Source: Marinilabiliaceae bacterium
GTDB lineage: Bacteria; Bacteroidota; Bacteroidia; Bacteroidales; Marinilabiliaceae
Direction of reading: 5' to 3'
Assembly: GCA_021443545.1 (NCBI GenBank)
Contig: JABUTU010000082.1
Span: forward strand, 1 to 64,000
Length of the DNA: 64,000 nucleotides
This document shows positions 1 through 64,000 of this stretch, piece after piece. The notes beneath the pieces are model-generated. The model searched no databases. It had not been told where the DNA came from and worked only from the letters and a program-made list of their open reading frames with translations. How positions within the stretch are numbered: the stretch's first letter is position 1; each line of letters starts with the position of its first letter. The translations under genes and the position numbers were made by a program.

Positions 1-1520
<1,520 letters not shown>

Positions 1521-1586
1521 ACCATATCGATTGAGTTTCTTTAATATCTTGGTGTGATTTAGTCTGCAAATCAACGAAGCATACTT

Positions 1587-3404
1587 ATGGTAATATATCG
1601 TTTTAGGCATATTAAGCATCAGATAGCAGCCATTGTTGCTGTTATAGCATGTTTTGCATGCATACTGCAGATGGTCTTCTCAATTAGTCTTGGACAGAGA
1701 GCCATTAAAGACGAGGTTGCAAGATCTCTATTGGTAGAGGCAGAGATTGTAGTGCAGGAAATTTCCGAGTTTACAGCCATGCAACAGTCACAGGTCGATG
1801 CGGTTGCTGCCACAGCCTTTATTGGCATAGAAGATCTGTCGCAGGTTGATAAACCGAAGGTCATGCAGATATTAGACATCCTCAAGAAGAAGGTAGAAAG
1901 CGGAGGCAGAATATCTCACTATATTGTGATAAATCTTGAAGGTGATGGTATCTCGTCAAAAGGTACTCGACATGACTATAGCGACCGTAAGTATTTTCAG
2001 GATATAATTAATAATGGCACGTGTATTCCAGAGAAGATTACAAGTCGCACTACTGGAAAGCAGTCAATCATGTACTCAACAGCTATTCGAAATAGCAGTG
2101 GGGATGTAATAGGTGTACTTTCTTCTGGCATTGATTGTGAGGTCTTCACCGAAATGATGAAGAAGATACACATCGGTTCGCATAATCCTTTCATCATCAA
2201 GAATGATGGACTATTGATTGCCCATGCCAATGATTCGCTTGTCAGGTCTGGCTTTAACTATCTTACGACGGTATCGCCACTTCCATTCTTCGTCAAGGCG
2301 GCATCTGCCACGGAGGCTGGGTATGATGTCTATTATACACCAGATGGACGTGAGGTATTGGCAGGATATACTCCATTACCTGATACACCATGGGTTGTTA
2401 TAACACCTATGAATGTAGAGGAGGCTGGTAATATAAATTATTTGACGCGGTTCCTCATCGTGTTGAGTGTTATTCTTGTCGTCTTGTCGATTTTTGCAGG
2501 AATAATAATAGGAGCCCGATTAAGTCGACCTATTGTAGTCGCGGAGAATATTCTTAATGAGATGCAAAAGGGAAATGTGAGGTATGATGTTGAGACAGAG
2601 AAGAGTTGGAGTGTAATGTTGCGACGTACGGATGAATTGGGAAAATTAGGATTAAGCACCAAGAATCTGATAGAAAAGCTTCATAATGTTCTTGGGGAGA
2701 TTAGAGATGCATCACAGCAGTTAGCTCTCAATGCCAATTTGATTAGTGAATCGAGTCATAGCGTATCGACAGGTGTAAATCAGCAGGCAAGCATGACCGA
2801 CGATATGTCGTCGACAATGGAAGAGATTTCTGGTGTAATACGGCAGACAGCATCTAACGCTACAAACATGCTCAAGATGTCGCAGCATTGTATCAGTCAG
2901 GGACGAGAAGGCCTTGAGGCTGTCGTCAATACGCAGAACTTTATGCATGAGATTTCAGATAAGATAGAGGTTATTACATCCATAGCTGAGCAGACAAATA
3001 TACTATCTTTAAATGCCAGTATTGAGGCGGCGAGAGCAGGAGCAGCAGGAAAGGGATTTGCTGTTGTAGCTAACGAAATACGTAATTTGGCACAGATGAC
3101 ACAATCGGCAGCAAACGATATTATATCGTTGGTTGGTAATACAGTTAGTGCTTCTGACAAGAGTGAGGGAATGATAAATGGGTTGTTGAAAGAGATTGAG
3201 GATACAGGAAGAGTGGTTCAGACCATCAGTGCTGCAAGTGCAGAACAAGATGATGGAACACGAAGTGTTAACAACTCCATGTCGCAGATGAATGTGGTAA
3301 CTCAGCAAAATGCAGCCTCATTGGAAGAGCTTAGTTCGATGGCACAAGAGTTGGCCACTTTGGCAAAATCATTACAGTCAACTACTAGTTTTTTCAAGAT
3401 TTAG
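1587..3404 (+). CDS. Methyl-accepting chemotaxis protein (dCache-like sensor, HAMP, MCP signalling domain)
   Basis: N-terminal TM, ~250 aa extracytoplasmic Cache-like region, second TM near aa 290-310, HAMP, and the MCP hairpin-tip motif [36 protein letters not shown]. Confidence 0.92.
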
Positions 3405-3413
3405 CTGTTTTAG

Positions 3414-3445
3414 TTTGGATTTGTCAGAAAAGTTACATAGTTTTG
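3414..3445 (+). promoter_or_regulatory. Promoter of trp operon (TTTG-N20-TAGTTTTG)
   Basis: -33 TTTG at 3414-3417, 20-nt spacer, -7 TAGTTTTG at 3438-3445. Confidence 0.65.
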
Positions 3446-3486
3446 TGAAAAATAGAAAATGTAGAATCATGCAACAAGTGATTAAA

Positions 3487-3534
3487 ATGTGGTGGCGTTG
3501 GCATCTTACTTCCAGTCTCGGAGGCGAGTGCTAA
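3487..3534 (+). CDS. trpL: Putative trp operon leader peptide MWWRWHLTSSLGGEC
   Basis: ATG TGG TGG CGT TGG CAT CTT ACT TCC AGT CTC GGA GGC GAG TGC TAA: three Trp codons within the first five codons, between a promoter and a terminator upstream of trpE. Confidence 0.8.
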   Translation: MWWRWHLTSSLGGEC

Positions 3535-3560
3535 GTTACGTGCGTGATATATAATAGCAT

Positions 3561-3594
3561 AAGGGCCTTACCGAGTCGGTGAGGCCCTTTTTTT
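3561..3594 (+). terminator. Intrinsic terminator in trp leader (attenuator)
   Basis: AAGGGCCTTACCG-AGT-CGGTGAGGCCCTT, 13-bp stem with triloop, followed by a T tract, 58 nt upstream of trpE ATG. Confidence 0.88.
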
Positions 3595-3651
3595 ATGTAT
3601 TTGCGAAAGTAGTATGTAAAAAATGAAGTATAACGTTTTTATAAAAGTATT

Positions 3652-5067
3652 ATGAAAATCAATTCAAGGGTTTCGCGATTTCCAGCGGAACAGTCGGATT
3701 TGGTGACGCCAGTATCAGCTTATCTGAAATTGAGAGATGTGTATCCTAACACAGTGCTTCTTGAGAGCTCGGATTATCATGCTCATTCCAATGCAATGTC
3801 GTTTGTCTGTTTCGACCCGATTTCAGAGTTCATTGTAGAAGATACGACAAGGACCATCATCGTAGACAATGCTGTTAGCAATGTAAAACATTTGGCAGAT
3901 GTGGGAGAGGCCGTAGAAGAGCTTGATGCTTTCATTAAGTCGTTTGAGATTGAAGGTGATGCAGAAGAATTGCGAGTTAATGGGGTCTTCGGGTATAGTG
4001 CCTATGATGCGGTGCGTCATTTCGATACTTTGCAGTTGCGTTCTAATGAAAGGGCATACAAAGTGCCGGATATTCGCTATGCCATGTATAGAAAGATTTT
4101 GGTTTTTTCGCTCTTCACTAATAAGTTATGCCTGATTGAAAATCTACGAGAGGGAGAAGAGAGCGAGCTATTAAGAATAGAGAACCTCTTTATTAATCCT
4201 GTGACACCGCGCTTTTCATTTAGAGCTAAAGATGACGAGCAGTCAAATGTGACAGATGAAGATTATATGAAGATGGTAGCCAAAGGGAAAGAACACTGTT
4301 TTAGAGGAGATGTTTTTCAAATAGTTCTTAGTCGGCAGTTCTCCAGAGGTTACGAGGGAGATGATTTCAATGTATACCGAGCATTGCGTTATATTAACCC
4401 ATCACCATATATGTATTTCTTCGATTATGGGTCATATCGTATCTTTGGCTCATCACCTGAGACAGAGCTTTTAATAAAAGATGGGGTAGCAGAGATTAAT
4501 CCAATAGCTGGCACCTTCCGACGTACTGGGGATATGTTGAAGGATAAGGAGCTCGCCATAGTTTTGCATGACGACCCCAAGGAGAGCGCTGAACATGTAA
4601 TGCTTGTAGATCTTGCCAGAAATGATTTAAGTCGTTATTGCTCGAACGTCAAGGTTAACAAATTCAAAGAGATACAATTTTATTCGCATGTTCTTCATAT
4701 GGTATCAAATGTTAGTGGAGAATTGAATAGCGATACAACAGCATCGTCACTTATGGCTGCCACTTTCCCAGCAGGAACGTTGAGTGGAGCTCCCAAGTAT
4801 AGGGCGATGCAACTAATCGATGAAATAGAGAATCAGTCGAGAGGGACCTACGGGGGGTGTATTGGTATAATGCATTTCAATGGAGACTTCAATCAGGCAA
4901 TAATGATAAGGACATTCCTATCAAAGAACAACAGACTATACTACCAGGCAGGAGCGGGAGTCGTAGCCAAAAGCATCGAGTTGAGCGAGCTACAGGAGGT
5001 GAATAACAAACTTGGAGCTCTGACAGCAGCAATTAATGAAGCACAATCACTAAATCTAAGACTATAA
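3652..5067 (+). CDS. trpE: Anthranilate synthase component I
   Basis: Chorismate-binding motifs (PSPYMYFFDYGSYRIFGSSPE, NPIAGTFRRTG, HVMLVDLARNDLSRYC, FPAGTLSGAPKYRAM, GAGVVAKS); LLESSDYH feedback motif. Confidence 0.95.
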   Translation: MKINSRVSRFPAEQSDLVTPVSAYLKLRDVYPNTVLLESSDYHAHSNAMSFVCFDPISEFIVEDTTRTIIVDNAVSNVKHLADVGEAVEELDAFIKSFEIEGDAEELRVNGVFGYSAYDAVRHFDTLQLRSNERAYKVPDIRYAMYRKILVFSLFTNKLCLIENLREGEESELLRIENLFINPVTPRFSFRAKDDEQSNVTDEDYMKMVAKGKEHCFRGDVFQIVLSRQFSRGYEGDDFNVYRALRYINPSPYMYFFDYGSYRIFGSSPETELLIKDGVAEINPIAGTFRRTGDMLKDKELAIVLHDDPKESAEHVMLVDLARNDLSRYCSNVKVNKFKEIQFYSHVLHMVSNVSGELNSDTTASSLMAATFPAGTLSGAPKYRAMQLIDEIENQSRGTYGGCIGIMHFNGDFNQAIMIRTFLSKNNRLYYQAGAGVVAKSIELSELQEVNNKLGALTAAINEAQSLNLRL

Positions 5068-5981
5068 TGATAAAACAAGATATTTATAAGTTCATGCGAC
5101 AGAATCCAGTGTTCTGTCTGGCTACAATTTCGGATGGTAATCCACGTGTTCGGGCAATGCGTTTGGTGGAGGCTTCAGAATACGGAATAGTATTTTCATC
5201 ATCCATAAGTAGTAATCTGCAGAAGGAGTTAGAAGTGAATAGAGATGTTGAAATGTGTTTCCATGATGGAGAGACGCAGATTAGGGTAAGGGGTGTCTTA
5301 TCGTATGAAAAGAGAGGTGATAATGTGACATATAGACTCGAGAGGGGAATGGCAAAAGTCACTGAAGAGGATTTGTCGTATTTTGTCTCATTGCGTCCAG
5401 AAATCAAGATTCTTGTTTTGGATAATTACGATTCATTTGCATATAATATTGTACATTACCTGCGCGAGCTTGTCGATGGTTTTGGAATAGTCGAAGTTTT
5501 TCGCAATGACGAGATTAAGATTGAGGATATCGCAAAGTATGATAAGATACTTCTTTCACCAGGACCTGGTATTCCAGATGAGGCGGGGATACTAAAAGAT
5601 GTAATCAGAGAGTATGGGGCTACAAAGAGTATTTTAGGTATATGCTTAGGTTGTCAGGCAATCGCAGAGGTGTATGGAGGTACTCTTATAAATATGGAGC
5701 AGGTATATCATGGTGTTGCATTGAATACGTTGGTGACAGAAAAGGATGACTACTTGTTTGCTGGTTTGCCATTCCAGTTCCTTTCTGGTCGTTATCACTC
5801 GTGGATTGTAAATAGTAATAATTTGCCTGATTGTCTGACAATTATATCCAGAGATGAGGATACGGGTATGATTATGGGTTTACGTCATAAAGAGTATGAT
5901 GTAAGGGGACTACAGTTTCACCCAGAGTCTGTTTTGACAGTCGGAGGAAAGCAAATGTTGAAAAATTGGATAGATAAGTAA
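5067..5981 (+). CDS. trpG: Anthranilate synthase component II (TrpG) with N-terminal pyridoxamine 5'-phosphate oxidase-like domain
   Basis: aa ~1-110 resemble the PNPOx-like split barrel (PVFCLATISDGNPRVRAMRL...); aa ~112-304 are class I GATase (KILVLDNYDSFAYN, LSPGPGIP, GICLGCQAIAE, LQFHPESVLT). TAATGA overlap with trpE. Confidence 0.88.
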   Translation: MIKQDIYKFMRQNPVFCLATISDGNPRVRAMRLVEASEYGIVFSSSISSNLQKELEVNRDVEMCFHDGETQIRVRGVLSYEKRGDNVTYRLERGMAKVTEEDLSYFVSLRPEIKILVLDNYDSFAYNIVHYLRELVDGFGIVEVFRNDEIKIEDIAKYDKILLSPGPGIPDEAGILKDVIREYGATKSILGICLGCQAIAEVYGGTLINMEQVYHGVALNTLVTEKDDYLFAGLPFQFLSGRYHSWIVNSNNLPDCLTIISRDEDTGMIMGLRHKEYDVRGLQFHPESVLTVGGKQMLKNWIDK

Positions 5982-5987
5982 TATACT

Positions 5988-6977
5988 ATGAAATCGATAC
6001 TTAATCATCTGTCAGCGTTTAAAACGTTGACACAGGAACAGGCCCATGATGTGCTTTTCAATATAGCACATGAACAATACAATAAGAGTCAGGTAGCAGC
6101 ATTCCTTGGTTGCTATACGATGCGTCCAGCGACTGTAGAGGAACTCATAGGGTTTCAGAAGGCATTGTTGGAGTGTTGTACACGTATAGACCTTTCAGAA
6201 TTTAATTGTATAGACTTGGTTGGTACAGGTGGCGATTGTAAGAATACATTCAATATCTCCACACTATCAGCGTTTGTTTTGGCGGGAGCAGGTTTAAAAG
6301 TTTCCAAGCATGGTAATTACGGAGTCTCTTCAGGGTGCGGGTCAAGCAATGTTCTTGAATCGCTTGGCTATAAGTTTACAGCAGAGCAGGATGTTCTCAA
6401 ACGACAGATTGACAAAACAGGAATATGTTTTCTTCACGCTCCGCTGTTTAATGTAGCAATGAAGGTGGCTGCCCCATTCAGGAAAGAGTTGGGAATAAAG
6501 ACATTTTTCAATATATTGGGCCCCCTTGTAAATCCATCTTTTCCGAAAAACCAGATGTCTGGAGTCTTTAACCTTGAGACCCTTCGATTATATAATTATC
6601 TCTTCCAGAAATCAGGGAAGAGGTATTGCGTCATCCATTCACTTGATGGGTATGATGAGATATCTCTAACGGGAGGTTGTAAGATTATAACAAATGAAGA
6701 AGAGATAGTCCTCTACCCTGAGGATATGGGGTTCAAGACAGTCTTTCCGAAGGATATAGAGAATGGAGCCACAGTGGAAGATGCTAAGAATGTCTTTCTG
6801 AGTATCATATCTGGAGAGGGAACAGAGGCGCAACGTAGTGTGGTTCTTGCAAATTCTGCATGGGCAATTAAAACAGTGCGTCATGACATCTCGTTTGAAG
6901 ATGCAAAACAGTTGGCCATCGACAGTTTGGATGGTAAGAAAGCGTTAGGCGTATTGAAAGCACTTATAGATATGTAA
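5988..6977 (+). CDS. trpD: Anthranilate phosphoribosyltransferase
   Basis: DLVGTGGDCKNTFNIST, KHGNYGVSSGCGSSNVLE, FLHAPLFN motifs. Confidence 0.95.
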   Translation: MKSILNHLSAFKTLTQEQAHDVLFNIAHEQYNKSQVAAFLGCYTMRPATVEELIGFQKALLECCTRIDLSEFNCIDLVGTGGDCKNTFNISTLSAFVLAGAGLKVSKHGNYGVSSGCGSSNVLESLGYKFTAEQDVLKRQIDKTGICFLHAPLFNVAMKVAAPFRKELGIKTFFNILGPLVNPSFPKNQMSGVFNLETLRLYNYLFQKSGKRYCVIHSLDGYDEISLTGGCKIITNEEEIVLYPEDMGFKTVFPKDIENGATVEDAKNVFLSIISGEGTEAQRSVVLANSAWAIKTVRHDISFEDAKQLAIDSLDGKKALGVLKALIDM

Positions 6978-6981
6978 TAAA

Positions 6982-7767
6982 ATGAATTACTTAGACAAAA
7001 TAATAGCTTCAAAGATAGAGGAGCTGAAGTATGAGAAGAGTGTGCTATCAGTTGATGAATTGAAGGATATGATTTCAAATATGCCTCCGACCACTCCATT
7101 TGCCGAGAGTATAAGAGTGCGTAATGGAATCATAGCTGAGTTTAAACGAAAGAGTCCTTCTAAGGGCATCATACACAATGATATTTCACCACGGGATGTG
7201 GTGCCATACTATGAAAAAGCTGGAGTGTCGGCGGTCTCAGTGCTAACCAATAGAGAGTGGTTTGGAGGTGAAATTAAAGATCTTAAAGATGCTTCGGAGA
7301 GTGTCGGTATCCCAATATTGCGCAAAGAGTTTATTGTTGATTCATATCAAGTATATGAAGCAAGAGCTTTCGGTGCATCGGCCATTCTTCTGATTGCCGC
7401 GGTATTAGAACGCAGTCAGGCGAGAGACCTTGCGGCTATTGCGAAGGAACTCGGCATGGAGGTTCTTATGGAGCTGCATGGCGAAGATGAGTTCGGTTAT
7501 ATAGTGGATGGCGTGACAGTAGCTGGTATCAATAATCGAAATCTAAAAACGTTTGAGGTCGACTTAGAGCACTCCGTTCGTATGTCGAGGATGCTGCCAG
7601 ATGAGTTGCCTAAAATTTCTGAGAGCGGAATACGAAGTGTTGATGATATGCGTTTCTTGAGAGAGAGGGGAGGCTTTGATGGTTTCCTGATAGGGGAGAA
7701 TTTTATGTGCTCATCAGATCCGGGTCGGGCGTGTATTGAATTCTGTAAGAGTATAGATTGGAGATAA
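6982..7767 (+). CDS. trpC: Indole-3-glycerol phosphate synthase
   Basis: IAEFKRKSPSKGII, SVLTNREWFGG, LRKEFIVDSYQVYEARAFGASAILLI, GINNRNLKTFEVD, SESGI motifs. No TrpF domain. Confidence 0.95.
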   Translation: MNYLDKIIASKIEELKYEKSVLSVDELKDMISNMPPTTPFAESIRVRNGIIAEFKRKSPSKGIIHNDISPRDVVPYYEKAGVSAVSVLTNREWFGGEIKDLKDASESVGIPILRKEFIVDSYQVYEARAFGASAILLIAAVLERSQARDLAAIAKELGMEVLMELHGEDEFGYIVDGVTVAGINNRNLKTFEVDLEHSVRMSRMLPDELPKISESGIRSVDDMRFLRERGGFDGFLIGENFMCSSDPGRACIEFCKSIDWR

Positions 7768-7778
7768 TCAGCTCTGTT

Positions 7779-8132
7779 CTAATGCTCCAAAGAGGCTTTG
7801 ACGGCTTTTGTGAGCTTGTTGTATACGCGGGCATAGGCCTTGTCAGTTAAATCCATGATAAGGCCTTTTGTCATCTCACTATCGTTAAGATCAATTTGCA
7901 TCCAATGCCTTTTATGCCAGTGCCAGGCCTGTTGTATAGCAGTGTATCGGTCAGTCATCTCATCGAATAATGAAGGGTCGCATTTGAGAACGAAGATATT
8001 GGGTTGGAATAGAGGAAGACCAGCGAAAATCTTACCTCCAATTCGGAAGACAACATAATCATCCCCAAATGGCATGTCTTCAGTGACGTGTGGTTTTGAC
8101 AGGCAGTAATCGCGGGCCTCTTCAATATTCAT
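7779..8132 (-). CDS. MmcQ/YjbR family protein
   Basis: MNIEEARDYCLSKPHVTEDMPFGDDYVVFRIGGKIFAGL...GWHWHKRHW-type pattern, ~117 aa. Confidence 0.85.
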   Translation of the reverse strand: MNIEEARDYCLSKPHVTEDMPFGDDYVVFRIGGKIFAGLPLFQPNIFVLKCDPSLFDEMTDRYTAIQQAWHWHKRHWMQIDLNDSEMTKGLIMDLTDKAYARVYNKLTKAVKASLEH

Positions 8133-8184
8133 ACTTGTATTATTATTTAGGGAGAATGTAATTGTTAATACGTGATGTGTAGTC

Positions 8185-8910
8185 TTATTTGCATAGGATA
8201 TCAGTAGCCGAGTCGAAGCTCTCTTGTGAGGGAGCTGGAGTCCCTGTGAGTGAATAGGGTATACCTAATTGCTGATATTTGAATTCTGCCATTGAATGGT
8301 AGGGAAGGATATCTACACGATTTATGTTATTCAGCGTGTCAAGGAAAGAACGTAATCCTGAAAGCCACTGAGGACTGTCAGTTATACCTGGAACCAGGAC
8401 GTGACGAATCCAAATAGGGACGTTAAGCCGATTAAGTTCTCTTGCACACTCCAGAATATTGTTGTTGTCATGGCCAGTAAGTCTTTTGTGCTCTTCATTA
8501 TCAATATGCTTGATGTCGAGTAGCACTGTATCGGTGTACGACATTAGCTCTCTGAACTTATCAATGAAAGGCGCCGAGAATGAGAATGGCTGGGCAGAGG
8601 TGTCGAGACAGGTTGATATGCCTCTTCTTTTTGCCTCTCTAAACAGTTCGATCAGGAAGTCGATTTGAAGGAGAGGTTCTCCTCCGCTTACAGTGATGCC
8701 ACCATCTTTTTGCCAATATGAACGATAGCGTTCAGCCTTCTCAAGCAGGTCACTCGGGCTCATTTCTGTGCCTCCATTCAGATTCCAGGAGTCAGGGTTG
8801 TGGCAATATCGGCATCGCATGTTACAGCCTTGCAAAAATATGACGAAGCGGATTCCAGGTCCGTCGACAGCACCAAACGATTCTGTGGAGTGAATTCTAC
8901 CTTTAGTCAT
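8185..8910 (-). CDS. pflA: Pyruvate formate-lyase-activating enzyme (radical SAM)
   Basis: GPGIRFVIFLQGCNMRCRYCHNPDSW radical SAM CxxxCxxC; adjacent to pflB. Confidence 0.93.
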   Translation of the reverse strand: MTKGRIHSTESFGAVDGPGIRFVIFLQGCNMRCRYCHNPDSWNLNGGTEMSPSDLLEKAERYRSYWQKDGGITVSGGEPLLQIDFLIELFREAKRRGISTCLDTSAQPFSFSAPFIDKFRELMSYTDTVLLDIKHIDNEEHKRLTGHDNNNILECARELNRLNVPIWIRHVLVPGITDSPQWLSGLRSFLDTLNNINRVDILPYHSMAEFKYQQLGIPYSLTGTPAPSQESFDSATDILCK

Positions 8911-8927
8911 ATGTCAGATTATTAAAA

Positions 8928-8958
8928 GAGACGATTGAATGAATCATCCAATCGTCTC
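8928..8958 (-). terminator. Hairpin between pflB and pflA (possible partial terminator)
   Basis: GAGACGATTG(8928-8937)/CAATCGTCTC(8949-8958) stem; on the minus strand followed by TTTTAATAAT. Confidence 0.55.
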
Positions 8959-8979
8959 AATGGGTTCGTGGTTTCTTGT

Positions 8980-11235
8980 TTAGAGGTATCCGTGAGCGCT
9001 TCGAGCTATAACATCTTCTTGTTGTTCACGTGTCAAGTCAATGAATTTCACAGCGTAGCCCGATACTCTGATAGTGAAGTTCGCGTATTCTTCTTTTTCA
9101 GGATGTTCCATAGCATCTTTGAGCTTGTCTACCCCGAAAACATTCACATTGAGGTGATGAGCTCCTTTGTCGAAATAACCATCCATGACGCGAACGAGCG
9201 TGTCGGCTCTCTCCTCGTCGTTATGACCGAGCGTGTTTGGACTTATAGTCTGGGTATTTGATATTCCGTCAAGAGCGCATTCGTATGGGAGCTTAGCAAC
9301 GGAATTCAGAGATGCGAGGAACCCACTTTGTTCTGCACCATACGAAGGGTTTGCGCCAGGAGCGAGGGGTGTTCCAGCACGGCGGCCATCAGGCAGATTT
9401 GAAGTGTACTTTCCGTATACAACATTTGACGTAATTGTCAGAATCGATGTTGTAGGTTCGCTATTACGATATGTATGATATTTCTTTATCTTAGAGAGGA
9501 ATGTTTTCAGAACCCAAACTGCTATCTCGTCAGCTCTGTCATCGTCGTTTCCATAGCGAGGGAAGTCACCTTCGGCTTTGAAGTCTATAGGGAATCCACC
9601 TTCGTCTCTTGTGACATGAACCTTTGCATACTTGATTGCCGAGATGGAGTCTACAACATGGCTGAATCCTGCTATGCCTGTTGCGAAAGTACGGCGGACA
9701 TTGGTGTCGATGAGAGCCATCTCTGCGGCCTCATAGAAGTACTTGTCGTGCATATAGTGAATAAGGTTCAGAGTCTTGACATATACACCTGCGAGCCATT
9801 CCATCATCTCTTCAAATCGAGGCATAAACTCATCGTACGATATGGTTTCACCCTCCATAGGTCTCAATTTTGGTCCACATTGTTCGCGAGTCATAGTGTC
9901 GACACCTCCATTTATTGCATAGAGAAGACATTTTGCAAGGTTTGCGCGAGCTCCGAAGAACTGCATCTCTTTGCCAGTCTGGGTGGCAGAGACGCAGCAA
10001 CAAATGCTGTAGTCGTCACCCCAAATAGGACGCATAACATCGTCATTCTCGTACTGGATACTACTTGTCTTGACAGAGATAGAAGCAGCATATCTTTTGA
10101 AGTTTTCAGGGAGTCGGCTACTATATAGAACTGTCAAGTTTGGTTCTGGAGCAGGATCCATATTAATGAGAGTATGAAGGAAACGGAAATCGTTCTTTGT
10201 GACCATGTGTCGGCCATCTTGACCGATGCCCGCCATTTCGAGAGTTGCCCAAACAGGGTCGCCACTGAAAAGCTGGTTGTAACTTGGGATTCTGGCGAAT
10301 TTGACCATCCTGAGTTTCATTACGAGGTGGTCTATTAACTCCTGAGCTTCTGTCTCGGTCAGTTTTCCCTCCTTAAAATCTTTATTAATATAAATGTCAA
10401 GGAATGTCGAGACGCGACCTACCGACATGGCAGCACCATTCTGGGTTTTAATAGCAGCAAGATACCCGAAATACAACCATTGAACAGCCTCTTTTGCGTT
10501 TGTGGCAGGTTTAGATATGTCGTATCCATATATCTTGGCCATCTCCTTCATTCCTTTGAGGGCCTTTATCTGCATTGCGACCTCCTCTCTGAGGCGTATG
10601 ACTTCATCTATCATACCCTTGTCGCCCATGTTCTCGAGATCCTTCATCTTTTCATTGATGAGGAAGTCAACACCGTACAAAGCTACTCGACGATAGTCTC
10701 CAACAATGCGGCCACGACCGTATGTGTCTGGCAGTCCAGTGAGAAGGTGGTTGTGTCTTACCGACTTCATCTCGGTCGTGTAAGCATCAAAAACACCCTC
10801 GTTGTGAGTCTTGCAATACTTTGTGAAAATCTCGTGAATCTTGTCAGATGGGGTATAACCATATGTGGTACAAGCCTGCTCCGCCATTTTTATGCCTCCG
10901 TATGGCATGAAGGCTCGTTTCAAGGGTTTGTCGGTCTGAAGACCAACAATCTTCTCTATATCTTTGGAGTCAGAAGTGATATATCCAGGACCATATGCAG
11001 AAAGACTTGACACAATATCAGTCTCCATATCAAGAACGCCACCCTTTGCGCGTTCCTCCTTCTGGAGACGCTTTAGTTCACCCCAAAGTTTCTGTGTCGC
11101 CTCAGTTGGTCCTGCAAGAAACGACTCGTCACCCTCATACTGTGTATAATTGCGTTGTATGAAGTCGCGAACATTTACCTCGCTCTGCCATTCTCCTGCA
11201 TTGAAAGATTCCCATGCCTCGTATTGTAGCTCCAT
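8980..11235 (-). CDS. pflB: Formate C-acetyltransferase (pyruvate formate-lyase)
   Basis: [29 protein letters not shown] (active-site Cys pair) and C-terminal [24 protein letters not shown] glycyl-radical motif. Confidence 0.95.
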
Positions 11236-11498
11236 GTTTTGTAATATAGATAGATGTTACTGATAAGATTTTTACACGCCACAAATATAATACTATGTGT
11301 TGTTTGCAAAGCAAAGGAAAAGCCAATTTTTAGGTTTTTTATGAATATAAGTTACTGACATGTAGGAAATAACATGAAAATAATATATACATTTAATAAA
11401 TTGCTAACGGCAGATAGATGCGAATTCTTCAATATGATAATTGTAAAAGGATTATAACAATTGTTATTCATTTTTTTTCATTTTTTTTGTGCCAAATG

Positions 11499-14400
11499 TT
11501 AAATACGGATAATCTGGCAGGTGACTTGAGAGTCTTGTTTTACTGTGATAATGTAGAGTCCACTTGTGTTTAGATGAGTTATTGACAATCCAACAGAATG
11601 AATTTTTTTGACAATTCGTCCTGCAATATCTGTTATTTGAATAGTCATGGGGGAGGAGGAAGAAGAAGAGACGACACGGACTTCGTGGTTGTAGGACGAA
11701 ATGACTATACTATTGTGTTCGGGATTCCTTTCGGAAGTAATGGTCTCTGGATAATCTTCAGATGTCGTCAGGATTAACGCGAATCTGTTTTCATATAATG
11801 ACTCAGCTTGTGAAATGGAGAAGGTCGTATCGTTGCGAAGGTTTATGCATTCACGTGAAAACCGGTCGTACAGGAAAATGGAGTAGGACGAGAAAATATC
11901 TTTTATACCTGAAATTCTTATCACAAGAGGATTAGGAATAATTGTGCATGATGTCTCCTCATTTGGCATTATAGAGAAGTTCATAATCTGACAGTCCTCA
12001 TTGAGGATGGAAGGGTATGTTGCGATAGTTAGCTGTGATTGGTCTTTCGTGAAGAAAATGTTGTAAGGAGCTCTTGCTGACGGTGCAATCTTAGGCGAAT
12101 CTTCGTTAGAGATAGTTGATGACGCATTTGTTGTGAGGATGCAGACAGCATCGTCGTAATTGTTTCCATTGCCTACCGACAATCTGATTTTGGCTGTTGT
12201 TTGTGGAGTGATATGAGAGGTTTTCAATGATGTTGGGTTGCTCTTATGAGGAGTCAGGCTGATTGTTGTATTGTCTTCGGTAGCGTAGAAGCAGAAAGCT
12301 TGAAAAGGGGCTATTGTTGAGGCGTCGGAAGAGCCTGTTGTGGTGTTGTATGTCGTATTGAATGTAGTATAGTAATAACCATCTTCGTAGCCTCTCATAT
12401 ATATCGAACTGTAAATATCGCCAGATTTAATATTCAGGAAGTCGCTGGTCTTGACTGAGAAAGGAAAAGGGTTTGATATCCAGTGCCACCCAGTGTGGTA
12501 TACCTTGCCCACATTTATTGTGACATATGATTCAATTGAGCCATATTGCAATATGTAGTTGTCTTTCTCGCTATGGGCTTCTGCAGAGAGACCAATACCA
12601 CCAGCGGAGTTGACTATGTCATCTCCAAAATCCTGGCGTTTTAGAAATAAGCCACTGTCGTTATATCCAGAAAGGTAGTCCTTGTTGTAGTTTAAAAAGC
12701 CATCGTCTTTCAATCCGATTTTTCCCTCGTGGGTAGCGGAGCCAGCATAGTAAAGTCTGTTGCATTGGAAGTGACGTTTAACGGTTACGTTGTTGCCAAT
12801 TACTTTGCCGTGAATCTCGACCTCTATAGGGTTGTCGTAATCGTATACGAGAGATATGTCTCCGTTATTTTTAATGTCGTTATTGACGATGAGAGAGGCC
12901 TCGTCTCCGCAGACTTCAAGAAGAGCGTTTCGGGCTATTGAGATTGAGTTCACGTGAGCTCTGGATGATATAATGGGGTGATTTAACGTTGTTGCTATAT
13001 GTGCATCGTCGTCTGCCGTTGGTATTACGTTTGTAGACCAGTTCTCCTCGTCGTCCCATTCGTTACTCATTTTACCTGTCCAAACAAATGGTTTAATGAA
13101 TGCGTTGCGCTCTCCATATGTGAAGTCGCCATATGTGTTGGTGTGGAAATTTAATGTTGTTTTGCCTTCTATATCAGCATTTGGAACTGAATGAATGACC
13201 CAATTGTCATCTTGGTACACAGCGTATATGCCATTGGAAATTTTCTTAGCTGAAGCAGGGAGTTGACATTCGTAGGTTGTCAGAGTGGTAGTGTCATTTC
13301 GTTGGTGTTGAGGGTATATGTGCCAGTAAAAGTCGCCACATATAGAGTTATTCGATGCCTCAGGGTGGGGGCCTTTGACAGGTGCGATTGTGACGAAGTC
13401 GTATTCATATAGGGATGTGGTATGGGTGTAACCGAGCTGTACGCCCACGTTTACAATGCTATTTTTATCCATGGCTTCGGCGGTCAATTTTATGGGGTCG
13501 ACATTGCCATTGCCCAAAATCAAAGGAAAGAAAACTATTTTGTTTGTCATCAGAGAGAGTCCTCCGTCTGAAGCCGTACCATTGGTCACTATTCCGCAGA
13601 AATTTGTTGTTAGATTAGAGTTCTCAAGTGGTACAAATGTTTTGTCACTTGTAAGAGAAATATGGCTTTTGGATGTAGAAGGTGGAATGTCTATTTTCAG
13701 ATTATGGGAGCCTATATTGATAAAGTTGAATTGGCAGAAAACCAGTTTGTGGATGTGTGCATCTGAAAGCATGACAACGGAGGGGTATGTTCTCTTATGC
13801 ATGGTGGAGCCATAGGCATGATTGACAAGGTAGATGTCTGCTTCGGCAAGCGATTCCTTTTGAGTTCTGACGAATTGGGTAGATGAGCCACAAAATGAGA
13901 TTTTACCTTTTACATAACCGTTATTTACGAAGATGTTGTTAAGTAGTATAATGCTTGAATTAGGAATGGATAATGAGGCCCCTTCGCTCTTATCGATGAT
14001 TATATTCTGAAAAAGTGTAGCATATTTGTAGTATTGTGTGCCGAACGTTAGAGTCGCATCATTTGACCCAACGAAATGTGCTGTTATGCCTGAGTCGAAG
14101 ATAATTGTAGATTGTGCGTCGAGAGTTACATCGCCTTGAAAATATATGTCAGTCATACATCTGAGTATGCTATTGTCGTTCATAGTCAGATTGCCATTGA
14201 TAGTAATTGGCAGTTCGACATTATTTGATGTGACAGAATGCCGGATGACGTAAGAGTTGGTTATGTTTATCTCTTTGGCAGAAAGATTTGTTGTGTGTAT
14301 GTCAAAAGTATTGTTGGCAGTACCTATTTCTGAGATTGAAAGTTCACCATTGCATATGATTTTGCCGTTGACTCTGATTGTGTATTTTCTTCCGTTGACA

Positions 14401-14678
14401 GAGTGGTAATTTGTTGTTAATGTTAAGTTATTGTCAATTATGATATTGCCTCCCACAGATAGGGAAGATTTGTCATCGTCGAAGATGATAGTACCATTTG
14501 AAACTGTGATATTTTCTGCGATTGAAACGTTGCCTTTTATGACTACAGTGTTGCCCTCAATGTTGAGAGATTGCATAACGGTATTATTTAAGATAGTCTC
14601 ATCAGCAGCATTGATATGCAAAGGAGAGCAAATAGATAAAAGGGTGAATAGCGTTGTAATTGTGTTAGTAGTATTCAT
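11499..14678 (-). CDS. Large secreted protein with T9SS type A C-terminal sorting domain
   Basis: Signal peptide, long beta-rich repeat-like body, WTGKMSNEWDDEENWS motif, and C-terminus MTIQITDIAGRIVKKIHSVGLSITHLNTSGLYIITVKQDSQVTCQIIRI typical of Por-secretion sorting domains. Confidence 0.82.
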   Translation of the reverse strand: MNTTNTITTLFTLLSICSPLHINAADETILNNTVMQSLNIEGNTVVIKGNVSIAENITVSNGTIIFDDDKSSLSVGGNIIIDNNLTLTTNYHSVNGRKYTIRVNGKIICNGELSISEIGTANNTFDIHTTNLSAKEINITNSYVIRHSVTSNNVELPITINGNLTMNDNSILRCMTDIYFQGDVTLDAQSTIIFDSGITAHFVGSNDATLTFGTQYYKYATLFQNIIIDKSEGASLSIPNSSIILLNNIFVNNGYVKGKISFCGSSTQFVRTQKESLAEADIYLVNHAYGSTMHKRTYPSVVMLSDAHIHKLVFCQFNFINIGSHNLKIDIPPSTSKSHISLTSDKTFVPLENSNLTTNFCGIVTNGTASDGGLSLMTNKIVFFPLILGNGNVDPIKLTAEAMDKNSIVNVGVQLGYTHTTSLYEYDFVTIAPVKGPHPEASNNSICGDFYWHIYPQHQRNDTTTLTTYECQLPASAKKISNGIYAVYQDDNWVIHSVPNADIEGKTTLNFHTNTYGDFTYGERNAFIKPFVWTGKMSNEWDDEENWSTNVIPTADDDAHIATTLNHPIISSRAHVNSISIARNALLEVCGDEASLIVNNDIKNNGDISLVYDYDNPIEVEIHGKVIGNNVTVKRHFQCNRLYYAGSATHEGKIGLKDDGFLNYNKDYLSGYNDSGLFLKRQDFGDDIVNSAGGIGLSAEAHSEKDNYILQYGSIESYVTINVGKVYHTGWHWISNPFPFSVKTSDFLNIKSGDIYSSIYMRGYEDGYYYTTFNTTYNTTTGSSDASTIAPFQAFCFYATEDNTTISLTPHKSNPTSLKTSHITPQTTAKIRLSVGNGNNYDDAVCILTTNASSTISNEDSPKIAPSARAPYNIFFTKDQSQLTIATYPSILNEDCQIMNFSIMPNEETSCTIIPNPLVIRISGIKDIFSSYSIFLYDRFSRECINLRNDTTFSISQAESLYENRFALILTTSEDYPETITSERNPEHNSIVISSYNHEVRVVSSSSSSPMTIQITDIAGRIVKKIHSVGLSITHLNTSGLYIITVKQDSQVTCQIIRI

Positions 14679-14795
14679 ATTTACGTAGTTTAGTCGTTCA
14701 AAGATAATGATTTTTTTAATATATTATCCAAATGCGAAATATTTTGAAACTGTCACAAATAAGTTCTATAATTGCACAAAGAATTATTGTTCGGT

Positions 14796-15668
14796 ATGAA
14801 GTATTCATTTTCTCATTTGATCTCTGTTCTCCTTGTGTTAATGCCTTTGCAGAATGTTGCCTCTCAAGTATCGGTTGAGAGGTCACGCGTTGATGTTCCT
14901 ATCAGACATAAGGGGGTGCGGCGAGTGGTGAATTACGATCTGACATCTTCACAAGTGCCAGCTGACTTCGATGGGGTTTGTGTAGCTTTTCTTACAGATT
15001 TGCATTATAAGAGTCGACTCGATTCAGTCGGCCTGAAATCAGTCTCGGGATTACTACAATTCTTGAAGCCAGATATCGTGTTGTTTGGAGGGGATTATCA
15101 GGAGAGTTGTGAGAGTGTCGGTCCGTTAGTAGAAGCGTGTACAGTATGGAGGGCACCATTAGGAATGGCTGGGGTTATGGGAAACAATGATTATGAGAGA
15201 TGTACAGATATTATTAGGTCGACCTTTGAGCAGAGTGGGGTGAAGATTCTTGAAGGATCCAATATGTCTATCCGAAGGGGCGATAGTGAGATATTCATAG
15301 CAGGCGCACGTAATGATTTTTCATCTCGAGAGAAAGCACCATCGTCGACTATTCAATTGCCTGATACGGCGTTTGTAATATTGCTTACGCATACTCCTGA
15401 TTATGCTGAAGATGTTGATATCTCAAACGCCGATGTGGTTTTAGCAGGACATACGCATGGAGGACAGGTTACATTGTTTGGTTTGTTTGCGCCTGTGAAT
15501 CCATCGCATTATGGGCGAAAGTTTCTGAGAGGGCTTTGCTATAATGGGACGGGTGTTCCAGTTATAGTAAGCAGAGGATTAGGTACTTCGCGCAAGAAGA
15601 TAAGGTTGTTTGCTCCATCAGAGATTGTCCTTTTGACATTGCACTGGAGGAGCGAGGAGACTCTATAA
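14796..15668 (+). CDS. Metallophosphoesterase (YkuE-like)
   Basis: LTDLHY, GGDYQE, GVMGNNDYE, ILLTHTPD, AGHTHGGQ motifs. ORF track starts at a TTG (14772); ATG at 14796 gives a signal peptide. Confidence 0.88.
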   Translation: MKYSFSHLISVLLVLMPLQNVASQVSVERSRVDVPIRHKGVRRVVNYDLTSSQVPADFDGVCVAFLTDLHYKSRLDSVGLKSVSGLLQFLKPDIVLFGGDYQESCESVGPLVEACTVWRAPLGMAGVMGNNDYERCTDIIRSTFEQSGVKILEGSNMSIRRGDSEIFIAGARNDFSSREKAPSSTIQLPDTAFVILLTHTPDYAEDVDISNADVVLAGHTHGGQVTLFGLFAPVNPSHYGRKFLRGLCYNGTGVPVIVSRGLGTSRKKIRLFAPSEIVLLTLHWRSEETL

Positions 15669-18200
15669 TTTGAAATTAAACTGAGCGCGAATGCCGACAG
15701 GTGGCTTGCCTGAATCTTTGTTGGTAACTCTCCAAACAGCATCGAATCTGAAGAATCGTAGAACATTGTCTATGCCGACATTCAATTCCAGATAAGGACC
15801 ATTGCCACCATGCGTCTTGTCTGGCATATCCAACATTTTCAAGTGTCTGTCATCGAGAGATGAAAGCATAGCCTTGCATCCGACAACCTCTCTTAGCCCA
15901 GCCTTTTTAAAGGCGGTTATCTTATTGAAAAGAATGCCGTTCAGGAAGTAGTCGACGTAGAGGTATGCATATTTATCTGAGACAAATTCCAAATAGTTCA
16001 TCATGTTGAAATCGTAGCGGTAGAAACCGAAAGTTTTATTGCCACGTGGCATCTCAAGCAATGAGTATGGCAAATCTCCACCAAAGAAAGCACCACCCTC
16101 GAGAGCGTAGTTTAGTTCCGTTGGCCCAAGACACAACGTGTGTTTCAGTGTGGAGTGGATACGACTATATTTCGAGGTTTTGTCACCAACTTTGACGTGG
16201 CCGCAAGCAATGGTGAAGTGGACGATAGGGTAATCTGTTGACATATATATGCGTTGCAGACCATCGTCGATATACTTTTCCTTGTATGAATACCTAAGGT
16301 CCAGCGATGCTTCTGCCTGTTCTATATTGCTGATGAAAGAGCCGTTTTGGCTAAACGGGTAATATTTAGGAGAAACTTGCCATAGGTAATGTAGGGATAT
16401 GCGAGAACGAAATCCTGTGAACCATTCTTTGTCATGTCGAAGCTGAGCCTTGCGTTCGTAATATAATTCATCAATCTCCTCGCGCTTGAATAGCTGGGCT
16501 ATTATATTGTTTTCACTTGTAGTCAGCATATTTTCGTATAGGTAGAGGATATTCTCGTTTTCACCTATTTTAGCAATGCGATCAAAATATGTTGCTTGAA
16601 TAGCCTGCCGTTTTTGTGTGGGGAATTTGTAAGCTACAGAAGCCTCACTTGTGATTCTGGTGCTCTTGAAGCCGTATCCAACGACACCGAGGAAGGTCCA
16701 CTTTTCACTAATCTCTTTGCTCGTTCTGACTCCGCATCCGATATGTATGCCTTCAACTTTGTTGGAGTTGAAAACTTCGGTGTAGGGGCCCAGCTCCCAT
16801 TTTCCAAGATCAAGAAAGCCTGTCAAGGCAAGTTTTGCCACGTTGTTGAAAGCTCTCACTGAGCGTACGTTGTTGATTGAATCAATAGTTTGTGAAATGA
16901 GTTTTTGTTGTTCAGTATATACGGAATGGCGATTCTCATTCCAGAATAGAGAGTCTCTCTTTTTGTAGTCATCCATTTTTATGGATTCATATTGGATGCC
17001 ACGAGCTGAAAGCGACAGGGTGTCTGTCATGCCGACTCTAATTTTTCGTTGAGAATTGAACATGTGAGTTCTTATTTCGAGCCGTTTCTTGTCGGAGTTG
17101 ACAGGCATATAATCGATATGCATCTCTATGTCGTTAGTTCCATAAAATGGGAGAGAGTCGTTGACAAACTGATATGTAGCCTTCATATTCAGTTTCTTGA
17201 CGAAATTGATATTGGTCCATTTCGGCATTGTGGCATCGATGCTGCGGACTGATAGGTATCGGGTCTCGATATCCATTTTTCCCTCAAATGTTCTGTTGCC
17301 CTCTGTGCGAGGTTTGAATTTGATGGTGTAAACCTTTATAGAATCATTATTTTCGTTCGCTGACAGTTCGTGACCGACCAGTTCAGAGGGAGTTATCATG
17401 CAAGAGTCGAGCAAGTAGAACTTGTAGAATTGCGTTGCATTGTCGGAAATAGGACTTATGAACGGAATACCAAGAATTTTTATTGTATTCTCATAAAACG
17501 ACAATTCCATATCCATGGAGGTAGTAAAGCCCCCGATTTCATATTGTTTGAAGACATCGATACCCTTCACATCATCGGCAATCACTGTGCTTCGAGAACG
17601 ACGAGGAGAACGCTGTGTCTCATTGAAAGAGATGGTTTCCGACATATATACGGGAAGATATCGGGTGCTATCATTTTCATCAACTATCATGAGGTCTTGA
17701 GCGTCTCTGATGAGGAAGTTGTCTTTTGCCTTGTCGGATATATTGTTGATGGCGTACTCCCAGCGGTCATACTTTTCAAACTCTGTGCGGTTGTATTGAC
17801 TGGGGTCGTTACGTTTCTTGTTCGTGATGACTTTTTTCATCAGTTGTACGGGGAAGTCATCTAATTCGACAGTGATTTCGCCAATGGCAAAAGTCTGTTC
17901 CTTCATCCTGATGATGTTGTCCTCTTTTGTTGATAGTTTTTTTACGGGTATGGTTATAGTCTCATATCCCATAACGTTAAAACTCAACGCTTCAGTAGCG
18001 GATGGGATGGTGATAGCAAAATGACCGTCGAAGTCCGAGACAACACCTTTTGTAGTGCCAGGGATGTAGGCATTTGCAAGAGGTAGAGCATCTTTGGTGT
18101 CATCGTCAATAATCGTGCCTTTAATGGTGATAGTGTTTTGCCCAATGATTGTTGAACAAATCAGAATAAGTATATATGTTAATAATACAACTCTTCGCAT
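15663..18200 (-). CDS. DUF5686 / carboxypeptidase-like regulatory domain outer-membrane protein
   Basis: Signal peptide, CarboxypepD_reg-like N-terminus (ITIKGTIIDDDTKDALPLANAYIPGTTKGVVSDFDGHFAI), long beta-barrel-like C-terminus. Confidence 0.82.
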   Translation of the reverse strand: MRRVVLLTYILILICSTIIGQNTITIKGTIIDDDTKDALPLANAYIPGTTKGVVSDFDGHFAITIPSATEALSFNVMGYETITIPVKKLSTKEDNIIRMKEQTFAIGEITVELDDFPVQLMKKVITNKKRNDPSQYNRTEFEKYDRWEYAINNISDKAKDNFLIRDAQDLMIVDENDSTRYLPVYMSETISFNETQRSPRRSRSTVIADDVKGIDVFKQYEIGGFTTSMDMELSFYENTIKILGIPFISPISDNATQFYKFYLLDSCMITPSELVGHELSANENNDSIKVYTIKFKPRTEGNRTFEGKMDIETRYLSVRSIDATMPKWTNINFVKKLNMKATYQFVNDSLPFYGTNDIEMHIDYMPVNSDKKRLEIRTHMFNSQRKIRVGMTDTLSLSARGIQYESIKMDDYKKRDSLFWNENRHSVYTEQQKLISQTIDSINNVRSVRAFNNVAKLALTGFLDLGKWELGPYTEVFNSNKVEGIHIGCGVRTSKEISEKWTFLGVVGYGFKSTRITSEASVAYKFPTQKRQAIQATYFDRIAKIGENENILYLYENMLTTSENNIIAQLFKREEIDELYYERKAQLRHDKEWFTGFRSRISLHYLWQVSPKYYPFSQNGSFISNIEQAEASLDLRYSYKEKYIDDGLQRIYMSTDYPIVHFTIACGHVKVGDKTSKYSRIHSTLKHTLCLGPTELNYALEGGAFFGGDLPYSLLEMPRGNKTFGFYRYDFNMMNYLEFVSDKYAYLYVDYFLNGILFNKITAFKKAGLREVVGCKAMLSSLDDRHLKMLDMPDKTHGGNGPYLELNVGIDNVLRFFRFDAVWRVTNKDSGKPPVGIRAQFNFKL

Positions 18201-18408
18201 AAAGCCTTTGTCTCATTCGTATGACAAAAATACACCCAAATCATATTGACATTTATTAACCGATTGTAAATAATATTAAAAAAAGCCATTGGTTTTCGTT
18301 TTTTGTAGTTGTAGTCTGTTTCAGTGTAACAGGTTATAGAAATATCCTAAAAATTGCAACAAAAGAGGGGGGCTTTTTCGTATCAGTACTGCAATTAGAA
18401 TATTACTA

Positions 18409-19029
18409 TTGGTTTCTTTTGTTAGAAATATAACAAAAGCACTCTGTTGGGTGTGGATAATATTTATTGTTACATCCTGTACTTCTGATAGTAGATACAG
18501 AAGTAAGGTTGTGGGCTCTTATCTTGTGCATGATTGTAGTCAACACAAGGATAAGGATGGCACTATTTACGATATAGACCTAACTCTGCAAGAGACGTTT
18601 GACTGGTTTTCGGTGCAGAATGATACTCGTTTGTCAATTGTATTTCATTTTGATAAACCTTTTGAATTTCCCTCTATAACATTGAACTATAATGTGGAGG
18701 CTAAAGGTGATTGGAGCGTGAGAGATACGGTTCTGTATGTTGCTATGGATACGGCAGGTGTCATTCCGCATTTTTTAGGTTCGACAGCAAAGACACCCAC
18801 AGAGGAGTCGATGGCAAGAATATTGCGTAGTATGGTGAAGGAGAAGTATCAGCATAGTGTGAAACGCCAGATGTATCTTTTGTGTAATCGTAAGGCACAA
18901 ATTGTTGATGCGAATGACACGGCCTTGGTGTTGTTACCTATGTTGTCGAAAGAGGAAGAACAACGAATAAAGGAGAAAAACCCCAATAGTCGGAGACACA
19001 CGATAATAATGCAACGAGGAAAACTCTAA
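18409..19029 (+). CDS. Hypothetical lipoprotein
   Basis: Lipobox-like IFIVTSC after a short hydrophobic stretch; start appears to be TTG; TAATGA overlap with next gene. Confidence 0.55.
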   Translation: MVSFVRNITKALCWVWIIFIVTSCTSDSRYRSKVVGSYLVHDCSQHKDKDGTIYDIDLTLQETFDWFSVQNDTRLSIVFHFDKPFEFPSITLNYNVEAKGDWSVRDTVLYVAMDTAGVIPHFLGSTAKTPTEESMARILRSMVKEKYQHSVKRQMYLLCNRKAQIVDANDTALVLLPMLSKEEEQRIKEKNPNSRRHTIIMQRGKL

Positions 19030-20267
19030 TGATAGAATTTAAGAAAAGAACTCTCGCAAATGGTTTGCAGGTAGTCGTTTCAGAGGACCATACGACGCCA
19101 ATGGTTTCGTTGAATGTAATGTATTTAGCTGGAGCACGAAATGAAAATCCTTTAAAGACGGGTTATGCTCATATGCTTGAACATTGTATGTTTACTGGGA
19201 CAGAGAGTGTCCCAAATTACGATGAGTTACTACAGAGATGCGGAGCTACCAATAACGCCTATACAACGAATGACGTTACAAATTACTATATAACCATACC
19301 AAGCGATAATGTTGAGGTTGCATTCTATATAGAGAGCGACCGAATGATGAATCTGGCATTTTTCGAGGAGGGATTTCAGACGCAGCGAAGTGTTGTTATG
19401 GAGGAGATGAAGCAACGTTGTCTCAATGCCCCATATGGTGATATACAGGAGTTGATGCGTGGTATGATATATAAGGTTCATCCATATCGATGGTCAACAA
19501 TTGGTTTGTCACTTCAGACATTAGCTGACGCAAAGATTGACGACTTGCGTAGTTTCTACGAGAGTAATTACGCTCCAGATAATGCGATACTATCTATATG
19601 TGGAAATGTAAATGCCGATGAGATGTTTGACATGGCTCAGAAGTATTTCGGAGGAATCAGTCGTCGTTCTAAACGATGTGTCATTCCACAAGAGCCTGAG
19701 CAGATGGAGCGCAGGATTGTTGATGTAGTTCGTAATGTGCCTGCATCGGCAGTAGTCTTGGCGTATCATTCGGGAAATGCCGTGTCGCGAGATGCGTATG
19801 TGGGCGATTTGGCTACCGATTTGCTGGCAGCTGGAGAATCGTCGCTGCTGAATGTCAATCTGGTTCGCAATAAAGGTGTATGTTCACAAGCAGATGCGAT
19901 TGTTAATAATTCTTTCGATCCAGGCTTCCTCTATTTGGTTGCCTTTGCTAAGGATGGATTGCCACTCGAGAGTGTTGCCGACTCTTTGAGGGAGGAGGCA
20001 TTGCGGTTGACAGATTTAGATAATCTCAGCGAGTATGATTTTCAAAAGGTTAAGAATAAGGCTGAATACGAGAAAGTAATGGATCAGATAAAATGCTCGG
20101 ATAAGGCGACTAACCTTGCCATGGCTACGGCATTAGGCGACACGAACTTGATAAATACCGACTTTGAAAAATTCGCATCTGTGACTTTAGAAGAGGTTGC
20201 AGAGTATATCAAACGTACTATTGTTGAGAATAATGAGTCTATTCTCTATTATCGTAAACAAGAATAA
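19029..20267 (+). CDS. M16 family zinc peptidase (catalytic subunit)
   Basis: Inverted zinc motif GYAHMLEHCMFTG (HxxEH). Confidence 0.92.
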   Translation: MIEFKKRTLANGLQVVVSEDHTTPMVSLNVMYLAGARNENPLKTGYAHMLEHCMFTGTESVPNYDELLQRCGATNNAYTTNDVTNYYITIPSDNVEVAFYIESDRMMNLAFFEEGFQTQRSVVMEEMKQRCLNAPYGDIQELMRGMIYKVHPYRWSTIGLSLQTLADAKIDDLRSFYESNYAPDNAILSICGNVNADEMFDMAQKYFGGISRRSKRCVIPQEPEQMERRIVDVVRNVPASAVVLAYHSGNAVSRDAYVGDLATDLLAAGESSLLNVNLVRNKGVCSQADAIVNNSFDPGFLYLVAFAKDGLPLESVADSLREEALRLTDLDNLSEYDFQKVKNKAEYEKVMDQIKCSDKATNLAMATALGDTNLINTDFEKFASVTLEEVAEYIKRTIVENNESILYYRKQE

Positions 20268-20275
20268 TTTTTCGT

Positions 20276-21568
20276 ATGCAACCCTTTATAAGTGTCGGTA
20301 TCCTGCATTCGACAATAATCAAGTTCACTTTTCATGGTTCTTTCATAGGCACTGACGGAGAACGCCTTAGTGGAGATCATGCCATATCTCTCTCTGGACC
20401 GACTCTTACGTTGGATGGACGGTTGATAGAGAAATTACCATCCTTCACTCCAGAAAATAGTGGGTCTTTTTTTGAACTCTATGATGTTGTTATAGGAATC
20501 GGATTTCACTGGCAACAGACAGAAAGTCAGAGGTTTAGTGGCGTTCTGATATTTGTAGAGGAGTATGGCTCGTTGTGGGCAGTAAATAGACTGCCAATTG
20601 AGGATTACCTTTTTTGTGTCATAGCAAGCGAGATGAAGGCTACGTCATCGCTGGAGTTACTTAAGGCTCATGCTGTGGTGTCGCGTTCATGGTTGATAGC
20701 CCAGATAGAGGGTAAGAAGAGGGAAAAATACCGGGATGCGAAGACAACGACGGCAAGTCTGATAAAGTGGTATGACAGAGAGAATCATACGCTTTTCGAC
20801 GTGTGTGCCGATGACCACTGTCAGCGATATCAAGGGTTGACAAGAGCAACTAACAGTGTTGTGCGACAAGCTATTGATGCCACTAAGGGTATGATGCTTG
20901 TTTATCAGGGAGATGTCTGCGATGCAAGATTTTCGAAGTGTTGCGGTGGAATGACAGAGCTATTTGAGACATGCTGGCAACCCGTTCATGTTGATTATCT
21001 TCAGTCGTTTGTGGATAATCCACTAAGACCATCAGGAACACACGACTTGAATCTGACAAGAGAGTCTGATGCCCGAAAGTGGATAGAGATGTCACCGGAT
21101 GCATATTGCAATACGCAAGATGAGGTTGTTCTGCGACAAATCCTCAATGATTATGATGTCGAAACAACACCACAGATGTACAGATGGAAAATTCAATATT
21201 CCAGAAGGGAATTGTCGGAACTGATAGAGAGAAAGATGCAGCTTGGCATAGGAGAAGTTCGACATATTGAACCTGTCAAACGAGGTCCGAGCGCGCGCAT
21301 TGAAGAGCTACGTATAGAGGGAACAAATAGAACAGTTGTCATAGGCAAGGAACTCGAGATACGAAAGGCTCTGAGTGATAGCCATCTTCAGAGTTCAGCA
21401 TTTGTCGTTGATGAGGTCGGTGATACCTTTGTTCTGAAGGGTGCAGGCTGGGGACATGGAGTTGGTATGTGTCAGGTTGGCGCTGCAATGATGGCTCATA
21501 AGGGGATGACGTATAGAACAATATTGTTTCACTATTTCCGAAGGGCTCAGATTGAAGTCAGATGGTAA
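20276..21568 (+). CDS. SpoIID/LytB domain-containing protein
   Basis: IEDYLFCVIASEMKATSSLELLKAHAVVSRSW, KGAGWGHGVGMCQVGAAMMAHKGMTYRTILFHYF. Confidence 0.9.
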   Translation: MQPFISVGILHSTIIKFTFHGSFIGTDGERLSGDHAISLSGPTLTLDGRLIEKLPSFTPENSGSFFELYDVVIGIGFHWQQTESQRFSGVLIFVEEYGSLWAVNRLPIEDYLFCVIASEMKATSSLELLKAHAVVSRSWLIAQIEGKKREKYRDAKTTTASLIKWYDRENHTLFDVCADDHCQRYQGLTRATNSVVRQAIDATKGMMLVYQGDVCDARFSKCCGGMTELFETCWQPVHVDYLQSFVDNPLRPSGTHDLNLTRESDARKWIEMSPDAYCNTQDEVVLRQILNDYDVETTPQMYRWKIQYSRRELSELIERKMQLGIGEVRHIEPVKRGPSARIEELRIEGTNRTVVIGKELEIRKALSDSHLQSSAFVVDEVGDTFVLKGAGWGHGVGMCQVGAAMMAHKGMTYRTILFHYFRRAQIEVRW

Positions 21569-22470
21569 AGCGCAGACGAGTAACAATATTAACAGGTCCC
21601 ACAGCAGTCGGAAAGACAGAACTCTCCATCTTGTTGGCAGAGCATATGGGATGTCCTATTATATCTGCAGATAGTCGACAGGTATATCGAGGTATGGCTA
21701 TTGGAACGGCACAACCCGATGAGCAATCTCTAAGAAGGGTTAAACACCATCTTGTGGGGTGTCGTGACGTAGAGCAGTATTATAGTGCGTACGAATTTGA
21801 GATGGATGCATTGCGGCTGCTTGAGGAGGTTTGGGCAACGGGTTGTGATGAAGCTCTTGTTACGGGAGGTTCAATGATGTATATAGATGCTCTGTGCGGT
21901 AAGATTGATGACATTCCGACTATTAGTGATGATGTCCGACAGAAAACGTGGGAGGAGTTTGAGCGGTGTGGCCTAATGCATATGGTTGAGTTGTTGGAAT
22001 GTCTTGACCCAGAATATGCAAAAGTCGTTGATGCTAAAAATGCCAAAAGAGTTGTTCATGCCATCGAGATATGTCGTCAGTCAGGAACAACCTACACATC
22101 TCTTCGTACGGGAAAACATAAAGAACGACCTTTTGAGATTCGGCTTGTTGCACTTCAACGTGAACGCTCTGAACTTTTTGAACGTATTGGAGCGAGAGTA
22201 GAACAGATGATGGATATGGGACTTGAGGATGAGGCTCGATTACTACTGCCAAAACGTGAACTTAATGCTCTTAATACTGTAGGCTATAAGGAGATGTTTG
22301 CGTATTTTGATGGTGAAATGTCATTTAGGGAGGCCAAGGAGAGGATAAAGAAGAACACGCGTGTGTATGCGAAGAAGCAGATGACATGGTTTGTGAAAAA
22401 TCCATTATATGAGTGGTATGATGCATCCGAGAATAGTAGTAAATTAGCAGATAGAATTTTAGGTAAATAG
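21562..22470 (+). CDS. miaA: tRNA dimethylallyltransferase
   Basis: LTGPTAVGKTELS, ISADSRQVYRGMAIGTAQP, NTVGYKEMFAYFDGE. Confidence 0.95.
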   Translation: MVKRRRVTILTGPTAVGKTELSILLAEHMGCPIISADSRQVYRGMAIGTAQPDEQSLRRVKHHLVGCRDVEQYYSAYEFEMDALRLLEEVWATGCDEALVTGGSMMYIDALCGKIDDIPTISDDVRQKTWEEFERCGLMHMVELLECLDPEYAKVVDAKNAKRVVHAIEICRQSGTTYTSLRTGKHKERPFEIRLVALQRERSELFERIGARVEQMMDMGLEDEARLLLPKRELNALNTVGYKEMFAYFDGEMSFREAKERIKKNTRVYAKKQMTWFVKNPLYEWYDASENSSKLADRILGK

Positions 22471-22474
22471 GTAT

Positions 22475-23791
22475 ATGAAGAGTATAAAGCAACAGCTTGA
22501 GAAGAGCGGAGTTGAAGATTATATTTTTGTCCATCTTGACGATTCAGAGATTGTTGTTGACGACGATGAGCGTTCGGCGTTGGTGAGGCTGGTAAAGGAG
22601 AGAGGTTGTGTTTTGTGTTATTCTGATTTTTCGGAAGATCGAGGTGATGTAGTTGAGCAACACCCCTTGGCAAACTATCAAGTGGGTTCAGTAAGAGATG
22701 ATTTCGATTTTGGTTCGTTGGTTCTTGTAGAACGAAAAAAACTTGAACAAGCGATTGCCATTTCTGATTCTGAAGGTGCGTATATGAGCGCATACACGGA
22801 GTTTTATGCCGTCCGATTAGCTTTGTCGAGATTGGGGGAGATATATCATGATGCAAATTTCCGATATCTACGTCGCCCCGAGATTGTTGATGGTAGGACT
22901 TCTGGTGAGAAGCAATTCGATTATGTGAACCCTCGAAACAGGGAGGTTCAGATTGAGTGTGAGCAGATTGTTACCCGTCATTTGAAGTCGATAGGAGCTT
23001 ATATAGAAGCTGATAGTTTGCAGAGCTTTGACGAAAAATCGGATGTCACATGCTACCCAGTTGAGGCCTCTGTGGTAATACCCGTTTACAATCGAAGTCG
23101 TACAATAGCTGATGCAGTTAATTCAGCACTTAGTCAGAAGACAGATTTTGAGTTTAATGTCATAGTTGTTGACAACGGAAGTAATGACGGGACAAGTGAG
23201 ATACTCGATAGTCTGACGAAAAAAATACCAGCAGGAAGACTCGAAGTTATTCATCCTGACACGTCAGAGAAGTTGGGTATAGGTGGCTGTTGGATGAAGG
23301 CTGTAAACTCTCACTATTGCGGACGTTATGCTGTCCAGTTGGATAGTGATGATTTATATGAGAGCGATGCAACACTGCAATGCATTGTTGATATGTTTAG
23401 AACGACTAAGGGAGCAATGGTAATTGGGTCGTACCGTCTCGTTGATATGCAATGTAATCCGTTGTCAGATAGTATTATAGATCATAGAGAGTGGACGGAT
23501 GCTAATGGACATAATAATGCCTTGCGTATAAATGGGCTGGGAGCACCGAGGGCCTTTAGGACCTGCTTGCTTCGTCAATGTCCGATGCCTAATGTTAGCT
23601 ATGGAGAGGATTATGCTGCTGGTTTGCGTTTTACCCGAGAATATAAGATAGGTCGTATTATGGATAGTCTATATCTGTGTCGACGATGGGAGGGAAATAC
23701 TGACGCTTGTCTGACTCCTGAGAAGGTGACGATTAATAATGAGTATAAAGATTCGTTGAGAACAGCAGAAATTTTAGCACGAACCCGATGA
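22475..23791 (+). CDS. Glycosyltransferase family 2 protein with extra N-terminal domain
   Basis: EASVVIPVYNRSRTIADAVNSALSQ, VVDNGSNDGTSEIL, QLDSDDLY (DxD) from aa ~190. Confidence 0.85.
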   Translation: MKSIKQQLEKSGVEDYIFVHLDDSEIVVDDDERSALVRLVKERGCVLCYSDFSEDRGDVVEQHPLANYQVGSVRDDFDFGSLVLVERKKLEQAIAISDSEGAYMSAYTEFYAVRLALSRLGEIYHDANFRYLRRPEIVDGRTSGEKQFDYVNPRNREVQIECEQIVTRHLKSIGAYIEADSLQSFDEKSDVTCYPVEASVVIPVYNRSRTIADAVNSALSQKTDFEFNVIVVDNGSNDGTSEILDSLTKKIPAGRLEVIHPDTSEKLGIGGCWMKAVNSHYCGRYAVQLDSDDLYESDATLQCIVDMFRTTKGAMVIGSYRLVDMQCNPLSDSIIDHREWTDANGHNNALRINGLGAPRAFRTCLLRQCPMPNVSYGEDYAAGLRFTREYKIGRIMDSLYLCRRWEGNTDACLTPEKVTINNEYKDSLRTAEILARTR

Positions 23792-24633
23792 TTGACTATA
23801 AGGAGTTGTATATGCGACAGCTATCTATTGGTGGTAGGTGGCAAGAGATGCTTAGAGATGTTCGACGTAGAAGTGTCATTGTAGATGGATTTCCGTATGT
23901 CATTCAATGGAACGCCAGTCGTGTCAGATCTACCATGGCAAATGTTGCGTCGGCGTCCTCTCAAAGTGTCGTGCTTTGTCCGCTCTGTTTAGCATCGCGA
24001 CCGAAAGATCAATTCTCTTTGCCGTGGTGTAACTCAGCGACAGGAAATAGCTTTGAGGTGCTTGTAAACCCATATCCAATCTTTCGTCATCACCTTACTA
24101 TAGTTTCTGTTGACCATAGAGAACAACATATTGATTTTCTGGATATGTGGTGCATGGCGAGGGAACTGGGAGAGGGCGTTGCATTGTTCTTCAATGGGGC
24201 TAAGTGTGGTTCCTCTATACCTGGACATATGCATTATCAAGCAGTTCCTGCTGACGAATTGCCATTGTTTAAGGAGGGAGTAGAATTTGCGAAAGAGAGG
24301 TCTTTTGTCTTTTCAACTGACAGTCCAGAGAAGGCAAAGCTGATGTTTGATTGCTTTATGAAGAGTATTGGGAGAAGTGATGATAATTTGATTAATGTAA
24401 TAGCAACGTATCAACATAAGGCATCAGAGGTAGTTACGTTTGTGATTTTTCCCAGAAAAACTCTTCGTCCATGGCAGTATTCAGCTGCGGACGAAGATAG
24501 CAAGTTGCTGGTGAGTCCCGCAACAGTAGAGGTCTCTGGTGTCATAGTGACTCCAGATGAGAGGACTTTTAATAGAATTACAGCTGATGATGTTAGAGAT
24601 ATAATCAGTCAGGTAAGTGAAAAGGTGAAATAA
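23788..24633 (+). CDS. DUF4922 domain protein (HIT/GalT-like nucleotidyltransferase or phosphorylase fold)
   Basis: LCPLC motif, NPYPIFRHHLTIVS, SIPGHMHYQAVP (HxHxQ-like) pattern. Confidence 0.75.
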   Translation: MIDYKELYMRQLSIGGRWQEMLRDVRRRSVIVDGFPYVIQWNASRVRSTMANVASASSQSVVLCPLCLASRPKDQFSLPWCNSATGNSFEVLVNPYPIFRHHLTIVSVDHREQHIDFLDMWCMARELGEGVALFFNGAKCGSSIPGHMHYQAVPADELPLFKEGVEFAKERSFVFSTDSPEKAKLMFDCFMKSIGRSDDNLINVIATYQHKASEVVTFVIFPRKTLRPWQYSAADEDSKLLVSPATVEVSGVIVTPDERTFNRITADDVRDIISQVSEKVK

Positions 24634-24644
24634 CATAATCGAAT

Positions 24645-25916
24645 ATGGAATTGAAAATACACCCTACAAGACTTCCGTTGATTCCCGATTTTGAGAGAAG
24701 TCAGTTTTCGAATGGGTTGACGGTCAGAGTATTGCCCGATTTGTCTCAGGAGCTGATAAAAATGGTCCTGACAGTAAAGGCAGGCTCCATACATAGTGCA
24801 AACAAAGTAGCAGCAGAGTTCAGCGCTTTAGTTATTGAGAAGGGATCGACAACGCGTTCTGCGAATCTAATAGCTCAGGAACTTGATTACTATGGAGTCG
24901 TTTTTAATCAGGCTGTGACCCAGACTTTTTTCAGATTTAGCATTCAGTGTTTGCGTAAGCATTTCAGAGATGTCTTGCCGATAGTAGCAGATTTCATTCT
25001 TCATCCGACATACCCTGAGTCAGAAGTTAAGTTGTATGCAGAGCAGTCGAAGGTAAATTATCGTGTTTCGAGGATGCGACCAGGAAGAGTTGTATTAGAT
25101 GCGATGACATCAGACTATTTTGCTGAAAATTCTCCATTTGGCAGAGTTACAAAAGAAGAGGATTATGATAGTATTAATGTTCAGGATATAAGGGATTATC
25201 AAGCAAAAGTCTTCCGTCCCGACATTTCAATATTGTCGCTTGGTGGGTGTCTCGGAGCAGAGGAACTGAAATACATTGAGCACTATTTTGGAGAGAATAG
25301 CTGGGAAAGACCCGCAGAGCCTTTTGATAATAAAATAGATGTCGCATTGCGACCAGTAAGTCAGCGTTATCGTCATATAGATATGCCTGATGCTCAGCAA
25401 GCTTCTGTTATGTTTTGTCTGCCAATGATAGAACAAGGAGACAAAGATTATCCAGCAATGTATGTGACAGATTATATATTAGGAGGAGGTACACTCTCTT
25501 CGCGACTGATGAGTAATATCAGAGAAAAGAAGGGGCTGACTTATGGAATACAATCGTATATAAACGGCAATTGTTATTGGAGTAGACATAATATTGTCAG
25601 TGAGGTCAATCGTGATAAAGTGGGAGTTGTTATAGATGAGGTTTCAAATGAGATACGACGTATGCAAGAGGAACTTGTACCCGAAGATGAATTGGCAATG
25701 TCGTTAGCGACGCTGAAGGGCTCTTTCCTCTCGGATTTTGATGGGACGCTCTCGTGTTTCGACTCAATGATTCCGATGATGGATGGATTCGGACTGACGG
25801 AGGAAGATATACGTCGACGTCATGCCGTGTTAGAGACGATTACTTCTGAAGATATAATGCGATGCGCTCAATCGTACTATAATGTAGATGGATATAGAAT
25901 TATATCGGCAGGATAG
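24645..25916 (+). CDS. M16 family peptidase-like subunit lacking HxxEH (probably non-catalytic)
   Basis: M16 architecture with SNIREKKGLTYGIQSYINGN, but VAAEFSALVIEKG in place of the HxxEH helix. Confidence 0.85.
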   Translation: MELKIHPTRLPLIPDFERSQFSNGLTVRVLPDLSQELIKMVLTVKAGSIHSANKVAAEFSALVIEKGSTTRSANLIAQELDYYGVVFNQAVTQTFFRFSIQCLRKHFRDVLPIVADFILHPTYPESEVKLYAEQSKVNYRVSRMRPGRVVLDAMTSDYFAENSPFGRVTKEEDYDSINVQDIRDYQAKVFRPDISILSLGGCLGAEELKYIEHYFGENSWERPAEPFDNKIDVALRPVSQRYRHIDMPDAQQASVMFCLPMIEQGDKDYPAMYVTDYILGGGTLSSRLMSNIREKKGLTYGIQSYINGNCYWSRHNIVSEVNRDKVGVVIDEVSNEIRRMQEELVPEDELAMSLATLKGSFLSDFDGTLSCFDSMIPMMDGFGLTEEDIRRRHAVLETITSEDIMRCAQSYYNVDGYRIISAG

Positions 25917-25923
25917 ATGATGC

Positions 25924-25954
25924 TTTGAAATTTCGTATATATTAACTATTTTTG
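25924..25954 (+). promoter_or_regulatory. Promoter of trpB (TTTG-N19-TATTTTTG)
   Basis: -33 TTTG 25924-25927, 19-nt spacer, -7 TATTTTTG 25947-25954. Confidence 0.75.
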
Positions 25955-25992
25955 CGCGATTTTTATACGAATTTAAGTCAATTAATATCAAT

Positions 25993-27369
25993 ATGTCAAA
26001 GCAAGAGATACCTTATAAGATATACCTTTCTGAGGAGGAGATGCCTAAAGAGTGGTATAGTATTCGTGCTGATATGAAGAAAAAACCAGCACCACTCCTT
26101 AACCCTGCAACGCTAAAGCCATTGACTGCCGACGAGTTGAGTGTTGTTTTTTGTCGTGAATTAGTTGAGCAAGAACTGGATGAGAATACCGCTTTGTTTC
26201 CTATCCCTGAAGAGATTCGGAATTTCTATAAGATGTATCGACCTTCGCCAGTTGTGCGTGCCTATTGTTTGGAGAAAAAACTAAACACGCCTGCTGAGAT
26301 TTACTATAAGTTTGAGGGAAATAATACATCAGGAAGTCATAAGCTTAATTCAGCTATAGCGCAGGCTTATTATGCAAAGAAACAGGGTCTTAAGGGCGTG
26401 ACCACCGAGACGGGTGCTGGACAATGGGGCACAGCTTTGTCTATGGCGTGTGCTTACCTTGGTCTCGACTGTAAGGTCTTCATGGTAAAGTGCTCGTATG
26501 AGCAGAAGCCATTCCGTCGTGAGGTAATGCGTACCTATGGAGCGTCTGTGACTCCTTCTCCATCGGATACTACTGAGATTGGCCGCAAGATTCTTGCAGA
26601 GTTCCCTGGAACAACAGGTAGTCTTGGTTGTGCTATATCAGAGGCAGTGGAGGTAGCAACTCACACAGAAGGATATCGATATGTGCTTGGCAGTGTACTA
26701 AATCAGGTTCTTTTGCATCAGAGCATAATAGGCTTGGAGGCTAAGAAGGCTCTTGATAAGTATGATATCGTGCCCGACATCATCATCGGGTGTGCTGGTG
26801 GTGGTTCAAATCTCGGCGGCTTGATTTCGCCTTTCATGGGTCAGAAATTGCGTGGGGAACAGGATTATCGCATTATAGCAGTGGAACCAGCATCGTGCCC
26901 AAGCTTCACTCGTGGTAAATATGCTTATGACTTCTGCGATACGGGTCAAATCTGTCCTCTCGCTAAGATGTATACTCTTGGTAGTGGTTTTATTCCATCT
27001 GCAAGTCATGCTGGTGGTCTTCGCTTCCATGGTATGTGTCCTACACTCTCGGAGTTGTATGACCAGGGTATGATGGAGGCGGTAGCAGTCGAACAGACGA
27101 GTGTTTTTGAGGCAGCCGAGATGTTTGCTCGTGTCGAGGGAATCCTACCAGCTCCTGAGAGCTCTCATGCTATCCGTGTTGCTATTGACGAAGCGCTGAA
27201 GTGTAAGGAGACGGGTGAGAAGAAGAAGATTCTCTTCGGCTTGACTGGTACTGGTTATTTCGATCTGGTTGCTTACGAGAAGTATAACAACGGTGTCATG
27301 TCTGATAGCATTCCGACAGATGAGGAGATAGCAAAGGGCTGGGCAACCATGCCAAAAGTCGATTTGTAA
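25993..27369 (+). CDS. trpB: Tryptophan synthase beta chain, TrpB2-type
   Basis: 458 aa; RPSPVVRAYCLEKKLNTPAEIYYKFEGNNTSGSHKLNSA (PLP Lys), ETGAGQWG, GCAGGGSNLGG; long N-terminus typical of TrpB2. Confidence 0.92.
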   Translation: MSKQEIPYKIYLSEEEMPKEWYSIRADMKKKPAPLLNPATLKPLTADELSVVFCRELVEQELDENTALFPIPEEIRNFYKMYRPSPVVRAYCLEKKLNTPAEIYYKFEGNNTSGSHKLNSAIAQAYYAKKQGLKGVTTETGAGQWGTALSMACAYLGLDCKVFMVKCSYEQKPFRREVMRTYGASVTPSPSDTTEIGRKILAEFPGTTGSLGCAISEAVEVATHTEGYRYVLGSVLNQVLLHQSIIGLEAKKALDKYDIVPDIIIGCAGGGSNLGGLISPFMGQKLRGEQDYRIIAVEPASCPSFTRGKYAYDFCDTGQICPLAKMYTLGSGFIPSASHAGGLRFHGMCPTLSELYDQGMMEAVAVEQTSVFEAAEMFARVEGILPAPESSHAIRVAIDEALKCKETGEKKKILFGLTGTGYFDLVAYEKYNNGVMSDSIPTDEEIAKGWATMPKVDL

Positions 27370-27394
27370 GGTTTACAGTCAATAGAAGAAACAA

Positions 27395-27433
27395 CCCCTG
27401 TATTTGTGTCGTGTGACGATACGGATGCAGGGG
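27395..27433 (+). terminator. Long terminator hairpin after trpB
   Basis: CCCCTGTATTTGTGTCGT-GTG-ACGATACGGATGCAGGGG, 18 bp including G-T pairs, followed by CTTTCTTTT. Confidence 0.75.
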
Positions 27434-27484
27434 CTTTCTTTTGGAGATGCCAGTCTCCCGATTGTTGCGATGAGTCATAAAACA

Positions 27485-27517
27485 AATAATGCGTCATGAA
27501 AAACATGACGCATTATT
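27485..27517. terminator. Bidirectional hairpin between trpB and efp
   Basis: AATAATGCGTCATG-AAAAA-CATGACGCATTATT, 14-bp perfect stem between convergent genes. Confidence 0.75.
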
Positions 27518-27540
27518 ATATTCAGTTATGAATATTTGTC

Positions 27541-28104
27541 TTACTTAACGCGCTCGATGTATGAGCCATCTCGAGTGTCAACAACGATTGTCTCGCCCTG
27601 TTCAATGAAGAGAGGAACCTTGACTGTAGCACCTGTTTCGACAGTTGCAGGTTTGAGAGTGTTGGTTGCTGTATCGCCCTTGAGACCTGGCTCTGTGTAT
27701 GTAATCTTTAGAGCCGTCTTAACAGGCATTTCTGCGAAGAGAACCTGCTCGTTAGAGGCATCGGTTACAACCTCCACAACGTCGCCCTCCTTCATGAAGT
27801 CAGCGCCTGTGACAAGGTCTCTTTGAATTGTAATCTGCTCGAATGTCTCCTGATTCATGAAAACCTCACCTTCGCCATCATTGTAGAGGTACTGACTTGG
27901 ACGACGCTCCACACGAACGTCCTCGAGTTTCTCTCCAATGTTGAAACGACGCTCTAAGACACGACCATCAGTAACACACTTGAGTTTAACACGCATGATA
28001 GTGTTGCCCTTTCCTGGCTTAACATGCAAGAATTCAGTAACGAAGTAAAGTTTGCCATCCAAACGAACGCAAACACCGTTCTTAATATCCTGAGAATTAA
28101 TCAT
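27541..28104 (-). CDS. efp: Elongation factor P
   Basis: [44 protein letters not shown]-terminal [25 protein letters not shown]...[18 protein letters not shown]. Confidence 0.96.
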
Positions 28105-28131
28105 AAATAAATGCAATTATATTTTCGTGTG

Positions 28132-28160
28132 CAAAAATACATAATTTTTTGATTAGCAAA
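28132..28160 (-). promoter_or_regulatory. Promoter of efp (minus strand TTTG-N17-TATTTTTG)
   Basis: Reverse complement reads TTTGctaatcaaaaaattatgTATTTTTG; spacer slightly short. Confidence 0.5.
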
Positions 28161-28193
28161 TCAATATTGACTCTAATTTTCAGATGTGACAGA

Positions 28194-29489
28194 CTAAGCC
28201 TCTCTTTGTCGAATTGCAAAAAGCAGTATGACTACGAAAGATATGAGAGGTACTATGAAACTTATGGCAACTGGTGACGAGAAACTAAGCTCTATATTGC
28301 AGTCTATTATGCCTGCTTGAATCATAGGAAGGATAGAGCCTCCCAAAATTGCCATGATTTGAGTTGCAGCACCGATTTTGGAGTCTTCGGTGGTGAGCCT
28401 TCTGAGAGCTAAGCTATATATGGTCGGGAACATGAGTGACATGCTTGCAGAAATTCCTATGAGACATACCATTCCACTCCAGCCAGGGAAAATTATGGTG
28501 CCTGCAGATAGAAGGATGCCACCTCCCGCTGATATGGCTAACAGACGTGCTGGAGAGAAAAAACGCATCAAGTAGGTGAAGACAAAACGCATGACGCAAA
28601 ACAAAACCATAGCTACGATGTTGAGTCGTTGTGAGTAGGCGGCCGCATCGCTCTCAGTCATGTCACCCATTTTCAACAGCATCTCTTTTCCGTAGTGAAT
28701 GATGAATGTCCAGCACATAATCTGTGCCCCGACGTAGAAGAACTGTGCTAAAAAACCGCTTTTGACACTCTTCGTACGTAATATTCTGCACATTGTATCC
28801 TTGAACTCTGACCATTTCATAGCACTATCGTTCTCTCCAGACGATTGCATCGGGACGAAACGGATGATAATGAATAGTACGACTGAGAATAGTCCTATTA
28901 AAATGTATGGCTTTGCCAATATCAGTAAGTCAGAATTCTTTACAGCCTCGAATGTATCCTCATTTAGCAGGGCTCGTTCAGCTGATGATAATGGTGATAA
29001 CTGTTCTTGCACGAAAAGCATTGCGACAAACATTCCGAGAAGAGAACCTATAGGGTTGAAGGCCTGTGCCAAGTTAAGTCGGTAGGCCGATTTTGAAGCA
29101 TCACCCATACTTAGAATGCATGGATTGGCAGATGTCTCAAGGAATGACAGTCCGCAGGTTAGTACGAAATATGATATCAGAAAAGGGTAGTAAGATCCTG
29201 ATGCTGCTGCAGGAAGAAATCCAAACGAGCCAATAGCGAAGAGTGCAAGGCCTACAAGAAGCCCGTTCTTAAAGTCGTAACGACGAATGTACAAAGCTGC
29301 AGGAAGTGCAAACACAAAGTATCCACCATAGAAAGCCATCTGCACAAGAGTTCCGTCAAAAGTTGACATACGGAAAATCTTAGAGAAGGCCTCTACCATA
29401 GGATTAGTAACGTCATTGGCAAAACCCCATAGGGCAAAGCATATGGTGACGGCCGCAAATGTTATTGCACTCTTGTTGGTCGCTTTCAT
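28194..29489 (-). CDS. MFS transporter, sugar (FucP-like) family
   Basis: ~12 TM, FALWGFANDVTNPMVEAF N-terminus typical of FucP-type transporters. Confidence 0.85.
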   Translation of the reverse strand: MKATNKSAITFAAVTICFALWGFANDVTNPMVEAFSKIFRMSTFDGTLVQMAFYGGYFVFALPAALYIRRYDFKNGLLVGLALFAIGSFGFLPAAASGSYYPFLISYFVLTCGLSFLETSANPCILSMGDASKSAYRLNLAQAFNPIGSLLGMFVAMLFVQEQLSPLSSAERALLNEDTFEAVKNSDLLILAKPYILIGLFSVVLFIIIRFVPMQSSGENDSAMKWSEFKDTMCRILRTKSVKSGFLAQFFYVGAQIMCWTFIIHYGKEMLLKMGDMTESDAAAYSQRLNIVAMVLFCVMRFVFTYLMRFFSPARLLAISAGGGILLSAGTIIFPGWSGMVCLIGISASMSLMFPTIYSLALRRLTTEDSKIGAATQIMAILGGSILPMIQAGIIDCNIELSFSSPVAISFIVPLISFVVILLFAIRQREA

Positions 29490-29498
29490 GGCTTATGA

Positions 29499-31253
29499 TT
29501 ATTTCTTGCGGAAGAATCCGATAACCTTCTGGATGAGAGATTTCTTCTCAGCAACATGTGCTTGAGCCTCCTGCTGATTGTCTCTTTTCTCCCTTCTGCT
29601 ATATCTGCGTTTGTTGTCCCATCTGCGTTTATCACGTCTGTTGTCATTTCCTCTGCGCTCGTTATCCGTAGTGCGATCGTCGCTTTGTGATTGTGCGCCA
29701 TTCTGTTTCTCATCACGTCTGCGTCGTTCGCTATTGGGATTCTTTGAGAATCGCTGTTTGTTCTCGTTGCCTTCAGTACGAGGCTCTTTCCTTCTGATAT
29801 CTTCAGATGGGGCAGTTTGACTTGAAAGATTCTCAGAAGTCAAATTATTGTCGGAGGTATTGTTGTTTCTCCTATGATGATGGCGTTTCTTCTTTTTTCT
29901 GTTGGTATTCATCTCGCTCTCATCGTTGGTGACTGGCGTCTGCTCTTCGGAAGCAATGCTTTTAGTGCTATTGTCCCCATCGGCACGTTTTGTTTTGCGG
30001 CGTTTCCTGTTGCGCTCTCTATTCTCCTCTCCATGACGATGCTGGCGATTCTCGGAAAGAGAAGCGTTCGTGTTTCTGCGGTTGTTACGCTGTACGCGTT
30101 TTTTAGGGTCATATACAGGACCATCACCGAGTTGTTCGGGAAGAGGTATTTTTTCAACAACAGTCTCAATGAGCGATTCTATATCGCCGAAGTCCTTCAT
30201 TTCAGCTTCAGAGATGAGCGTGTATGCTTCGCCTTGGGTTTGAGCACGGGCTGTTCTACCGACGCGGTGGACATAGTCTTCGGCATCGTGAGGAACCTCG
30301 AAGTTGATGACCATATCAATTTTTTCGATGTCGATTCCTCGGGCTATGATATCGGTTGCGACAAGGACATTAGTCTGATGGCTACGGAATTTCAAAAGTG
30401 CCTCTTCGCGTTCCTTCTGCTCGAGGTCGGAGTGTATGACATCGGCATTGATGCCATTCCTTTTTAGTTCCCTGGCCAGCTCTTTGCAAGTTTGTTTGCG
30501 GGATGAGAAGACGATGATAGATTGCGATTCTCTGTCTTTGAGAAGATGTTTGATGAGGGGAGTCTTCTGAGCTTCATATACAACGTATGCCCCTTGGCGT
30601 ATTCCCTCAGCAGGTTTGCTGATAGCAATGTTAATCTCCTTCGGAGAGCGCAGAATCTGTTTAGCCATCTCACGTATCTTTGGAGGCATAGTGGCAGAGA
30701 ACATAAGGGTCTGTCTTGTCTCAACAGGTAGTTGTTTTACGACCTGCATGATATCGTCAAAGAATCCCATGTCGAGCATTCGGTCGGCCTCATCGAGAAT
30801 TAAACACTTCACACGAGAAAAGTCGACATATCCCATAGATATGTGTTGAAGCATTCGTCCAGGAGTTGCAATCACAATATCGGCACCCTCTTGCAAGGCT
30901 GTGCGCTGTCGGCCCCACTCTCCGCTGTCGTTACCGCCATATATGGCTGTCGAAGAGACAGATACGAAATAGGCAAAACCCTCCATTTGTTGATCTATTT
31001 GAAGAGCGAGCTCTCGTGTTGGGACGAGAATAATGGTGTCAATGCCATCATGAGGGTTCTGAATGAGACGGTTAATTGTCGGAAGAAGATATGCAGCAGT
31101 CTTTCCTGTACCAGTCTGAGCACACGCAATAAGGTCATTCTGCTCCATAATGATTGGGATAGTCTGTTCCTGGACGGGAGTAGGCGTTTCGAAACGCATT
31201 GAGTCGAGGCTGTCTTCTATCTCGGGTTCAAATTTAAAATCGTAGAATGTCAT
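29499..31253 (-). CDS. DEAD-box RNA helicase with long basic/low-complexity C-terminus
   Basis: ACAQTGTGKTAAYLLP, LDEADRMLDMGF, SAT motif, HRVGRTAR; start taken at MTFYDFKF. Confidence 0.94.
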   Translation of the reverse strand: MTFYDFKFEPEIEDSLDSMRFETPTPVQEQTIPIIMEQNDLIACAQTGTGKTAAYLLPTINRLIQNPHDGIDTIILVPTRELALQIDQQMEGFAYFVSVSSTAIYGGNDSGEWGRQRTALQEGADIVIATPGRMLQHISMGYVDFSRVKCLILDEADRMLDMGFFDDIMQVVKQLPVETRQTLMFSATMPPKIREMAKQILRSPKEINIAISKPAEGIRQGAYVVYEAQKTPLIKHLLKDRESQSIIVFSSRKQTCKELARELKRNGINADVIHSDLEQKEREEALLKFRSHQTNVLVATDIIARGIDIEKIDMVINFEVPHDAEDYVHRVGRTARAQTQGEAYTLISEAEMKDFGDIESLIETVVEKIPLPEQLGDGPVYDPKKRVQRNNRRNTNASLSENRQHRHGEENRERNRKRRKTKRADGDNSTKSIASEEQTPVTNDESEMNTNRKKKKRHHHRRNNNTSDNNLTSENLSSQTAPSEDIRRKEPRTEGNENKQRFSKNPNSERRRRDEKQNGAQSQSDDRTTDNERRGNDNRRDKRRWDNKRRYSRREKRDNQQEAQAHVAEKKSLIQKVIGFFRKK

Positions 31254-31277
31254 CTGTTGTTTATGGAATATCAAAAA

Positions 31278-32456
31278 TTATAAAACGTGGAGAACTAAGC
31301 CTTTGAGGTATTCTCCTTCAGGGTGATATATGTCGATTGGATGGTCTGCAGGCTGGGAGAGTTGGTGGAGAATGGAGACTCTGCGCCCAGCTTTGGCGGC
31401 TGATGAGAATACCATTGTCCGGAATATCTCCTTTGATACGACCTGTGAGCATGAGAAGGTGAAGAGGATGCCTCCGGGTTTAATCATCTCCAATGCCTTA
31501 GTGTTGAGACGTCTGTAGCCTTTGAGAGCGTTGCCGAGAACATTGTAATGTTTTGCGAATGCTGGAGGGTCGAGAATGACAAGGTCGTAATCTTCCTTTG
31601 CGTTCTGCATGAATTTAAAAGCGTCCTCTGCAAATGCTTCATGGCGTGGGTCATCTCCAAAGTTAGCCCGTATATTATCTTTTGTCAGTTCAATTGCGCG
31701 CTCTGAACTGTCGACGGAGTGAACCAACAGAGCACCTCCTCTCATGGCATACATTGAGAAACCACCAGTGTAGCAGAACATGTTGAGGACTTTGCGTTCT
31801 TTGCTGTAGCGTTCAATCAAAGCTCTATTTTCGCGTTGGTCAACAAAGAAACCTGTCTTCTGCCCTCTTTCCCAGTCGGGAGCGAACTTCAGTCCATTCT
31901 CGATGGCAATCATTGGACCTGGTTCTCCCCAGACGTAAGCGTTGTGCGGTTCGAGTCCTGCCTTGTAGGGCAGAGTGCCTTCGCTCTTGTTGTATATTGC
32001 TTTTAGTTGGTCTTTCATAACCTGACGGAGAGCCTCTTCGATGAGAGCTCTGTCGGCATACATGCCAACTGAGTGCATCTGAACGACAGCTGTGCCATTG
32101 TACATATCAATTACCAATCCTGGTAGTCTGTCGCCCTCGCCATGGATGAGACGATATGCATTGGTGAGGGGATTGTCGACCAGTCCTAATTTACGGCGTA
32201 GTTCGAATGCTTCTTTAATTCGGTTTATGTAGAATGTCAAGTCGATTGTCGTTGGCTCAAAAGAGAGGATGCGAACTGTTATTGTCCCAATCTGATAGTG
32301 CCCGACAGCCAAGAAGCTACCGAGGGCGTCAGTTACTTCGACGACGTCGCCCTCTTCTGGTTTGCCGTCCATCTTTTGGATTGCTCCTGAGAAAATCCAT
32401 GGATGCTTTCTTTCAAGGCTTTGTTCTTTGCCTTGTTTGAGTTGTATATGTATCAT
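31278..32456 (-). CDS. Class I SAM-dependent rRNA methyltransferase (RlmI-like, PUA domain)
   Basis: HPWIFSGAI, VLNMFCYTGGFSMYAM, LVILDPPAFAK. Confidence 0.93.
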   Translation of the reverse strand: MIHIQLKQGKEQSLERKHPWIFSGAIQKMDGKPEEGDVVEVTDALGSFLAVGHYQIGTITVRILSFEPTTIDLTFYINRIKEAFELRRKLGLVDNPLTNAYRLIHGEGDRLPGLVIDMYNGTAVVQMHSVGMYADRALIEEALRQVMKDQLKAIYNKSEGTLPYKAGLEPHNAYVWGEPGPMIAIENGLKFAPDWERGQKTGFFVDQRENRALIERYSKERKVLNMFCYTGGFSMYAMRGGALLVHSVDSSERAIELTKDNIRANFGDDPRHEAFAEDAFKFMQNAKEDYDLVILDPPAFAKHYNVLGNALKGYRRLNTKALEMIKPGGILFTFSCSQVVSKEIFRTMVFSSAAKAGRRVSILHQLSQPADHPIDIYHPEGEYLKGLVLHVL

Positions 32457-32464
32457 TTCTATTA

Positions 32465-33118
32465 CTATTCTGTTGTTGGTTTTGATGCTTCAGCCAATCG
32501 TAGTCGCACCAGATTCTCTATATGTGGAAGCATCAGATTGCCTTGTTTCAGCTCGTTGTATATTTGCAGTGTGACCCATGCATCGGTTGCTGCATAATGG
32601 ATTTGGGCACTTGTCAGTGTTGGAGCTGCCCAATTGGACACCCTCTGACGTTTGCTGATTTTTATGCCAAGGGTGCGTGCTGCCAGTTTTGCTAATGACG
32701 CATCAGGGATGCCATATTCTTTAGCGACATTCTGAACGTCAATAATATTCTGAGGCTCAATATAACCTCTCTGACGTAGTGCGCGTATGTCATCGCCCAA
32801 TGATAGTCCAACCTTTAGTATGTTGGGATTTGCAAAGAACGATTGTATTTCAGGTGTCAAGCCGATATTGCAGAGTCTGAATAGCCATGCTTTATTTCCG
32901 TCGCACACTTGAAGTAGTGCCACTTTATGGTGTTCTCCTCTTTGGAAATTTGGACGTGTTTCGGTGTCAAAACCAACGACTTTACACATGTTGACAATCT
33001 CTGTCATCATGTCGTGAGCTACCGAAATATCGTCAGTTACTGCGATTGGTCCATCAAAGCCACCTATTGGCAGGGCTTCGATATCAACTTTTTCTATTTT
33101 TTCCGTGATTAGCGACAC
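32465..33118 (-). CDS. 3'-5' exonuclease (DEDD family)
   Basis: GFDTETRP, LLQVCDGNKAWLF, NWAAPTLTSAQIHYAATDAWVTLQIY. Confidence 0.9.
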   Translation of the reverse strand: MSLITEKIEKVDIEALPIGGFDGPIAVTDDISVAHDMMTEIVNMCKVVGFDTETRPNFQRGEHHKVALLQVCDGNKAWLFRLCNIGLTPEIQSFFANPNILKVGLSLGDDIRALRQRGYIEPQNIIDVQNVAKEYGIPDASLAKLAARTLGIKISKRQRVSNWAAPTLTSAQIHYAATDAWVTLQIYNELKQGNLMLPHIENLVRLRLAEASKPTTE

Positions 33119-33156
33119 TGTGGGTTAATGGTTGCCTTGTGATGTTTTATACATGG

Positions 33157-34512
33157 TTAATAGTTATATGTAGTCTTTGTCAGCTTCCACTGATTATCTT
33201 CGTACATATATTCAGACATTACTTTTATGTTATCTTCACCATCGTATATATAATCTGTCTTTCCGATGAAGAACTCATCCCACTCCTCATGTATCTTGTC
33301 CCATGACGCTGTTGTTTCTCTGATTTTATTGTGATTGTCGTCGTATTCAAAAGCCATTTTAGATAGCATCTCCCACTGTTTCTTTACGGGGTTCCATCTT
33401 TGACGTATGTGCAATATGATATTCCCCAGATTATCGTAGTCATACTGTTCGTTGTTAATGCCCTTCCATGCGTTGTGAGTATTATCCCATGAATATCTCT
33501 CTTCAGACATGACATCGCCGTAGTCGTTAAACGTCTTTAGGACTTTGCTTACTCCCTCCCATTTTTCATTATCTCCATACCCATTCTGCCATTTCATGCG
33601 GGTCTCAGCTATGCAGTTGCCGTCATTGTCGTACGAGGTGTTAGAACGCCATTTGTTATTCGTTATCCAGCGACCTTCAGTGAACGTCTCTTCTGTTTCC
33701 CCTATTGTTTGATTGTTGTCGTCGTATGATGTCGTGTTGCGTCTTATCCTAATGGTGGAACCACTATCATCATATGTTTTGGTTATGTCAATTCTTTTAG
33801 ATATATGGTTTGATTCTTCTATATATGACGATTCAGTAGTGTGGTACTTAACCCATGAACCATTTTTCCATCGTTCTGTAAGGGATGATGTCTGCCGGCG
33901 GGTGTTCTCCTTGTATGTGAATGTTTCGCGAGTGGTGAAAAGCCATGTTGAATCTTTCCATTCGGAGTTGGTCGTGCTATGGATTCTGCCATATGCGTCA
34001 TATTCAGAGGAGCACTGATTGCTTTTAGTCCATATGTCATTATCGTTATTCCAGGTGTAGTTGATATGGTTTGTGACGAAACCTCGTTCGTTGATTTCGC
34101 GCTCGTAGCGTTGAGAACCTATCCATCGAGACCTCTCCAGAATCCATTTCAGTTGGTTAACACCTGTCAGGCGACCTTCTCTGTCGTATGTGTTAATCTC
34201 TCGACTCATCTCACTCCATTTTGAGCCATCTATATCCCAATATGAAGTGATGCGTTTTGTTATATTGCCGTCGTTATCGTACTCAGCTGTCTCTTTAAAA
34301 GTGCCGACCCAATTCCCGTTTTTTTTGTTGAGAGTATAGTGCATAGCCATAGTCTGGTAGAAATTGGCGTCATATTCAAAGTATGAACGTGCCACAACAA
34401 CTCCCTTACTATTGACCTGAATGATGCTGTCGACTTGGTTAGGACTCGCACTAAGTTGACATGTCAATAGGCTAACAATAACGAATACTATGTATGTGAC
34501 AATCTTCTGCAC
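33157..34512 (-). CDS. Secreted repeat protein with multiple YD-x-x-GN...W tandem repeats
   Basis: Signal peptide followed by about ten ~40-aa units such as EYDNDGNITKRITSYWDIDGSKW and YDNDGNCIAETRMKWQNGYGDNEKW. Confidence 0.7.
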   Translation of the reverse strand: MQKIVTYIVFVIVSLLTCQLSASPNQVDSIIQVNSKGVVVARSYFEYDANFYQTMAMHYTLNKKNGNWVGTFKETAEYDNDGNITKRITSYWDIDGSKWSEMSREINTYDREGRLTGVNQLKWILERSRWIGSQRYEREINERGFVTNHINYTWNNDNDIWTKSNQCSSEYDAYGRIHSTTNSEWKDSTWLFTTRETFTYKENTRRQTSSLTERWKNGSWVKYHTTESSYIEESNHISKRIDITKTYDDSGSTIRIRRNTTSYDDNNQTIGETEETFTEGRWITNNKWRSNTSYDNDGNCIAETRMKWQNGYGDNEKWEGVSKVLKTFNDYGDVMSEERYSWDNTHNAWKGINNEQYDYDNLGNIILHIRQRWNPVKKQWEMLSKMAFEYDDNHNKIRETTASWDKIHEEWDEFFIGKTDYIYDGEDNIKVMSEYMYEDNQWKLTKTTYNY

Positions 34513-34636
34513 TTACAACCGATTTTGAGGTCAAAGATAGCTTATTTTTTATTCTCATGAAAGGTATCTTGTGATTATTGTAATACGTAATCGTTATCAT
34601 TTTGGTTGCAAGATAGAAAACCATTCAGGAAATAAG

Positions 34637-34671
34637 AGAGGGTACGTCACATCTGTCATGACGCACCCTCT
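34637..34671 (-). terminator. Terminator hairpin downstream of DUF805 gene
   Basis: AGAGGGTACGTCA/TGACGCACCCTCT stem (one mismatch) between convergently placed gene ends. Confidence 0.65.
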
Positions 34672-34691
34672 ATGAGTATTGTGATTGTCTC

Positions 34692-35012
34692 TTATTTACT
34701 CTTCTGTAGCCACATGATGAAAAGTACGATGGCTCCTATACCTGTTAGAGCTATCAAAAGCCACCAAGGCGAGAAGCCTGCATCCCTAAGGCGTCGCACA
34801 CTGACGGCGAGGGATGGGAAAAACGTCAATACGAAAGTGATGGCGCAACTTATAAAAATTGCTGTTGTAGAGCCAGTGCCACATATTGCCGAAACCACGT
34901 AGCTGATAATAATGGTAGCGAGGTAGAACCACCAAAACTCAGAGCGACTTGCTCTGCCACTGAAAGTAAATGACTTGCTATAGCAAGTTTTGATTGCTTC
35001 AATAAAACCCAT
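34692..35012 (-). CDS. DUF805 family membrane protein
   Basis: FSGRASRSEFWWFYLATIII...LAVSVRRLRDAGFSPWWLL. Confidence 0.9.
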   Translation of the reverse strand: MGFIEAIKTCYSKSFTFSGRASRSEFWWFYLATIIISYVVSAICGTGSTTAIFISCAITFVLTFFPSLAVSVRRLRDAGFSPWWLLIALTGIGAIVLFIMWLQKSK

Positions 35013-35101
35013 AGTTTTAATTCTTTATAGTTATTACTGTTGTTAGATATGCGGAGTGCATAAACTTCAGTATGGCAAATATAAAAAGCAATAATTAAAA
35101 A

Positions 35102-35150
35102 ATCAAGTGGTTTGTGAAAAAATCGCTTAAAGATTTTTTAGCCACTTGAT
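35102..35150 (-). terminator. Terminator hairpin overlapping the 3' end of rpe
   Basis: ATCAAGTGG...AAAAAATC / GATTTTTT...CCACTTGAT double stem; the 5' arm on the minus strand is the last rpe codons and is followed by TTTTTTAATTA. Confidence 0.65.
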
Positions 35151-35774
35151 TGTCTCTATTGGGTTTTTGCTTCCGAAGACGAAACTGCCTGCAACGAGTA
35201 CGTCAATACCTGCTTTTACTGCTAACGGGGCTGTTGTTGTATCGATGCCACCATCTACCTCAATTAGTGTTTTTAGTCCTTGTTCATCAATAATAGTGCG
35301 TAACCTCTGAGCCTTGTCTAATGTTCTTGTGATAAATTTCTGGCCCCCGAACCCTGGATTGACAGACATAAGCAATACCATGTCGACATCGCATAAGATG
35401 TCTCTTAACACCTCCACTGGTGTCGCGGGGTTCAGAGTGACAGCAGGTTTCATGCCACAGTCGCGAATCTGCTGGATGGTACGATGAAGATGTGTGCATG
35501 CTTCGTAGTGGACATTCAGGATGGAGGCACCTAAGTCACGGAACAGAGTGACATACCGCCCGGGGTCGGTTATCATAAGATGAACATCCAGAGGTTTGTT
35601 GCAATGCCTCTTCATAGCTTTGATTACAGGTGTTCCGAACGATATGTTTGGAACGAAGAGTCCATCCATGACATCCACGTGAGCGTAGTCGGCTTCACTA
35701 TTGTTGAGCATCTCACAGTCGTCGGCGAGATGTCCGAAGTCGGCAGATAGTAAAGAGGGAGAAACAAGAGCCAT
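35127..35774 (-). CDS. rpe: Ribulose-phosphate 3-epimerase
   Basis: SPSLLSADF, HVDVMDGLFVPNISFG, MSVNPGFGGQKF, EVDGGI. Confidence 0.96.
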   Translation of the reverse strand: MALVSPSLLSADFGHLADDCEMLNNSEADYAHVDVMDGLFVPNISFGTPVIKAMKRHCNKPLDVHLMITDPGRYVTLFRDLGASILNVHYEACTHLHRTIQQIRDCGMKPAVTLNPATPVEVLRDILCDVDMVLLMSVNPGFGGQKFITRTLDKAQRLRTIIDEQGLKTLIEVDGGIDTTTAPLAVKAGIDVLVAGSFVFGSKNPIETIKWLKNL

Positions 35775-35791
35775 ATTCTTTTTGAATGTAT

Positions 35792-36418
35792 TTATTGTTC
35801 AATTAATATTCCCTTTCCTTGTCGTATTAAGGAGTACGAGGAAGAGGTACAGTCGACAACCGTGGAGCCTTCAATGCCACCCATGCCGCCATCTATAACT
35901 ATGTCAGCTATGTAATCGAGTCGTTCCTGAATGAGCGAAGGGTCAGTCAGATATTCATCCCATGGAGTATCATCATCGTCGTTTTTGACAGATGTCGATA
36001 GAATGGGGTTGCCTAACTCGCTGACTATAGATCTGACAATTTTATTGTCTGGAATTCTGATGCCAACCGTCTTCTTATTGGCCTTAAAGAGTTTCGGAAT
36101 GTTGTTGCTTGCATTCAGAATGAAGGTAAAGGCTCCCGGAGTATTTCTCTTCATCAATTTGAAGATTGAGTTTTCAATAGGTTTGACAAATTGAGAAGCT
36201 TGACTTATATCTTCGCATATCATAGAGAGGTTTGTCTTCTTCAGGTTTATATCCTTAAATCTGAGAATCTTCTCCATTGCGGTCTGATTGGTTATGTCGC
36301 AACCAATACCATATACGGTGTCTGTTGGGTAGACAACTACGCCTCCATCCCTGAGGCAGCGAATGATTTGCATCAAGCCTCGCGGGTCGGGATTGTCGGG
36401 ATGGATTCTAATTAACAT
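35792..36418 (-). CDS. L-threonylcarbamoyladenylate synthase (Sua5/YciO/YrdC family)
   Basis: GVVVYPTDTVYGIGCDI, KDINLKKTNLSMICEDI, GAFTFILNAS. Confidence 0.93.
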   Translation of the reverse strand: MLIRIHPDNPDPRGLMQIIRCLRDGGVVVYPTDTVYGIGCDITNQTAMEKILRFKDINLKKTNLSMICEDISQASQFVKPIENSIFKLMKRNTPGAFTFILNASNNIPKLFKANKKTVGIRIPDNKIVRSIVSELGNPILSTSVKNDDDDTPWDEYLTDPSLIQERLDYIADIVIDGGMGGIEGSTVVDCTSSSYSLIRQGKGILIEQ

Positions 36419-36506
36419 TGCCATTGTTTTCTATATTTGAAGTTGTCTGCTTTAATTACTTCCAAACTGTAAATCGTAGTGCGAAGATACTATTAAGGAG
36501 GGAAAT

Positions 36507-36622
36507 AGCCAAAGCAAGCTTTGCTTTTCTCTCACTTAATCGTACTTTGCCTTCGGCGAAGTTACCAGCGTTCAGAAAAGCCAAAGCAAGCTTTGCTTTT
36601 CTCTCACTTAATCGTAACTTTG
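36507..36622 (+). repeat. Two direct copies of a 43-44 bp palindrome/promoter cassette, 72-bp period
   Basis: AGCCAAAGCAAGCTTTGCTTTTCTCTCACTTAATCGTACTTTG (36507-36549) and AGCCAAAGCAAGCTTTGCTTTTCTCTCACTTAATCGTAACTTTG (36579-36622). Confidence 0.92.
36592..36622 (+). promoter_or_regulatory. Promoter TTTG-N19-TAACTTTG in the downstream cassette
   Basis: -33 TTTG lies inside the AAGCAAGCTTTGCTT palindrome; -7 TAACTTTG at 36615-36622. Confidence 0.75.
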
Positions 36623-36627
36623 TGGCT

Positions 36628-38085
36628 ATGGATAAAAGGTTTTATGTGACGCTGTTTCTCTTTTTATCTGTAGTGGGACAGTGTTTGGTTTTTTCGCAGT
36701 CGTCTGTTTTGCGCCAGCCAGAAGTGTCGCAGGCGCTTAATGCTATATACTATCTTGACGATTCTGAATATGCGAAGGCATTGGGCATAATCAAGGAAAA
36801 GTCGCTTTCAGCCTACATAAGGGAGTACAAGTCGCTGATGACCTATGCAATCGCCAATAATCAGGATAACTACAAGGCGTATATGGCAGCTTCTAATGCC
36901 GCTATCAAGGCTATAGATGGCTTTAAATACGAAGAGGCTTGTCTGTCTAATCTACTGCTCCATCGTAGTCTTGTCGAGATGAGCGATGGTAATATGTTGG
37001 CAGGCGGTGTTCAGTTCCTGAAGTCGTACAAGGCTTTTAAAAATGCAGAGAAAAAGTATCCTTCGTATGAGGGACAGTTGATGCTCCGCGGTATATTCAA
37101 TATACTGCTTTCCCAGATACCAGAAAAATGGAAGCCATTGGCGGGTTTCTTAGGATTTGATGATGGTGACCTCGAAAAGGGGTTTGCCGACATAAACCAA
37201 TATAGAAGGAATATGACAGATGTGAAAGGAGCTTATGAGGAGTCGCTTCTGTTGTCGTTTTCAAATATATTCCTTTCGCATGAGCAGAAACTTAACGACG
37301 AACTGGAGCAGTGCATGCGGTCGAGTAAGTCGCCAATGGTTAATTACCTATATGTATTAAGTAATGGGCGCAGGCAACGTGGGGAAGTTGCGGAGTCGGT
37401 TTTGAATGAGGTGTCGCAAGATATGCTCGACAGATTTCCGTTGCTGATTCATCAGAAAGCGAAATTTGCGCTTAGACGGCTCTCTCCCGACGAATGTATA
37501 CGTTATGCTGATGAATTCAATGCTAAATACAAAGGCGTCGCGTGCCGTAATGATGTCTATCTTCTTAAGGCCTATTCATATGCACTGAAGGGAAGGCAAG
37601 ATAAACAGATTGAGCAAGCAACTATATGTGCCAAGATGGCGGCAAAGAGTGATGTGGATCATAGAACATATGATGATGCTGTACGGGCGCAGAAACCGAT
37701 AGACGTTGTGTTGCTGCGTTCACGTCTGCACTTTGAATATGGCAATTACGAAGCGAGCAAGAAAACTCTCGATGGGTACACACCGAAGTCGAGCGATGCA
37801 ATTGAGTATAAGTTTCGTCTTGCAAGGTGTGCCGACATAATGAAGAATTATCCAGAGGCCATGAAGGTATACAAAGAGACCATTACTTTGGCAGCTAAAG
37901 ACAAACAGTATTATGGCCCATACGCAGCCGTCTACTTGGCAGATATTCACATTCTAAGGTGTGAAAAGAGCGAGGCATCAAAATGGCTAAAAAAAGCAAA
38001 AGAGATGAATAATGGAGAGCATTCGAAAGAGATTGATCAGCGTATTGCAGTGACTATGTTTAAAGTCGAAAAGATGAAAGATTGA
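36628..38085 (+). CDS. Secreted/periplasmic TPR-like helical repeat protein
   Basis: Signal peptide MDKRFYVTLFLFLSVVGQCLVFSQ; helical repeats including NYPEAMKVYKETITLAAKDKQYYGPYAAVYLADI. Start placed after the promoter cassette. Confidence 0.75.
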   Translation: MDKRFYVTLFLFLSVVGQCLVFSQSSVLRQPEVSQALNAIYYLDDSEYAKALGIIKEKSLSAYIREYKSLMTYAIANNQDNYKAYMAASNAAIKAIDGFKYEEACLSNLLLHRSLVEMSDGNMLAGGVQFLKSYKAFKNAEKKYPSYEGQLMLRGIFNILLSQIPEKWKPLAGFLGFDDGDLEKGFADINQYRRNMTDVKGAYEESLLLSFSNIFLSHEQKLNDELEQCMRSSKSPMVNYLYVLSNGRRQRGEVAESVLNEVSQDMLDRFPLLIHQKAKFALRRLSPDECIRYADEFNAKYKGVACRNDVYLLKAYSYALKGRQDKQIEQATICAKMAAKSDVDHRTYDDAVRAQKPIDVVLLRSRLHFEYGNYEASKKTLDGYTPKSSDAIEYKFRLARCADIMKNYPEAMKVYKETITLAAKDKQYYGPYAAVYLADIHILRCEKSEASKWLKKAKEMNNGEHSKEIDQRIAVTMFKVEKMKD

Positions 38086-38171
38086 ACTTTTTGTTGTCAT
38101 GCTATCTCATTTTTCTTTTATACTTGCTATTTTTGCACTGAAAACAGATAGAAATATTTAATTATACAAAA

Positions 38172-38858
38172 ATGATACAGAACATTGCACCAGAATCTGT
38201 GCCTGTTAACGAGTTGGAAGCAGGAGCAGAATCAGTTTCTCTGAACATTATAGATCTTGCGATGCAGGGCGGATGGATAATGGTTGTCCTATTACTTCTT
38301 TCCATATATGCTGTCTATGTATTCATAGAGCGTACAATGGCTCTATCGAGGGCATTGAAAGAGGATAAGACATTCATGGGTAAGATAAAGGATTACATAC
38401 ATAGTGGAAATATCGACTCTGCCAGAACTCTATGTGCAGCTACAGATACACCCGTTTCACGCATGATTGACAAGGGTATCAGTCGTATAGGTAGACCTCT
38501 GAATGATATCAACACGACAGTTGAGAACGCAGGCAATATTGAAGTTAGCCGACTTGAAAAAGGACTTGCTGGTCTTGCTTCTGTTTCGGGAGGAGCTCCT
38601 ATGATTGGTTTCTTTGGAACTGTGACAGGTATGATTCAGGCATTTTTTGAGATGGCTAATGCAGGTAATAATATAGAGGTCAGTACATTAGCTGGAGGTA
38701 TATATACGGCGTTAGTAACAACAGTCGGGGGACTTGCCGTTGGTATTGTAGCATATTTTGCATACAACTATCTTGTTGCTCGTGTCGAAAAGGTTGTCTT
38801 CATTCTTGAGGCACGGACAATGGAGTTTATGGATCTTCTCTACGAACCAGAAAAATAA
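38172..38858 (+). CDS. exbB: MotA/TolQ/ExbB proton channel family protein
   Basis: IMVVLLLLSIYAVYVFIERT..., GGAPMIGFFGTVTGMIQAF, GGIYTALVTTVGGLAVGIVAYFAYNYLV. Confidence 0.92.
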   Translation: MIQNIAPESVPVNELEAGAESVSLNIIDLAMQGGWIMVVLLLLSIYAVYVFIERTMALSRALKEDKTFMGKIKDYIHSGNIDSARTLCAATDTPVSRMIDKGISRIGRPLNDINTTVENAGNIEVSRLEKGLAGLASVSGGAPMIGFFGTVTGMIQAFFEMANAGNNIEVSTLAGGIYTALVTTVGGLAVGIVAYFAYNYLVARVEKVVFILEARTMEFMDLLYEPEK

Positions 38859-38867
38859 GTTGGCACT

Positions 38868-39260
38868 ATGGCGCTAAAACGATCCAATAAAATAAGTGCG
38901 TCATTCAGCATGTCGTCGATGACCGATATCGTATTCTTATTGCTCATCTTTTTTATGCTGACATCGACGCTGGTGCATCCAAATGCACTGAAATTACTAC
39001 TTCCTCAGAGTGCTAACCAGACTTCGGCGAAGCCACAGACATCGGTTTCTGTTACGAAGGATTTGCGTTATTACGTTGAGAGCCGACGCGTTTCATTTGA
39101 AGAATTAGAACCAACTCTTCAAGCAAAATTAGGTCAGAATGAAGATATGTACATTGCTCTGCATGTCGATGAAAGTGTCCCTATGAAAGAGGTGGTTAAG
39201 GTTATGAATATTGCCAAGAAGAATAAGTATAAACTTATTTTGGCTACACGTGCGAAGTAA
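38868..39260 (+). CDS. exbD: ExbD/TolR family biopolymer transporter
   Basis: SMTDIVFLLLIFFMLTSTLV with membrane Asp. Confidence 0.93.
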   Translation: MALKRSNKISASFSMSSMTDIVFLLLIFFMLTSTLVHPNALKLLLPQSANQTSAKPQTSVSVTKDLRYYVESRRVSFEELEPTLQAKLGQNEDMYIALHVDESVPMKEVVKVMNIAKKNKYKLILATRAK

Positions 39261-39265
39261 CAGTT

Positions 39266-40273
39266 TTGACTATGGAGGAGTATCGCGACAAACGTTATGA
39301 CAAGCAGGGGGTGGTAGGAACAATATTGTTTCATCTGCTCTTGTTTCTTATATTGTTCTTCTCTGTTATGGAGGCGCAGCCTGTCGAAGAGGAGGGACTG
39401 CTTGTGAATTATGGAGACTCTAATACGGGGTCGGGAGATGTAGAGCCATCGCCTTCACACGCTCAGAATGTGACGCCGTCGGAGCCTCAACCATCAGCAC
39501 CAACGCCAACACCTCCGACACCTGCTACAACACCAGAGCAGCCAAAGGCAGATGGTCAGACTACGGACACTCAAGATTTTGAGGAGGCTGCTGCATTGAA
39601 GGAGGCTAAACGTTTGGCTGATGAAAAAGCAATAGCTGAGAAAAAGGCGAAAGAGGAGGCCTTGAAGGCTGAGGAGAAGAGATTGGCTGAAGAGGCTGTA
39701 GCGAAAGCAAAGGCGCAGGCTGAAGCACGTGAGAGAGCGGACGCAGAAGCAAAAGCTAAGGCAGAGGCGGAAGCAAAGGCAAAGGCAGAGGCAGAGGCTA
39801 AAGCAAAGGCTGAAGCTGAGGCTGCAAAGAGAAAGGCTGCGCAGGACCTCATAAAGAAGGGAATGAGTGGTGCTGGAACGGGAACAAGTGCCTCGCAGGG
39901 TACAGCTGGTGGTACTGGCAACCAGGGCTCTCTCTCGGGAGGAGCTGGTGGTGGCTATGGAACGGGTGGTACAGGAAGTGGTACTTCAGGAACTGGATCA
40001 GGATCCTACGACTTGGCTGGACGTACCATTGTAGGCTCTATCCCAAAACCGACATATAATGTTCAGGAGCAAGGTCGTGTCGTTGTTGAAATAAGTGTCG
40101 ATAAGAATGGTGTCGTGACCAGTGCGAGTGTGCGTTCTAAGGGTACAACAGTTCAGAATAAGGCCTTGTGGAGCGCTGCTGTCGAAGCTGCGAAAAAGGC
40201 TAAGTTTAATAGCGATAAGTCGGCTCAAGCTGTGCAGACAGGTACCATAACATACAATTTTAAATTGCAATAG
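39266..40273 (+). CDS. TonB-family energy transducer
   Basis: Single N-terminal TM, Pro-rich and Glu/Ala/Lys-rich coiled segment, Gly-rich linker, TonB-like C-terminus (GRVVVEISVDKNGVVTSASV...AAVEAAKKAKF). Confidence 0.87.
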   Translation: MTMEEYRDKRYDKQGVVGTILFHLLLFLILFFSVMEAQPVEEEGLLVNYGDSNTGSGDVEPSPSHAQNVTPSEPQPSAPTPTPPTPATTPEQPKADGQTTDTQDFEEAAALKEAKRLADEKAIAEKKAKEEALKAEEKRLAEEAVAKAKAQAEARERADAEAKAKAEAEAKAKAEAEAKAKAEAEAAKRKAAQDLIKKGMSGAGTGTSASQGTAGGTGNQGSLSGGAGGGYGTGGTGSGTSGTGSGSYDLAGRTIVGSIPKPTYNVQEQGRVVVEISVDKNGVVTSASVRSKGTTVQNKALWSAAVEAAKKAKFNSDKSAQAVQTGTITYNFKLQ

Positions 40274-40348
40274 TTTGCCTCTTAGCAGACCTTGTCTAAG
40301 AGGAGATGACGACAGAATTGTCTGAAAGATAAAAATTAGGAATATAAA

Positions 40349-40384
40349 AAGAGGATGTGTCAGATTGGTATGACACATCCTCTT
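40349..40384 (-). terminator. Terminator hairpin between convergent genes
   Basis: AAGAGGATGTGTCA-GATTGGTA-TGACACATCCTCTT, 14-bp perfect stem; minus strand followed by TTTTATATTCC. Confidence 0.8.
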
Positions 40385-40405
40385 ATTACGTTTATTGCTA
40401 CTATG

Positions 40406-41209
40406 TTACTCCTCTGAAGTTTCAGTAGATTCAGGAGTTTCAGTAGCTTCAGCAGCCACTCCGGCTTCTTTCTTAAGTTGCTCGGAGAAAGAGACACCAT
40501 TAGCTTCAGCCTCAGCCTTGATCTTCTCGTCCTTGCGCTCACATGTCTTGCACAGACGATCCTTGCCAGCGTCTTCAGCCTGACCTATTGACCCGACAAC
40601 CATATCCTCTTGCGTCGAAGCATTCAGATGGTTGCAATCCTGATGGGTGTGGTAAACGGAACCAGTTGCAACCCAATAGACGTCGATATCTGCACCTCCA
40701 TACATCTCTTGCAAATCTTCTTGGCTCACTGGGTTGAAGTCGTAGCTTGATACTCCTGCGATTGCGAATGCTACGCCTGCTACGATAGTAGCGATTGTCT
40801 TAGTCTTGGAATCAAGGTCCTTCTGAGTGAGCAGATAGATGATGATGGGGATAAAGGCAATACAAGCGACAATAACTCCCATGTTATTCCAGAGCCAGAA
40901 TGTAAATGCATTCTTCTTGGATGCTGGGCAGATGTGATTTGCCTTTTTCCAAAGCACTGAACCAATGATGACAAATATCATGTCGAGGACCAATGCACCG
41001 CACAACCAAATTGTAAAATTAGGGTCTTCTGTTGAGATGAAATCGAATCTGTTTGCAATCATAAAGATGCCAACAACTTCGAATGCCAATCCTATAATCC
41101 AACAGATAATAGCACCAATTCTGAGTCCTACAGGGTTACCTTCCAATTGGATTTTGCCTTGGGCTGCTTTTCTTTCGCCTTCAGCTCTGATAATTTTTTT
41201 TTCAGCCAT
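40406..41209 (-). CDS. Multi-TM protein with C-terminal Cys/His motif
   Basis: Four or more hydrophobic segments, then VYHTHQDCNHLNAST...DRLCKTCERK and a charged tail. Confidence 0.7.
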   Translation of the reverse strand: MAEKKIIRAEGERKAAQGKIQLEGNPVGLRIGAIICWIIGLAFEVVGIFMIANRFDFISTEDPNFTIWLCGALVLDMIFVIIGSVLWKKANHICPASKKNAFTFWLWNNMGVIVACIAFIPIIIYLLTQKDLDSKTKTIATIVAGVAFAIAGVSSYDFNPVSQEDLQEMYGGADIDVYWVATGSVYHTHQDCNHLNASTQEDMVVGSIGQAEDAGKDRLCKTCERKDEKIKAEAEANGVSFSEQLKKEAGVAAEATETPESTETSEE

Positions 41210-41601
41210 ATTTTATGTTATTATGTGGTAAAAATTCTCTTCCCTTTATTACGAGATAATTTTATGTAAGTTGGGTTAATGAGAAGAATTTTTAACTTCT
41301 GATGTGATTTATTGTTGAGAGACTAATGGTTGGGCTATACATATTCATATTCGCACCGGCTCCATGTTTCATATTTGTTTTTATTTGTTGCAAATGATAA
41401 GGCAATAGCCGATTTGCAGTAATGTTATAATCAACTTTTTCTTGGAGTAGTAAAATTTAAGTTAGCTGAGTTACAGATTGTTGTGGTGTGGTAAGGTTGA
41501 TGTGTATCATGTTCAAAGATTATAGTTGCGTTGGGATGATGGGGGGGTGTATTGAAATATGTAAATTTGCCCAACTATTAACCGAACATAAAATTTTCAA
41601 A

Positions 41602-42993
41602 ATGAAATTCAGAATGTTACTCCCTTTGGCTGCGTTGTCGGCAATGGGAACACTTTATGCGCAAAAGCAGAATAATCCTATTGTTCAAACATGCTTTACA
41701 ACAGATCCGGCGCCAATGGTTTATGATGGACGAGTCTATCTCTATACAGGACATGATGAGGAGAATGCCGATTTCTTCTGGATGCAGGAGTGGCGTGTCT
41801 ACTCTTCGGCGGATATGGTAAACTGGACAGACCATGGGTCTCCATTGGCAATAGAATCGTTCGCATGGGGTGACGACAGGGCATGGGCTCCGCAGTGTAT
41901 TGAACGCGATGGTAAATTCTATTTTTATGTTCCGCTCCACTCAAAACTGACAAATGGTATGGCGATAGGAGTGGCAGTTGGTGACTCGCCGATTGGTCCA
42001 TTCAAGGATGCCTTAGGAAAACCCTTGTTTGATGATGGGTCGTGGGATAATATTGATCCGACAGTTATGATTGACGATGATGGACAGGCCTACATAGCAT
42101 GGGGAAATCCAACAATACACATAGCTAAGCTAAACCGTGATATGATATCTTTTGCCTCAGAACCGACACTGATAAAGCAGACAAAAGAGGGATTTGGAGC
42201 TCCATCTATGAGAGAACGAGATCGAGGAGTCAAGTATGAAGACTGCTACGTTGAGGGTCCTTGGTTGAGCAAACGAAATGGACGCTATCAGTTGATTTAT
42301 GCGGCAGGAGGCATACCAGAACATATATCCTATTCAACAGCCCCATCACTTGAAGGGCCCTGGACATACGGAGGAGTCATTATGCCCGTTGATACGACAA
42401 ATTCGTTCACTAATCATGCAGGCGTTGTCGACTTCAAAGGACACTCCTATTTCTTCTATCATACAGGCTGGTTGCCCAAAGGCGGGGGCTTTGCACGTTC
42501 TGTCTCAATTGAAGAGTTTAAGTATAACGCAGATGGTTCATTCCCAATGATTAAGCCGACAGCTAAAGGTGTTGAGCCAGCGTCGGCATTTGTTCCTGTG
42601 GGACGAATTGAATTTGAAACGATGGCGTATTCGAAGGGCGTGAAGACAGAAGAGAATTCGCAGACAGGAGTTTATTTGAGTGATGTGCATAATGGAGATT
42701 ACATACGTGTGGATGCAGTTGATTTTGCAATGTTGAATAGTGAGCCTAAGACAATTACCATTAATGCCGCTTCGGCACTCAGGGGAGGCAAGATAGAAGT
42801 TCGTGCAGGAGCATTGGACGGAGAGTTATTGTCGACAATTGAGATACCTACAACTGGAGGTTGGGAGATGTGGAAACAATTTTCTGCACCCTTTACAAAG
42901 CCCAAAGTGTTGAAGACGGATATCTATTTCGTTTTTACGGGTAGAAAAGGACCGAAGCTATTCAATCTGGATTTTTGGAAACTAAATGAGTAA
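41602..42993 (+). CDS. Glycoside hydrolase family 43 with C-terminal CBM6-like module
   Basis: Signal peptide MKFRMLLPLAALSAMGTLYAQ; TDPAPMVYDGRVYLYTGHDE, DPTVMIDDDGQAYIAWGN, EGPWLSKRNGRYQLIYAAGG. Confidence 0.9.
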   Translation: MKFRMLLPLAALSAMGTLYAQKQNNPIVQTCFTTDPAPMVYDGRVYLYTGHDEENADFFWMQEWRVYSSADMVNWTDHGSPLAIESFAWGDDRAWAPQCIERDGKFYFYVPLHSKLTNGMAIGVAVGDSPIGPFKDALGKPLFDDGSWDNIDPTVMIDDDGQAYIAWGNPTIHIAKLNRDMISFASEPTLIKQTKEGFGAPSMRERDRGVKYEDCYVEGPWLSKRNGRYQLIYAAGGIPEHISYSTAPSLEGPWTYGGVIMPVDTTNSFTNHAGVVDFKGHSYFFYHTGWLPKGGGFARSVSIEEFKYNADGSFPMIKPTAKGVEPASAFVPVGRIEFETMAYSKGVKTEENSQTGVYLSDVHNGDYIRVDAVDFAMLNSEPKTITINAASALRGGKIEVRAGALDGELLSTIEIPTTGGWEMWKQFSAPFTKPKVLKTDIYFVFTGRKGPKLFNLDFWKLNE

Positions 42994-43105
42994 CGGCATA
43001 GTTGGGTTGGCAGATTTTAACTGAGAGAGCATTCGTTTGGGGGTTTTCTTATGCTGATAGTATCAGAAAAATTGCCTAAGTTTGCAAGTGAAAACTCAAT
43101 AAAGA

Positions 43106-44224
43106 ATGAAATTAATAGTCAAGACGCTTCATGGCGTAGAAGAGCTTCTCGCTAATGAATTGGGAGAATTGGGGGCGGTTGCGATAGCTCCAGAACGTAG
43201 GGCAGTTGTTTGCGAGGCTGATATGCGTACACTCTATCGTATTTGTTTGGAGTCACGTTTTGCGTTGCGCGTATTGATAGAAGTAGTAAAGTGCAATCCG
43301 AAAAATGATAAGGAGTTGTATGCTGCTGTCCATTCGTTCCCATGGCATGAATATATCTCGCCTGACCACCTGTTGTATATAGATCATATTACATTCTCGT
43401 CGATATGGAATAACTCGAAGTTCCTTGCCATGAAGGCTAAGGATGCTATAGTGGATGAGATAAATGAAGTGTGTGGACGCCGTCCTTCGATAAGCTCAGA
43501 GAATTTTGATATATTGTTGAATATACATGCTTCGGACGAAGAGATATCTCTTGCTCTTGATGCCAGTCGCACTACTCTTAATCGTCGAGGATACCGGACA
43601 TCGCAACCGCAGCAGGCGACAAATGAAGTCTTGGCAGCGGCCTTAGTTGAGTTGTCAGGATGGACAGATGATATGCCATTGTACGACCCCATGTGTGGCG
43701 TTGGTACTATCTGTATAGAGGCGGCGATGAAGGCACGCCATATACCAGCCAACTACTACCGTAAGGAGCCATTTGGGTTTGCCCTATGGAAGAATTTTGA
43801 TGAAGCGTTGTGGCAAGAAGTGAGAGGAGAGGCTGAGAGCAAGATAACAAATCAGAGACTTACCATAATAGGATCGGATGTCAACAGCGAATTGCTTGAT
43901 ATCTATAAGTCATCTTCATTACTTATGAATCTGACGCCAGATGTTCGTTGCATAAAGCAGTCACTGAAAGAGGCAACACGACAGACTTCTGAGGGAGTGG
44001 TGATAACATGTCCGCCTGTGAATGACGACGAAGCCCCAAGGCAAGGAATAGAGGAGTATTACAAAGAGATAACCTACTATCTGTCGCATAATTTTCCTGA
44101 TCATGATGTTTGGGTTTTCTCTACTAATATGAAAGCGATGCGAGCCATCCCTTATAAGTCTGACAAGAGATTAAAGGTGTATAGTAATAATAACGAGGGC
44201 AACTTTAATCTTTATCCATTCTGA
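43106..44224 (+). CDS. THUMP-domain class I SAM-dependent RNA methyltransferase (RlmL N-terminal-like)
   Basis: THUMP N-terminus, LNRRGYRTSQPQQATNEVLAAALVELSGW, LYDPMCGVGTICIEAAM. Confidence 0.9.
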   Translation: MKLIVKTLHGVEELLANELGELGAVAIAPERRAVVCEADMRTLYRICLESRFALRVLIEVVKCNPKNDKELYAAVHSFPWHEYISPDHLLYIDHITFSSIWNNSKFLAMKAKDAIVDEINEVCGRRPSISSENFDILLNIHASDEEISLALDASRTTLNRRGYRTSQPQQATNEVLAAALVELSGWTDDMPLYDPMCGVGTICIEAAMKARHIPANYYRKEPFGFALWKNFDEALWQEVRGEAESKITNQRLTIIGSDVNSELLDIYKSSSLLMNLTPDVRCIKQSLKEATRQTSEGVVITCPPVNDDEAPRQGIEEYYKEITYYLSHNFPDHDVWVFSTNMKAMRAIPYKSDKRLKVYSNNNEGNFNLYPF

Positions 44225-44226
44225 AA

Positions 44227-45141
44227 ATGATGCTTGTAGGTCGCTATGCGCCATCGCCGACTGGGCTGATGCACTATGGCAATGCGATGGCGGCTTTAGC
44301 GTCGTGGCTTGATGTTCGAAGGGAGGGCGGAAGATGGTTGCTGAGAATAGAGGATCTTGACAGGGAGAGATGTCATCCTCAATATGTGGATAGCCTCATG
44401 GAGGATTTGAGATGGTTGGGTTTAGAGTGGGATAATCAGGGAAGTGAGGTTTTTCAGAGCGAACGAAGTGAACTATACAGGGATGCGTTAACGAAGCTTG
44501 ACAGACAAGGGTTGATATACCGATGTTTCTGTACACGGGCGCAGATGGCGTCAATATCATCAGCACCACAAGGAGAGCAGAGATATGGAGTGCAGCCAGT
44601 TGTCAATCCCTGTAGAACTCTTACAAAAGAGGAAGCCGAGAGAAGATTGTTGAGAGGAGAGAGGGCATCTTGTCGTCTTATATTACCAGACGAGCCAGAC
44701 TCATACTATGATTGCCGATATGGCCTTCAGAGTATAGGGTCGATGAGTAAGATGATACAAGGTGGGGATCCTATTTTACAGAGGAGTGATGGTATGTGGG
44801 CATACCAATTAGCAGTCTCAGTTGATGATATGGCAATGGGTGTCACATTAGTAACAAGAGGGATGGATCTTTTGGAGTCGGCGCATATTCAACGCTTTAT
44901 AATAGGGCGATTGGGGGGCGAGCCTCCTCGATATTCGCACATACCATTGTACATGGGAGCTGATGGGGTTAGATTGGCAAAACGAAATGGAGGTAACGAT
45001 AATCTCACTGTCTCGTATACAAGAAATGTGCGAGGTATCAAACCTGGAAACGTTCTGGCCCATTTGGCGGTCAAACTGGGTCTCTTGCCAGACACTGAGA
45101 CATATATAACACTAAATGAATTATTAGATACAACACTCTGA
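44227..45141 (+). CDS. gluQ: Glutamyl-Q tRNA(Asp) synthetase-like protein
   Basis: GRYAPSPTGLMHYGNAMAALASWL, RIEDLDRERC, YRCFCTR zinc-ligand region; ~304 aa without anticodon-binding domain. Confidence 0.85.
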   Translation: MMLVGRYAPSPTGLMHYGNAMAALASWLDVRREGGRWLLRIEDLDRERCHPQYVDSLMEDLRWLGLEWDNQGSEVFQSERSELYRDALTKLDRQGLIYRCFCTRAQMASISSAPQGEQRYGVQPVVNPCRTLTKEEAERRLLRGERASCRLILPDEPDSYYDCRYGLQSIGSMSKMIQGGDPILQRSDGMWAYQLAVSVDDMAMGVTLVTRGMDLLESAHIQRFIIGRLGGEPPRYSHIPLYMGADGVRLAKRNGGNDNLTVSYTRNVRGIKPGNVLAHLAVKLGLLPDTETYITLNELLDTTL

Positions 45142-45142
45142 T

Positions 45143-45967
45143 ATGGATAAAGAATATAAACTTATAGCCCTCGATCTCGACGGGACACTAACAGACGACG
45201 ACAAAAAGTTGCCAAAGCGTAACTATGAGGTGCTTATCCGGGCTCAGAAAGAGCATGGGATGCGAGTTGTTCTTGCCTCTGGACGACCAACATATGGTAT
45301 TCGCCTCTTAGCAGAACAATTAGGATTAGCACGTTATGGAGGGTTCATTATGGGCTATAACGGAGCGTTGTTGATTGACTGCGCATCAGAGCGTCGTATC
45401 GTTCAGGATGTGTTGCCACGTTCTGTTATGCCAGATTTGTGCAAGGCAGCAGAGGAGTATGGGCAGGCTCTTATCACCTATGACGAAGAGAATTGTACAA
45501 TACTTACGACAGTATTAGGTAATAAGTGGATAGAGCATGAGGCTTGGCTCAATAATAATATGCCATTGCTGAAGGTTGACGACATGTCGAGTGAGGCACC
45601 GGCGGAGCTTCCAAAATGTCTTATGGTAGGAGAACCTGACGATATTGTGGCTATAGAGCCCATCATGCAAAAGCGTTTTCCTGAATTGTCTATATACAGA
45701 AGTTCACCTTTCTTTTTGGAGATTGTTCCAAGAGGTGTTGATAAGGCCCGGACACTAAAGCGTCTTTGTCATTTTATGCATCGTACGCCAAGCGATAGTC
45801 TTATTGCTATGGGAGATGGTTTTAATGATATATCTATGGTCGAACTCGCCGGATTTGGAGTGGCAATGGAGAATGGATGTGCCGAGATAAAGGCAGTAGC
45901 CGATTTTATAGCCCCTTCAAATGTCGATTGTGGTGTTGCCGCAGCGTTGGAGAAATTGGGTATATAA
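45143..45967 (+). CDS. Cof-type HAD-IIB family hydrolase
   Basis: IALDLDGTLTDDDK, VLASGRPTYGI, AMGDGFNDISMVELAGFGVAMENG. Confidence 0.94.
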   Translation: MDKEYKLIALDLDGTLTDDDKKLPKRNYEVLIRAQKEHGMRVVLASGRPTYGIRLLAEQLGLARYGGFIMGYNGALLIDCASERRIVQDVLPRSVMPDLCKAAEEYGQALITYDEENCTILTTVLGNKWIEHEAWLNNNMPLLKVDDMSSEAPAELPKCLMVGEPDDIVAIEPIMQKRFPELSIYRSSPFFLEIVPRGVDKARTLKRLCHFMHRTPSDSLIAMGDGFNDISMVELAGFGVAMENGCAEIKAVADFIAPSNVDCGVAAALEKLGI

Positions 45968-45987
45968 GTTTTTTAAATTTTGCAGAA

Positions 45988-47325
45988 ATGAGAATCTTCA
46001 TTGCTGGTGCTGGTGCAGTTGGAACACACCTTGCCAAACTCTTTGTCGAGAGCGACCATGAGGTTGTACTGATGGATGAAGACGAGGAGAAACTCTCTGC
46101 AATAGATTCTCATCTTGATTTGCTCACAGTTAAGGGTTGCATGACATCGATTGAGGAGCTTCGCCATGCTGATGTTCAGCGAAGTGACCTCTTTATTGCT
46201 GTTCCGCCATACCCAGACATGAGTATTCTTGCAGCGATATTGGCTAAAAAATTAGGAGCAAATACGACGATAGCAAGAGTAAATAATTCGGAGTATCTCA
46301 CACCAGAGAATATTGAGTATTTCCATCAACTTGGTATTGATGAGTTGATATATCCTGAGCAATTGGGAGCGCATGAGGCTATCGAGAGTCTTAAGCGAGT
46401 CGGAGTGCGACAACTTTTTGAGAGTTCTGATGGAAAGGTTTTATTGGCTGTTATAAAGGTCAGAGACGGAGCCCCAATCGTAGGAATACCATTTGCACAA
46501 TTATCGCAAGAAAAGAGAAAAAGATACAACATAGTTGCTATATACAGAGGTTATGAGACGATTATCCCACATGGGGCAGACCAACTGTTGCATGGCGACA
46601 TAGTCTATTTTGTAACGACAGAGGACTCTCTCGAATTGTTATTGCAGGATGCAGGTAAGGGACACTATGATATTCAGAATATAATGATAGTCGGAGGGTC
46701 TCGTATCGGGCAGCTCATAGCAAAGCAGTTGGAAGAGTATTACAATGTAAAAATGATAGAACTGCGACGCGAGAAGTCAACACGCCTTGCGAATAAGCTG
46801 GAGAACACCCTTGTCATCAATGGAGATGGCAGAAATATGGAGTTGCTTAAGGATGAGGGAATACGTAAGATGCAGGCTTTTATTGCGGTGACAGACTCCC
46901 CAGAGGTTAATATTTTAGCATGTCAGTTAGCAAAGAAGATGGGGGTGCCCAAGACCGTAGCAGAGGTGGAGAATCTGGATTATATCCCATTGGCAGAAGA
47001 GATAGGTATAGGAACGCTGATTAATAAGAAACTTATAGCTGCAAGCTATATATATAGATATACCCTGCATGCGCATGTAGCATATGTCAAGTGTCTGACA
47101 AGTACCAAGGCAGAGATGCTGGAATTGGTGGCTCAGCCAGGATCCCGTATAACCAAAGCTCCTATTATGGATTTGTCATTGCCAAAGGAGATGAATGTGG
47201 GGGCTGTCGTAAGGGGTGAAGAGGTCTTTATTGCATCAGGACAGACACATGTGCAACCCTACGATAAAGTTGTTATATTTGTGATGCAGGAGTCTATACA
47301 CAAGGTTGAAAAACTTTTCGCATGA
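45988..47325 (+). CDS. trkA: Trk system potassium uptake protein TrkA
   Basis: MRIFIAGAGAVGTHLAK and second Rossmann domain IMIVGGSRIGQLIAKQLEE, two TrkA-C regions. Confidence 0.93.
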   Translation: MRIFIAGAGAVGTHLAKLFVESDHEVVLMDEDEEKLSAIDSHLDLLTVKGCMTSIEELRHADVQRSDLFIAVPPYPDMSILAAILAKKLGANTTIARVNNSEYLTPENIEYFHQLGIDELIYPEQLGAHEAIESLKRVGVRQLFESSDGKVLLAVIKVRDGAPIVGIPFAQLSQEKRKRYNIVAIYRGYETIIPHGADQLLHGDIVYFVTTEDSLELLLQDAGKGHYDIQNIMIVGGSRIGQLIAKQLEEYYNVKMIELRREKSTRLANKLENTLVINGDGRNMELLKDEGIRKMQAFIAVTDSPEVNILACQLAKKMGVPKTVAEVENLDYIPLAEEIGIGTLINKKLIAASYIYRYTLHAHVAYVKCLTSTKAEMLELVAQPGSRITKAPIMDLSLPKEMNVGAVVRGEEVFIASGQTHVQPYDKVVIFVMQESIHKVEKLFA

Positions 47326-48518
47326 TTAAGACAATCTCAGTTATATTACTTTGTATAGGTGTACCACTGTTCGTTATGTGGTTGGGGTATGTATCCCGTT
47401 TTTTTAGGAAGGTTGGAGGAATTATTCTGACCTATATCATAGGATGTACGCTTGCCCTGACAGGTGTGATGCCAAGTGATCCAGAGGTTAAGAAGTTGCT
47501 CTCGGATATAGCGACTGTTGCTATCCCATTAGCGATACCATTGATGCTCTTCTCAAGCGATATAAAAGCATGGCGTAAGTTGACACCAGATTTCTCGAAG
47601 TCATTTCTTTGTGGGGTAATCGGATGTATGCTATCTGTTGCGATAGGGTTTTACATATATGGTCAGAATGAGCCAGAAACCTTTTCGAAAGTGGGCGGAA
47701 TGTTGGTAGGTCTATATACGGGAGGTAATGCCAATTTTGCCAGTATCAAGCAGGCTTTAGGTTTGCCTGACACTACGTTTGTATTAGTCTCAGCATATGA
47801 TATTTTGGCCTCAGCCTTATATGTTTGTTTTGTTATTTTAGCTGGCAAGCGTGTTTTCGGTTTGTTCATGCGTGATTTCCCATACGAAAAGAATCCAAGT
47901 GTGAGCAATGAAAAAGGAGAAATCCAGTCAGTAGCCTCACATGATGAAGAGTTGTTCTATGGGATATTCAAGCGCAATAATATGCGAAATCTATTCCGGA
48001 CAATGTTCCTGACCTTTTTGATAATTGTCATATCTGGAGCCCTTGCATATTGGCTGACACAGTCTTTTGTTCCAAAAGATATGTTTTCAGCAATATTTAT
48101 ACTTGGGATATCCATTTTGTCTGTTGTTGCATCATTAAACAAGGAAGTCCGTGCGACACCAAGAACATTTGAAACGGGAACATTCTTTATTTTGGTTTTC
48201 AGCATGGCGGTATCAAGTCAGATGTCACCTGGTTCTCTTGATTCCTTAAGTGGAGATCTTTTCGCATTTACTATGTTTGTGACGGCAGGGTCCTTGCTTA
48301 TACATATACTCCTGAGTACTATGTTCAGAGTGGATGTTGATACAACACTGACGACCTCTATTTCATTGATATGTTCACCACCATTTGTTCCTGTTATTTC
48401 GGGAGTTCTCCACAACAGAGCCGTTGTGGGTCCAGGGATAGCAGTAGGATTGATAGGTTATGCTGTCGGTACCTATCTGGGGATTATTATGGCTTGGATT
48501 TTAACGGTTATGAGTTGA
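47322..48518 (+). CDS. DUF819 family membrane protein
   Basis: Multi-TM; GGTGNANFASIKQALG-like region (GLYTGGNANFASIKQALGLPD). Confidence 0.85.
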   Translation: MIKTISVILLCIGVPLFVMWLGYVSRFFRKVGGIILTYIIGCTLALTGVMPSDPEVKKLLSDIATVAIPLAIPLMLFSSDIKAWRKLTPDFSKSFLCGVIGCMLSVAIGFYIYGQNEPETFSKVGGMLVGLYTGGNANFASIKQALGLPDTTFVLVSAYDILASALYVCFVILAGKRVFGLFMRDFPYEKNPSVSNEKGEIQSVASHDEELFYGIFKRNNMRNLFRTMFLTFLIIVISGALAYWLTQSFVPKDMFSAIFILGISILSVVASLNKEVRATPRTFETGTFFILVFSMAVSSQMSPGSLDSLSGDLFAFTMFVTAGSLLIHILLSTMFRVDVDTTLTTSISLICSPPFVPVISGVLHNRAVVGPGIAVGLIGYAVGTYLGIIMAWILTVMS

Positions 48519-48521
48519 TAT

Positions 48522-49844
48522 ATGGGACTCATAGATAAGAGAGAAGGAGTTTTGGTTGCCATCAGTGGTGGAGCCGATAGCGTTGCGATGTTACATATGC
48601 TTTCGACGCATGGCTATTATTGTGTTGCTGCCCATTGCAATTTTCATCTTAGAGGGAGTGAGTCCGATTCGGATGAGGCCTTTGTTCGTCACTTTTGTGA
48701 GGAGTTGGGTGTACCTTTGCATGTGATACAATTCGACACGAAGAGATATGCAAAAGAGAAAAAACTTTCAATAGAGATGGCTGCAAGAGAACTGCGTTAT
48801 TCGTGGTTTGAAAAGTTGCTTGACCAATTGTCATTACCAGTAGTTGCAGTTGCTCACCATTCTGACGACTCGGTGGAGACGTTCATGCTGAATCTCGTCA
48901 GAGGAACTGGAATAAGAGGGTTAGGAGGTATAAAGTCTCGACAAGGACGAATAGTCAGACCTCTATTGCCATTCTCTCGACAGGATATAGAGTTGTATTG
49001 CAGAGCGCATAAACTCAAGTATTGTACAGACTCGACAAATGCGTCGGACGCTTATGTTCGCAATAAAATACGTCACAACATAATCCCGGTATTTAAGTCT
49101 ATCAACCCCTCGTTCCTTCATGCGATGAACAACAATATGTCACATCTGAGTCAGATATATAATATATTCACTGCTCAGGTCGAAGCATTCCGAAAGAAGG
49201 CAGTAGTAGAGATTGATGACCAAACACTTATCTCTATGCAGGAGTTGGAGAAGTTGCCTGAGCCAGAACCATATATATTTGAGTTGTTATCGCCATTGGG
49301 TTTTTCTTCTGATTCAATTCATAAGGTATCTCGAGCGATTTTAACGAAACATTGGGGGCGTCTGTGGTTCTCTTCTAACTATAGAGCGGTAGTAGATCGT
49401 TATAATCTTATAGTGCAGCCTCGATTGGAAGAACAGGGGACAGAAGTCTTTGATATTGAGGTGGGACAGGAAGAGATTTTTACTCCGATTCATCTGAAGT
49501 TGCGCTATAGGGATGTTGGAGCTGATTATGCCATTTCAAGAGATCCTATGGTTGCGCATTTCAATGCTGAAAAATTGGAATTTCCCCTGACTGTCCGTCA
49601 TTGGCGACAAGGCGATACGTTCCGTCCTTTAGGAATGAAGGGTTTTAAGAAGCTCTCAGATTTCTTTGTGGATAACAAATGGAGCCGTGTTGATAAGGAG
49701 TCGGTATGGGTATTAATCTCTGGAGGAGAGATAGCCTGGATTATTGGACACCGGATTGATGATCGTTTTAAGATGACAGACAAAGCAAAACAAGCAATAG
49801 AAATCAAATATACAATAACTAAATCTACTCAAGATGAACAGTAA
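48522..49844 (+). CDS. tilS: tRNA(Ile)-lysidine synthetase
   Basis: VAISGGADSVAMLHML PP-loop, HCNFHLRG, AHHSDDSVETFMLNLVRGTG. Confidence 0.95.
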   Translation: MGLIDKREGVLVAISGGADSVAMLHMLSTHGYYCVAAHCNFHLRGSESDSDEAFVRHFCEELGVPLHVIQFDTKRYAKEKKLSIEMAARELRYSWFEKLLDQLSLPVVAVAHHSDDSVETFMLNLVRGTGIRGLGGIKSRQGRIVRPLLPFSRQDIELYCRAHKLKYCTDSTNASDAYVRNKIRHNIIPVFKSINPSFLHAMNNNMSHLSQIYNIFTAQVEAFRKKAVVEIDDQTLISMQELEKLPEPEPYIFELLSPLGFSSDSIHKVSRAILTKHWGRLWFSSNYRAVVDRYNLIVQPRLEEQGTEVFDIEVGQEEIFTPIHLKLRYRDVGADYAISRDPMVAHFNAEKLEFPLTVRHWRQGDTFRPLGMKGFKKLSDFFVDNKWSRVDKESVWVLISGGEIAWIIGHRIDDRFKMTDKAKQAIEIKYTITKSTQDEQ

Positions 49845-50511
49845 GACGCGTAACAGCCTTATATCTCTCATTGGGGCAAAGGGAGAACTCAGGAGTATCA
49901 TTCAAAAGAATGCAAAAGCATGTTTTGATGAGTTGGAAGTTGTGTTGAATAATATTGTCTCAAACTACAACTCCAAGTTGAAAGACAGCAAGGCGCATTT
50001 GTCGGTTGAAAGACCATCAGAACGCATATACAAACTGATTGTAGATGATGATACATTGATTTTCTCGTTACAGTCTGGAGTGTGTGCTTTCGATAGGGAG
50101 CATGATGCATGGAAAACACAATATGTTGTTGAGAATAACGCTCGTGTTTATGTTGGAGTCATCAATGTATACGATTTCCTGACCGACACATTCAAGTATG
50201 AGCGAGAAGAGGATGCTGGTTATATGATAGCGCGTATTTTCGTTAATATGGATAATCACTTTTTCGTTGAGGGAAAGCGTCAAAGAGGAATGGGTGTAGC
50301 CAATTTTGGAACACTTGAGATGTCACGTGACAATATGTTGAAGATTGTAGAGACCGCAGTCAAATATGCAGTTGAGTTTGATGCACTGGTACCTCCGTAT
50401 GAGCAGGTTATGCTTTCAGACTATGCTCATATGTATCTTGAGATAGAGAAGAGTAAGACGTGTTCAAGTAAGCGTCTTGGGTTTCAGTTTAGGGCTGACG
50501 ATGTCAAATAG
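49834..50511 (+). CDS. Conserved hypothetical protein
   Basis: Uninterrupted 225-codon ORF overlapping tilS end and followed closely by pepT. Confidence 0.7.
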   Translation: MNSKTRNSLISLIGAKGELRSIIQKNAKACFDELEVVLNNIVSNYNSKLKDSKAHLSVERPSERIYKLIVDDDTLIFSLQSGVCAFDREHDAWKTQYVVENNARVYVGVINVYDFLTDTFKYEREEDAGYMIARIFVNMDNHFFVEGKRQRGMGVANFGTLEMSRDNMLKIVETAVKYAVEFDALVPPYEQVMLSDYAHMYLEIEKSKTCSSKRLGFQFRADDVK

Positions 50512-50524
50512 TTAAGAGTCAGTT

Positions 50525-51751
50525 ATGGATATAGTAGAAAGATTTCTCAGTTATGTCAGATATGACACGCAAAGTGATGAGACAACGTCGCTGACACCGT
50601 CTACCCCTTCACAGATGGTCTTTGCAAAAATGTTGGAAGCCGAATTGCTGGCCTTAGGGTTGGAGGATGTCTCTGTATCGGAGTATGGATATGTTACGGC
50701 TACATTGCCTGCAAATAACGGAAAAGATAAGCCTGTGGTAGGTTTCATAGCTCATATGGATACATCTCCTGATTTCTCAGGCAAGAATGTCAATCCCCGT
50801 ATTGTTAAGAGCTATGATGGTTCGGATATAATACTAAATGATGAACTGAATATAGTTATGAAGGTTGCAGATTTCGGGGAATTAAGGGATTATATAGGAC
50901 AAGATATTATAGTGACAGATGGTACAACGTTGCTTGGAGCCGATGATAAGGCGGGCGTAGCCTCAATCGTGGGAGCTATGCAATATTTGATTGAACATCC
51001 TGAGGTCCAACATGGAAAGATTCGTGTTTGTTTCACTCCTGACGAAGAGATTGGGGAGGGCGCAGATCATTTTGATGTTCAGGCATTCGGAGCTGATTTC
51101 GCCTATACAATGGACGGAGGTGCAGTTGGTGAACTTGAATACGAAACATTCAATGCGGCAGAGGCAACAGTTGTGTTTAACGGCCGGAATGTTCACCCAG
51201 GCTACGCCCAGCATAAGATGAAAAACTCGATGCGTATAGCATCATCATTTATAGCTATGTTGCCCCGTCATGAGACTCCCGAACATACATGTGACTATGA
51301 AGGATTCTATCATCTGACATCAGTAGAGGGAAATGTCGAGCGAACAGTGCTTCATTATATAATAAGGGATTTCAAGCGAGAGCGTTTCGAGGATAGAAAA
51401 ATTGAGATGCAGCATCTCGTAAATAAGATTAATGCCGAATATGGAGAGTGTACTGCAGAGATAGAGATGAGAGATCAGTACTATAATATGCGGGAGAAGA
51501 TTGAGCCAGTAATGCATATCGTTGATATCGCTAAGCAAGCAATGATAAATAAGGGCATAGAGCCACGGATTCAACCTGTAAGAGGAGGAACAGATGGTTC
51601 GAGACTATCGTTCATGGGATTGCCTACACCAAATATTTTTGCTGGTGGACTCAACTTTCATGGCAAGTATGAGTTTCTGCCTATTCCAAGCCTTAAAAAG
51701 GCTCAGGAGATAGTCGTTGAAATATCCAAATTAGTATCTGAAATCAATTAA
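50525..51751 (+). CDS. pepT: Peptidase T (tripeptide aminopeptidase)
   Basis: [76 protein letters not shown]. Confidence 0.96.
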
Positions 51752-51755
51752 GGTA

Positions 51756-54700
51756 GTGCTTAATATCTATAAGGCCTCAGCAGGAGCGGGTAAGACATAT
51801 ACTCTTGCGCGTATATTCATAGATCTCATTATTGATGATTTTATGAATTACAGACATATATTGGCTGTGACATTTACGAATAAGGTAGCAGCCGAGATGA
51901 AGTCGCGTATCGTCGAGGATCTGTTTCTTATATCCAGGGATGTCGCACTTGAAGCTTCGGATCTGAAAAGAGAACAAGAGTCTCTGATAAAAGCTCAGAT
52001 TGATTTAAGGGTTAAGGAGCAGAAGGTTGCATATAGTGCAGACGAGATAAAATCGCGCTGTCATAAGGCCCTTGTACTTATACTTAACGACTACTCACAT
52101 TTCAGTATCTACACGATAGATAAGTTTGTTCAGAAGATAATACGTTCTTTCGCCTTTGAATCAAAATTGCCTGCTAATTATAGTGTTTCTGTTGATACCC
52201 AGCAAGTCGAGGATGATGCTGTTGATTTGTTGATGCTTGATTTAGAAAAGGAGGAGAACCAACAATTCAAGAAGTGGCTTATTGAGTTTATGGAGAATAA
52301 GATTGAGGACGATAAAGGATGGAATGTTGAGCACTCATTACGTTCAGTTGCCCGAGAACTCTTCAAGCGTTCCTCGAAGAGTTTTGGCAATGTCGACAAA
52401 AAAGAGTTGTTGGAGTATCGAAAACAAAATAATGAACTGAAAGATAAGGCTATTCGCAAGGTCGCCTCCCTAATTGATGCTTTTTTGCTAAAGGCGCAGA
52501 ATGCTTCAGGTCATATATTAATAGGTGGAGCAAAGTATAATCCAATCCCCAAATTGACAGCACGTTTCAAGAACGATGCGTACACAACGTTGAAGGATAA
52601 TTTTGAAAAAAAAATATTAACCCCAGAAACGTGGAAGAAGTGCGTAGACAAGGGGTCGTTGTATGATGATGATTCAGATGAGGGAAGAGAACTATTTGAA
52701 GAGTTGACAAGAATAAATGATGTCATTGAGGAAGTAAAGATTGAAATAAAAACCATAATAATTTTAGACAATGAGTTTTACACACAGGGTATATATAATG
52801 AGGTTGATGCTGGATTAAAGGAGGTGCAACGACGGGAGAATACTCATTTGGTATCCGACGCATTAGGGTTGTTGACAGAGCTCATCAATGGTGCACCTAT
52901 CCCATTCATATATGAGAAGGCTGGTACTCATTTCAACAATATTATGATTGATGAGTTTCAAGATACCTCGTATGCACAATGGAATAACTTCAGGCCTCTG
53001 CTGAGCAATAGCGTAGATGCTGGAAATTCATCTCTTGTTGTGGGCGATGTCAAGCAGGCTATATACAGGTGGCGAGAGTCAGATTGGCAACTGCTGAATA
53101 CCAAAATATATGAGGATGAGAATCTGAGAGGCTCTATTGCTCAGGAAAACCCGTTGCTCCTTGATACTAATTGGCGTAGCTGGAAGAGGATTATAGATTT
53201 CAATAATGCGCTTTTTAAGGTTATAGCACCTATTTGCAAACTCAATTTTGCAAATTACGATAAGGCTAAGAATCTTAGTATTGATATGATATGTAAGATT
53301 TTTGAGGATGTCGAACAAAAGGTGTCGCCAAAGAATAGTAATAAAGAGGGCTTTGTAAGGGTTAGTTTCTTCCAACATGACCCATTGTCGGGAAAAGGCT
53401 TGAAGAGTACTGATCCCATCTATAAAGAATTGAAAGATAAGTACAAAAGTTATGTCCTCGACAAAAGGGCTGAGCAGATAGTTGGTATTATTCGGGATAA
53501 TATTGAAAAACGCGGTTTGAAGTATAGTGACTTCTGCGTGTTAGTCCGGAAGAATAATGAGGCTGAAAAGGTGATAGATATATTGACGAATTGCGATAAT
53601 CCTATTCCAGTAATATCTAATCAGTCTCTTTTTGTGTGCAATTCTCCTGTCATTAAGTTGCTCATGTCGTATCTCAAAGTGGTAGCTGATGGCAGTGATG
53701 AGCCCTCTCTGGCACATATCATATCGACCAGGATTGACAATGACTTGACTCAATTGCCGTTGGCATGGAATCAAGAGATTCGTGATGAGGTTATGCAAGA
53801 GATTGTCGAGCTCCGGGGATTGGGTTTCGTTGAGATGGTGAATGCTGTCATATCGCGGATGCCTGAAGCGATGGTAAGCAGTCAGTTCGTCTATGTTGAG
53901 GCTTTCTTGGATCGCGTTCGGAAATTCGCGGGCAGCAAGAATCCTTCATTAGCGGATTTTATCAAGTATGTAGATAGTCATGCGACATCGAGTGAATTTG
54001 TTATACAGGCGCCAGAAGATCAGAATGCAGTTCAGATTACTACAATACATAAGAGCAAGGGCTTGGAGTATCCTATAGTGCTTATTCCGTATGTAGATTG
54101 GGAAATGGTGGAAGAAGATTCACTATTAAAAACGAACAGAATATGGACCTCCAAGTCGGAGGATGTCGACAGGTATACGCCTCTTGGTTCGGTACAAGTT
54201 CCATTCAAGGCGAATCTTATTGATTCATATATGTCGGATGACTATTACAATGAGTATATTCTTTCGTTAGCTGATAACCTCAATCTTCTGTATGTGGCCT
54301 TTACAAGAGCTAAGCAAGGTTTGTATGTGTGGTGTAATATAGGCGAGAAGAGTGATGAGAAATCCATCTCTCATTTGTTGTATAACGCTATATTTAACGC
54401 TGATGCATCTGTCGAAGGGGTTGAGTCTCTCAGAAAATTAGGTAAAAATAGTGTTGAAGAGTCAAAAGTAGAGTCTGAAGGAGTAGATTTAAGAGTGTCA
54501 GTGACGAGTTTTTCCGTAGGCGATGTGTCGTCATTTGCGCATAACGCAGGTCGTCGTTCAGCGAAAGATACTTATGAGATGAAAGATTACCCAGTTGTGG
54601 CAAAGCATATTCCGTTGCATAAAGAGTCGAAGTACGAGGACGAGAATGAGTCGGCTATACGAGGTATGATTAACCACGCTATCATGCAGAAGATTGTTAC

Positions 54701-55088
54701 CCTCGACGATATAGAAGATGCTGTTACTACCTCTGTGTTGAACGGAGAGTTAACCTTTGAAAAAGGAGAGAAGATGAAAGAAGATATTAAAACGTATATC
54801 ACATCATCAATTTTGAGGAGTAGCTGGTTCTCTAAGTCCAACAGAGTCGTGAATGAGGCCATAATATGGGACAAAGAGGGCTCTGCCAAGCGTCCTGACC
54901 GAGTTGTTATAGACCAGGATGGATGCGTAACCATAGTAGACTATAAGTTTGGAGAGGAAAACTTTGATAAGCACAGCAGACAAGTTGCGGAATATATGCG
55001 TCTGATGCGAGAAGTTGGCTATGAGAATGTCAAAGGCTATGTATGGTATTTTAATGATTCAGTGGAAAGAGAGGTAATGTTGGCGTAG
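51756..55088 (+). CDS. UvrD/REP-type helicase-nuclease (AddA/RecB-like)
   Basis: Walker A ASAGAGKTYTLAR, IDEFQDTSYAQW, TTIHKSKGLEYPIVLIP, C-terminal nuclease motif RPDRVVIDQDGCVTIVDYKFG. GTG start. Confidence 0.9.
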   Translation: MLNIYKASAGAGKTYTLARIFIDLIIDDFMNYRHILAVTFTNKVAAEMKSRIVEDLFLISRDVALEASDLKREQESLIKAQIDLRVKEQKVAYSADEIKSRCHKALVLILNDYSHFSIYTIDKFVQKIIRSFAFESKLPANYSVSVDTQQVEDDAVDLLMLDLEKEENQQFKKWLIEFMENKIEDDKGWNVEHSLRSVARELFKRSSKSFGNVDKKELLEYRKQNNELKDKAIRKVASLIDAFLLKAQNASGHILIGGAKYNPIPKLTARFKNDAYTTLKDNFEKKILTPETWKKCVDKGSLYDDDSDEGRELFEELTRINDVIEEVKIEIKTIIILDNEFYTQGIYNEVDAGLKEVQRRENTHLVSDALGLLTELINGAPIPFIYEKAGTHFNNIMIDEFQDTSYAQWNNFRPLLSNSVDAGNSSLVVGDVKQAIYRWRESDWQLLNTKIYEDENLRGSIAQENPLLLDTNWRSWKRIIDFNNALFKVIAPICKLNFANYDKAKNLSIDMICKIFEDVEQKVSPKNSNKEGFVRVSFFQHDPLSGKGLKSTDPIYKELKDKYKSYVLDKRAEQIVGIIRDNIEKRGLKYSDFCVLVRKNNEAEKVIDILTNCDNPIPVISNQSLFVCNSPVIKLLMSYLKVVADGSDEPSLAHIISTRIDNDLTQLPLAWNQEIRDEVMQEIVELRGLGFVEMVNAVISRMPEAMVSSQFVYVEAFLDRVRKFAGSKNPSLADFIKYVDSHATSSEFVIQAPEDQNAVQITTIHKSKGLEYPIVLIPYVDWEMVEEDSLLKTNRIWTSKSEDVDRYTPLGSVQVPFKANLIDSYMSDDYYNEYILSLADNLNLLYVAFTRAKQGLYVWCNIGEKSDEKSISHLLYNAIFNADASVEGVESLRKLGKNSVEESKVESEGVDLRVSVTSFSVGDVSSFAHNAGRRSAKDTYEMKDYPVVAKHIPLHKESKYEDENESAIRGMINHAIMQKIVTLDDIEDAVTTSVLNGELTFEKGEKMKEDIKTYITSSILRSSWFSKSNRVVNEAIIWDKEGSAKRPDRVVIDQDGCVTIVDYKFGEENFDKHSRQVAEYMRLMREVGYENVKGYVWYFNDSVEREVMLA

Positions 55089-55089
55089 T

Positions 55090-55341
55090 ATGTCGTTTAT
55101 GTCGTGTCGCGCTGGGTGTGGCGCATGTTGTATTGCACCGAGTATATCGTCCCCGATTCCAGGAATGCCACAAGGAAAGCCAGCTGGGGTCAGATGTATA
55201 CATCTGACGGATGATAATCTGTGCGATATATTTGATAGTCTGGAACGTCCAAAAGTCTGTGGGGGCTTTCAAGCAGAAGACCTGTTTTGTGGAGAATGTC
55301 GGGAGGACGCTCTGAGGATACTGAGTGAATTAGAACGTTGA
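55090..55341 (+). CDS. YkgJ-family cysteine cluster protein
   Basis: CRAGCGACCIAPSISSPIPGMPQGKPAGVRCIHLTDDNLCDIF...CGGF. Confidence 0.88.
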   Translation: MSFMSCRAGCGACCIAPSISSPIPGMPQGKPAGVRCIHLTDDNLCDIFDSLERPKVCGGFQAEDLFCGECREDALRILSELER

Positions 55342-55506
55342 CGTTCTGTCCTCAGAAACGACAGGGGTGCATTCGGCAGGAGAGGAGGGCTTTGAGTTAT
55401 CGGAGTTTTCAGAATCCTCTGAGTCTTCTGAGTCTTCAGAGCACTTGTTTTTTCAGAGCCTCAAGGGTGTTCGAAGTTGGGAAACCTTTGAGAGAGATAT
55501 CATCTG

Positions 55507-57927
55507 TCAATCGAAAATGCCTTTCATGGTTTCAAAAACCTTCTTGAAAGGGTTGATTATTTCGGAAATAGAGAGTGTGTCAGAGGCAGAAATAGACTCG
55601 AGAGAATAGCCTTTGGCTATAGTTGCGCGAATAGCTTCAGAATGTAGTTCATCCTCATTTTTCATTGATTCGAGAAAAGTAGGGTAGTTCATAGCGATTA
55701 GCATTTCTTCATCATCGGGAAGAGGAAATGAGCCTTCGAGATATTTTTCGGACAGCTTACTTCCCTTGATGCGAGTCAGGAAACGACCAACAATTGGGAG
55801 AGCCATGTAGGCACCTTGTCCGCGGTATGATGACTTGAATCGTATGGCGGGATGATCTGCTCCCATCCAAGCACCAACAGCTATGTGAGGTGTGATGCCT
55901 AAGAACCATCCGTCAGCTCCGTTCTGAGTTGTTCCTGTTTTTCCTGCCAAAGGCGTTTGAAGTCCATACACTTTGCGTAGGCTACGGCCTGTTCCACTAT
56001 CCACTACGGCAGTCATCATATCCTGTACCATAGTTGCCGTATTGAAAGTGAGCGTTTCATATCCAGTTAGGTCTTCATTCGCTTTGTAAAGGATTTTTCC
56101 ATCTCGCGAGTCGATTCGTAGCAGTGAAGTGAGTTCATGAGATATGCCACCAGTTGCAAAGGGAACGTAAGCATGTACCATCTCATACAGGGATATTTCA
56201 GCTGTACCGAGCGCAATACTTGCTACGTTAGGTATGTTGTCAATGCCCAACTTCCGGGCTGTCGAAACAACGTTGCCTGGCCCAATCTCGTTAATTAACC
56301 AGGCAGAGACAGTGTTAAGGCTCTTACAAAGAGCTCCTTTTAAAGAGTAGAAGCCTCCATATTTGCCATCAGAATTGCCAGGGTTCCAGTTGTCGTGCTG
56401 AGGGTAAGAACGACGGATGTTCTCTACGTATGTTGTTGCTTCTATTCCATTTTCAAGGGCAGAGGCGTATACAATAGGCTTGAATGTAGAGCCAACTTGT
56501 CGGCGCATGACGACATGGTCAATCTGCGATATGTCGTGGTCGCCATCCCCGACCCAAGCCAAGATATGACCATTGTCAACGTCTACAGCAAGAAAGCCAG
56601 CACTCAGACGAGTTACTGCAGTTCTTACAGAGTCTGCTGGTGACATGTCAATGAGCTCGGTATCTCCTTTAAGATTTTTAATCACCATCTTAATTGGCCG
56701 ATTCATATTCGCTTCAATGCTATCTGGATTCCACCCCTCGTTTAAAAGTGTTTTATAGCGATGAGAGTTGAAGAATGCATTGCGATATATGTCAGATTGA
56801 TCTCCCCAGGGTTCTTTCCCCTCCCATTCTTTATTGAAAGCTGCCTGAGCGTCAGACAGATGAGCTCTGAGAGCATCTTCTGCATAGGTTTGGAGATTAA
56901 TGTCGAGAGAGGCGTATATCTTTAAACCATCTTTATATATGTTGTATGTACCCTCCCCATAAGTGTCGTTAAGTATTCTTTGGGCAGTTCTTGCCATGAT
57001 ATCGCGGAAGTATCCGGCGGTTCCCTCATCTCTATCGTGTGTGTTGTATTTCAGAGTAATCTCCTTAGCCTTGTATTTCTCCATTTGGATGGAATCAATA
57101 TAGTTGGCTTTATACATTCTGTCGAGCACGATATTCCTTCTTTCAAGAGATTTTTCAGGGTTAAGACGTGGATTGTATGTGGAATTTGCGGCAAGCATGC
57201 CAACGAGAAGAGCTGCTTCATGAACATCGAGGCTTTTGGCACCTTTGGAGAAAAATCGTTCTGAAGCAGCTTCAATTCCGTAGACATTCTCTCCGAATGG
57301 GACAGTGTTAAGGTAGAGAAGAAGTATTTGTGATTTTGAGTATGCTTTTTCCAAACGCTTAGCAATGATAATTTCTTTAATCTTTGCTACTGGGTAGGTT
57401 AAAGGTCCTAAAGCCCGTCGTTCAAAAAGATTTTTAGCCAGTTGCTGCGAAATGGTACTTCCCCCGCCCTGACTTAAATCGAACATTAATATTGTTTTAA
57501 AAAGGACTCTGCCTACACTCTTAGCGTCGACACCTGAGTGCTCATAGAATCGGCTATCTTCAGTAGCAATAAGGGCAGAGTAGACATGCTTGGAGATTTC
57601 TGCGCTATCAACGCTGATTCTGTTATGTCTATAGTATCGTGTTATAAGTTTCCCCTTATAGTCGTATAGTTCAGAAGCTTCAGCATTTTTTATTGAAAGG
57701 AGTTCCTTCTCGTTCGGTATGTGCCCGAATAGTCCGCAATATATTAAAGTAATCAGAAGTAATAATAAGCATATTATGGTGACCAATGATTTGACCGCGA
57801 GCATAATCCATTGGCGTTTCGTGCGCGTCTCGCACCATAAGATAAAGGCAGCTACTTTTTCAGAAAGCCACTCTTCACATTGATTAAAAAGATTGATAAT
57901 GCAATCGACATTAATCTTGTTGCTCAT
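55507..57927 (-). CDS. Class A penicillin-binding protein (PBP1A-like)
   Basis: GT51 motif ATEDSRFYEHSGVDAKSVGR, QGGGSTISQQLAKNLF; transpeptidase GSTFKP, KSLN-type, GKTGTTQNGADGWF. Confidence 0.95.
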   Translation of the reverse strand: MSNKINVDCIINLFNQCEEWLSEKVAAFILWCETRTKRQWIMLAVKSLVTIICLLLLLITLIYCGLFGHIPNEKELLSIKNAEASELYDYKGKLITRYYRHNRISVDSAEISKHVYSALIATEDSRFYEHSGVDAKSVGRVLFKTILMFDLSQGGGSTISQQLAKNLFERRALGPLTYPVAKIKEIIIAKRLEKAYSKSQILLLYLNTVPFGENVYGIEAASERFFSKGAKSLDVHEAALLVGMLAANSTYNPRLNPEKSLERRNIVLDRMYKANYIDSIQMEKYKAKEITLKYNTHDRDEGTAGYFRDIMARTAQRILNDTYGEGTYNIYKDGLKIYASLDINLQTYAEDALRAHLSDAQAAFNKEWEGKEPWGDQSDIYRNAFFNSHRYKTLLNEGWNPDSIEANMNRPIKMVIKNLKGDTELIDMSPADSVRTAVTRLSAGFLAVDVDNGHILAWVGDGDHDISQIDHVVMRRQVGSTFKPIVYASALENGIEATTYVENIRRSYPQHDNWNPGNSDGKYGGFYSLKGALCKSLNTVSAWLINEIGPGNVVSTARKLGIDNIPNVASIALGTAEISLYEMVHAYVPFATGGISHELTSLLRIDSRDGKILYKANEDLTGYETLTFNTATMVQDMMTAVVDSGTGRSLRKVYGLQTPLAGKTGTTQNGADGWFLGITPHIAVGAWMGADHPAIRFKSSYRGQGAYMALPIVGRFLTRIKGSKLSEKYLEGSFPLPDDEEMLIAMNYPTFLESMKNEDELHSEAIRATIAKGYSLESISASDTLSISEIINPFKKVFETMKGIFD

Positions 57928-58900
57928 CTTCTTCGCTATTTGGTATTACAATAAGATGTGTCCATTCATCAAGCACGAGAGTTTTGAGAGTCTCTAAATT
58001 AATGTCAGGGATATATACATAGTCTATTTTATTGTTGTTGCATGTAATCTGACTTATTTTAGGAGATGCTGATAGGTTCAGAGATGTCAGATTATTGTCT
58101 GAGCAATCGATGTATTCCAATTTCTTGCAACGCGACAGGTTTAACTCCGATATGGAGCAACGGGCAACATTGAGAACCTCAAGTTTGTTAGGTTCATACT
58201 CGTTTATGTCACCAATAGTTAATGTCTTCAAGTTAGAGCAAGCGTGACAATCGAGAACCTTGAGTTGATTTAGCTGGCTTACGTCCAAAGAACTGATTAT
58301 ACTTTGCGAAATATCGAGTTCTTTTAATTCGGAGAACTGTGATAAGTCGAGATATGAAATGTTGACAGCTGAGATTTTAAGATATGTAAGTCTGCCGAAG
58401 AGTTCCAGACCTCGAAGAGATACGGGCTTACTATAAGTTGATAATTCAGAAATGTCGAGACCAACAATATCTTCAATCTCAAGACCTTCCACCATGCCAT
58501 CGTTGTTCTTGTCGAATCGCTTATTGAGTAGGGCCTGGAATGCTGCATCTTCAACTTCGATGATGGTGTTGACGCGAACTCTCTTGTGAGCTGTGAAGCC
58601 TCCTAACTGAGCTGTAACCTCTGTCGTGCCATAATATTTTGCAACTAAGTGACCATGTTGGTCTATGGAAGCAATAGTTGTATCTCCGATACTCCACACG
58701 ACAGGTGTTTTGGGAATGTTCTTAGAGGCTCCATCTGGGTAATATCTAACTTCGAAGTATACCTCGTCGCCTATTAACAATTCTGTCTCTTCCCATGCTA
58801 TATAGATATCAAGAAGTGGTTTATTGTAATCTTTGTCGCATGATGCAAAGATTAGAAGAACCATCGATAGTATTAAAAGAGTGCGGCATGCTGTCATCAT
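57911..58900 (-). CDS. Lipoprotein with Ig-like (BIG2-type) domain, EF-hand-like loop and leucine-rich repeats
   Basis: Lipobox LLIFASC; VVWSIGDTTIASIDQHGHLVAKYYGTTEVTA; DKNNDGMVEGLE; LRR segments LKELDISQSIISSLDVSQLNQLKVLDC. Confidence 0.82.
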   Translation of the reverse strand: MMTACRTLLILSMVLLIFASCDKDYNKPLLDIYIAWEETELLIGDEVYFEVRYYPDGASKNIPKTPVVWSIGDTTIASIDQHGHLVAKYYGTTEVTAQLGGFTAHKRVRVNTIIEVEDAAFQALLNKRFDKNNDGMVEGLEIEDIVGLDISELSTYSKPVSLRGLELFGRLTYLKISAVNISYLDLSQFSELKELDISQSIISSLDVSQLNQLKVLDCHACSNLKTLTIGDINEYEPNKLEVLNVARCSISELNLSRCKKLEYIDCSDNNLTSLNLSASPKISQITCNNNKIDYVYIPDINLETLKTLVLDEWTHLIVIPNSEEDEQQD

Positions 58901-58909
58901 AAATTATGT

Positions 58910-60085
58910 TTATCCCATTCGACTCTCGTAATCTTCATAGGAAAAGTGTCTCAGAACTTTTAGTTGTTCTTCTGCCTGTTGGTCGAAAAGAATAATGTCG
59001 GGATGTGATAGACCGTTGAACATTGTTGTTTTGACCGTTGTATAGTGAATCATATCTTCCAAAATGATACGTTCACCAATCTGTAGTTCGTGGTTGAACC
59101 AATAAGAGCCAACGAAATCGCCTGAAAGACATGAGTTGCCTCCCATTCGGTAGCAGTGACTATGCTCAGGCGACTCTTCTGTCATTGCACCTCTAATTGC
59201 TGGCTGATACGGCATCTCCAAACAGTCGGGCATGTGAGCGGCAAACGATACGTTGAGGATAGCCGTTTTTATATTTGCATTGTTCACGATATCAACGATG
59301 TCAGCAACTAAAGGTCCTGTTTGCCAGGCAAAGGCACTGCCAGGTTCAAGTATGACCTGTAGACCCCACTTTTTAGCGAAATTCTGTAAAAGACTTACCA
59401 ATTTGTTGATGTCATAACCTTTTTTAGTCATGAGATGACCGCCACCCATATTGACCCATTTGACCTGGCCGAGCCAATTCTCGTAGCGTGATTCTACGAC
59501 AGAAATGAGATTCTCGAGGTCGTCAGCCGAAGATTCGCATAGAGCATGAAAGTGTATTCCTTCGATTTCGTCGGGTAATGTTCGGGGAAGCAAGTCAGCC
59601 GTAACGCCGAGACGGGAGCCAGGACAACATGGGTTGTAGAGGTCGGTGTCGACAGGGGAGAACATAGGATTGATACGGATACCCATTGATATCTTATGGT
59701 CTGCAGTGAGTACTCTGGTTCTAAAATGTTCGTACTGTGATAAACTATTGAATGTAATGTGCGAACAATTCTGCAGATATATGTCAAAGTCCTTATCAGT
59801 ATATGCGGGAGAGAAAGCATGAGACCGGCCACCGAGATGCTTCTTGGCTAAGATTACTTCATTCGGTGATGATACGGTAGCTTCTGAAAACAAAGGGCGC
59901 ATAATGTCGAACGCAGACCACAGCGAGAAAGCCTTAAAGGCAACCAAAATTTTAGCACCAGATGCACGCCGCACGGTGTCGATTAATTCAAGATTTTTTC
60001 TCATCAAGCTGGCGTTGAGAACGTAGGCCGGAGACTCAACTGCATCTAATGCAGAACTCTCATCGTTGAAACGCATATTGGTCAT
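58910..60085 (-). CDS. nspC: Carboxynorspermidine decarboxylase
   Basis: SPAYVLNASLMRKNLELI, ILVAFKAFSLWSAFDIM, IHFHALCE, WVNMGGGHLMTKKGYDI, LEPGSAFAW. Confidence 0.93.
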   Translation of the reverse strand: MTNMRFNDESSALDAVESPAYVLNASLMRKNLELIDTVRRASGAKILVAFKAFSLWSAFDIMRPLFSEATVSSPNEVILAKKHLGGRSHAFSPAYTDKDFDIYLQNCSHITFNSLSQYEHFRTRVLTADHKISMGIRINPMFSPVDTDLYNPCCPGSRLGVTADLLPRTLPDEIEGIHFHALCESSADDLENLISVVESRYENWLGQVKWVNMGGGHLMTKKGYDINKLVSLLQNFAKKWGLQVILEPGSAFAWQTGPLVADIVDIVNNANIKTAILNVSFAAHMPDCLEMPYQPAIRGAMTEESPEHSHCYRMGGNSCLSGDFVGSYWFNHELQIGERIILEDMIHYTTVKTTMFNGLSHPDIILFDQQAEEQLKVLRHFSYEDYESRMG

Positions 60086-60155
60086 TTTCCTTCAAAATCT
60101 TGATTGCAAACTTACATAAAAAAACAGTAACTTCGCCACCCAAAATTAAATTCTT

Positions 60156-60758
60156 ATGGTTGCAATTGATAGTAATTATTCTGTTTATCCAGAGACAAGA
60201 GGTTTGATATTTGACCTCGATGGAACATTGTTGGATAGCATGCCATTGCATTGGTTGGCATGGCAGACATCCTTCCGTCGGTATGGAATTGAATTAGAGC
60301 ACAAGGAGTTTATGTGTTATGCGGGAAAGCCGATTGAGAAGATTGCTGAGATATTTATCAAACAGTATTCGTTGGAGGGTGTGACAAATGTTTCGGATAT
60401 AATAGCGGAGAAAGAGAGGGTTGTGTGGGAGAATCTGGACAAGGTTGAACCAATAGTTCCTGTAGTTGAAGTTGCCAAGAGATGCTTTGGCTCTATTCCT
60501 ATGTCAGTTGGTACTGGTAGCGATCGTAAGAGAGCTATTCATATGCTTGAGGTAGCAGGGTTGCTTGATATGTTTCCTATTGTTGTGAGTTCTGAAGATG
60601 TCGAGAATCATAAGCCCGCGCCCGATACATTCCTGCGTTGTGCTGAGTTGATGGGAGTGTCGCCCTCGTCATGTCAGGTTTTCGAAGATGCTATTTCGGG
60701 AATAAATGCTGCAAAGAGTGCGGGCATGATGTGGACTTTGGTAGGGGTACAAAAATAA
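60156..60758 (+). CDS. HAD-family hydrolase (beta-phosphoglucomutase-like)
   Basis: LIFDLDGTLLDSMPLHWLAW, HKPAPDTFLRCAELMGVSPSSCQVFEDAISGINAAKSAGM. Confidence 0.92.
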   Translation: MVAIDSNYSVYPETRGLIFDLDGTLLDSMPLHWLAWQTSFRRYGIELEHKEFMCYAGKPIEKIAEIFIKQYSLEGVTNVSDIIAEKERVVWENLDKVEPIVPVVEVAKRCFGSIPMSVGTGSDRKRAIHMLEVAGLLDMFPIVVSSEDVENHKPAPDTFLRCAELMGVSPSSCQVFEDAISGINAAKSAGMMWTLVGVQK

Positions 60759-60798
60759 CAACAAGATGCGTTGACTATTAACGCATCTTGTTGTTATT
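60754..60798. terminator. Bidirectional terminator between convergent HAD and rnfA genes
   Basis: AATAACAACAAGATGCGTT-GACTATT-AACGCATCTTGTTGTTATT, 19-bp perfect stem that includes the HAD stop codon. Confidence 0.88.
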
Positions 60799-60813
60799 CT
60801 TTTTTCTGTAGAT

Positions 60814-61407
60814 TTATACGAGTCCTGAAAAACCAATAAAAGCCATTGCCATAATACCTGCAGTTATAAGAGCTATTGGCATTCCTTGCATTGGCTTCGG
60901 AACATCCATTAATTCAAGATGTTCGCGCAGTCCTGCGAACAGAATAAGGGCGAGCGCAAAGCCAATCGCCGTTGCAATTGAGTAGATGACACCAGACAGG
61001 AGCCCAATCTCCACACCCTGAGCGTTGTATGTTCCATTGCCAACCATTATTGCTACACCCAATATACAGCAGTTGGTTGTAATAAGAGGAAGGAATACTC
61101 CAAGAGCTTGGTAGAGAGATGGAGACACCTTCTTCAGAATTATCTCAACCATCTGAACAAGTGCTGCGATGACGAGAATGAAGGCTATGGTCTGGAGATA
61201 TCCGAGTTCAAAAGGGTCAAGAATAAATTTTTGAATTATGTAGGTGACAATGGTGGCTAAAGTCATTACGAATGTAACGGCAGCACCCATGCCTGCAGCA
61301 GTGGAAATCTTCTTGCTGACCCCAAGGAAAGGACATATTCCGAGGAATTGAGACAGTACAACGTTGTTGACGAAGATTGCCGATATGATTATTAATATAT
61401 ATCCCAT
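60814..61407 (-). CDS. rnfA: Rnf electron transport complex subunit A
   Basis: NNVVLSQFLGICPFLGVSKK, ITTNCCILGVAI. Confidence 0.96.
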   Translation of the reverse strand: MGYILIIISAIFVNNVVLSQFLGICPFLGVSKKISTAAGMGAAVTFVMTLATIVTYIIQKFILDPFELGYLQTIAFILVIAALVQMVEIILKKVSPSLYQALGVFLPLITTNCCILGVAIMVGNGTYNAQGVEIGLLSGVIYSIATAIGFALALILFAGLREHLELMDVPKPMQGMPIALITAGIMAMAFIGFSGLV

Positions 61408-61426
61408 GATTCTTTGCTTTTAACGT

Positions 61427-62008
61427 TTACTTCTTTATTTTATTGATGATAGCAATGAGATATCCCAATGCAAGGAAGGCACCAGGAGCCAAAACGAATG
61501 CCAAACATCCATATTCATCGCTCCATAACTGACAGTCAAAAATCTTTCCACTGCCAAGAATCTCGCGTACAGCTCCTAAAAGTGTTAAAGCGAATGTAAA
61601 ACCAAGTCCCATTCCCAAACCATCGAATAACGAGTCGGACGGAGTATTCTTTGCTGCAAAGGCTTCGGCACGTCCGAGAACGATACAGTTTACAACAATC
61701 AGAGGGATGAATAGACCTAACGACTCGTAGAGTGAAGGGACGTATGCCTGAAGTAACATTTGAAGCACAGTAACGAATGTTGCTATGATAACTATGAAAC
61801 TTGGAATACGAACCATGTCGGGTATAAAACGCTTGAGGGACGAGATAACAACATTTGAACATAGCAGAACGAAAGCTGTAGCCAATCCCATGCCCAAGCC
61901 GTTGATAGCAGAGGTTGTTGTGCCAAGAGTAGGACACATTCCGAGCAGTAATACGAAGGTTGGATTCTCCTTCACAATGCCGTTCATCAATATTTTCAGT
62001 TTACTCAT
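61427..62008 (-). CDS. rnfE: Rnf electron transport complex subunit E
   Basis: NGIVKENPTFVLLLGMCPTLGTTTSAINGLGMG, IPLIVVNCIVLGRAEAFA. Confidence 0.96.
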   Translation of the reverse strand: MSKLKILMNGIVKENPTFVLLLGMCPTLGTTTSAINGLGMGLATAFVLLCSNVVISSLKRFIPDMVRIPSFIVIIATFVTVLQMLLQAYVPSLYESLGLFIPLIVVNCIVLGRAEAFAAKNTPSDSLFDGLGMGLGFTFALTLLGAVREILGSGKIFDCQLWSDEYGCLAFVLAPGAFLALGYLIAIINKIKK

Positions 62009-62034
62009 GATGATGTTTTGCAAATTCGTTAGTA

Positions 62035-62643
62035 CTAATGTTTAGATGTCGCCCCAGTGTTTGCATCCTTGCTATCAAAGAGGGCATTGTATTCAAGGTT
62101 TATAGCTTTGAGGAAGGCACGACTTGTGATTGTAGAAGCTGTTATGGCCTCAACCTCACCACCATCTTTCTTGACAGTCATGTTATTTTTGCCAGGGTTC
62201 ATACCTATCACATTGCCTTTTCCTTCTTTCTGAAACCAAGTAGGTACATTTGCCCCCAATCCAGGAGTCTCAGATTGATTGAGAATCTCATACCCTTGAA
62301 CATTCCCGTCGTTATCGAATCCTACCATAACCGTGAGGTCAGGAGAGAATCCTTGAACAGATGTCTTTACGGCTGCTCCAATTTTAGTGCCTTCAGCGTT
62401 TGTCACGTTGTAGATTGAAAACAGCTGATCTTCAACTTTCTTATCCTCTTTTGTGACATTGATTTGCTCGGCATCGCTGACACACAAGACTTTCTTGATG
62501 CCATTATCTTCTTTCTGTTTTGCCTGAAGAGCTATTGGCTCACTTGTCAAGTTGTTCATGACTGCGAGGAGTCCTGCAGCCACTAAGGATACACTGGTCA
62601 ATACTATTACCATGTTTCCTAATGTAGATTCCAACTTTTTCAT
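62035..62643 (-). CDS. rnfG: Rnf electron transport complex subunit G
   Basis: MKKLESTLGNMVIVLTSVSLVAAGLLA; FMN-binding region with DGGEVEAITASTITSRAF. Confidence 0.95.
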   Translation of the reverse strand: MKKLESTLGNMVIVLTSVSLVAAGLLAVMNNLTSEPIALQAKQKEDNGIKKVLCVSDAEQINVTKEDKKVEDQLFSIYNVTNAEGTKIGAAVKTSVQGFSPDLTVMVGFDNDGNVQGYEILNQSETPGLGANVPTWFQKEGKGNVIGMNPGKNNMTVKKDGGEVEAITASTITSRAFLKAINLEYNALFDSKDANTGATSKH

Positions 62644-62644
62644 T

Positions 62645-63592
62645 TTACTTAGCCCCAAAACGTTTAGGTTGTGTGTACTTGTTTATCAAAGGTGTCACTA
62701 TATTCATTATGAGTATAGCGAAAGACATGCCTTCTGGGTAAGAACCGAACATACGGATTAGCATCGTCAGCAGTCCTATACCGCATCCGTAAATCAACAT
62801 GCCCTCATGAGTCATAGGAGATGTGACGTAGTCAGTTGCCATGAAGATGGCTCCGAGAAGAGCGCCTCCTGTGAGGATATGGAACAGAGGACTTGCATAT
62901 TGTACGTCGCCTATACCATAATAGAAGAAGCTCGCGAATATTGCCATCGTTGCAATGACTGAGACAGGGATGTGCCATGTGATGACACGCATTGAAAGCA
63001 TTATTACAAACCCGATTAGGAGAGCTATCGCTGAAACTTCTCCAAGAGAGCCTCCTACAGCTCCCATTAGAAGGTCGTTGGACGAAGGTAGAGCGTCAAG
63101 TTGTCCTGCTTTGAGAAGTCCAAGAGGGGTTGCTCCTGTTGCTCCATCTGCAGCTTGGGGAATAGGCCATGATGTCATTTGCGCTGGGAATGACACAAGC
63201 AGGAATACACGACCAGCAATAGCAGGATTGACAATGTTCTGTCCCAAACCACCAAAGGTCATTTTGCATACACCGATTGCGAAAAGTGCACCGATGATAA
63301 CAATCCAAAGAGGAAGGTTCGAAGGAAGGTTGAATGATAGAATCAAACCTGTGACAGCGGCTGAGCCATCCGAAATAGTCGGTGTTGTTTTAAAAAGAAA
63401 TTTTTGTATGAGGTATTCGAAGACAACGCAAGATAGCACGCTGGTCAAGATTACCCACAAGGCACTAAGTCCGAAAAACCAGAGAGAGGCAGCCAAGGCC
63501 GGTGCCAAGGCAATCAAAACTCCGTACATGTTACGCTTCACACTGTCGTGACCATGGACATGAGGAGAAGGCGCTATGGTAAGTTTATCCAT
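62645..63592 (-). CDS. rnfD: Rnf electron transport complex subunit D
   Basis: SPHVHGHDSVKRNMYGVLIALAPAL, DGSAAVTGLILSFNLP, FMATDYVTSPMTHEGMLIYG. Confidence 0.96.
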   Translation of the reverse strand: MDKLTIAPSPHVHGHDSVKRNMYGVLIALAPALAASLWFFGLSALWVILTSVLSCVVFEYLIQKFLFKTTPTISDGSAAVTGLILSFNLPSNLPLWIVIIGALFAIGVCKMTFGGLGQNIVNPAIAGRVFLLVSFPAQMTSWPIPQAADGATGATPLGLLKAGQLDALPSSNDLLMGAVGGSLGEVSAIALLIGFVIMLSMRVITWHIPVSVIATMAIFASFFYYGIGDVQYASPLFHILTGGALLGAIFMATDYVTSPMTHEGMLIYGCGIGLLTMLIRMFGSYPEGMSFAILIMNIVTPLINKYTQPKRFGAK

Positions 63593-63623
63593 TGTTATAT
63601 CAATTATCAATTATCAAAATTAT

Positions 63624-64000
63624 TTACTTCTTTGCATCTGCTGCGCATTTAGCCTCTGCAGCCTTAGCACGAAGGATGGCTCCTACTTTGTTTTTGCCAA
63701 GTCGGATGTAATCAAGCAACGGACGGTTTGATGGACATGTGAAGTTGCATGAACCGCATTCGATGCAATCCATTATTCGATGCTCCTGAGCCTCATCCCA
63801 CATACTCTTGCCAGAAAGTTTAGAGATGAGATATGGCTCCAGCCCCATAGGACAAACTCCTACACATTTGGCACAGCGGATGCAGTTGGCAACTTCAGGA
63901 CGTTGGCTTTCTTTCTTGTTCATGACAAGTATGCCACTTGTCCCTTTGGTGACGGGAACATCCAAATGAGTAAATGCTCGTCCCATCATAGGACCTCCGC
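63624..64000 (-). CDS. rnfC: Rnf electron transport complex subunit C (C-terminal part, truncated by window edge)
   Basis: GRAF...ETSGILVM-like; two 4Fe-4S motifs CIRCAKCVGVCPMGLEP and CIECGSCNFTCPSNRPL. Confidence 0.95.
   Translation of the reverse strand, partial: GGPMMGRAFTHLDVPVTKGTSGILVMNKKESQRPEVANCIRCAKCVGVCPMGLEPYLISKLSGKSMWDEAQEHRIMDCIECGSCNFTCPSNRPLLDYIRLGKNKVGAILRAKAAEAKCAADAKK

Follow-up and report, generated by a model that had tools for sequence, protein, structure and literature searches.

A predicted tryptophan attenuator upstream of trpEGDC in a Marinilabiliaceae genome, with counterparts across the Bacteroidales

The DNA that precedes the tryptophan biosynthesis genes trpEGDC in the draft genome of a Marinilabiliaceae bacterium (GCA_021443545.1, 104 contigs) very probably serves as a ribosome-mediated transcription attenuator. 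We analyzed the first 64,000 positions of the forward strand of contig JABUTU010000082.1, hereafter the window, in which the attenuator spans positions 3414–3651. Regulation of this kind was predicted for the phylum as early as 2010, and the window provides a well-supported further case.

Anatomy of the leader

The leader and the four genes that we predict it to regulate are arranged as follows:

3414–3417, + strand: TTTG, a −33-like promoter element read from the sequence, aligned and conserved in the four nearest relatives
3438–3445, + strand: TAGTTTTG, a −7-like element read from the sequence; a similar TA-N-TTTG is aligned in relatives
3469–3534, + strand: leader peptide ORF MQQVIKMWWRWHLTSSLGGEC, its ATG at 3469 aligned with that of four relatives (L004–L007)
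3490–3501, + strand: Trp codons in TGG TGG CGT TGG (residues 8, 9, and 11), the proposed ribosome stall site, where conservation in the leader alignment is highest
3509–3513, + strand: CUUCC, protector strand, paired with GGAGG 3520–3524 in the 1:2 hairpin (probability 0.97–0.998 without a ribosome)
3517–3525, + strand: segment 2, CUCGGAGGC, putative antiterminator 5' strand, in the tail of the leader ORF and coverable by a ribosome at the stop codon
3565–3575, + strand: segment 3, GCCUUACCGAG, putative antiterminator 3' strand (pairing 0.95–0.99 with a stalled ribosome and RNA exposed to 3576–3582)
3561–3594, + strand: intrinsic terminator with a 13-bp stem, a 3-nt loop, and seven T, from sequence and folding, with covariation in 62 leaders
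3652–5067, + strand: trpE, anthranilate synthase component I, ATG at 3652 (Pfam PF04715 and PF00425)
5067–5981, + strand: trpG with an N-terminal PNPOx-like domain (Pfam)
5988–6977, + strand: trpD (Pfam)
6982–7767, + strand: trpC (Pfam)

The elements that a preliminary description had picked out from the sequence (TTTG at 3414–3417, TAGTTTTG, an ORF at 3487–3534 encoding MWWRWHLTSSLGGEC, CTCGG at 3517–3521, CCGAG at 3571–3575, the terminator, and the trpE ATG at 3652) all lie where it placed them. We take TTTG and TAGTTTTG (3438–3445) to be the −33-like and −7-like parts of a promoter of the Bacteroidetes type. The arms of the terminator hairpin, 3561–3573 and 3577–3589, enclose the loop AGT, and seven T stand at 3588–3594. 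Folding of the leader RNA from 3446 to 3600 yields −53.3 kcal/mol (z = −4.84), a value as good as which was found in none of 200 dinucleotide shuffles. When the short ORFs in which Trp codons cluster were inspected, on either strand of the 64 kb, the trpE leader alone had a hairpin and T tract behind it. Sub-threshold Rfam matches in the window (GibS, Thr_leader, and others) rest on the terminator only and were discarded. The complementarity of CTCGG and CCGAG, previously suggested as the antiterminator, is indeed present, but the predicted helix extends beyond these 5 bp; it pairs CUCGGAGGC at 3517–3525 with GCCU(UA)CCGAG at 3565–3575, which gives 9 bp around a 2-nt bulge.

Two features of the proteins deserve mention in their own right. 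The PNPOx-like domain of TrpG (5067–5981, + strand; PF01243, residues 4–98, E 1.7e-10) is fused to the glutamine amidotransferase, whereas TrpG of the nearest relatives (L004–L007) stands alone, without this fusion; eight other genomes of the family encode relatives of the PNPOx portion as separate frames of ~150–220 aa, and by position none of these frames adjoins trpE or trpG. TrpE within one genus falls into two groups, with 71–73% versus ~50% identity to the window protein, the genomes being divided into G001–G007, G011, G012, and G014 on one side and G000, G008–G010, and G013 on the other; this division of the sequences suggests that the trp operon was replaced or transferred.

Start of the leader peptide

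The preliminary description had the leader begin at ATG 3487, which would give a peptide of 15 residues and leave the mechanism otherwise unchanged. This ATG is in frame and directly 5' of the Trp codons, with an A-rich stretch before it, but the four nearest relatives (L004–L007, TrpE 71–73% identical) have ATA or ATT at the position and carry their own leader ATG in alignment with 3469, so that we consider a start at 3487 improbable. Because of this alignment, in which MQQVIKMWWRWHLTSSLGGEC stands beside the relatives' leader peptides MQNITLIWWRWQLSSSLRR, MNKLSLIWWRWQLSSSLRR, MKNMSLIWWRWQLPSRVRR, and MQNVTLIWWRWQLSSKSRR, the start is most likely ATG 3469 and the predicted peptide has 21 residues, with Trp at positions 8, 9, and 11. 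A Shine-Dalgarno site is not expected to drive initiation at a leader of the Bacteroidota.

A switch that depends on the ribosome

From the anatomy, conservation, covariation, and computed folding reported here, we infer initiation at 3469, stalling, termination, and a response to tryptophan along the following lines. When charged tRNA-Trp is ample, a ribosome would read the 21-codon leader to its stop codon (3532–3534) and cover segment 2 (3517–3525); the terminator at 3561–3594 could then form, and RNA polymerase would stop before trpE. When charged tRNA-Trp is scarce, the ribosome would stall at Trp codon 8, 9, or 11 and open the hairpin in which GGAGG (3520–3524) is paired with CUUCC (3509–3513), and the freed segment 2 would pair with 3565–3575 as this emerges, so that the terminator could not nucleate and the operon would be transcribed. 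If the leader were not translated at all, the 1:2 hairpin would form and termination would be the default.

Structural ensembles of the window leader were computed with the ribosome footprint (assumed to reach from 13 nt upstream to 14 nt downstream of the first base in the P site) barred from pairing and with the 3' end of the RNA at successive positions. With no ribosome, GGAGG 3520–3524 was paired with CUUCC 3509–3513 at a probability of 0.97–0.998 and the antiterminator was near zero. A ribosome at Trp codon 8, 9, or 11 raised the probability of the antiterminator (3517–3525 with 3565–3575) to 0.95–0.99 while the RNA was exposed to 3576–3582. With the ribosome at the stop codon, a mask that by construction takes out much of the leader segment, the antiterminator fell to 0 and the terminator formed as its 3' arm emerged. 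Alternative-structure analysis had been put forward as a check in the preliminary description, and in this constrained form it returns the window antiterminator only when the ribosome is stalled at the Trp codons. Once the full 3' arm is exposed, the terminator wins at equilibrium in all ribosome states, and antitermination must therefore be kinetic; as masked full-length leaders always settled into the terminator at equilibrium, truncated transcripts were used in their place.

The same procedure applied to 85 leaders gave a mean of 13.7 antiterminator pairs with a stalled ribosome, 2.4 with the ribosome at the stop codon, and 5.5 with none, versus 5.9 for a stalled ribosome and a shuffled spacer. 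At least three pairs separate the stalled state from both other states in 63/85 leaders, against 16% of shuffled controls. Within these computed ensembles, the predicted switch depends on the position of the ribosome.

Conservation across the order

We sampled TrpE loci at three levels, namely the genus, the family, and (by an even draw) the order, and added two from GTDB genomes (n = 105). A Trp-rich leader ORF followed by a terminator stands before trpE, or before trpB when that gene comes first, at 101 of the 105 loci, which do not amount to 105 independent cases (L060 and L074 are probably one contig, and several species are close). An automatic scan found such a leader before trpE in 88/105 loci. 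Its picks at L027, L029, and L030 were wrong and were corrected by hand: the proper leader is closer to trpE at L027 and L029, and none is closer at L030. The leaders of L024 and L112 are located farther upstream. Twelve loci, including that of the genome of L030, have trpB ahead of trpE, and there the leader stands before trpB. No leader was counted at L070, which lies at a contig edge, or at L038, L093, and L100.

Alignment of related trpE upstream regions, which had also been suggested beforehand, reveals retained Trp codons and compensatory changes in the terminator. Conservation among the 62 aligned leaders is highest in the Trp codon block, and the TTTG and TA-N-TTTG promoter-like elements also align with the nearest relatives. 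These data bear on a different reading of the region, in which the hairpin is a terminator under the control of a non-ribosomal factor (a TRAP-like protein, a T-box, or a riboswitch) and the Trp-rich ORF plays no part. Covariation in the hairpin would look no different for an intrinsic terminator by itself; however, it is the Trp block that is best conserved in the leader across the order, the short ORFs that hold these codons precede whichever trp gene comes first, and no Rfam family, T-boxes included, attains its gathering score in the window. We regard control by such a factor as scarcely credible, and attenuation by the ribosome as the preferred explanation.

Some loci have more than one leader. 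A single trp operon in L129 is preceded, from ~1145 to 1400, by tandem Trp-rich leader ORFs (MKFISKNHIWWWLS and MNKNNWWHWSNFFSPK) with a hairpin behind each, and L029 has two Trp-rich leader ORFs, at −325 and −162 upstream of trpE. These could possibly be double attenuators.

Covariation of terminator and antiterminator

In the terminator stem, 98.2% of cells across the 62 leaders are paired, all 11 of the pairs tested have changed on both sides, and both-side changes number 116 cells versus 29.4 in shuffles. For the antiterminator, covariation in a fixed register on the MAFFT alignment was no higher than in shuffles, apparently because species differ in the register that they use. A register-free comparison was therefore based on the best helix that each leader segment forms with the top of its own terminator versus those of other lineages. 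Among 41 representatives, cognate helices scored 16.7 against 12.3 for non-cognate ones, a difference matched in 0 of 20,000 permutations, and their energies were −13.1 versus −9.15 kcal/mol; the comparison was also made on all 85 leaders. Examples of cognate helices are ACCGGAGT:ACTCCGGT (L034), TGCTGTGTTAAGC:GCTTAACACAGCA (L045), and AATCTCGG:CCGAGATT (L042). By this test, sequence covariation across the group supports a predicted antiterminator that excludes the terminator. The window on its own is not individually significant, as its best contiguous helix has 5 bp and 15/40 foreign terminators do equally well. The full duplexes of the 85 leaders place the antiterminator mostly on the 5' arm of the terminator plus the loop; an earlier view that relatives use mainly the 3' arm was dropped, the 5' arm being dominant in 60/85 and the 3' arm in 20/85.

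A one-base deletion and a possible shift of register

Between the Trp block and CGGAGG, the window has one base fewer than all four nearest relatives (CAGTCTCGGAGG compared with CAGTCTTCGGAGG in L004 and L005). The frame behind the deletion is changed, such that the TAA of the relatives reads CGA and the window ORF stops at 3532–3534. The top of the terminator differs as well, with ACCGAGTCGGT in place of the relatives' GTCGATAACTCCGAC, and CUCGG pairs with CCGAG. The deletion and the altered terminator top are consistent with compensation.

One could also see here a decaying or misassembled remnant whose switch was broken by the 1-nt deletion in its tail, given that the four nearest relatives are one base longer before CGGAGG, that their stop codon is gone in the window, and that the genome is a 104-contig draft. 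Such a remnant seems very unlikely, as the shifted frame still runs into a stop, 14 codons from where the Trp block begins, the altered terminator top preserves pairing with the segment (CUCGG:CCGAG), and the window leader still switches cleanly in constrained folding. A functional leader may instead have been rewired: the tail deletion would have shifted the frame and the stop codon, and CUCGGAGGC:GCCU-UA-CCGAG (5' arm plus loop) would have replaced the relatives' CGGAG:CUCCG (loop plus 3' arm). We put this forward tentatively, with doubt somewhat outweighing confidence; if true, it would show how the register of such switches drifts while their logic is kept, in a phylum whose initiation is not led by Shine-Dalgarno sites.

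A second leader, upstream of trpF-trpB-trpA

The remaining genes, trpF, trpB, and trpA (trpB named from its sequence), are on another contig of the window genome. Upstream of trpF-trpB-trpA, MIWRWWLPLKSSTTGDNA is followed by a terminator (L134 2015–2071; G000:C17:34508–34634 corresponds to L134 2009–2135). This leader scores 46.2 bits with R1, a model of Bacteroidales leaders described below, from whose training set it is absent, and it also switches in the ribosome-footprint simulation. The tryptophan pathway of this genome is split, with a predicted attenuator before each half. Second leaders occur in other species of the genus too, before trpB in G004 and before trpD in G006 and G014 (genes named from sequence). 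A search of 71 family genomes for TrpR returned nothing above the Pfam cut-off, and the E. coli and B. subtilis controls were detected.

The E. coli-type logic of competing 1:2, 2:3, and 3:4 helices proposed in the preliminary description is upheld by conservation across the order, by covariation, by the footprint ensembles, by a leader that moves with whichever gene heads the operon, and by the second copy before trpFBA.

Relation to known leaders

The E. coli trpL leader combines a short Trp-rich ORF, competing 1:2, 2:3, and 3:4 helices, and a terminator before trpE, all as in the window. It differs in that many Bacteroidales antiterminators reach into the loop of the terminator and also take up a few bases of its 3' arm, and in that no TrpR partner was found in the 71 family genomes; we do not claim homology. 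Vitreschak et al. reportedly predicted attenuators of amino acid operons by comparative genomics in 2004, with cases that included Bacteroidetes/Chlorobi.

Whether this layout is known in the lineage had been left open. It corresponds to a prediction for Bacteroidetes, the Bacteroid-trp RNA (RF01692), which Weinberg et al. (2010, PMC2864571) included among probable cis-regulatory motifs and which a 2019 paper (PMC6414381) likens to the trp leader of E. coli. We found no experimental study of a trp attenuator in Bacteroidales in the open literature. Like the window, the Bacteroid-trp RNA belongs to this phylum, stands before trp genes, has a hairpin whose 5' arm contains the Trp codons, and carries a GGCUUGUC-type terminator arm behind that hairpin; the window differs from it in having WWRW instead of WWW and an antiterminator register of its own.

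RF01692 does not match the window, either at its gathering threshold (49 bits) or when E values as high as 10 are admitted, nor does it match the rest of the window genome, second leader included. It finds one of 20 tested relatives (L061) and has matches in 30 of 300 phylum genomes, of which 28 belong to a single family. Model R1, built from 62 Bacteroidales leaders with the window and L061 in its training set, matches 68/300 phylum genomes, among them every one of the 30 that RF01692 matches, where the two models' hits overlap, and gives the window, itself a training sequence, 50 bits. R1 matches below ~36 bits were dismissed as chance, since none of seven inspected had a Trp-rich leader before a hairpin. 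Through R1, with L061 recognized by both models, intermediate sequences connect the window to accepted RF01692 members. The window leader is below the Rfam threshold and hence not a formal member of RF01692, and, judged by its sequence anatomy and this continuity, it is of the same kind.

This RNA class is sparsely described. In the order it precedes almost every trp operon that we examined; the current Rfam model misses most of these and detects the class mainly in one other family of the phylum. Because the leader moves with whichever gene is first in the operon and precedes each half of the split pathway, attenuation is probably the main control of tryptophan synthesis in these bacteria, and the attenuator offers a ready test of transcription-translation coupling in Bacteroidota.
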